Shown: one piece after another, positions 1 to 33,408 of the stretch | How positions within the stretch are numbered: position 1 is the stretch's first letter | How the letters are laid out: every line of letters starts with the position of its first letter | Source of the DNA: Alphaproteobacteria bacterium RIFCSPHIGHO2_12_FULL_63_12 | Lineage (GTDB): Bacteria > Pseudomonadota > Alphaproteobacteria > Caulobacterales > Parvularculaceae | Assembly (NCBI GenBank): GCA_001767925.1 | Contig: MEMM01000026.1 | Location: 1-33,408, forward strand | Reading direction: 5' to 3' | Length of the DNA: 33,408 nucleotides | Translations under genes and position numbers: made by a program | The notes under the pieces: generated by a model | Databases searched by the model: none | What the model was told of the DNA's origin: nothing | The model's input: only the letters and a program-made list of their open reading frames with translations

Positions 1-198
1 GCGCCTGGCGAGGGGCTTACCGCGGAAGTGCGCCTGCCGATTATCGCCGCGCCGGCGCCAGCGCGCGGCGCGGTCAGGGCCGTTCTCGCCGGCGCCAGTC
101 ACGATGCTGGTCCGGACGCCGCGCCGTCGGCTGCATCGACGCAACTTGACCGCCTCAAGGCCTATCGGCGCGTCAAGCCGAGAATCGATGCCGCTTGA
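1..198 (+). CDS. C-terminal end of a probable sensor histidine kinase (partial)
   Basis: The reading frame is open from base 1 to a TGA at 196-198, giving 65 residues. The opening residues GEGLTAEVRLPI resemble the last strand of a HATPase_c (GHKL) domain, where histidine kinases typically end in a G-x-T-F-x-V-x-L-P pattern. The remaining tail of about 50 residues is rich in Ala and Arg and looks unstructured. The kinase core, sensor region and start all lie outside the window, so the signal sensed cannot be inferred. The assignment rests on one short motif; another ATPase of the same fold is possible. The DUF1491 gene starts 33 bases downstream on the same strand. Confidence 0.5.
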   Translation, partial: APGEGLTAEVRLPIIAAPAPARGAVRAVLAGASHDAGPDAAPSAASTQLDRLKAYRRVKPRIDAA

Positions 199-231
199 AC
201 CGTCGCCCGTGCGGTCCATATTGGTCCGCGC

Positions 232-555
232 ATGAGCGAGCCCCGCCTAAAATCCGAATTTCGCGTCGCCGCGCAGTTGCGGCGCGCGCATGCCGCCGGC
301 GCCTTCGCTGTCGTCGCCCGGCGCGGCGATCCCGACGCCGGATCGATCGCCGTCAAGGTTTACCTTGGTCGGCGTCTGGCGCGACTCTATGTTCAGGCGC
401 GCGATCACGACGGCAATCCGATCTGGCGCGAGCCGTTTGAGGGCGCGGCGGATGAAGACAAGATCGACGCCTATCTCGACAAGGAGAGGCGATTTGATTC
501 CGATCTCTGGATTATTGAAATCGAAGACCGCAACGGTGACGGTTTTCTCGATTAA
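232..555 (+). CDS. DUF1491 family protein
   Basis: This 107-residue protein matches what I know of DUF1491, a small alphaproteobacterial family of unknown function. Family hallmarks are the opening SEPRLKSEFRVAAQLRR, the VVARRGDPDAGSIAVKV strand, the ARDHDGNPIW segment and the closing DSDLWIIEIEDRNG. It is acidic towards the C terminus and has no signal peptide or membrane segment, so it is probably cytoplasmic. The ATG at 232 gives the full family length. It runs convergently into the lactonase-like lipoprotein gene; the two stop codons overlap inside a 16-bp palindrome. Function is unknown. Confidence 0.88.
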   Translation: MSEPRLKSEFRVAAQLRRAHAAGAFAVVARRGDPDAGSIAVKVYLGRRLARLYVQARDHDGNPIWREPFEGAADEDKIDAYLDKERRFDSDLWIIEIEDRNGDGFLD

Positions 556-561
556 TCGAGA
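546..561. repeat. 16-bp perfect palindrome spanning two convergent stop codons
   Basis: TCTCGATTAATCGAGA is self-complementary over 16 bp. Its left half encodes the final Leu-Asp-stop of the plus-strand DUF1491 protein, and its right half, read on the minus strand, encodes the final Leu-Asp-stop of the lactonase-like protein. Only an A/T-rich core separates the arms, so a hairpin would be tight. There is no T-run, so this is not a convincing intrinsic terminator. Confidence 0.8.
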
Positions 562-1430
562 TAAGCCGGCGCGCGCGGCAGGTTTTCAAAATCAGCCGCT
601 TCGTGCTGGATGATGACGCGGGCGCCGCTCGCTTTCGCCAGCTCCTCGAATTTGTCCATCGAAGCCAATGTTTCTTCCGCGCTCGTATTGAACGAGGGAA
701 CCGTCCGGTTCGCGCGCGCCGGCGCCAGGTGATAAAGATCGCCGGTAAGTAGGATCGGTCCTGAATGTTCGAGATTGACCAGCAAGACGGAATGACCCGG
801 CGTGTGGCCCGGCATTGAGATGATGATGACCTTTCCGTCGCCGAACATGTCGTAACTGTCCGAGAAGGTCACCTTCTTCGACGCTTCAAGATCTGAATAG
901 GCGGCGAACGCCTCGGCGTCCGCGCGCGCTTCGGCGCGGAACATGTGCTCGCGCTCTTCTTCATTCGCGACGAAGGTTGAGTTCTTGAAGAGGTTCGCAT
1001 TGCCAAGGTGGTCGAAATGGGAATGCGAGATCGAAAAATATTCGACATAATCAGGCGGAACGCCAAGGCGTTCGAGCTGGCCCCGCAGCGTTTTCGGCAT
1101 GGTCAGAGAAAATGGCGGGTTGACGACGCCGTCGGGTGCGTCGTGGATCGCGTCTGGAAGCCCCGCATCCCAAAGGAGGTCCCCTGACGGATGGCGAACG
1201 AGATAGCAGGTGTCGACCAACGACCGCTTTTGCCCATCATAGGCGCCGCCGCGGTCGAAAATCCCCATGTCCGATACGTCGATATGCCCGCAATCAAGCA
1301 CGTAAAGCCGAAGCGCATCGACCTTGGGCTCGGCAGGCGCCGCTTTTTCCTCCTTCGGCGCTTCGACGGCGGGTTTTGAACAGGCGGCGAGCGCGATCAA
1401 GGCGGCGGCGGCGTAGCGGAAGAGGCGCAT
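552..1430 (-). CDS. MBL-fold hydrolase, N-acyl-homoserine lactonase-like lipoprotein
   Basis: The protein has 292 residues. A signal peptide ends in a lipobox (LAAC, Cys17), followed by a Pro/Glu/Ala-rich linker to about residue 36, so it is predicted to be a secreted, membrane-anchored lipoprotein. The metallo-beta-lactamase domain carries HSHFDH (His136, His138, Asp140, His141), then His209 in PGHTPGH, Asp231 in LTGDLYH and His276, a complete dinuclear zinc set. The overall pattern resembles the AiiA/AttM lactonase family, which opens N-acyl-homoserine lactones, but related enzymes act on other lactones and esters, so the substrate is inferred. I chose the ATG at 1430 because GAGGGA lies 9 bases upstream and the signal peptide then begins MRLFRY; in-frame ATGs at 1451 and 1469 lack a ribosome site. 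Confidence 0.82.
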   Translation of the reverse strand: MRLFRYAAAALIALAACSKPAVEAPKEEKAAPAEPKVDALRLYVLDCGHIDVSDMGIFDRGGAYDGQKRSLVDTCYLVRHPSGDLLWDAGLPDAIHDAPDGVVNPPFSLTMPKTLRGQLERLGVPPDYVEYFSISHSHFDHLGNANLFKNSTFVANEEEREHMFRAEARADAEAFAAYSDLEASKKVTFSDSYDMFGDGKVIIISMPGHTPGHSVLLVNLEHSGPILLTGDLYHLAPARANRTVPSFNTSAEETLASMDKFEELAKASGARVIIQHEAADFENLPRAPAYLD

Positions 1431-1522
1431 GGGAAATGGTCCCTCGGTCATGAAAAACGGGGGCACCATAGCGACCCGTCTTGCGAATAGGAACCATGGA
1501 GCGATCGCTCGGGAAACAGGGC

Positions 1523-1551
1523 TTGCGCCCGGCCCCCGCCGCCGCTATATC
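1523..1551 (+). promoter_or_regulatory. Candidate housekeeping promoter for tRNA-fMet
   Basis: TTGCGC at 1523-1528 is followed after 17 bases by TATATC at 1546-1551. The CTTGC / CTATAT combination is typical of strong alphaproteobacterial stable-RNA promoters. Transcription would begin near 1558, giving a leader of roughly 55-60 bases before the tRNA. A 12-bp palindrome GAGCGATCGCTC (1499-1510) lies just upstream. This is a call by eye. Confidence 0.45.
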
Positions 1552-1614
1552 GCCGCTTCCTTCCGGAATTTAAGGCGATTTACGCGGCTTTGAGACCGGA
1601 AGCCGACTTGTTGG

Positions 1615-1691
<77 letters not shown>

Positions 1692-2412
1692 ACTTTTCCT
1701 GAAAAATATTTTGACGGCGCGGCATGACGCGCAGGGCAAGACGGTCATTGTTTTTGACGCCGCGAGATGGGCTATCCGCTTTCGTTCAATCTCCGTGCTG
1801 AGGGCGTCTGCCCTCGGTTCGCGGTCAGGCTGTTCGTCAGGTGGGACCTGCGACGTCCGGCGCACAAGGCATGGTGACCGTTGCTGCGTCTCATATCGTA
1901 TGTATAAAGAATAATAAAACCAAATCAGGACAGAATGAAAGCACGTCCATAAAGCACGTCGTTTACCTCAACAGCCGTCGATCAATCTATGCTTTCGAGA
2001 CGTTTCGCCTAATTGACTGTACCGTTACGCGGAAAAGCGTATTGCGCTGATGTTGGAGAGGCGTCTATTGGGCGCGCTGAAATTGATAATCGCGCATGAG
2101 AAAAATCACTGTTGATTGCGCATGCGCCATCCTGCCCGCGTCTGCTAATTCACTTATGCCGATCAAGCCGCATCGCGACGTGCTATCCGCGGCGCGCCGC
2201 TCACCGCCGACCTCAATGGAGAAAATGCCCGCGGCGAGCCTCGCATTGGGTGCCTGCTGACGGATGCGCGGAATGCTGGCGGCGTCTGGTGAATTCGACT
2301 TCTATAATATTGCTTTTCAATTCTCTTGATTTCATCGCTATTTTCATTCTAGCTGGATTTATCTCCCGCGTCGACGGGAAGCCGCGTTTGCATCATGATC
2401 AATAGGGAACAG
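1692..2412. other. Intergenic region between tRNA-fMet and zwf
   Basis: I see no supported gene in these roughly 720 bases. Base composition is clearly more A/T-rich around 1895-2110 and 2285-2360 than in the flanking genes. Visible items are a 10-base direct repeat AAAGCACGTC at 1938-1947 and 1951-1960, a palindrome GCGCATGCGC around 2117-2128, and a perfect -10-like TATAAT at 2303-2308 without a good -35. The zwf operon promoter presumably lies here. Short frames in both strands have no recognisable protein features. Confidence 0.5.
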
Positions 2413-3897
2413 ATGCCCCAGACCGGATCATCGCAATTTATCCCTGTCACGCCATTTGATCTTATTGTGTTCGGTGCGGCGGGCGATCTCTCGTTGCGCA
2501 AGTTGCTTCCATCGCTGTTTCATCGCTGGCGGGACGACCAGATTCCATCGCAATCGCGAATAATCGGCGTATCCCGCACCGCCATGAGCTCTCAGGAGTT
2601 TCGCGAGCTGGCGCTGCGGAGCTTCCGGAAATTTCATCCGGGCGAGGAAATCGACGACGGCGAGTGGGCCGATTATGCTAAATTGCTGCATTATTGCGAG
2701 CTTGACGCGGTGGCGGACGACGCAGACTGGTCGAGCCTGAAGAAGCTCCTAGACGGCCCCGGCGACAAGCCGCGCGTCTATTATCTGGCGCTGCCGCCCG
2801 GCCTTTACGGAAAAGTCAGCACGAATATCGCCGCGGCCGGTCTGAAGTCGGCGGACACGCGCATCGTGCTTGAAAAACCGATCGGCCGAGACCTCGCATC
2901 GGCCCGCGACATCAACGAAGCGGTCGGCGCGGTGTTCGATGAAAAATCGATATTTCGCATCGATCATTATCTCGGCAAGGAGACTGTTCAAAATCTCATC
3001 GTCCTGCGGTTCATGAATTCGCTTTTCGAGCCGGTCTGGAACGCCAATGCGATCGATCACGTTGAGATTACGGTCTCGGAATCGATCGGCGCCGGGGGCC
3101 GTGCAAGCTATTACGACACGGCGGGCGCGCTGCGGGACATGGTGCAAAATCACATCCTGCAGCTTTTGTGTCTGGTGGCGATGGAGCCGCCGTTAGATCT
3201 GTCGCCGGATACGGTGCGCGACGAAAAGATCAAGGTGTTGCGATCTCTGCGGCCGATTACGCCTCAAAATGCGCGCGAAACAAGCGTGCGCGGACAATAC
3301 GCCAAGGGCGCCTCGGATGGCGAGGCCGTCCCTGGTTATCTTGAAGAGTTGGGCGCGCAAAGCAAAACCGAAACCTTCGTTGCGGTGAAGGCCCATATCG
3401 ATAACTGGCGATGGAAAGGCGTGCCGTTTTATCTGCGCACCGGCAAGCGAATGTCTGGCCGGTATTCCGAAATCATCATTCAGTTCAAGGAAGTCGCGCA
3501 TGCGCTGATCAACGAGGGCGCGACGCCGCCGCCGACCCGTCTGGTGATCCGCCTCCAGCCGGATGAAGGCGTCAAGCTGTTGCTGGTCACCAAGGATCCA
3601 GGGCCCGGCGGCATGCGCCTTCGCTATGTGCCGCTCAATCTTTCCTATGCGGAGCAATTCAAGGCGCGCTATCCCGATGCCTATGAACGCCTATTGATGG
3701 CGGTCGTTCGCGGCGATCTCGCCTTGTTCATGCGACGCGACGAAGTCGAGGCCGCGTGGCGATGGGTCGACGGCATTCTTGACGCCTGGAGCCGGGATGC
3801 GACGCCGGTTTACGCCTATGCCGCCGGCACCGATGGCCCGGCGCAGGCGGCGATGATGCTCGATCGCGACGGGCGAGCGTGGTTTGATGGAGTCTGA
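2413..3897 (+). CDS. zwf: Glucose-6-phosphate 1-dehydrogenase
   Basis: It oxidises glucose-6-phosphate to 6-phosphogluconolactone with NAD(P)+, the entry to the Entner-Doudoroff and pentose phosphate routes, in the cytoplasm. At 494 residues it is normal family length. The nucleotide-binding loop is GAAGDLS (about residues 21-27), followed by EKPIGRD and the signature active-site segment RIDHYLGKE (about 182-190) with the catalytic His. I chose the ATG at 2413 because AGGGA lies 4-5 bases upstream; an in-frame ATG at 2395 has no ribosome site. It is first of five genes and its stop overlaps the start of pgl. The long leader upstream suggests this is where the operon is regulated. Confidence 0.97.
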   Translation: MPQTGSSQFIPVTPFDLIVFGAAGDLSLRKLLPSLFHRWRDDQIPSQSRIIGVSRTAMSSQEFRELALRSFRKFHPGEEIDDGEWADYAKLLHYCELDAVADDADWSSLKKLLDGPGDKPRVYYLALPPGLYGKVSTNIAAAGLKSADTRIVLEKPIGRDLASARDINEAVGAVFDEKSIFRIDHYLGKETVQNLIVLRFMNSLFEPVWNANAIDHVEITVSESIGAGGRASYYDTAGALRDMVQNHILQLLCLVAMEPPLDLSPDTVRDEKIKVLRSLRPITPQNARETSVRGQYAKGASDGEAVPGYLEELGAQSKTETFVAVKAHIDNWRWKGVPFYLRTGKRMSGRYSEIIIQFKEVAHALINEGATPPPTRLVIRLQPDEGVKLLLVTKDPGPGGMRLRYVPLNLSYAEQFKARYPDAYERLLMAVVRGDLALFMRRDEVEAAWRWVDGILDAWSRDATPVYAYAAGTDGPAQAAMMLDRDGRAWFDGV

Positions 3898-4591
3898 ACC
3901 GGAACTGATCGTCTTCGCTTCACGAGCTTCGATGGCGGAAAGGGTCGCCGATCTGGTCGAGGGCGCGCTGGCGAGCGGCATCATGCGCGATGGGCGGGGC
4001 GAACTTGCGGTGTCCGGCGGCTCGACTCCCGAAGGTTTGTACCGAACGCTGGCGCGGCGAAAATTCGCGTGGAGCGATGTGACGGCGACTCTTGTTGACG
4101 AAAGATGGGTCGGCCGCGATCATCCGCGATCGAATGAAGCCTTTATCAGGGAAGCATTCCGGGGCGCCGACATGGATATTGTCGGCCTTTATGCGGCAGG
4201 AAAATCACCGGCGCCGGCGGCGGCGAACGATATTTCCTCGCGCTTGCAGCGACGTAAAAAGCCGTTTGACGCGGTCGTTCTCGGCATGGGGGAAGATGGA
4301 CATACGGCGAGCTGGTTTCCGCATGCGAAAGGGCTCGACGTTGCGCTTGGCGCCGGTGACCGAGTATGCGCAATCACCGCCGAGAAAAGCGCCGTGACCG
4401 GTGAGGAAGTCGACCGGATGACGCTGACGCTTTCAGCATTGAGCGATGCGGCAACGATCATCCTGATGATTGCAGGAGAGAATAAACGCGCGACGTTCGC
4501 GAAAGCAAAAGTCGCGGGTCCGGTTGAGGCGATGCCCGTTCGGGCGATATTGCGTGCGCGGCCGGATCTCTGGGTCTGTTGGGCGCCGTAG
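3887..4591 (+). CDS. pgl: 6-phosphogluconolactonase
   Basis: It hydrolyses 6-phosphogluconolactone to 6-phosphogluconate, the step after Zwf. The 234-residue protein is of the DevB/NagB-fold type: SGGSTPEGLYRTLA is the phosphate-binding region, VDERWVGRDHPRSNE is the family signature, and VLGMGEDGHTASWFP carries the conserved active-site His. Family members are typically about 230-240 residues. The ATG at 3887 lies inside the last codons of zwf, so translation is probably coupled; a TTG one codon earlier is less likely. edd follows after 9 bases. Confidence 0.95.
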   Translation: MESEPELIVFASRASMAERVADLVEGALASGIMRDGRGELAVSGGSTPEGLYRTLARRKFAWSDVTATLVDERWVGRDHPRSNEAFIREAFRGADMDIVGLYAAGKSPAPAAANDISSRLQRRKKPFDAVVLGMGEDGHTASWFPHAKGLDVALGAGDRVCAITAEKSAVTGEEVDRMTLTLSALSDAATIILMIAGENKRATFAKAKVAGPVEAMPVRAILRARPDLWVCWAP

Positions 4592-4600
4592 GAGGCGGAT

Positions 4601-6448
4601 GTGGCGATGCTGAATGACATTGTTGCGCGTGTGACCGATCGTATTCGCGCGCGCAGTCGCAAGACGCGCGACGCCTATTTGATTCAGATGCGGAGCGCCG
4701 CGACGAAGAAGACGCATCGTTCGAGCGTTTCCTGCGGCAATCTTGCGCATGCGGCCGCCGCCTGCGGCGCCGCCGACAAAAAGCGTCTCGCCAGGGGCGA
4801 TGGACCGAATATCGCGATTGTCACCGCATATAACGACATGCTGTCGGCGCACCAGCCGCTCGGCGCCTATCCTGACATCATCAAGAATGCGCTTAATGAA
4901 ATAGGCGCCACGGCGCAAATCGCGGGCGGCGTTCCGGCGATGTGCGACGGCGTCACGCAGGGCCAGCCGGGAATGGATTTGTCGCTGTTCTCCCGCGACG
5001 TCATCGCCATGGCCGCCGCCGTCTCCCTGTCGCACAACGTTTTCGACGGCGCGCTGATGCTCGGCGTGTGCGACAAGATTGTGCCCGGCCTATTTATCGG
5101 CGCCGCCCGGTTCGGCCATCTTCCGATCATTTTTCTTCCCGCCGGTCCGATGCCCTCTGGCCTTGGCAATGATGAAAAGGCGCGCATACGCCAGCTTTAC
5201 GCCGAAGGAAAAGCCGGGCGCGACGAATTGCTGGCGGCGGAGAGCGGGAGCTACCATTCGCCGGGCACCTGCACCTTCTACGGGACGGCGAATTCCAACC
5301 AGATGATGATGGAGGCGATGGGGCTTCATTTGCCGGGTTCGGCTTTCGTCAACCCCGGAACGCCGTTGCGTCACGCGATCGTTGAGGATTCGGCCCGGCG
5401 CGTTGCGGCCACGACGGCGCTGGGCGACGATTATATCCCGTTCTGCGACGTGATCGACGAGCGCGCGATCGTCAACGCCATAATCGGGCTTCACGCAACC
5501 GGCGGGTCGACCAATCATCTCATCCATCTCGTCGCGATGGCCCGCGCCGTCGGCGTCATCATCGACTGGGATGATTTCGGCGATTTGTCGCTTGCGTCGC
5601 CCTTGTTGGCGCGGATCTACCCAAACGGGTCGGCGGATGTGAACCATTTCCATGCCGCGGGCGGGCTCGGTTTCATTATTCGCGAACTCATCGACGCGGG
5701 CGTTATGCACCCGGATGTGAAGACGGTGATGGGCGAGGGGCTCGCGCGATTTGCTGCGGAACCGCACCTCGCCGCCGGCGCGTTGAGCTGGCGCGCCGCG
5801 CCGGCGACTTCCGCAAACGCCGAGATACTACGGCCGGTCGCCGACCCATTTTCCGATACCGGAGGGCTTGTTCTGCTCAAAGGCAATATCGGCCGCGCCG
5901 TCATCAAGATCTCCGCCGTGAAGCCGGAGCGTCGCAGGATCGAGGCGCCGGCGATCGTGTTTTCAAGCCAGCAGGATTTGATCGACCGCTTCAAGAAGGG
6001 GGAATTGAATCGGGATTTCGTCGCCGTCGTGCCGTTTCAGGGGCCCAAAGCGAACGGCATGCCGGAGCTTCACAAACTGACGCCGCCGCTCGGCGTGCTG
6101 CAGGACAAAGGCTACAAGGTCGCGCTGGTGACGGATGGGCGCATGTCTGGCGCTTCAGGAAAAACGCCAGCTGCGATTCACATGACGCCTGAAGCGCTCG
6201 ACGGCGGCGTCATCGGCAAAATCCGCGACGGGGATATGATCCTACTCGATGCCGAAAAGGGTGTTATCGAACTCATTGGCGCCATCGATCTTGATCAACG
6301 CGCGGCGCAGCCGCATGATTTCGCCGCCGAGCATTGGGGCGCCGGCCGGGAGCTTTTCGCCGGATTTCGCGCTTTGGTGAATTCCGCGGAGGAGGGCGCA
6401 ATGAGTTTTCAGATGACGGAGCGCCCACAGGGAGATGACCTTGGCTGA
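4601..6448 (+). CDS. edd: Phosphogluconate dehydratase
   Basis: It dehydrates 6-phosphogluconate to 2-keto-3-deoxy-6-phosphogluconate (KDPG), the step that defines the Entner-Doudoroff pathway. The protein has 615 residues, slightly above the usual 600-608, and belongs to the IlvD/Edd Fe-S dehydratase family. Diagnostic stretches are [36 protein letters not shown] and [14 protein letters not shown], which include the conserved cluster-binding cysteines. A strong AGGAGG sits 5 bases before the GTG at 4601; an ATG at 4607 is 11 bases away and is the alternative start. The 3' end overlaps the start of glk by 14 bases. Confidence 0.97.
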
Positions 6449-7400
6449 TCCGGTTCTGGTCGCCGATATCGGCGGCACCAATGCGCGGTTCGCTTTGGCG
6501 ACGGTCGGCGCGGCCGGCATCGCCGTTTCGGATCGGCAGACATTCCGCGCCGAAGATTTTGAAACCATCCGCGACGCCGCCGCCGCCTATCTTGAATCGG
6601 TCGCGCCGAAGCCCAAAAGGGCCTGTTTTGCCGCGGCCGGTCCGATCATTGATAATGCAGTGGATTTCACCAATTCACACTGGATTCTGCGCGGCGATGA
6701 AATCGCGGCGGCGCTCGCCTTTGATGACTTCCTGATCGTCAATGATTTTTACGCGCTGGCGGCGGGGATCGCGCATCTTCCCGCGAGCGCGCTCATTGAG
6801 GTGAAGCCCGGCGACCCGATCGTCGACGCGCCGCGACTTGTCATCGGCCCCGGCACCGGGCTTGGACAGGCGCTGATCGTACCGACGACGACGGGCGACC
6901 GGATCATCGCTACCGAAGGCGGGCATGTTTCCTATGCGCCTCGAACCGAGCTTGAGACGGAGATCAAGCGGTTCATCGCGCGCGAACATCCGCGCGTGTC
7001 TGTGGAACGGCTGTTATCGGGCCGCGGTCTTGTCAACATTCATCGCGCATTGTGCGCGATCGAAGGCGCGCAGCGCATTTCCTTGCAGGCGAATGAGATT
7101 ACCGCGGCGGCGGTCTCCGGCGCCTATCCGATAGCGGTAAAGGCCGTCGACATGTTCTGCGCTATCCTCGGACGTGTTGCGGGCGACGCCGTCCTTTCGA
7201 CAGGTGCGCGCGGCGGCGTCATTCTCGGTGGGGGCATTCTGCCGAAAATCAGGGATATATTTTTGAAGAGCGAGTTCATCGTCCGGTTTTCCGAAAAGGG
7301 CCGGATGTCGGATTATGTCGCCGCGGTTCCGGTTCGCCTGATTGTCGAAGATGGCGCGGCGCTTTATGGAGCGGCGGCGTCGCTAGGAAAAAAAGCATGA
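6435..7400 (+). CDS. glk: Glucokinase
   Basis: It phosphorylates glucose to glucose-6-phosphate with ATP, feeding Zwf in the same operon. The 321-residue protein shows the Glk-family ATP loop [12 protein letters not shown] (about residues 10-21), NDFYALA, the [10 protein letters not shown] loop near residue 137, and EGGHVSYAP near residue 160, which contributes to the sugar site. The ATG at 6435 overlaps the end of edd and follows a GGGAG. The stop overlaps the eda start in an ATGA. Presence of a glucokinase points to uptake of free glucose rather than PTS-only uptake. Confidence 0.95.
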
Positions 7401-8026
7401 CGATCGACGAAATCCTGAAAGCAGCGACCGTCATTCCGGTCCTTGAAATCGAAAAGCTCGCCGACGCTGCGCCATTGGCGCGGGCGCTGAGCGCGGGCGG
7501 ATTGCGCGTCGTGGAACTGACTCTTCGAACGAACTGCGCGCTGGAAGCCGTCAACGCGATGCGCATGGCGGCGCCGGATCTGATCATTGGCATGGGCACG
7601 ATCCGTCGCGCTAGTGATGTCAGAAGTTCGCTCGACGCGGGGGCGGCGTTTCTCGTGAGCCCCGGCTCGCCAACCGATTTACTTGAAGTCCTGAGAAAGA
7701 GCGGAGCGCCGAGCCTTCCTGGCGTTGCGACAGCGTCGGAAGTAATGGCGGCCCAGGACGCGGGATTTCGGGCGATGAAGTTCTTTCCGGCGGAGCCTGC
7801 GGGCGGCATTCCATTCCTCAAATCCCTCGCCGGGCCGCTGCCTGATATTGTGTTTTGTCCGACGGGCGGCATCGGCGAGGAACAGGCGCCCGCTTACCTC
7901 GCCCTGCCGAATGTCGCCTGTGTCGGCGGATCGTGGATTGCGACGAAAGCCATGATCGCGGCGGGCGAATGGGCGACGATTGAGCGCAACGCCGGCATTG
8001 CCGCACGGATGAAAATCCGCGCCTGA
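7397..8026 (+). CDS. eda: KDPG aldolase (2-dehydro-3-deoxyphosphogluconate aldolase)
   Basis: It cleaves KDPG to pyruvate and glyceraldehyde-3-phosphate, closing the Entner-Doudoroff pathway. The 209-residue protein is a compact class I aldolase TIM barrel: VIPVLEI at the start, VVELTLRT with Glu40, GMGTI, LVSPGSP, PGVATASE and AMKFFPAE, in which Lys128 is the expected Schiff-base residue, then CPTGGI for phosphate binding. Length is typical. It is the last gene of the operon and overlaps glk by 4 bases. I found no convincing terminator directly after it. Confidence 0.96.
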   Translation: MTIDEILKAATVIPVLEIEKLADAAPLARALSAGGLRVVELTLRTNCALEAVNAMRMAAPDLIIGMGTIRRASDVRSSLDAGAAFLVSPGSPTDLLEVLRKSGAPSLPGVATASEVMAAQDAGFRAMKFFPAEPAGGIPFLKSLAGPLPDIVFCPTGGIGEEQAPAYLALPNVACVGGSWIATKAMIAAGEWATIERNAGIAARMKIRA

Positions 8027-8702
8027 AATTCCGGGTTTGTCTAAGGTGCGCCGCCAAACAACAGGGGACCTACCGACAAAGTCGCCGCTGCCTGGGCCGC
8101 AGTAATGTCCGGCCGAATAAAAGAGCAAATCGACGGCGCCGGTTATCAGTTGGTGCGAACCGCGACAACTAGGAGCAATAAAAATCCTCCCGACATCCAA
8201 TGATGGCGCGGCGTATTCCTTCTGTCCGATTCCAGTGCGCCATGCGGATCGGCCGTAGGCGCAGTTTTTCCAGAGGACGCCCCTGGTTTCCTCCAAACGG
8301 CGCATGAGGGTTCAAAAAAGAGTGGGAGCGGCGAGTGCCCAGTGGTCCCAGCGGATCGTCCGGCGCATGGTGAAACCGGTATTTTTGGCCGCTGATCGCA
8401 TTGGCTCGCCATTCTGCGCTAGCCCATGTTGATCTCCCCCCCTTACGAAGCCTTTGTAGAGCGCCTATAGACTTTCCCCCCGTGTTGCTCGGATAGGTCA
8501 ATTTTTCATCTGGTAAGCACTGGACGGCGCCGGCCCCGCGCGCGACATGCTGGGCGGCGGCGTCACCTAGGGGATTGAGGGTATGCGTTCAGGGATCCGG
8601 CGCGAAATGTTGAGTTCTTCATCAGCGTCCGCGCCGCGCACGCCCTAGGTCTTTGTCGCGCGCAAAACGGTTTTCACGCAATGTTCCGATTCTGAGGCCT
8701 GC
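8027..8702. other. Intergenic region downstream of eda
   Basis: These 676 bases separate the Entner-Doudoroff operon from the E1 fusion gene. I find no recognisable gene or RNA. The minus strand has open frames (for example 8169-8501), but their composition (many Arg, Ser, Trp, no motif) does not look like a real protein. Base composition is less G/C-biased than the neighbouring genes. The promoter of the E1-acyltransferase pair should lie near the right end; a small odd palindrome AAAACGGTTTT is visible at about 8665-8680. This may be decayed sequence. Confidence 0.4.
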
Positions 8703-10892
8703 ATGGATCGCTCCACGATCGTCCACGAAAATTTCCTGCGCCGAATCGCGGATCGGGATTTGCCGGCCGGCCCGCCGCCGTCTGGACCGTTGTCGCCAAC
8801 GCAGGCGGTCTCGATCTACCGCTCCGCCTGTCTGTCGCGTGCGCTCGACCGGATGAGCCGCCGCATGCAAGCGGCGGGGCAGGGGTTTTATACGATCGGC
8901 TCCTCCGGACACGAGGGGATGGCCGCGGTGGCGGCCGCGCTGGCGCCGACGGATATGGCGTTCCTCCATTATCGCGACGCGGCGTTTCAGATCGAACGGG
9001 CGGCGCAAGTCCCCGGTCAGTCGATCGCCTGGGACATGCTGCTCTCCTTCGCCTGTTCGTCGGAGGATCCGATTTCCGGCGGGCGGCACAAGGTTCTCGG
9101 CTCGCGGGCGCTGAATATCCCGCCGCAGACTTCGACGATCGCCAGCCATCTGCCCAAAGCCGTCGGCGCGGCCTATTCGCTGGGGCTTGCCCGTCGTCAG
9201 CCGCCCGAACACCGCTCGCTTTCCGAGGATGCTATCGTCATGTGCTCCTTCGGCGATGCGTCGGCGAACCATTCGACGGCGCAGGGCGCCTTCAACGCCG
9301 CGCAGTGGACCTCCTATCAGTCCTCGCCCCTGCCGCTTTTGTTTGTCTGCGAGGACAACGGCATCGGCATTTCGACCAAAACGCCGAAGGGATGGATTTC
9401 CGCGACGTTTTCAAATCGTCCGGGGCTTAAATATTTCTCCGGCGATGGCCTCGACATTTATGATGCCTATGCCGCCGCGAAAGAGGCGGCGGATTATGTG
9501 CGGCTGCGCAAGAAGCCGGCGTTCCTGCATCTGCGCGCCATCCGTCTATACGGCCATGCGGGCGCGGATGTGCCGACGACTTACATGTCGCGCGAGGAAG
9601 TCGAGGCGGAGGAGGCGAACGATCCCCTGCTTCACGCGGTGCGTCTGCTCGATGAAGTCGGCGTGCTCGATCCTGCCGAAGCGCTGGCGATTTATGAGGA
9701 AACATTCGCGCGCGTCGAGCGCATCGCCGCCGAAGCGGTGACGCGCCCCCGGCTGAAAACCGCCGCGGAGGTGATGGCGAGCATCGTTCCGCCGCCGCGG
9801 CGCTGCAAGCCGACAAACGGTCCGTCGCCCGAAGACAGATCGCTAGCGTTCGGCGCCGATCTGAAAGCGATGGAGCAGCCGCAAATCATGTCGCGCCTCA
9901 TAAACTGGGCGCTGACCGATCTGATGCTCGATCACGGCGAAATCGTCCTGATGGGCGAGGATGTCGGCCGCAAGGGCGGTGTTTACGGCGTTACGCAAAA
10001 ACTTTTTGCACGCTTTGGCCGCGCGCGCGTGATCGACACGCTGCTCGACGAGCAGACGATCCTCGGCCTCGGGATCGGTCTTGCGCATAACGGCTTCCTG
10101 CCGATTCCGGAAATTCAGTTTCTCGCCTATCTTCACAATGCGGAAGATCAGCTGCGCGGCGAAGCGGCGACGCTGCCGTTCTTTTCGAACGGGCAATACG
10201 CAAATCCGATGGTCGTCCGCATCGCCGGCCTTGGGTATCAAAAGGGCTTTGGCGGTCACTTCCACAATGACAATTCGCTCGCAGTGCTGCGCGATATTCC
10301 GGGCCTCATCCTCGCTTGTCCCTCGAACGGCGCCGACGCGGCGCGGATGCTGCGCGAATGCGTTCGCCTTGCCCGTGAAGAACAGCGCCTTGTCGTCTTC
10401 CTTGAGCCGATCGCTCTTTACCCGATGCGCGATCTCCACGAGGCCGGCGACGGCGGATGGATGACGCGTTATCCCGACCGAGCCGAACGCATTTCATTCG
10501 GCGAGGTCGGCGTGCACGGGACGGGAGAGGACCTCGCCATTTTGACCTATGCCAACGGCGCCTATCTCTCGCGGCAGGCGCAGAAAAAACTGGCGGACGA
10601 TGGCATAGCCGCCCGCGTCGTCGACATTCGCTGGCTCTCGCCTTTGCCGGCCGAAAATATCTTGCGGGCGATCGAAGGCTGCCGGAATGTTCTCATTGTC
10701 GACGAAACGCGGCGGAGCGGCGGTGTCGCCGAAGCGCTGATGGCGATGCTGTCAGAGCGGTCACGCGCGCCGCACGCGCGGGTGACCGCGCAAGACAGCT
10801 TCATCGCCACCGGGCCGTCCTATGCGGCGACCATGCCGTCGACGGAGGAGATTGTCGCGGCGGCGCGGCGTTTGACGGGGCGTCTCTCATGA
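8703..10892 (+). CDS. Fused alpha-beta E1 component of a 2-oxoacid dehydrogenase (branched-chain type)
   Basis: This 729-residue protein carries both E1 subunits in one chain. The alpha half (about 1-370) has the thiamine-diphosphate signature GDASANH…CEDN (about 182-218), preceded by IGSSGHEGMAA, HYRD and the TSTIASHLPKAVGAAYS segment. The beta half begins near residue 395 with MGEDVGRKGGVYGVT, GLGIGLAHNG, PEIQFLAYLHNAEDQL and a C-terminal transketolase-like domain containing DIRWLSPLP. The best family match is 2-oxoisovalerate dehydrogenase E1, which decarboxylates branched-chain 2-oxoacids, but substrate choice cannot be read from sequence alone. TGAGG lies 6 bases before the ATG. No E2 (lipoyl acyltransferase) or E3 is in the window; the partner gene instead encodes a FabD-like acyltransferase. 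Confidence 0.85.
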   Translation: MDRSTIVHENFLRRIADRDLPAGPPPSGPLSPTQAVSIYRSACLSRALDRMSRRMQAAGQGFYTIGSSGHEGMAAVAAALAPTDMAFLHYRDAAFQIERAAQVPGQSIAWDMLLSFACSSEDPISGGRHKVLGSRALNIPPQTSTIASHLPKAVGAAYSLGLARRQPPEHRSLSEDAIVMCSFGDASANHSTAQGAFNAAQWTSYQSSPLPLLFVCEDNGIGISTKTPKGWISATFSNRPGLKYFSGDGLDIYDAYAAAKEAADYVRLRKKPAFLHLRAIRLYGHAGADVPTTYMSREEVEAEEANDPLLHAVRLLDEVGVLDPAEALAIYEETFARVERIAAEAVTRPRLKTAAEVMASIVPPPRRCKPTNGPSPEDRSLAFGADLKAMEQPQIMSRLINWALTDLMLDHGEIVLMGEDVGRKGGVYGVTQKLFARFGRARVIDTLLDEQTILGLGIGLAHNGFLPIPEIQFLAYLHNAEDQLRGEAATLPFFSNGQYANPMVVRIAGLGYQKGFGGHFHNDNSLAVLRDIPGLILACPSNGADAARMLRECVRLAREEQRLVVFLEPIALYPMRDLHEAGDGGWMTRYPDRAERISFGEVGVHGTGEDLAILTYANGAYLSRQAQKKLADDGIAARVVDIRWLSPLPAENILRAIEGCRNVLIVDETRRSGGVAEALMAMLSERSRAPHARVTAQDSFIATGPSYAATMPSTEEIVAAARRLTGRLS

Positions 10893-11923
10893 AAACCGCG
10901 GTGGTCGTCTGCCCCGGACGGGGAACCTACAACAAGACGGAACTTGGCTATCTTGCCCGGCATTTTCCGGACGCGGCGATGATTTCGTCATTCGACGCGC
11001 TTCGTCGCAAGGCCGGCCAGCCAACGCTCGGTGACCTCGACGGCGCGGAACGGTTTTCGATCGCGACGCATACAAGAGGCGATAATGCGTCGGCGCTTAT
11101 TTATGCGGCGACGCTCGGGGATTACCTGTCGATCGACCGCGAAGCGATTGAGATCGTCGCGATCACCGGCAATTCGATGGGATGGTATTCAGCGCTCGGT
11201 TGCGCTGGAGCGCTGTCGCCCGAGAACGGTTTTCTGGTCGCCAATACGATGGGCGCCTTGATGCAGCAGACGCTGATCGGCGGCCAGCTCATTTACCCGT
11301 TTGTCAATGACGACTGGCGCCCGCGGCCCGAGCGTCGCGCGGCGCTGCTGGCGCTGGCGGCGGAGATCGACGCGGCGCCGGGGCAAACGCTCCGCCTGTC
11401 GATTGATCTCGGCGGGATGCTGGTGCTCGCCGGCGACGAAGCGGGCCTTGCCGCCTTCGAGCGTGCGGTCGAGCCCGTGCAGGAGCGGTTCCCGATGCGG
11501 CTTGGAAATCATGCGGCGTTTCACACCTCGCTGATGGCGCCGGTCGCGGCGGCGGGACGGGAGCGCCTGGCGCCGGCGCTGTTCGGCCAGCCCCGCGTGC
11601 CGCTGATCGACGGCCGCGGCGCCATCTGGCGGCCGAAAGCCAGCGATATTGAAGCGCTCTGGTCGTATACGCTCGGCGCGCAGGTGACCGAGACCTATGA
11701 CTTCACCCGCGCCATCGCCATCGCCGCCCGCGAATTCGCGCCGGATCTCTTCATCGTCACCGGCCCCGGAACGACGCTCGGCGGCGCCGTCGCGCAGTCG
11801 CTGATCCTCGCCGGCTGGCGCGGTATGGGCGGCAAGGAAGATTTCAAAAAGCGGCAGGAAGAAAAGCCGCTGCTTGCCTCCATGGGACTTCCCGACCAGC
11901 GGGCCGACATCGCCGGGCGCTAA
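10889..11923 (+). CDS. FabD-like acyl-carrier-protein acyltransferase (malonyltransferase family)
   Basis: The protein has 344 residues. The nucleophile elbow is GNSMG (Ser96) and the catalytic His lies in FHTSLMAP (His212), the same spacing as FabD (Ser92/His201 in E. coli as I recall). FabD moves malonyl groups from CoA to acyl carrier protein; here the acyl group is uncertain. The protein is longer than FabD (about 310) and lacks the usual opening GQGSQ, having CPGRGTYN instead. The ATG at 10889 overlaps the E1 stop (ATGA), so the two are translationally coupled and probably act on the same acyl group. A longer frame upstream in this phase only shadows the E1 gene. Confidence 0.78.
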   Translation: MKTAVVVCPGRGTYNKTELGYLARHFPDAAMISSFDALRRKAGQPTLGDLDGAERFSIATHTRGDNASALIYAATLGDYLSIDREAIEIVAITGNSMGWYSALGCAGALSPENGFLVANTMGALMQQTLIGGQLIYPFVNDDWRPRPERRAALLALAAEIDAAPGQTLRLSIDLGGMLVLAGDEAGLAAFERAVEPVQERFPMRLGNHAAFHTSLMAPVAAAGRERLAPALFGQPRVPLIDGRGAIWRPKASDIEALWSYTLGAQVTETYDFTRAIAIAAREFAPDLFIVTGPGTTLGGAVAQSLILAGWRGMGGKEDFKKRQEEKPLLASMGLPDQRADIAGR

Positions 11924-12304
11924 CGCTGGCGATTCTAGGGTCGCGCTCCTTTAAGTGGCGCCCCGCGTGATTCACGCCTAATGCACGACGAATTTGACGC
12001 GCCGGTCGCCTCGTGTTGTTGACGGATGCGCCGTACGCCTGCCTCCCCTATTCAGCGAAAAAGCGGCAAGTCCGCACCAGTCGCTGTCCCCCGTCTGAAA
12101 CTCGAAACTATGGAAGAAGACATGCCTAGGTTAAGCTGCGCATACGGATTTTGGCCGGAAATGTCGTAGCATATGGCTGAGCGGCATCCCCTGCCTCGTC
12201 CCAAACGAGCATGGCGTTAACCTTTTCGCTGCTAAATCGCAGGCGCGAGAACTGGCGCAAGGCTTGCTTTCGACGGGGCCGATTGACCTGCGGGAGCGAA
12301 CCGG
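11924..12304. other. Intergenic region before the glycan cluster
   Basis: There is no supported gene in these 381 bases. Visible elements are the 13-base inverted repeat GCGTGATTCACGC (11965-11977), which has no T-run, and a small hairpin CTCGT-CCCAA-ACGAG near 12195-12211. The promoter of the glycan cluster is expected here; I could not find a -35/-10 pair I trust. GGGAG at 12292-12296 is the ribosome site of the first cluster gene. Confidence 0.4.
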
Positions 12305-13228
12305 ATGAACAAGCCTTTGGAACGCGAAGTGACTGGAATTCCGGGGACTTTCCTGATGAAACGAGAACTGACGATCGTCGTGCCGGCCTTTAACGAGGCC
12401 AAAGCGATTGGCCAGACTATGGCCGGGCTTAAAAACATGCTGGCGACCGCCGGAATCGACGGGGAAATAGTCGTCGTCGATGACGGCTCGGCCGACGGAA
12501 CCGGCGACGCCGCCGAAGCTGCCGGCGTTCGTGTCATCCGCCTTCCAGAAAATTCCGGCTACGGCTTTGCGTTGAAAGCCGGCATCGCTGACTCCGACTC
12601 TCAATACGTCGCGATCATCGACGCCGACGGCACTTATCCGGCCGAGAAAATTCCGGACATGCTGAAGCTCTGCCATACTGCGGACATGGTGGTCGGCGAT
12701 CGCGGCGCGGCGATGAAAAACGTCCAGTGGATTCGCCGCCCGCCCAAATGGATTCTAAATACGCTTGCCAACATGCTGGCGCAGCGAAAGATTCCTGACC
12801 TGAATTCAGGACTTCGCGTTTTCAAACGCTCGTCTCTGGAGCGGTTCGTTCAGCTGCTGCCCGACGGATTCTCGTTCACGACGACGATCACACTATCGAT
12901 GATCTGTTCGAAGCTGCGTGTCGTGTACACGCCGATTGAGTACGCCAAGCGCGTCGGACAATCGTCGATGCGGCCGACGGCGTTTTTCACCTTCATCCTT
13001 CTTGTGCTGAGGATCATTGTATTTTTCCAGCCGCTACGGGTCTTTTTACCGCTCGGCGCGGTTTTGTTCGTGTTCGGAGCCGGCAAGGCGATTTACGATA
13101 TCACCAAGATGAACCTCTCGGAATCGGCGATCTTCGGCGTCCTCGCCGCACTCGTCGTCTGGTCGCTGGGGCTGATCGCGGATATGATTTCGCGGCTGCA
13201 TCTTCGTCCGCGGTTACATGGCGATTGA
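12305..13228 (+). CDS. Family 2 glycosyltransferase, polyprenyl-phosphate sugar synthase-like
   Basis: The protein has 307 residues. The N-terminal GT-A domain shows LTIVVPAFNEAKAI, VVVDDGSADGT, NSGYGFALKAGI and the metal-binding IIDADGTYP. Two hydrophobic segments follow at about 228-250 and 270-292. This is the layout of the DPM1/DPG-type enzymes that load a sugar from a nucleotide onto a polyprenyl phosphate at the cytoplasmic face of the membrane. Its likely customer is the GT39-like transferase at the far end of the cluster. The ATG at 12305 has GGGAG 8 bases upstream; MKRELTIVV (12356) is an alternative start. It overlaps the next gene by 11 bases. Confidence 0.83.
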   Translation: MNKPLEREVTGIPGTFLMKRELTIVVPAFNEAKAIGQTMAGLKNMLATAGIDGEIVVVDDGSADGTGDAAEAAGVRVIRLPENSGYGFALKAGIADSDSQYVAIIDADGTYPAEKIPDMLKLCHTADMVVGDRGAAMKNVQWIRRPPKWILNTLANMLAQRKIPDLNSGLRVFKRSSLERFVQLLPDGFSFTTTITLSMICSKLRVVYTPIEYAKRVGQSSMRPTAFFTFILLVLRIIVFFQPLRVFLPLGAVLFVFGAGKAIYDITKMNLSESAIFGVLAALVVWSLGLIADMISRLHLRPRLHGD

Positions 13229-14210
13229 GATGAACGCGGCTGGGGGCGCGCCAACGAAAGTGAAAAGTCGGGCGACCGGCTTTATTCGCATTGGCGTCTC
13301 CATTGCGATCCTCCTGTTCATTTTCTCTTTCGCGCCGGTCGGCGAGCTTCTGGCGCGCATGAAGCTTGTATCGCCCCTGTTGTGGCTTGGCGTCTTCGGC
13401 GGCTTTATCCTCGGTCATGCGATGTCCGCCGCCAAGTGGCGCTGGATGATCGGCGGCGCGGTCAGCTATCCGCGCGCACTGAAGGCGCATTTCGCGGGTC
13501 TAGCCGCAAATTTGGCGATGCCGGGGGTCGCCGGCGGCGACATCGTGCGCGCAGGTCTCGTGATGAAGGGATCCCAGAAGAAAACCGCGCTCGCGATCGG
13601 ATCCTTCGCGGACCGCCTCATTGACACCGCGTCGCTCATCGTCATTTCGGCGATCGGCGCCTTCTGGCTCGGCGCGCGCGCAGGCGTTCATCCGACCGGG
13701 CTTGCCCTTATCGCGGCCGCGACAATCGGCGCGGGGGTCGCCGGTGTTTTCCTGCTGAAGCCGATCGCGCGGATGATGCGAAAATTGGCGCCGGCGGGAA
13801 AATTCGGCGCAATCCTCAATGACGTCGCGGACGCCGCTGAAGAAATGTCGACGCGGCGCGGCGCCCTCATCGGCTGCGCGGCGATTTCCATCATCGTTCA
13901 ATTCGGCTTTTCGATCTTGAACGCGCTGATCGCGCAAAATATCGGCGCTGGAACCTCGATCGCCGCCTGGGTGTTCGCCTGGCCGCTCGCCAAGCTTGTC
14001 GCCACCTTGCCGATCAGCTTCGGCGGGCTTGGCGTTCGCGAGGCGAGCATTGCGGGATTGATGTCGCCGCTTGGCTATCAGACGACCGGCGTCGTCGCCG
14101 CGTCGCTTGTCTGGCAGACCATTCAGTTCGCCACCGGCGGGCTCGGCGCGCTCGCGCATCTGATCAGTCCCGCGCACAACAGGGCGCCTGTGGAGTCAAG
14201 CAATGGATGA
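13218..14210 (+). CDS. Lysylphosphatidylglycerol synthase TM-like / AglD-like integral membrane protein (UPF0104)
   Basis: The protein has 330 residues, mostly hydrophobic, with about eight predicted membrane helices beginning at residue 20. Family features are the AAKWRWMIGG segment, the LAANLAMPGVAGGDIVRAGLV motif and the late PISFGGLGVREAS loop. The family covers the membrane domain of MprF-type enzymes, AglD and HpnL-like proteins, and is repeatedly found beside lipid-linked sugar genes. A role in moving or shielding a polyprenyl- or lipid-linked sugar is inferred. Its start lies inside the preceding GT2 gene and its end overlaps the flavoprotein gene by 8 bases, so all three are coupled. 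Confidence 0.82.
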   Translation: MAIEMNAAGGAPTKVKSRATGFIRIGVSIAILLFIFSFAPVGELLARMKLVSPLLWLGVFGGFILGHAMSAAKWRWMIGGAVSYPRALKAHFAGLAANLAMPGVAGGDIVRAGLVMKGSQKKTALAIGSFADRLIDTASLIVISAIGAFWLGARAGVHPTGLALIAAATIGAGVAGVFLLKPIARMMRKLAPAGKFGAILNDVADAAEEMSTRRGALIGCAAISIIVQFGFSILNALIAQNIGAGTSIAAWVFAWPLAKLVATLPISFGGLGVREASIAGLMSPLGYQTTGVVAASLVWQTIQFATGGLGALAHLISPAHNRAPVESSNG

Positions 14211-15621
14211 GATGCGCATCGCCGTTCTCGGCGGCGGGCCCGCGGGCCTCGGCGCCGCCTGGCGTCTTGCAAAGGAAGGCAAGGCGCGCGTCGACCTCTA
14301 CGAAGCCGGCGCGCGGCTCGGCGGCAACGCCGGCAGTTTCGAGACCGGCGGCGTTCGCTGCGACTTTGGCAGCCATCGCCTGCATCCGGCGTCCGATCCG
14401 GCGATATTGGACGACATCAAATCGCTGCTCGGTGACGATCTTCTGCTGCGGCCGCGGCATGGGCGCATTCGTCTCAAGGGCGCGTGGATACATTTTCCGT
14501 TGAAGCCGGTCGATCTTGCAACGCGGTTGCCGCCGCTTTTCGCTGCGTCGCTTTTTATCGATGCAGCGACCGCGAAAACGCGTGCGCCGAAAGTCGAAAC
14601 GGAAACCTTCGGCTCGGTCCTGCTCGGCGGCCTCGGCCGGTCGATGTGCGAGAGTTTCTATTTTCCCTACATGAAAAAACTGTGGGGCCTTGGACCGGAC
14701 GATCTTGCGCCGACGCTCGCTAAGCGGCGCGTGTCGGGAAGCTCTTTGCCAAAGTTGATGCGCAAGATTTTCTCGTCGCTTCCCGGTCTCAGATCGCCGA
14801 CGACCGGCAAATTTTATTATCCGCGCGGCGGTTTCGGCGCGATCTGCGATGCAATCGGTGCAGCTGCGCGCGACAGCGGTGCGGCGATCCATCTCAATTC
14901 GCGCGTTGAAGCGGTTGAAATGTCCGAAAACCGCGTCCGGTCGGTCACAATCCGGCGCGGCGACGAGGTTGAGCGGCTCCCGGTCGATGCTGTCTGGTCG
15001 ACGTTGCCGTTGACGACCCTCGTTAAAGGCGCGGGCGAAGCAGCGCCCGAACATGTGCGCCGCGCCGCCGGTGCCATCCGCTATCGCGGGATGATCCTTG
15101 TCTATATAGAACTCGATACCGACCAATATACCGAATTTGACGCGCATTATTTTCCGGAATTGTCGATCCCGATTTCTCGCTTGTCCGAGCCGAAGAGTTA
15201 TTCCGCGGCGACGGAGCCGAAGGGACGCACGATTCTATGCGCTGAATTACCGGGCGATCCCGGCGACCAGCATTGGTCGATGGATGACGACAGTCTCGGC
15301 AAGGCGCTTTATGGCTGGCTTGGCGCCTGCGGGCTTCCGCAAACCGCGAAGATCACACGCGCGTTCACGCGCCGTCTGCCGCACGCTTATCCGGTCTACG
15401 ATCGCGACTACGAGGCGCATTTTAAAGTTCTCGACAGCTGGATTTCCGGAATCGAGGGCCTGTTGACCTTCGGACGGCAGGGGCTTTTCGCGCATGACAA
15501 CACCCACCATGCCCTCGCCATGGCGTATGGCGCGGTCGACTGCCTGAATGGCGGCGTTTTCGATCAGGCGAAATGGGCGCAGTATCGCGAGGAATTCTTG
15601 ACGCATGTGGTGGAGGACTGA
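14203..15621 (+). CDS. FAD-dependent oxidoreductase, UDP-galactopyranose mutase / protoporphyrinogen oxidase-like
   Basis: The 472-residue protein starts with the dinucleotide fold VLGGGPAGLGAAW and the FAD-binding continuation LYEAGARLGGNAGSF, then CDFGSHRLHPA. A middle segment FYFPYMKKLWG and the C-terminal YPVYDRDYEAHF…TFGRQGLFAHDN are shared with the flavoprotein half of the fused gene at 26685-29255, so the two are paralogues. This group is related to UDP-galactopyranose mutase and amine oxidases and is usually found in polysaccharide loci; the exact reaction is not established. No signal peptide is seen. It lies between the AglD-like gene (8-base overlap) and the deacetylase (5-base gap). 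Confidence 0.8.
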   Translation: MDEMRIAVLGGGPAGLGAAWRLAKEGKARVDLYEAGARLGGNAGSFETGGVRCDFGSHRLHPASDPAILDDIKSLLGDDLLLRPRHGRIRLKGAWIHFPLKPVDLATRLPPLFAASLFIDAATAKTRAPKVETETFGSVLLGGLGRSMCESFYFPYMKKLWGLGPDDLAPTLAKRRVSGSSLPKLMRKIFSSLPGLRSPTTGKFYYPRGGFGAICDAIGAAARDSGAAIHLNSRVEAVEMSENRVRSVTIRRGDEVERLPVDAVWSTLPLTTLVKGAGEAAPEHVRRAAGAIRYRGMILVYIELDTDQYTEFDAHYFPELSIPISRLSEPKSYSAATEPKGRTILCAELPGDPGDQHWSMDDDSLGKALYGWLGACGLPQTAKITRAFTRRLPHAYPVYDRDYEAHFKVLDSWISGIEGLLTFGRQGLFAHDNTHHALAMAYGAVDCLNGGVFDQAKWAQYREEFLTHVVED

Positions 15622-15626
15622 TCGGG

Positions 15627-16406
15627 ATGCCGGGCGCCGTCGAAACCCTGCCGATCCTGACCTATCATTCGATTTCGAATGAGCCGGGGCCGACATCGAT
15701 CGCGCCCGAGATTTTCCGCGCGCAAATGGAAGAGATCGCGGCCGCCGGAGTCGATGTCGTCAGCCTCGACGAGGTCGCGTGCTGGGTCGCCGGACAAGCG
15801 AGCTTCGAGCGACGCACCGTCGCCATCACCTTCGACGACGCATTTTCCGATTTCGCCGGCGCCGCGTTTCCGGTGCTTGAGCGGCTGAAATTTCCAGCGA
15901 CGGTGTTTGTGCCGACGGCGATCGTCGGCGGCGCGGAAAACTGGATCGGCGCCAACGACAATGCTCGTAAACTGATGGATTGGGAAGAAATCGGCGCGCT
16001 CGCCCGCAGGGGTGTCGCCTTTGGGTCACACACAAAGTCGCATGCCGACCTGACTGGACTTGATGGCGCCGAGCTTGACGAGGAGCTTTCCGCCAGCCGC
16101 AAAGAGCTTGAAGCACGGCTCGCCCGACCGGCGCCGCACTTCGCACCGCCTTATGGCCGCAGCAATGAAGCGGTCCGGTCAGCGATCATGCGTCATTATT
16201 CCTTGTCGGTCGGCGTGCGGCTCGACGAGGCGCGGCGATCATCGCCGATCGGCGATCTTCCGCGCATTGAAATGTTTTATTATCGCGATCTCGGCCAGTG
16301 GCGCGCCTTTCTCGACGGCCGGGGCGGCGCCTATTTGCAGATACGCCGTGCGGCGCGCGGCGTTCGGGAAACCCTTTCCGGCATGACGCGCCAGCGTCAC
16401 TATTAG
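15627..16406 (+). CDS. Polysaccharide deacetylase (NodB domain)
   Basis: The 259-residue protein shows the carbohydrate esterase 4 motifs in order: LTYHSI near the start, ITFDDAFSDF (Asp70-Asp71), GSHTKSHADLTG (metal-binding His135 and His139), and FAPPYGRSN (about 172-180). These are the metal-dependent residues that remove N- or O-acetyl groups from sugars. There is no signal peptide, so it probably acts in the cytoplasm on a lipid-linked or nucleotide-linked intermediate. I chose ATG 15627, with GGAGG about 10 bases upstream; an earlier in-frame start lies inside the flavoprotein gene. The next gene starts 8 bases downstream. Confidence 0.88.
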   Translation: MPGAVETLPILTYHSISNEPGPTSIAPEIFRAQMEEIAAAGVDVVSLDEVACWVAGQASFERRTVAITFDDAFSDFAGAAFPVLERLKFPATVFVPTAIVGGAENWIGANDNARKLMDWEEIGALARRGVAFGSHTKSHADLTGLDGAELDEELSASRKELEARLARPAPHFAPPYGRSNEAVRSAIMRHYSLSVGVRLDEARRSSPIGDLPRIEMFYYRDLGQWRAFLDGRGGAYLQIRRAARGVRETLSGMTRQRHY

Positions 16407-16414
16407 GAGCGATT

Positions 16415-17197
16415 GTGGCGAACGCCAGTTCAGATAGTTTCCTGCTGCGGCTCGCGCGGAAAATCCTGCCGCAGGAAACCCGCGCGGCCGTCGTCGAGGC
16501 GCAACGAAAATACGGCCTGCAATGGCCCCGGACCGGTCAGGTCCGGTTCGGGGATCTGCGGCGTCTGACGCCGATCAGCCGCATTTTCGGAATGGATCGC
16601 GGCCGGCCGATCGACCGCTATTATATTGAAAAGTTCCTTGAATCGAACGCCGCCGACATCAGGGGGCGGGCGATGGAGCTTGGCGACGCGACCTATATCA
16701 AGCGGTTCGGCGCAGGCGTCACAAAGATTGATGTGCTCCATGTCGTCGCCGGCAACCCGGAAGCGACGATCATCGCCGATCTGACGAATGCGGATCATAT
16801 TCCATCGGACGCCTTCGATTGCATCATTTTCACGCAGGCGCTGCAGATGATCTACGACATGAAGGCGGCGATGGCGACGCTGTACCGGATATTGAAGCCC
16901 GGTGGCGTCGTGCTGATGACGACCCATGGCACTAGCAAAATCGCCCGCCGCCTCGGCCGCGACGATTGGGGCGAGTATTGGCGGCTGACCGCGCAAGGGG
17001 TCGATGCGCTTGTCCGCGATGTCGCGCCGGATGCGGAGTTGTCGATCAAGAGCTATGGCAATGTGATGTCGGCGGCGGCGTTCCTCTTCGGTCTTTCGGT
17101 CGAGGATCTGAAAGCGGGCGAGCTTGCGAGCGACGATGAGGACTTTGAAGTGATCCTCGGGGCGCGCATCTGCAAGCCGCTCAGGGCGGCGTCATGA
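16415..17197 (+). CDS. Class I SAM-dependent methyltransferase-like protein
   Basis: The protein has 260 residues. A leader of about 60 residues precedes GRPIDRYYIEKFL; the core then reads DVLHVVAGNPEATIIADL, FDCIIFTQALQMIYD and LYRILKPGGVVLMTT, the later half of a Rossmann methyltransferase (motifs II-III and post-III). The usual glycine-rich motif I is weak: RAMELGDATYIKRFG replaces E-x-G-x-G-x-G, which is characteristic of this glycan-cluster subgroup. The GTG at 16415 is preceded by TAGGAG. It overlaps the pyruvyl transferase start by 4 bases. The likely role is methylation of a sugar in the same glycan. Confidence 0.72.
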   Translation: MANASSDSFLLRLARKILPQETRAAVVEAQRKYGLQWPRTGQVRFGDLRRLTPISRIFGMDRGRPIDRYYIEKFLESNAADIRGRAMELGDATYIKRFGAGVTKIDVLHVVAGNPEATIIADLTNADHIPSDAFDCIIFTQALQMIYDMKAAMATLYRILKPGGVVLMTTHGTSKIARRLGRDDWGEYWRLTAQGVDALVRDVAPDAELSIKSYGNVMSAAAFLFGLSVEDLKAGELASDDEDFEVILGARICKPLRAAS

Positions 17198-18150
17198 CGG
17201 CGGGCCGCTTCCGTACGATCACTTTGCTCGACACGTCGGTGTCATCGACGAATGTCGGCGATGAGATCATCATGGAGGCGGTGAGAAACCAGCTGCGTCC
17301 GGTCCTCGCGAATGATTACGTCAACCGCGTCGCAAGTCATGAAACAATGTCCGCCAAAAGCCGGTCGATGATCGCGAAGTCGGATTACGTCATCGCGGGC
17401 GGCAGCAATTTGCTGAGTTCCCATGCGGGCGTCAGGTCCGTTTGGAAGTTGTCGCCGCTTGATGCGGGCCTTGGCCCGAAATTCGTGATGATGGGCGTCG
17501 GCTGGTATCACGATCAGGGCGCGCCTGACCCGTATACCGCCTGGCTTTTCCGGTCGATGTTTTCGCGCGACCGGCTGCATTCGGTGCGCGACAGCTATTC
17601 GAAGAAGAAACTCGAAGACCTCGGCTTTACAAATGTCCTCAACACAGGTTGCCCGACTTTGTGGGAGTTGCCGGACGACGTCAATGAACGAACGCCCCGA
17701 AGAAAAGCCAAAAACGTCGTCACGACGCTCAACACCTATATGAAAGACCGCGACGCAGACGCGGCGTTGCTGCGCCTGTTGCAGGACGAGTATGAGCAGG
17801 TCTTCGCGTGGGTGCAGTCCTATGCCGATCAGGATTATCTGAGATCGCTGTTTCCCGCGGTTAAGCTGATCGCGCCCAATCTTCCCGCGTATGACGGATT
17901 GCTGACCAGCGATCTTGACCTCGATTATGTTGGCAACCGGCTCCATGCCGGCATTCGCGCGCTGCAAAAACGCCGGCGGACGATCATCATCGAAATCGAC
18001 AACCGGGCGCGGGAAATGGGCCGCGATTTCCACCTTCCGACGGTCGCGCGCGATGATTTCGCCGCGCTTCAATCGATGATTGCGACGCCGCGCCCGATGC
18101 AAATTGCGCTGCCGACAGAAGACATCGCACGCTGGCGCGGCCAATGGTGA
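17194..18150 (+). CDS. Polysaccharide pyruvyl transferase family protein
   Basis: The 318-residue protein begins LLDTSVSSTNVGDEIIMEAV, the NxGD-type start of the family, followed by SDYVIAGGSNLL, MMGVGWY, SVRDSYSKKKLEDLG and the C-terminal DLDYVGNRLHAGIRALQ with a conserved His. The family transfers pyruvate from phosphoenolpyruvate to form ketals on exopolysaccharide sugars (CsaB, ExoV, GumL), although some members have other roles. Its start overlaps the methyltransferase stop (ATGA), and its end overlaps the flippase start by 7 bases. PEP from lower glycolysis would be the donor. Confidence 0.85.
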   Translation: MTAGRFRTITLLDTSVSSTNVGDEIIMEAVRNQLRPVLANDYVNRVASHETMSAKSRSMIAKSDYVIAGGSNLLSSHAGVRSVWKLSPLDAGLGPKFVMMGVGWYHDQGAPDPYTAWLFRSMFSRDRLHSVRDSYSKKKLEDLGFTNVLNTGCPTLWELPDDVNERTPRRKAKNVVTTLNTYMKDRDADAALLRLLQDEYEQVFAWVQSYADQDYLRSLFPAVKLIAPNLPAYDGLLTSDLDLDYVGNRLHAGIRALQKRRRTIIIEIDNRAREMGRDFHLPTVARDDFAALQSMIATPRPMQIALPTEDIARWRGQW

Positions 18151-19613
18151 TGAACGCCGCTCACCCCGAAAATTCAACGCCGGAGCCAGCGCGGAAAAAG
18201 CGATTCAGCCTCGGACGGCTGATCGATGATTTTTTCGTTTTGGCCTCGGGCCAGCTGTTTTCAAAGGTTTTCGGGTTTCTGGCGTTCGCGTGGCTGGCGC
18301 GCCAGCTGACGGTTGAAGAATACGGCGCAGTCGAAACTGCGGTCGGTATGGCGGCGATCGGCGCGATCGCGCTGGAAATGGGAACCGGCGCGATCGGCGT
18401 CCGGCGGATTTCCCAAAGCGAATCGGGCGCCATGCACGTCCTTGGCGACGTAATCGCCGGACGCATGTTTCTTGCGATCCTCGCCGCGCCGCTGCTCGCG
18501 ATTTTTTATATCGCGGCGACCAGATCGTCTGCGCCCGACGCACTTTTCTGGATTTTCGCCGTGAGTCTTTTCGCCATCCCTTTCAATCACAACTGGTTTT
18601 TTCAGGCGCATGAGAGAATGGGCGTCGCCGGATTCGGCCTGACCCTGAAAATGGGCGTCTTTCTTGTCGCCCTCCTTCTGCTGGCGCCGCAACGAAACGG
18701 CGTGGTCTACGTCGCCGTCTCCGAAGTGATCGCCGCCGTGGCGATGGCGCTTTGGTTCTGCGTTTTCGGTTATTTGATGATCCGCCCGGATCATCCCCGC
18801 TATTCGGTCGCTAGTAGCGTTAAAATGCTGAGGGAGAGCGCCCAGCTCGGCGCGTCGTCATTTGTCAATGCGTTGGCGCAATTCCTGCCGGTTCTGGTGG
18901 TGGCGACGGCGGCTGACGACATCGAAACCGCAAAATTCGGCGCGTCGCAACGATTGGTTGTGTCGCTTATGACCTTCAGCTACGTATACTACTTCAACCT
19001 TTTTCCGCTGATCGCACGGCGCATGATTGATGACGCCTCCGCGCTCACGCGCATTATTTCGGCGTCGGTGCGCGTCACTGCCTGGGTCGGGGTGGTGACG
19101 GGGGTTGTTTTCTGGGTCTTCGCGCCGCTGGTCATGCGGTTGGTTTTCGGCGCGGCTTTCGAGCCCGCCGGGCGCGTCTTCGGCATTCTCGTCTGGAGCG
19201 GGGTGATCATCCTCGCCTCCGGAAACGCCCGTTGGCTGCTCGTGGCCGGCAAGCGGCAGAGCTCGCTCCTTGCCGCACATGTCGTGAACGCCACCAGCGT
19301 CGTCGGGCTCGGATATCTGTTTTCGTCAATGCTTGGTGCCATGGGGGCAGCTGTCGCTTGCGTCATCGGGGCCTGCGGCCTGTGGGCGGTCGCGCATCAC
19401 CGCACCAGGGGGCTAGATGTCCGGCCTGACCTTTCGGGGAATCTGATTCCGGCTGCGACCGCCGCCGCGATTGTCATTTCGTTAACTTTGTTGAAGCTTC
19501 AGCCGGCGCCGGCGGCGGGTCTTGCCGCCGTCATGCTGGCGGCGGGAATGCTCGTCGACCGCCGGTTGCCTGGCGCGCTCGGGGCGTTGATCAAGGCCAA
19601 GTCTGCGGCGTGA
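18144..19613 (+). CDS. Oligosaccharide flippase (Wzx / MOP superfamily)
   Basis: The 489-residue protein is strongly hydrophobic, with about 12-14 expected membrane helices after a basic N-terminal tail. The first helix region FVLASGQLFSKVFGFLAFAWLARQLTVEEYGAV is typical of polysaccharide flippases (PF01943/PF13440), which move undecaprenyl-linked oligosaccharides to the periplasmic side. It starts at ATG 18144 inside the preceding gene; ATG 18150 is equally plausible. A 92-base gap follows, the largest inside the cluster. No Wzy-type polymerase is recognised in the window. Confidence 0.87.
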   Translation: MVMNAAHPENSTPEPARKKRFSLGRLIDDFFVLASGQLFSKVFGFLAFAWLARQLTVEEYGAVETAVGMAAIGAIALEMGTGAIGVRRISQSESGAMHVLGDVIAGRMFLAILAAPLLAIFYIAATRSSAPDALFWIFAVSLFAIPFNHNWFFQAHERMGVAGFGLTLKMGVFLVALLLLAPQRNGVVYVAVSEVIAAVAMALWFCVFGYLMIRPDHPRYSVASSVKMLRESAQLGASSFVNALAQFLPVLVVATAADDIETAKFGASQRLVVSLMTFSYVYYFNLFPLIARRMIDDASALTRIISASVRVTAWVGVVTGVVFWVFAPLVMRLVFGAAFEPAGRVFGILVWSGVIILASGNARWLLVAGKRQSSLLAAHVVNATSVVGLGYLFSSMLGAMGAAVACVIGACGLWAVAHHRTRGLDVRPDLSGNLIPAATAAAIVISLTLLKLQPAPAAGLAAVMLAAGMLVDRRLPGALGALIKAKSAA

Positions 19614-19653
19614 CGCCGCGACCGGCGAGGGCAGGGGCTGGTGTAGGATTTGC

Positions 19654-19680
19654 TTGACGAATTTACGATGTAGCTACACG
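19654..19680 (+). promoter_or_regulatory. Candidate internal promoter with overlapping palindrome
   Basis: In the 92-base gap before the dioxygenase gene, TTGACG (19654-19659) is a good -35 element; the best -10-like sequence, TACACG at 19675-19680, leaves a short 15-base spacer. A perfect 10-bp palindrome TGTAGCTACA (19669-19678) sits between and over these elements, where an operator would be expected. Both are calls by eye. Confidence 0.3.
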
Positions 19681-19705
19681 GATCGATCGAATTCTGGGGA
19701 AGATT

Positions 19706-21103
19706 ATGGCGACGATATCAAGGATGGCAAGCGGCAAACCGGACGCCTCGGCGATCCTTTCAAAGGGCGCGTATTATATTCTCGACCGGTGCGCCTCGCA
19801 CAGCGAAGTCTACCCAGTCGTTTGCGAGGCCTTCTATTCCGGCGTCGAGAAGCTTGCAGGCGAGGAATCGGCGAAGCATGTCCGCCGCGACGGTCTCGCC
19901 ATGCTGCACAAGCATTTCCCGACCGAGAAGGTTCTTTTACTGGAAGAATATGTTCGTTCCGCTCTGAAAGAGACGCTCCTCGACTGGAGTTTCCGGGTCG
20001 GCTCCGAAGATCTTGGGTTGTCGCATCCTTTCTATGTCGATCATCTGATCGTCATTCGTATCCACTATCCATTTGATGTCGCCAGGAAAGCCAAGACGGC
20101 GGAACGCCCTGATGCGGCGCGAGCCGATTTTTGGGATCATGCGGTGTCGGCGATCCGAAATCCTAGAATAATTCTCAATCAGGCATCGCGCGCCATCCGC
20201 CGGCCGCGCAAAAACTCAAGCTACGATCCAGATCAGTTTCACGGCGCGCTGGCAAAGCCCGCGCGCTCGCACGGCGCTCATATCGACACGTGGTACGGCC
20301 ACTCGTTTGACGGCATCAACCTTTGGTGGTCGATCGACGGCGTTAATGTCGACAATACGGTCATACTCTATCCGGATATGTTCGCCCGGCCAGTCGATTT
20401 CGACCCGAAGAGCATGTATCTTTCCAAGGGCCAACAGGTTTCAGAACCCCATCAGGTCGATCTGAAACCCGGCGAATTGCTGCTGTTTAACCCTGAAATG
20501 CTGCACTCGACGCAGGTCAATGTTTCCGAAACGACGCGCGTCGCGCTGACGACCAGGATTAATCCGCACGAGCCGAAATTCAACGACGAAGCGCCGTTCA
20601 ATTTCGAACACTGGCACAATTCGCGGGACATCGAGCACCGGAAATACAAGGCTCTCGATGTGTTTCCCGCCGGAAAGCATCGCGGCGAGCCTTCTTATCT
20701 CTCGCGCCCCCGTTATGAAAGCGCCACGACAAAAACCATCAGCGTCAACCACCCTTCATCCGAGGGGCCGGCTTGCGCCATCGGCGATCTCACACCTGGC
20801 GTAAAAGTGGCGGTCGACTTTCCGGACGCGAAAGTCATTTTGTGGCGCGACGCGAATAATGAAATCAAAGCCTATTCGCGCCTGTGTCCACATGTCGGCG
20901 TCGATCTAGTCGACGGCTGGCATGACGCGGATCATGTTCATTGCCCGGGGCATGGGTTGAAATTCGCCTGGGAAGATGGACATTCGAATTGCGCCTCATT
21001 CAAGCTGCGCGCTTATGGCGTCGAGCTGCGCGATGGCGGCGTATTCCTCTTCAAACGGCCGCAAGGTGCGTCAGCGGGCGCTGAAGCGGCGGCGAGCGTT
21101 TGA
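19706..21103 (+). CDS. Phytanoyl-CoA dioxygenase-like Fe(II) oxygenase fused to a C-terminal Rieske [2Fe-2S] domain
   Basis: The protein has 465 residues. The N-terminal two-thirds (about 1-320) has a 2-His-1-carboxylate iron site of the Fe(II)/2-oxoglutarate type: His192 and Asp194 in GAHIDTWYGH and His267 in FNPEMLHS, with Arg278 eleven residues later where 2-oxoglutarate is normally bound. The C-terminal part (about 350-450) is a Rieske domain with CPH (Cys394, His396) and CPGH (Cys413, His416), a complete ligand set. No signal peptide or membrane segment is seen, so it is probably cytoplasmic. Classical Rieske oxygenases have the opposite order and a different catalytic fold, so this architecture is unusual. 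GGGGAAG lies upstream of the ATG. The stop overlaps the start of the cytochrome b561 gene, suggesting a redox partnership. Substrate unknown, likely a sugar or lipid of the glycan. Confidence 0.82.
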   Translation: MATISRMASGKPDASAILSKGAYYILDRCASHSEVYPVVCEAFYSGVEKLAGEESAKHVRRDGLAMLHKHFPTEKVLLLEEYVRSALKETLLDWSFRVGSEDLGLSHPFYVDHLIVIRIHYPFDVARKAKTAERPDAARADFWDHAVSAIRNPRIILNQASRAIRRPRKNSSYDPDQFHGALAKPARSHGAHIDTWYGHSFDGINLWWSIDGVNVDNTVILYPDMFARPVDFDPKSMYLSKGQQVSEPHQVDLKPGELLLFNPEMLHSTQVNVSETTRVALTTRINPHEPKFNDEAPFNFEHWHNSRDIEHRKYKALDVFPAGKHRGEPSYLSRPRYESATTKTISVNHPSSEGPACAIGDLTPGVKVAVDFPDAKVILWRDANNEIKAYSRLCPHVGVDLVDGWHDADHVHCPGHGLKFAWEDGHSNCASFKLRAYGVELRDGGVFLFKRPQGASAGAEAAASV

Positions 21104-21822
21104 TGTCTGCTGATCAAGGCGCCGCCGGACCATATAGCAGGCGGCTCCGCCAGCTTCATCTGGCGATAGCAACCCTGATTATGTCGCTCGCATTCACCGG
21201 CCTTGTGTTCTATTTCCGCAAGTCGCTGGGTCTTGGAGACGCCAAGATTACGCTGATGACGATTCATTCTTTCATCGGCTACGCGCTTGTCGCAGCGATT
21301 GCCTGGCGCCTCTGGCTGGGGTTCAGGGGGCGCGAGCCGGACCGGTTCAGTCATGCGCTGACGGGCCCCCAGAATTTCCAAAAACTGTTCGCGGGCGCGC
21401 AGGGGCGTCGTCATCGGTTTCGCTTCGCCGGCCGCTCGCCTCTGAGCCGTCTGATCGCGACGGTTCTTTACGCTGCGGTCTTCTTCAATATCGGGACCGG
21501 ACTAATTCGCGCCGGCACCGATCTCTATTTTCCGCCCTTTGGCCCGTTCGTCCTGCATTATATCACCGCCCCCGGGGAGACGCCGTCGGTCGCCGCCGTT
21601 AAAGCCGGCAAAGTCGACAAGGTGCGCGCCGAACAGATTAAGGAATTCAAGCTCCCGGTCGGCAAGGTTCACTTGTATGGCGGCCTTTTCATCCTGTTCC
21701 TCGCGACCGTTCACGCAAGCGGCGCGCTGGTCACCGAATGGTCGGCGCCCGCCGACAAGGCCGCGCGAGGCCGGGCGAGACTGATGCTGTTTGGTCCAGG
21801 GAAAACCCGACGACCGCTATGA
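21103..21822 (+). CDS. Cytochrome b561-family di-heme membrane protein
   Basis: The 239-residue protein has four predicted membrane helices at about 20-38, 52-74, 114-136 and 191-210. Histidines suited to bind two b hemes are His19 (RQLHLAI), His55 (MTIHSFIGYAL), His190 (KVHLYGG) and His204 (ATVHASG), the pattern of the bacterial cytochrome b561/Ni-hydrogenase b-type family (PF01292). Such proteins carry electrons between the quinone pool and a partner protein. The ATG at 21103 shares its A with the stop of the dioxygenase-Rieske gene, and its own stop overlaps the GT4 start in ATGA. The natural partner is the Rieske domain upstream. Confidence 0.85.
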   Translation: MSADQGAAGPYSRRLRQLHLAIATLIMSLAFTGLVFYFRKSLGLGDAKITLMTIHSFIGYALVAAIAWRLWLGFRGREPDRFSHALTGPQNFQKLFAGAQGRRHRFRFAGRSPLSRLIATVLYAAVFFNIGTGLIRAGTDLYFPPFGPFVLHYITAPGETPSVAAVKAGKVDKVRAEQIKEFKLPVGKVHLYGGLFILFLATVHASGALVTEWSAPADKAARGRARLMLFGPGKTRRPL

Positions 21823-23090
21823 AAATAGCGCTCATCAACACCTTCTACCCTCCCTATAATTTTGGCGGCGACGGCGTTTATGTTCGCCGGTTAGCGCATT
21901 CGCTCGCGCGCCTCGGCTGCGACGTGCGTGTTCTGCATGATACGGAAACGTATAAGGCGTTGGCGCCTAAACCCTTTGGAGATCTGACGCCGCTTGAAGA
22001 GCCCTCGGGTGTTCGCGTGACACGCCTTGAGAGCCCGATAGGCCCATTGTCGACGCTGTTGACTCACCAGACCGGGCGACCGGTCGCGCATGGCCCCGCG
22101 TTGAAAGAATTTTTCAGCGAGAAATTCGACGTCACTCATTTTCACAATGTTTCAGCGGTCGGCGGGCCTGGAATGTTGTCGATGGGGTCCGGCGTCAGGC
22201 TTTATACCGCCCATGAGCATTGGCTCGTTTGTCCGACGCATATCCTGTGGCGGCATGATCGTGAAATCTGCGACCGGCGGGAGTGCGTCAAATGCCAAGC
22301 GGTCTATCGCCGCCCTCCGCAATTGTGGCGGTACACGGACTTCCTGAAGCGCCAGGCCGCCCATATCGACGCCTTTATCGCGCTCAGCAGGTCCAGCGCC
22401 GAAAATCATCGTCGGTTTGGATTTGAGCCGGAGATGCAGGTGCTTCCGTCATTTCTGCCGGATACGCCCGCATCATCCGCACAAACAACCGGCATCGATC
22501 AGTCAAAGCCCTACGCCCTTTTCATCGGACGGCTGGAAAAACTCAAAGGATTGCAGGACGTCATTCCCGCGTTCAAGGCGAGACCTGACCTCGATCTTGT
22601 CATTATCGGCGACGGCGACTTTCGCGGCGAGCTTGAAATGATCGCCGGCGGCGCGCCGAATATCCGTTTTCTCGGGAAGCGGCCGTCCGAGCAGCTTGAC
22701 GATTATTACCGCGCCGCCGCCGCAGTCTTGCTTCCATCGGTTTGCTACGAAGTATTTCCGCTTGTCGCCCTGGAGGCATTGCGCGCCGGCGCGCCGCTTG
22801 TCGCCCGCAATCTCGGCCCATTTCCTGAAATTGCGGAGATCAGCGGCGCCGGACTGCTGTTCGACCGGCCATCCGAGGCGGCCGAAGCGGTCGGACGGTT
22901 GGCGGGTGATCCCCGATTGCGCGCGGAAATGGGCGCACGCGGCCGACGCGCTTTTGAAACCCAGTGGAGCGAAAAAATCGCGTTTTCCGCCTATTTTAAC
23001 CTTATTGCGGAAATCGCCGCCCGAAAAGGGCTTCGAGATACGGCGGAACAAGCCCAATCGCTCACTTTAAAGCTGGCGAATTCGCACTAA
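21819..23090 (+). CDS. Family 4 glycosyltransferase (GT-B)
   Basis: The 423-residue protein opens with MKIALINTFYPPYNFGGDGVYVRRLA, the GT4 acceptor-domain start with its glycine-rich loop. The middle carries a cysteine cluster CPTH…CDRRECVKC, seen in a GT4 subgroup and possibly binding metal. The donor-domain features are FIGRLEKLKGL, IIGDGDFRGEL and EVFPLVALEALRAG with the E-x7-E motif. It transfers a sugar from a nucleotide donor to the growing glycan in the cytoplasm. I chose the ATG at 21819, which overlaps the b561 stop; the same frame is open further upstream but without family sequence. A 51-base gap follows. Confidence 0.88.
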   Translation: MKIALINTFYPPYNFGGDGVYVRRLAHSLARLGCDVRVLHDTETYKALAPKPFGDLTPLEEPSGVRVTRLESPIGPLSTLLTHQTGRPVAHGPALKEFFSEKFDVTHFHNVSAVGGPGMLSMGSGVRLYTAHEHWLVCPTHILWRHDREICDRRECVKCQAVYRRPPQLWRYTDFLKRQAAHIDAFIALSRSSAENHRRFGFEPEMQVLPSFLPDTPASSAQTTGIDQSKPYALFIGRLEKLKGLQDVIPAFKARPDLDLVIIGDGDFRGELEMIAGGAPNIRFLGKRPSEQLDDYYRAAAAVLLPSVCYEVFPLVALEALRAGAPLVARNLGPFPEIAEISGAGLLFDRPSEAAEAVGRLAGDPRLRAEMGARGRRAFETQWSEKIAFSAYFNLIAEIAARKGLRDTAEQAQSLTLKLANSH

Positions 23091-23141
23091 TATGGCACAG
23101 CGCTTGCTAGTTAATAGCGCAGGCGCGGAGGAGAGAGCGGC

Positions 23142-23852
23142 ATGAAAGTCGGACACAAGATTGAAGCGGGAAATGCCGGGTGGAATTTTGGCGGCGAGGT
23201 CGCCGAAACATTCGTCGACCATATCCGGCAATCAGTTCCGATGTACGCCGAGGGGCATGATCTCGTCTGTCAGTTCAGCGATTATTTCGTCTCCAATCAA
23301 AGCACCTGCTACGAAATCGGCGTTTCGACCGGCGAGTTGCTCCGTAAACTTGCAACGCACAACAGCGGCAAGCCGAACGCCCGCTGGATCGGAATCGACA
23401 CCGAAAAACCGATGATCGACAAAGCGAAAAAGCATTGCGCCGGCATAGAGAATATCGAGCTTTATGTGGAAGACATCCGGAATTTCGACCTGGAGCCCGC
23501 GGACCTCATTGTCTCTTATTACACGATGCAATTCACGCCGCCGCGGCACCGACAGGAAATTTTCGACAAGATCTATAACGCCCTGAACTGGGGCGGCGCC
23601 TTTATCATGTTTGAAAAGGTTCGCGGCCCCGACGCCCGTTTCCAGGATATCTGCGTGTCCCTTTATAATGATTTCAAGGTGCGCCAGGGCTTTTCGCCTG
23701 AGGAAATCCTGTCCAAGACGCGCAGCCTGAAGGGCGTTCTTGAACCCTTCTCGACCGAAGGCAATCTCGGCCTGATGCGGCGCGCCGGATTTACGGACGT
23801 CATGTCGGTTTGCAAATATATCTGCTTCGAAGGCTTCCTCGCGATCAAATAA
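23142..23852 (+). CDS. CmoA-like SAM-dependent enzyme (carboxy-SAM synthase or methyltransferase)
   Basis: The 236-residue protein aligns along its length with my recollection of E. coli CmoA, which makes carboxy-S-adenosylmethionine from SAM and prephenate: WNFGGEVAETFVDHIRQSVPMY against the [21 protein letters not shown] region, SAM motif I YEIGVSTGE (57-65), IGIDTEKPMIDKAKKH, MQFTPPRHRQEIFDKIYNALNWGGAF, and SKTRSLKGVL, where Arg194 falls at the position of CmoA Arg199, reported to hold the carboxylate. Normal CmoA works with CmoB in tRNA wobble-uridine modification; no CmoB is here and the neighbours are glycan genes. A strong GGAGGAGAG precedes the ATG. It could instead be an ordinary methyltransferase that kept the CmoA scaffold. 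Confidence 0.72.
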   Translation: MKVGHKIEAGNAGWNFGGEVAETFVDHIRQSVPMYAEGHDLVCQFSDYFVSNQSTCYEIGVSTGELLRKLATHNSGKPNARWIGIDTEKPMIDKAKKHCAGIENIELYVEDIRNFDLEPADLIVSYYTMQFTPPRHRQEIFDKIYNALNWGGAFIMFEKVRGPDARFQDICVSLYNDFKVRQGFSPEEILSKTRSLKGVLEPFSTEGNLGLMRRAGFTDVMSVCKYICFEGFLAIK

Positions 23853-23875
23853 GCCCTATCTCAAGAGCAATTGTT

Positions 23876-24955
23876 GTGACCAGCGAAAACGCATCTGGGG
23901 GCGAGCGGGTGTTGAAGATCAGCGTTATCATGCCGGCGTATAACGCGGCGCACTACCTAGAAGTTTCCCTGCCTCCTCTCATTGAGATGCGAGAGAGGGG
24001 AGAAATTGTCGAAGTCCTCGTGGTGGATGATTGTTCGCCCGACCCCGCGAATATAGCCGTTGCAGAAAAGTTCGGCGCGACCGTCATCCGAATGGCGAAA
24101 AACGGCGGACCTGGCGCGGCGAGAAACCATGCGGCGACGCTCGCCAAGGGCGACATATTGTGGCTGGTCGACGCGGATGTCGTTGCGCACGGGGATGGCG
24201 CAAACGTGTTGCGGCGGTCGTTTGTCGACGACACAGTCGCGGCCGTATTCGGCTCCTATGATCGCAATCCGCCGGCCGAAAATTTCGCGTCGCAGTACAA
24301 GAACCTCGTCCATCGCTATTATCATCAGCGGGGACGGGAAGAATCCGACACGTTCTGGTCGGGGTGCGGGGCGATCCGGCGGAATGTCTACCTCGATCTC
24401 GGCGGCTTTAACGGGGCGAAATACGGCAGGCCGTCGATCGAGGATATTGAATTCGGCCACCGCATGCGCGAGAGCGGCTGGAAAATCAGGCTCGCACACG
24501 ATTTGCTGGGGACGCATCTCAAACGCTGGACGCTTGCCGAAGTCGTACGCACCGACATTTTTCAACGGGCCGTGCCGTGGTCGCATCTCATTTTGTCCGG
24601 CCGCGGAATGAACAACGATCTGAATGTGTCCGGCGGCGAGCGCATCAAGGCCGGAATCGCTCTTCTTTGGTGGGCCAGCCTGTTTGCATGCCTCGTCCCC
24701 ATGTTCTGGCCATGGGCGCCAGGAGCGTTCGCGCTATTGACCGGCATGGTCGGTTATTTGAACCGCGATCTCATCGGATTTTTCAAAGGCAATCGCGGCG
24801 TCTGGTTCGCCGCGAGGGCGACCGTCTATCATCAGTTCTACTATGTCTACAGCACGGCGACTTTTGTGCTTTGCGCCGCAATCTATCATTTGGGCGGCAA
24901 GAAAGAAGTCATCGTCAAGGGGATCGATCACCGCAAGGCTGCAGCATTGCGCTGA
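23876..24955 (+). CDS. Family 2 glycosyltransferase
   Basis: The protein has about 359 residues. The GT-A domain begins KISVIMPAYNAAHYLEVSL and continues with VLVVDDCSPD, NGGPGAARNHA and LVDADVV (the DxD-type metal site), then FWSGCGAIRR and SIEDIEFGHRMRESGW, the acceptor-side signature with the conserved ED. Two or three hydrophobic segments near the C terminus (about 255-310) suggest membrane association. The start is uncertain: GTG 23876 gives 23 bases from the previous stop, and GTG 23909, immediately before LKISVIMP and after a G-rich stretch, is equally likely. It adds one sugar to the lipid-linked glycan; donor unknown. Confidence 0.85.
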   Translation: MTSENASGGERVLKISVIMPAYNAAHYLEVSLPPLIEMRERGEIVEVLVVDDCSPDPANIAVAEKFGATVIRMAKNGGPGAARNHAATLAKGDILWLVDADVVAHGDGANVLRRSFVDDTVAAVFGSYDRNPPAENFASQYKNLVHRYYHQRGREESDTFWSGCGAIRRNVYLDLGGFNGAKYGRPSIEDIEFGHRMRESGWKIRLAHDLLGTHLKRWTLAEVVRTDIFQRAVPWSHLILSGRGMNNDLNVSGGERIKAGIALLWWASLFACLVPMFWPWAPGAFALLTGMVGYLNRDLIGFFKGNRGVWFAARATVYHQFYYVYSTATFVLCAAIYHLGGKKEVIVKGIDHRKAAALR

Positions 24956-25018
24956 TGGCGCGGGCGGTCGGAACGACGCGCTTTCGCATACCGGCGATTC
25001 AGGATAGGCGAAAAGGCG

Positions 25019-26635
25019 ATGACCCTCTCGCACGACCAGCTCAAATCGCCGCGCGCCGCCAGTGATATCGGCGCTGAAAACGCCCCCGCCGTCTTCTTCA
25101 AACGCTCCGCTGCGATGTTCATCGTCTCGGCCGTGTTCGTCGTCAGCGTCGCTTTTTACTGGCACGGCTTTGGGCCGATGGGCGATGCCGAGCGATATGT
25201 TGCGGCCGCGTTGGAATGGCGGGACGAAGGTTTTTATCTGGGCGAAACGCATTGGGCGCTGCGGCACCTGTTCGTCCTGCCGATGGCGGCGATTTTCACG
25301 CTTTTCGGCACAAGCGAGTTCGCAGCCACAATTCCGAATATTTTGTACGCCGCCGGCCTTGTCGCCGTCACACTCTATTTCGGACGGAAGTATTTGGGCG
25401 AAGGCGAGGGGACAATAGCGGCGATCCTCGTCGCTATATCCGCCTATTTCGTTTCAAGGCCGGTGCAGATCGGCGTCTATGGCGCCGAAATCTTTTTCGC
25501 CGCGATAGCATGCTGGCTGTTTGTCAGCGCGCAAATGGCGCGACGCCGGATATTCTGTCTGGTCGCCGCAGGCGTCTTTGCGGGGCTTGCTTGGACGATA
25601 CGCGAGCAGACTCTCTTTCTGATCGTCGCGTTTGGACTTTCAAGCCTTTTTGACCGGCGTCAGCCCCTCTTATCTTTGGCCGCGATCGGTATCGGCTTCG
25701 GGTCGGTGCTGGCTGTTGAATGGATTATTTATTGGCTATCCGCTGGGGATCCATTTTACCGTTACCGTATTGATCTCGATCACCGGTCGACTGGTTGGGC
25801 AACGCTCGACTCATCTAGCGACCCCTGGACGGCAAAACTTTTCCGGCCTTTCAAGGATTTATCGACGGACCCGTTGACTACGCCGACGGTTTTGATCGCC
25901 GCCGTAGCCGCGGCCACGCTCGGACAAAGATGGCTGCGCGCGCGGTTCGCACATCGCTCCGTCCTTTCGCTTTTCGCCGCATTTTCAGCGATCGCCGCAG
26001 TTACTTCCGCTTATGCATTCGATCTGGCGACGCCGCGATATTATCCGATCCTGCCTTATTTCGTTTGTCTGTTTCTCGGTGTTGCGATCGTCGGGATTGG
26101 AAAAAAATTTGGAACGCCGGCGGCGATTTCGATCGGCGTTATGGCAGCGCTTGCGAATGCGGCCGGAGACGACTTCGGCAATTACAACGAATACGCCGAG
26201 GCGCGCACGCTTGCGCGATATGTTCAGGCAAATGATGAGCCGGTGTTCACCGATCCGCTGACCGCCAGCAGGACCAGGAACCTCCTGCGACTATCGGGTT
26301 TGTCCGGCGACAGAATTTCGACGCTGATCAGAAGCGACAAGACTTATCCAGCCGGGGTTCTGTTGTACAAGGCCGCTCCCTCATCGACGCAGCTTGGATA
26401 TTGGTGTTCGATTGCGCGTCTCGACGTGCGGACCGACAGCTGGACCCACGCCATCATCCGGTTTTTCAATATCGACAATACAATTGGCGGGTCGCTTGAA
26501 AGCATAGCGGCCAAACCAGAGCCCGTCGAATTCATCCGCGTCCTGCCGCGGGCGGCGGACCATGACCCCATATCGGGGAGGGAGTGCCTTCCCACACTAA
26601 AAACGAAAAAGGCGCTGCAATCGCAGCGCCTTTGA
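25019..26635 (+). CDS. GT39/ArnT-like polytopic membrane glycosyltransferase
   Basis: The 538-residue protein has about ten predicted membrane helices. The first helix (about 33-47) is followed by a periplasmic loop with GPMGDAERYVAAALEW, whose Asp56 and Glu58 match the catalytic acidic motif of GT-C/PMT enzymes, and then THWALRHLFVLPMA. Such enzymes use a polyprenyl-phosphate sugar as donor on the periplasmic side; the GT2 at 12305 is the obvious source of that donor. The C-terminal third (about 395-538) is soluble. The last codons and stop form part of a hairpin terminator shared with the convergent gene. A 63-base gap precedes the start. Confidence 0.8.
   Translation: MTLSHDQLKSPRAASDIGAENAPAVFFKRSAAMFIVSAVFVVSVAFYWHGFGPMGDAERYVAAALEWRDEGFYLGETHWALRHLFVLPMAAIFTLFGTSEFAATIPNILYAAGLVAVTLYFGRKYLGEGEGTIAAILVAISAYFVSRPVQIGVYGAEIFFAAIACWLFVSAQMARRRIFCLVAAGVFAGLAWTIREQTLFLIVAFGLSSLFDRRQPLLSLAAIGIGFGSVLAVEWIIYWLSAGDPFYRYRIDLDHRSTGWATLDSSSDPWTAKLFRPFKDLSTDPLTTPTVLIAAVAAATLGQRWLRARFAHRSVLSLFAAFSAIAAVTSAYAFDLATPRYYPILPYFVCLFLGVAIVGIGKKFGTPAAISIGVMAALANAAGDDFGNYNEYAEARTLARYVQANDEPVFTDPLTASRTRNLLRLSGLSGDRISTLIRSDKTYPAGVLLYKAAPSSTQLGYWCSIARLDVRTDSWTHAIIRFFNIDNTIGGSLESIAAKPEPVEFIRVLPRAADHDPISGRECLPTLKTKKALQSQRL
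26601..26633 (-). terminator. Intrinsic terminator of the convergent SDR-flavoprotein gene, overlapping the GT39 3' end
   Basis: An 11-bp perfect stem, AAAGGCGCTGC (26608-26618) and GCAGCGCCTTT (26623-26633), encloses a 4-base loop AATC. Read on the minus strand it is followed by TTTTTCGTTTTTAG, a proper U-tract, so it is strongest for the minus-strand gene. On the plus strand only TTTG follows, so it is weaker for the glycan cluster. The hairpin lies inside the GT39 coding region; its right end touches the GT39 stop codon. Confidence 0.88.
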
Positions 26636-26684
26636 CGGAAGTGGTTGAGAGCCGTAGACCGGGCTCGAAAATTTCAGCTTCAGA

Positions 26685-29255
26685 TTACGCGGCGGCGCTT
26701 GAACGGGCCTTTTCGCGCTCGGCCTTGATTTCTTCAGCCTCGGTCTTCTCGGAGACTTTAAAGTCTTCGTGATACGAACGCTCGACATTGACGTTCCAGA
26801 TGTCGTGCGTCTCGCCAAGGACATTGCGGGCGGCGAGCATCGCGGTCAGCATCGAGTGATCCTGATTATTGTAGCGATGCATGCCGTTGCGGCCGACGGT
26901 TTGGAAATTCTCCAGCTCCATAATCCAGTTCTGGACGGTGTCGAGCGCTTCACGATATTCGCCGTCATAGACCGGATAGGCCTTGGGCTGACGAATAACC
27001 GTACCGTCGACGACGTTCGACTGCTTCGCTAGGCCGAGATATTCCAGTTCGCGCGACGCCTGCTTGATGAGGTCGGCGTCATTGCTGGCCCACAGGCCGT
27101 CGCCCTCATGGCAGAAGAATTCCATTCCGATTGACGCTTTATTGGGATCCGGAACCATGTCCGGCGACCATGACCGGAAGTTTTGGATGCGGCCGACCTG
27201 GACTTCCGGCGAATGGATGTAAATCCAGTTGTCGGGGAACGGATCGGGATGATCGAGGATCAGCGTCACGATAAGGAAGTCGCGATATTTGAGCCGTTCA
27301 GCGGCACGCACGACATGCGGCGGCGGCGGCGGGTCGAAGGCCTGAATCAAATCCTTGATCGCCATCGAATTGATGAAGTGATCGGCGCGAACACGATAAT
27401 TACGTTGTTTCGCGCCTGAATAATCGACGACCTCAATCGCCTCGACGCGATTGCCGTTGCGGATAACCCGGGTGACGGCGCTTTGCATGCGGACTTCGCC
27501 GCCCTGCGCGCGCACCTTATCGCGAAAGCGATGCCACATTTGACCCGGCCCAAGGCGCGGATATTCAAATTCATCGATGAGGCTTGTCGTGTCATTGGCG
27601 CCGGTGAGGGCGTTCAACACGGCTTTGGTTAGCGACAGGTTCTTGATCCGTTGCGCCGCCCAATCAGCCCTGATTTCGGTGCAGGGAATGCCCCAGACTT
27701 TTTCGGTGTAGGATTTGAAGAAATGCTGGAACAACCGGCGGCCAAACCGGTTCGTGACCCATTGCTCGAAATTTTCTTCCTCTTTGAACGGGCTCACCTG
27801 CCACTTGAAGTAGCTCAGCATGATTTGCATCGCTTCAACCGGCCCCATATTCGAGAGCGCGTTGAAGATCTTCAGTGGGTAGTCGTAATATTTGCCGCGG
27901 TAATAGATGCGGCTCATGCGTGGGCGCAGAACGAAATCTTCGCCGCCGACCTCATGCCAGAGCGCTTCGACTTCTTTCACCTTGGTGAAGAAGCGATGGC
28001 CGCCGATGTCAAACCGGAACCCTTTATAGCTCTCCGTGCGCGCGATGCCGCCGACGTCGTCGGAGGCTTCGAACACGACAGGCTTGTGACCCGCATTACT
28101 GCGTTTTTGCAGCTCGTATGCGGCGGTGAGGCCGGCAGGGCCGCCGCCAATCACGGCGACGGAATTTGCGCCGGCGTCTTCTACGGGCAGGATGCTGGCG
28201 GCGGCGGTTGAATTGGTCATCTGCTTCCTGAAGGGGTTGACCGGCGCAGTGCGGTCATTGGCGGCTGTTTCTTCAATTCGCTGAACGGAAGCGACCTTTT
28301 CAGGTGCGCCCGAAAGCTTGGCTATAAACCAGTCGATGGTCCGGTCGAGACCTTCGAGCAGCGGGGTTGAAGGCAGCCAGTCAAGTTCCCTTTCGGCTTT
28401 GCTGATATTGGGTCGACGAATCTTTGGGTCATCGGCCGGCAGTTCCCTCAAAACGATTTCCGAGGAAGATGCCGTACGATCCTTAATTATTCTTGCAAGC
28501 TCAAGGACCGTGTGCTCGACCGGGTTGCCGAGATTAACCGGTCCGATCCGGCCGCCTTCGGCGTTCATCAGCCGAATGAGGCCCTCGACAAGGTCGTCGA
28601 TGTAGCAAAATGAACGGGTCTGGCTGCCCGCGCCGTAAACCGTTATCGATTTGTTGGTTAACGCCTGGGCCAGGAAATTGGGAATGCAGCGCCCGTCCTC
28701 TGGGCTCATGCGCGGCCCGTAGGTGTTGAAAATGCGGGCGACGCGAATTTCAACCTCGTACTGACGGTGATAGTCGTAAAACAACGTTTCGGCGGCTCGC
28801 TTGCCCTCATCATAGCAGGCGCGCGGTCCCGAACAGTTGACAAGGCCGACATATTCCTCCGGCTGCGGGTGGATGTCGGGGTCGCCATAAACCTCGCTGG
28901 TCGACGCCTGAAGCACGCGAGCGCCCATTTTCCGGGCGTATTCGAGCACATTGAGCGCGCCGAGGACGCTAGTTTTCATGGTTCCGATCGCATCGCGCTG
29001 GTATTGGGGCGGCGAGGCCGGGCAGGCCATATTGTAAATCTGGTCGAACTCGCCGTCGGGAAGCTGCTCCCGAATGTCGCCGAGCACGAAATTAAAGCGC
29101 GGCGACTTCATCGCCTCGTTGAGGTTGCTCTTAAATCCTGTGTCGAGATTATCGAAACAGGTGACGCGGTGCCCCTGCGCCAAGAGGCGGTCAACTAGGT
29201 GTGACCCGATGAAACCGGCCCCGCCGGTTACCAGGATACGCAAGCTGTTTTGCAC
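26685..29255 (-). CDS. Fusion of a UDP-glucuronate decarboxylase-type SDR with an FAD-dependent UGM-like oxidoreductase
   Basis: One uninterrupted frame of 856 residues contains two enzymes. Residues about 5-315 form an extended SDR: GGAGFIG (11-17), [19 protein letters not shown], catalytic Tyr148 and Lys152 in [10 protein letters not shown], and [10 protein letters not shown]…DGR, a pattern typical of UXS, which turns UDP-glucuronate into UDP-xylose. A linker of about 45 residues leads to [12 protein letters not shown] (370-381) and a flavoprotein of the UDP-galactopyranose mutase / amine oxidase group, closely patterned on the protein at 14203-15621. The GTG at 29255 has GGGGG 5 bases upstream. 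An internal ATG at 28220 (residue 346) with AGGAAG upstream could also give the flavoprotein alone. It is transcribed convergently to the glycan cluster and surely serves it or a related glycan. Confidence 0.83.
28218..28229 (-). promoter_or_regulatory. Possible internal ribosome site and start codon for the flavoprotein half
   Basis: On the minus strand AGGAAG (28229-28224) precedes an in-frame ATG at 28220 by 3 bases (5 bases measured from AGGA). The codons that follow ([11 protein letters not shown]) lead straight into the FAD-binding fold. This may be a relic of two separate genes whose stop codon was lost, or a working second start. Confidence 0.4.
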
Positions 29256-29426
29256 TCGAACCCCCAGATTGATTCGTTCCAGGACTTGTCTGTGCAAGAC
29301 CTAGACCGAACCCGTACGCCCCTTCGCAGACGCACAAATATCCCTTACAACTAGTTAACCCAACTGACCATCCGCCTGCCGGTTGTATCATTTTGGCGAG
29401 TTTCTCCGGAAAGGGGATAATTCGGG

Positions 29427-30503
29427 GTGAGCTTCGATGACGTCCGATTGCCGGCGCGGCCCGCCTGTGGTTTTGCTCCCGTTATGAGCACGGACGAGGC
29501 AGCAGACGACCCGAGGCGATTTTCGCCATGGCGATTTTGCGTCGCCCCGATGATGGACGGAACCGACCGTCATTGCCGATATTTTCACCGGCTGCTCAGC
29601 CGGCGCGCCCTGCTGTATTCCGAGATGATCGTCGCCGAGGCGGCGGTGAGGGGCGATCGTCAGAGGCTGCTCGGCTTCGACCCGGCGGAGCAGCCGGTCG
29701 CGCTGCAGCTCGGCGGGGCCGATCCTGAAAGTCTTTCGGAGGCGGCCCGGATCGGCGAGGACTTCGGCTATCTTGAGGTCAATCTGAATGTCGGCTGTCC
29801 TTCTGACCGGGTTCAATCGGGGACGTTTGGCGCCTGCCTGATGAAAACGCCGCAGCTTGTTGCGGACTGTATAGACGCGATGCGGGCGAAGGTTGTGATC
29901 CCGGTCACAGTGAAGTGCCGGATCGGCGTCGACGATCAAGATCCCGAGGAAAGCCTTTTTGCGCTGGTCGACGCGGTCGCAGCGGCCGGCTGCAACGTCT
30001 TCATCGTCCACGCGCGCAAGGCCTGGCTGCAGGGTCTCAGCCCGAAGGAGAACCGGGAAATCCCCCCGCTCGATTACGGGCTGGTCCGCCGGCTGAAGGC
30101 CGAGCGGCCGGGGCTCACCATCGTGCTCAATGGCGGCGTTGAAACGATCGCGGCGGCGGACGAACATCTTGCTCATGTCGACGGCGTGATGCTCGGCCGG
30201 GCCGCCTATGGCGCGCCGGCGATCCTCGCCGAAGTCGACCGCCTGATCTTCGGCGAGCGAACGGCAGACCCTCTCATCGACGATGTCGCGGCGCGCATGT
30301 CCGCCTATGTGAAAGAGAAAGCGAAAGCGAAAGCTGGAACCTCGCCGCATCATATCGTGCGCCACATGCTCGGCCTCTATCATGGGCGTCCTGGCGCGCG
30401 CGCCTTTCGCCGGATGCTGTCGGAAAAGGGCGCGGCGACGCCTGCCGACATCCTCGACCGCGCGCTGGACGCGGTTCGCACCAAGGCGCCGGAACTTGTC
30501 TGA
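29427..30503 (+). CDS. dusA: tRNA-dihydrouridine(20/20a) synthase
   Basis: This FMN enzyme reduces uridine to dihydrouridine in the tRNA D loop with NADPH. The 358-residue protein shows the DusA-specific path VAPMMDGTDRHCRYFHRLLSRRALLYSEM, ALQLGGADP, NLNVGCPSDRVQSGTFGACLM with the active-site Cys124, VHARKAWLQGLSPKENREIPPL and the FMN phosphate loop VLNGGVET. DusB and DusC lack the KENREIPP stretch. The start is uncertain: the GTG at 29427 has AAGGGG 10 bases upstream, while the ATG at 29484 would give a more typical length (339) without a clear ribosome site. The TauE-like gene begins within its last codons. Confidence 0.94.
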   Translation: MSFDDVRLPARPACGFAPVMSTDEAADDPRRFSPWRFCVAPMMDGTDRHCRYFHRLLSRRALLYSEMIVAEAAVRGDRQRLLGFDPAEQPVALQLGGADPESLSEAARIGEDFGYLEVNLNVGCPSDRVQSGTFGACLMKTPQLVADCIDAMRAKVVIPVTVKCRIGVDDQDPEESLFALVDAVAAAGCNVFIVHARKAWLQGLSPKENREIPPLDYGLVRRLKAERPGLTIVLNGGVETIAAADEHLAHVDGVMLGRAAYGAPAILAEVDRLIFGERTADPLIDDVAARMSAYVKEKAKAKAGTSPHHIVRHMLGLYHGRPGARAFRRMLSEKGAATPADILDRALDAVRTKAPELV

Positions 30504-31314
30504 AATATTCAGCCCCGCCTACATCATCGCGCTGCTGACGGCAGGTCTTGCCGCCGGTTTCGCCGGCGGGTTTTTTGGAATCGGCGGCGGCGTCGTCACC
30601 GTGCCGGTGCTCTATGCGTTGTTCCGCGCGGCGGGCGCGGGCGACGACGCGAGCCTTAAAACCGCGATCGGGACTTCGCTCGCGGTCATCGTCGTCACCT
30701 CGTTGCGCGCGCTCGGCGCGCATCATCGCGCCGGCGCGGTCGACGCCGAGGTGCTGAAAGCGTGGTCGCCGTGGATCGCGCTCGGCTCGGCGACGGCGGG
30801 ATTTCTGTCGCGCGTCATTCCGGTGGAAGCGCTGGCGTTGGTGTTCGCCGCCGGCGCGCTGTTCATCGCCGGCCAGCGGCTGTTCGTCCGTAAAAAGAGC
30901 GATGCGAAGGCGATCGATCTGTCGCACAAGGCGATCCACATTCCCGTCGGTATCGGAACCGGGCTATTTTCGGGCCTAATGGGGCTTGGCGGCGGCGCCG
31001 TCGGCGTGATGGTGATGCGCTGGGCCGGGCGATCGATCCATCAGGCGGTGGCGACGGCGTCGGGCTTCGGCGTTGCTGTCGCGGCGCCCGGCGTCGCCGG
31101 ATTCCTGATCGCCGGACTTGACGCGGCGGGACGGCCGCCAGCGTCGATCGGCTATGTCGAGATCCCGGCCTTCATCGCCATGGCGCTGGCGGGCGCTGTC
31201 GCCGCGCCGCAGGGCGCAAGGCTCGCGCACAAGATGCAGGGCGAATTATTGTCGATGCTGTTTGGCGCTTATATCGCGATCGCGGCGATCGCGCTCATCG
31301 TCGACGTTTTCTGA
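30496..31314 (+). CDS. TauE/SafE family membrane permease
   Basis: The 272-residue protein has about eight membrane helices arranged as two homologous halves; each opens with a glycine-rich motif, AGFAGGFFGIGGGVVTVPVL and SGLMGLGGGAVGVMVM. That duplicated signature marks the TauE/SafE family, proposed to export sulfite or sulfonate-related anions; the substrate here is unknown. The TTG at 30496, overlapping the dusA end by 8 bases, is the only start near the first helix; earlier in-frame starts give an Arg-rich tail that shadows dusA. It ends 19 bases from the convergent TraB/GumN gene. Confidence 0.85.
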   Translation: MSEIFSPAYIIALLTAGLAAGFAGGFFGIGGGVVTVPVLYALFRAAGAGDDASLKTAIGTSLAVIVVTSLRALGAHHRAGAVDAEVLKAWSPWIALGSATAGFLSRVIPVEALALVFAAGALFIAGQRLFVRKKSDAKAIDLSHKAIHIPVGIGTGLFSGLMGLGGGAVGVMVMRWAGRSIHQAVATASGFGVAVAAPGVAGFLIAGLDAAGRPPASIGYVEIPAFIAMALAGAVAAPQGARLAHKMQGELLSMLFGAYIAIAAIALIVDVF

Positions 31315-31332
31315 AAGCCGGGCGCCGCTTTT
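31314..31332. terminator. Possible bidirectional terminator between convergent genes
   Basis: AAAGC and GCTTT flank a G/C core (CGGGCGCCG) that can extend the stem by two pairs with one bulge, followed by TTTT on the plus strand. It fills the 19-base gap between the TauE-like and TraB/GumN genes. The stem is short and imperfect, so this is tentative. Confidence 0.35.
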
Positions 31333-31333
31333 C

Positions 31334-32260
31334 CTATTGCACGCGTTCGACCGCGTAGCCTTTTTTCTCGAGCATATCGACGACGCCGCCCTTGCCGATC
31401 AGATGGCCCGCGCCGACCGCGATGAAATAGTCGCCGTCGCCCGCCATCATCTTGTCGATTTCCTTTACCCAATTCGCATTCCTGTCTTTAATCAGTATAC
31501 GGAATGCATCCGGGGCCGTCTCGCGCATCGCCTTCAGCGTTTCCTTTTCCAGCGCCTTGACGTCGCCGGTCGACCAGGCGTCGAGAACGCGCGCGGCGTA
31601 GCCGTCGAAATCCTCATATTCGCCGAGCGACGAATCGAAATCCGAGAGGATTTCCTCTTCATTGAGGCTCGCCAGCGCGCGAATCTGGAATTCCGCCGAT
31701 TCAAGATGCTCGATCCGGTCGCCCTCGGCGGCGGCGCGCGTTAAAATCGTCTCCTCCGCGCCGCTTTTGGCGTCGAAGCCTTCCTTCTGCATGATCGCGA
31801 CCGACAGCGTGATCATCGCCAGCCACGGCTTCATCGGCTCGAAGGCCGACATCGAGACGCCGTAGCGCTCCGCGATGGCGGAAAATCTGACCGCGCGCAC
31901 CGGCCCCAACAGCGCCGTCAGCGTGACGCCCGGCGCGTTGAACCCCAGTTCGGTGACCAGCGCCGACATGGTTTTTTGCGCCGCCTCGCTTGTCGTGTCG
32001 ACTTCGGTCAGGGTGACCGGCGTTTCCTTCATCGCCTTGTCGAACGCCGCTGTCCGCCATTCGATATTGGCGGGAAGGATATGAAACGTGCCGAAGAGAT
32101 AGATCGTCGAATCGGCGTCGGTGACCGCCCACATCGCCGGGCCTTTTTCAGCGACGGCGTTTTCAACCGGCGTCGCGCCGGCGCTCACCGCGTCCTTGGG
32201 TCCGCAGGCGGCGAGGAAGGCGAGGGCGGCGAGAATTGATGTGCGAATGAAGCTGCCCAC
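31334..32260 (-). CDS. TraB/GumN family lipoprotein
   Basis: The 308-residue protein has a signal peptide ending in LAAC (Cys19), so it is predicted to be a lipoprotein. The mature part carries STIYLFGTFHILP (His60) near the start and YFIAVGAGHLIGKGG (about 278-292) near the end, the two G-x-x-H motifs of the TraB/PrgY/GumN family, which are thought to be metal-dependent proteases. The substrate is unknown. I chose the GTG at 32260: AAGGA lies 7 bases upstream and the signal peptide then starts at once. The frame is open much further upstream, but that stretch translates the palindromic repeat and part of the neighbouring gene's other strand phase, so it is not protein-coding. Confidence 0.85.
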   Translation of the reverse strand: MGSFIRTSILAALAFLAACGPKDAVSAGATPVENAVAEKGPAMWAVTDADSTIYLFGTFHILPANIEWRTAAFDKAMKETPVTLTEVDTTSEAAQKTMSALVTELGFNAPGVTLTALLGPVRAVRFSAIAERYGVSMSAFEPMKPWLAMITLSVAIMQKEGFDAKSGAEETILTRAAAEGDRIEHLESAEFQIRALASLNEEEILSDFDSSLGEYEDFDGYAARVLDAWSTGDVKALEKETLKAMRETAPDAFRILIKDRNANWVKEIDKMMAGDGDYFIAVGAGHLIGKGGVVDMLEKKGYAVERVQ

Positions 32261-32265
32261 ATGTT

Positions 32266-32373
32266 CATCCTTCGAGACGCCGCGCTTCGCGCGGCTCCTC
32301 AGGATGAGGGGCTCACTGATCAAATATCCCCTCATCCTGAGGAGCGCTTCGAAGAAGCGCGTCTCGAAGGATG
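32266..32373. repeat. Pair of inverted REP-like palindromic repeats
   Basis: A 44-base unit (32266-32309), starting CATCCTTCGAGACGC and ending CTCCTCAGGATGAGG, is followed after 20 bases by an inverted copy (32330-32373). The two arms could form one long hairpin. Each unit also has its own inner stem: GCCGCGC-TTC-GCGCGGC in the first and GCGCTTC-GAA-GAAGCGC in the second; the stems differ in sequence but keep pairing. This repeat type is common in alphaproteobacterial intergenic regions. It lies between the mutase gene and the TraB/GumN gene, and its left end supplies the latter's ribosome site. Confidence 0.9.
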
Positions 32374-32403
32374 CGCAGGATTTGATGCCGTCGCTCATCG
32401 TGC

Positions 32404-33408
32404 TCATATTTTCTGGTTGTAGGCGCCGACTTCCGGGTGTTCGCGCAACACCGCGTCGAGCTCTGAAAACATTGCGCGCATATTGGCTTCGGACGCCGGG
32501 CTCTCGACCACGACGACAAGCTCGGGCTTGTTCGACGAGGCGCGGATCAACCCCCAGGTGCCGTCTTCGGCGGTAATTCTGACGCCGTTGACGGTGACGA
32601 CGTCGCGGATTTTCTGGCCGATGATCCTGCCGCCGTCCTTGGCGCGCGCTTCGATCTTTTTCACGACCTTGTCGACGACGCCGTATTTCGCTTCGTCCGC
32701 GCATTTGGGCGACATCGTCGGCGACTGCCAGGTCTTGGGCAGCGATTTCCTCATGTCGGAGAGTTTCATGTCCGGCGCGCGGTCGAGCATTTGCAAGAGC
32801 GCGATCGCCGCGACGAGTCCGTCGTCATAACCGCGCCCGATCGGTTTGTTGAAGAAGAAGTGCCCGGATTTTTCAAAGCCCGCGAGCGCGCCAAGCTCAT
32901 GGCTCTTGCGCTTGATATAGGAATGGCCGGTCTTCCAGTAGACTGTCTTGGCGCCGTTCTTTTGCAGCACGGGATCGGTGACGAACAGCCCGGTCGATTT
33001 CACATCGACGACGAATTGCGCGCCTTTGTGCAGCGCCGACAGATCGCGCGCGATCAGCACGCCGATTTTGTCGGCGAAAATCTCCTCGCCCTCGTCGTCG
33101 ACGACGCCGCAGCGGTCGCCGTCGCCGTCAAAGCCGAGCGCGAGATCGGCGCCGTGCTCGCGGACCGCGTGCTGCATGGCGTGCAGCATTTCAAGGTCTT
33201 CCGGGTTCGGATTATATTTCGGGAAGGAATAATCGAGTGCAGCGTCCATCGGAATGACGTCGACGCCGAGGCGCTTCAGCGCTTCGGGCGCATAGGCCCC
33301 CGCCGTGCCGTTGCCGCAGGCGGCGACCACCTTGAGCTTGCGCTTGATCTTTCCGGCCTTCGCCAGATCGTCGATGTATTTTTCGCGCAGGCCCGGCACC
33401 CATTTGTA
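32404..33408 (-). CDS. Phosphomannomutase/phosphoglucomutase, C-terminal part (5' end outside window)
   Basis: The frame runs off the right edge; 334 residues are visible of an enzyme usually near 460-500. It interconverts hexose 1- and 6-phosphates through a phosphoserine, which with the N-terminal domain lies outside the window. Visible features are the metal loop FDGDGDRCGVV, the sugar-recognition loop GFEKSGHFFF, and the C-terminal phosphate-binding RASSNKPELVV. This is the AlgC/ManB alpha-D-phosphohexomutase type. Mannose-1-P or glucose-1-P from it would feed nucleotide-sugar synthesis for the glycan locus. A GTG at 33399 is not the start, since the frame continues upstream (YKW…). Confidence 0.92.
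   Translation of the reverse strand, partial: YKWVPGLREKYIDDLAKAGKIKRKLKVVAACGNGTAGAYAPEALKRLGVDVIPMDAALDYSFPKYNPNPEDLEMLHAMQHAVREHGADLALGFDGDGDRCGVVDDEGEEIFADKIGVLIARDLSALHKGAQFVVDVKSTGLFVTDPVLQKNGAKTVYWKTGHSYIKRKSHELGALAGFEKSGHFFFNKPIGRGYDDGLVAAIALLQMLDRAPDMKLSDMRKSLPKTWQSPTMSPKCADEAKYGVVDKVVKKIEARAKDGGRIIGQKIRDVVTVNGVRITAEDGTWGLIRASSNKPELVVVVESPASEANMRAMFSELDAVLREHPEVGAYNQKI

Follow-up and report, generated by a model that had tools for sequence, protein, structure and literature searches.

Oxygenases that depend on Fe(II) and 2-oxoglutarate (2OG) become inactive when their iron is oxidized, and in animals ascorbate restores them; to our knowledge, the counterpart of ascorbate in most bacteria is unclear. 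The described proteins that come closest to the locus reported here include the 2OG oxygenases of the PhyH type, such as human phytanoyl-CoA dioxygenase (2a1x, 308 aa), in which an HxD...H iron-binding triad is accompanied by an Arg 11 residues after the distal His, presumably the usual 2OG anchor of the family, and the oxygenases of TIGR04324, named for their occurrence in sporadic carbohydrate clusters. Rieske non-haem iron oxygenases combine a Rieske centre with a 2-His-1-carboxylate iron in one chain. The Rieske ferredoxins of dioxygenases are separate proteins of ~100-120 aa, as is T4moC, which PMC4200526 describes as the ferredoxin of a diiron hydroxylase. Bacterial cytochromes b561, superoxide oxidase (CybB) among them, share the family PF01292 and four haem-type His residues with the membrane protein encoded next to the gene described below.

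In the window, by which we mean the whole 33,408-nucleotide stretch of contig MEMM01000026.1 that was analysed, a PhyH-type Fe(II)/2OG oxygenase (N-terminal) and a Rieske domain (C-terminal) are joined in a single chain, as judged from Pfam (Table 1). A preliminary description of this DNA had placed the two sites on one chain, and it was right in this and in every residue number that it gave for the metal ligands and the Arg. A chance open frame was rejected because the two domains are found together in relatives at 74-75%, 50% and 21-31% identity, and all 15 of the fusions collected match both Pfam families. The combination of centres is that of the Rieske non-haem iron oxygenases, but the Rieske domain of the fusion is C-terminal and its catalytic domain is PhyH, and with another domain order and another catalytic family the assignment as a classical Rieske oxygenase was dropped; no Rieske-oxygenase catalytic domain was found before residue 340, where Pfam gives PhyH together with weak matches to AraC_binding and 2OG-FeII_Oxy_5. 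A profile built from the 15 oxygenase halves (A5) matches 2a1x (E 2.7e-5) and also MysH (270 aa; E 2.9e-5), both of them comparable in length to the oxygenase half, to which the fusion family adds a C-terminal Rieske domain. The PhyH profile (PF05721) is matched by all 15 fusions at E<=0.01 and TIGR04324 by 10 of them at E<=0.001; the window's own TIGR04324 score of 26.2 bits lies under the curated cut-off of 150, and the likeness to that family is one of carbohydrate-cluster setting, by family name. Because Arg278 aligns with the Arg of 2a1x that we take to be the 2OG anchor, use of 2OG by the fusion oxygenase is likely.

Table 1. Features of the locus, with positions in the window and the evidence for each.
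Feature	Positions	Strand	Evidence and remarks
Wzx-like flippase, upstream of fusion	18144..19613	+	Polysacc_synt, 56.7 bits
PhyH-Rieske fusion gene	19706..21103	+	465 aa, single open frame; no strongly hydrophobic segment (hydropathy)
PhyH domain match, residues 144-279	20135..20542	+	Pfam, 22.6 bits, cut-off 22 (marginal)
Iron ligands His192 and Asp194	20279..20287	+	Invariant in 15/15; align with HxD of 2a1x
Third iron ligand His267	20504..20506	+	Invariant in 15/15; aligns with 2a1x His
Arg278, presumed 2OG anchor, 11 residues after His267	20537..20539	+	Invariant in 15/15; aligns with 2a1x Arg
Rieske domain match, residues 355-426	20768..20983	+	Pfam, 52 bits, cut-off 20.3
Rieske ligands Cys394 and His396	20885..20893	+	Invariant in 15/15
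Rieske ligands Cys413 and His416	20942..20953	+	Cys413 15/15; His416 14/15 (Cys in L033)
Cys429, extra invariant Cys	20990..20992	+	15/15; aligns with a Cys of 2i7f
Di-haem cytochrome b561 (PF01292)	21103..21822	+	61.7 bits, cut-off 30.1; four hydrophobic segments
GT4 glycosyltransferase	21819..23090	+	ATG 21819; 4-base overlap with b561 stop
CmoA-like SAM enzyme	23142..23852	+	146.5 bits, cut-off 193.3

The domain order recurs, in a conserved arrangement, in at least 15 fusions from 13 genomes. The genomes, in our labels, are G000 (the window's own), G059, G263, G597, G514, G196, G015, G248, G074 and G010 (two fusions each), G533, G579 and G885; the window's genome, 85% complete, has a single copy. 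Searches covered 398 genomes of the order, 385 of the class, 62 of the family and 398 of the phylum in overlapping samples, and those of the order, class and phylum scored at most four candidates per genome, so that fusions may have been missed. Twelve of the 13 genomes belong to the window's class, and G885 shares only its phylum. Within the family, a fusion matched along most of the model is present in 7 of 62 genomes, and in six more genomes the match is limited to the Rieske part. Identity to the window's fusion is 74-75% in the same genus, 50% in another family and 21-31% in further relatives; the two same-genus relatives are also present in CADEDN010000001.1 and JACADX010000168.1. Trees built separately from the oxygenase half and from the Rieske half have their main split in common (support 0.998 and 0.996), with the window, G059, G263, G597, G514 and G196 on one side and all others on the other, so that the two domains have for the most part been passed on as a unit; the finer positions of L087, L090, L091 and L033 differ between the half-trees or are weakly supported. 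Among viral contigs, none of 10 pattern matches was a relative of the fusion, and phages gave no match when the Rieske half was used. With the window's fusion as query, one plasmid record, from Embleya, was found; with the G074 fusion as query, none of the best 20 of 25 plasmid records covers 80% of the query, the Embleya record being matched via the oxygenase part and the other 19 via the C-terminal (Rieske) part.

A6, a profile built on the Rieske halves of all 15 fusions, has as its top matches the dioxygenase ferredoxins 5bok (5.9e-14) and 2qpz (1.1e-13) and also matches T4moC, with the ferredoxin matches spanning most of the length of the domain. The likeness to these proteins thus comprises the domain match, the ligand set and a low-potential Phe motif, and the difference is that they are separate proteins, whereas the domain is fused to PhyH here. 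All 15 fusions have the CxH pair and 14 have the CxxH pair, which reads CPGC in L033. In the alignment with 2i7f, presumably the protein studied in the ferredoxin paper that deals with Cys-83, Cys429 is paired with a Cys. We take the aligned Cys to be this Cys-83, which, according to that paper (PMC1847435), hydrogen-bonds the Rieske cluster. The paper also states that one Phe conserved among dioxygenase ferredoxins is replaced without exception by Tyr in the Rieske proteins of respiration and photosynthesis, and it places Rieske centres of the dioxygenase-ferredoxin type at about -150 mV. Equating positions from the motif, we read Phe420, four residues after the last His ligand, as this Phe/Tyr position; it is Phe in 13 of the 15 fusions, the window included, Tyr in L089 and Val in L087. 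On its sequence, then, the Rieske motif of the fusion is of the low-potential ferredoxin type and not of the quinol-oxidizing type.

The glycan setting proposed for the gene also holds up, since 11 of the 15 fusions have glycan genes around them: those of the window, G059, G263, G597, G015, G248, G533, G514 and G885 (where the flippase was recognized by eye) and one of the two copies in G074 and in G010. Two of the 15 lie outside glycan clusters, and G196 and G579 show weak glycan hints only. The second copies in G074 and G010 are found near NnrS-type genes (by Pfam in G074, by eye in G010). The order fusion, b561, GT4 and CmoA-like gene is kept in G059, G263 and G597, the last of which belongs to another family; assignment of the CmoA-like gene as a carboxy-SAM synthase was dropped, its score being below the cut-off. 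The window's GT4 subfamily (E<=1e-100) is present in 7 of 7 fusion-bearing genomes of the family and in 4 of 55 others, with a Fisher p of 7e-7 that, like our Poisson values, treats genomes as independent although relatives are not, and with a query alignment (A8) that itself contains four of the seven fusion-bearing genomes. The outsiders G074, G010 and G248 also match A8, with a GT4 gene that is located elsewhere, beside a deacetylase like that of the window and without b561. Across the class, this GT4 was matched in 4 of 308 genomes, namely G000, G597 and G533, all with fusions, and G688, with no fusion among the candidates scored; G514, G579 and G196, which may lie outside the 308-genome sample, are absent among these matches.

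In G015, G248, G074, G010 and G533, the fusion has a GT2, a C-methyltransferase and an epimerase beside it (found with the G074 genes as query and, in G010, by eye). A CDP-glucose 4,6-dehydratase of G074 scores 407.5 against an NCBIfam cut-off of 278.45, and a glucose-1-phosphate cytidylyltransferase of G010 scores 416.4 against a cut-off of 300.25; the G074-type dehydratase is matched in G015 and G248 as well, and the 10,959-base contig of G533 gave no match to it. The CDP-sugar cassette around these five relatives offers a concrete candidate substrate class.

The reading that we favour, with a probability of roughly 0.4, is that the fusion is a 2OG oxygenase acting on a glycan sugar, with an in-cis Rieske domain for the upkeep of its iron and with b561 as a membrane partner in certain lineages. 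The oxygenase, cytoplasmic and of the PhyH type with Fe(II) and 2OG, would oxidize, in the simplest case hydroxylate, a sugar of a surface-glycan precursor. The C-terminal Rieske ferredoxin-like domain would serve as an electron relay in cis, dispensable for each turnover, that would hold the active-site iron as Fe(II) or re-reduce it after an uncoupled turnover, and the need thus proposed, re-reduction of Fe(III), would be the one that ascorbate answers for the 2OG oxygenases of animals, with the difference that a fused domain would do so here. In the window's genus and in one other family, the di-haem b561 would form the membrane end of the relay, trading electrons with the quinone pool at a site near the lipid-linked substrate; lineages without a nearby b561 would use another partner. 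An oxygenase-Rieske fusion with a b561 beside it in some lineages would provide a natural system for the study of dedicated electron supply, testable by removal of a domain. The PhyH-Rieske fusion in glycan loci is real and conserved and, as far as our searches reach, undescribed: no description of it was found in the titles and abstract openings of open-licence papers.

The preliminary description had also tied b561 to the fusion, and this is true of some lineages. Four of the 15 fusions (G000, G059, G263 and G597, in two families) directly adjoin a b561 gene, and with G248 (about 5 kb off) and G015 (about 9.5 kb off) the number that have one within 10 kb rises to 6; the remaining 9 show none in their vicinity, G533 and G579 among them being viewed on short contigs. 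The linkage is lineage-specific, and with 9 of 15 fusions lacking a nearby b561, b561 therefore cannot be the general electron donor. PF01292 has 26 matches in 12 of the 13 fusion genomes, one of them (G533) under the curated cut-off, and no match anywhere in the genome of G514 (80% complete). Six of the 26, from four genera, are no more than 10 kb from a fusion, against a rough chance expectation of 0.22 genomes of 13 that assumes two PF01292 genes, a 30-kb target and a 3.5 Mb genome. A profile of the cluster b561 (A7) is matched in 5 of 7 fusion-bearing genomes of the family and in 2 of 55 others, a contrast that arises in part because A7 was built from b561 genes near fusions; the PF01292 search is the fairer count.

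The same loci bear on a different explanation, which we consider somewhat unlikely, namely that no single electron path links the Rieske domain with b561: the former would be attached to an ordinary 2OG oxygenase in a structural, regulatory or redox-sensing capacity, and the latter would be a general component of the cluster, working for another enzyme or as a defence against superoxide. This would account for the nine fusions without a nearby b561 and for the arrangement in G015, where a wzx-b561-GT4 block has no fusion inserted and the fusion lies elsewhere in the same cluster. A wzx gene is near b561 in all six loci, and b561 may therefore belong to a wider cluster. When 29 b561 proteins are placed in one tree, the six from the clusters do not form a clade alone and share a subtree with those of G149, G512, G601, G671 and G278; the related b561 of G149 adjoins glycan-like genes (by eye) in a genome with no fusion at E<=1e-12. 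Separate roles are also in keeping with the Embleya homologue described below. They sit less well with the retention of the cluster ligands in 14 of 15 fusions across 21-75% identity, which goes beyond structural need, and with the six PF01292 genes close to fusions in four genera.

On the plasmid from Embleya sp. NBC_00896 there is a gene for a 323-aa protein, 33% identical to the G579 fusion across 258 aa, that matches PhyH and no Rieske family, stops after the oxygenase part and keeps the 2OG-type Arg. An oxygenase domain of the fusion kind can therefore exist alone, and this would fit an auxiliary Rieske domain better than one that is required for O2 activation. Two uses of the Rieske electrons had been put forward at the outset, rescue of oxidized iron and direct O2 chemistry. 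The invariant Arg278 and the Rieske-less homologue argue against the second and would fit the first, on which the reading favoured here builds. We accordingly hold it quite improbable that the fusion is a Rieske-driven oxygenase that works without 2OG, its Rieske electrons activating O2 at the iron as in Rieske oxygenases or HppE-like enzymes: the in-cis domain with ligands intact in 14 of 15 fusions and the precedent of facial-triad enzymes that draw on outside electrons speak for it, but all 15 fusions have the 2OG-type Arg at the spacing seen in PhyH, and it is retained in Embleya.

Turning to the direction of flow, the presumed haem ligands of b561 (H19, H55, H190 and H204, counted from ATG 21103) are kept in 6 of 6 aligned cluster b561. 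For superoxide oxidase, PMC11869295 gives haem potentials of -23 and +48 mV without quinone, with ubiquinone at +90 mV, and describes His158 of CybB, seven residues after the haem 1 ligand H151, as aiding quinone binding. The residue at +7 from the last haem-type His is T/T/T/K/M/F in the six aligned b561 (Thr211 in the window); by this simple spacing test, the CybB quinone site as described there is therefore not conserved, and superoxide oxidase proper was dropped as an assignment, judged by spacing only. With the Rieske centre at about -150 mV and the b561 haems and ubiquinone at the potentials quoted from these papers, electron transfer from quinol to Rieske would be uphill by roughly 0.2 V, which counts against this direction and does not forbid it, since O2 chemistry might pull the electrons through. 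The route from quinol via b561 and the Rieske centre to the iron, as first proposed, thus keeps in its favour the fusion itself, the glycan context and the adjoining b561 in two families, and has against it the nine fusions without b561, the split arrangement in G015 and the uphill potentials. Membrane wiring via b561 in one lineage may plausibly occur; the complete chain from the quinone pool through di-haem b561 and Rieske to the PhyH-type iron, which would make the protein a membrane-docked glycan oxygenase in no need of an ascorbate-like reductant, we regard as unlikely. Flow in the outward direction, from enzyme or substrate via Rieske and b561 to quinone in the manner of a membrane dehydrogenase, would be downhill on the same literature values, and PF01292 (Ni_hydr_CYTB) presumably takes in the cytochromes b of hydrogenases, through which electrons from Fe-S subunits reach quinone, but Pfam found no dehydrogenase domain in the fusion chain and we know of no release of electrons from a 2OG oxygenase site in normal turnover, so that this is highly improbable.

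AlphaFold2 models built from three sequences, for which L002 and L003 alone were eligible among the relatives, have a pLDDT of 44.5 and a pTM of 0.29 for the fusion and a pLDDT of 47.5 and a pTM of 0.37 for b561, values too low for any geometry to be read from them. The b561 segments that we placed in the cytoplasm carry charges of +8 and +5 and the Rieske half of the window -4, a match that would speak for the favoured reading; the opposition of charges is no rule, as the Rieske halves of the 15 fusions span -6 to +13. The overlaps between the genes that had been noted are present in the window, where a possible start codon of b561 (ATG 21103) begins on the final base of the fusion's TGA (21101-21103) and GT4 overlaps b561, and give way in two same-genus loci to gaps of 5 and 4 bases between fusion and b561, with start codons as placed by us. 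The listed GT4 frame begins at 21738, the earliest possible start codon in frame. Upstream of the fusion, the stretch 19696-19702 is G-rich and, judged by eye, resembles a ribosome site.

Among the 15 fusions compared, each joining a PhyH-type oxygenase to a C-terminal Rieske domain, 14 carry the C-x-x-H motif, whereas the one from a single genome, G196, has CPGC, such that the second Rieske His is replaced by Cys and the resulting ligand set is 3-Cys/1-His. MitoNEET has a 3-Cys/1-His ligand set as well, and in this respect the G196 fusion resembles it.

CDP-6-deoxysugar genes and a C-methyltransferase gene adjoin the second group of fusions (loci L034, L035, L036, L038, and L088), and a branched sugar is a candidate product of the cassette route at these loci. 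A DUF6798 membrane protein is also encoded in the cassette at L034, L035, and L036. Genomes G074 and G010 hold second fusion copies (L037 and L039) that lie outside glycan clusters and near NnrS-type genes, which suggests that the role of these copies differs.

In G514, the fusion is directly followed by a separate PhyH-family gene, and the cluster also holds NeuB. In G597, the gene order is wzx, GMC oxidoreductase, fusion, and the GMC oxidoreductase, a flavin enzyme, could be an electron partner. The CmoA-like enzyme of the window, encoded in a glycan locus, shares 88-89% identity with its counterparts from the same genus, and the G597 counterpart is 72% identical to it.

Coordinates of the variant fusion and of genes neighboring fusions
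Feature	Location	Genome	Remark
Fusion with variant Rieske ligand set	L033:9484-10794	G196	
Second, separate PhyH-family gene	L090:10205-10984	G514	53 bits
GMC oxidoreductase gene	L089:9123-10724	G597	
CmoA-like SAM enzyme	window 23142-23852		adjoins fusion-b561-GT4 block
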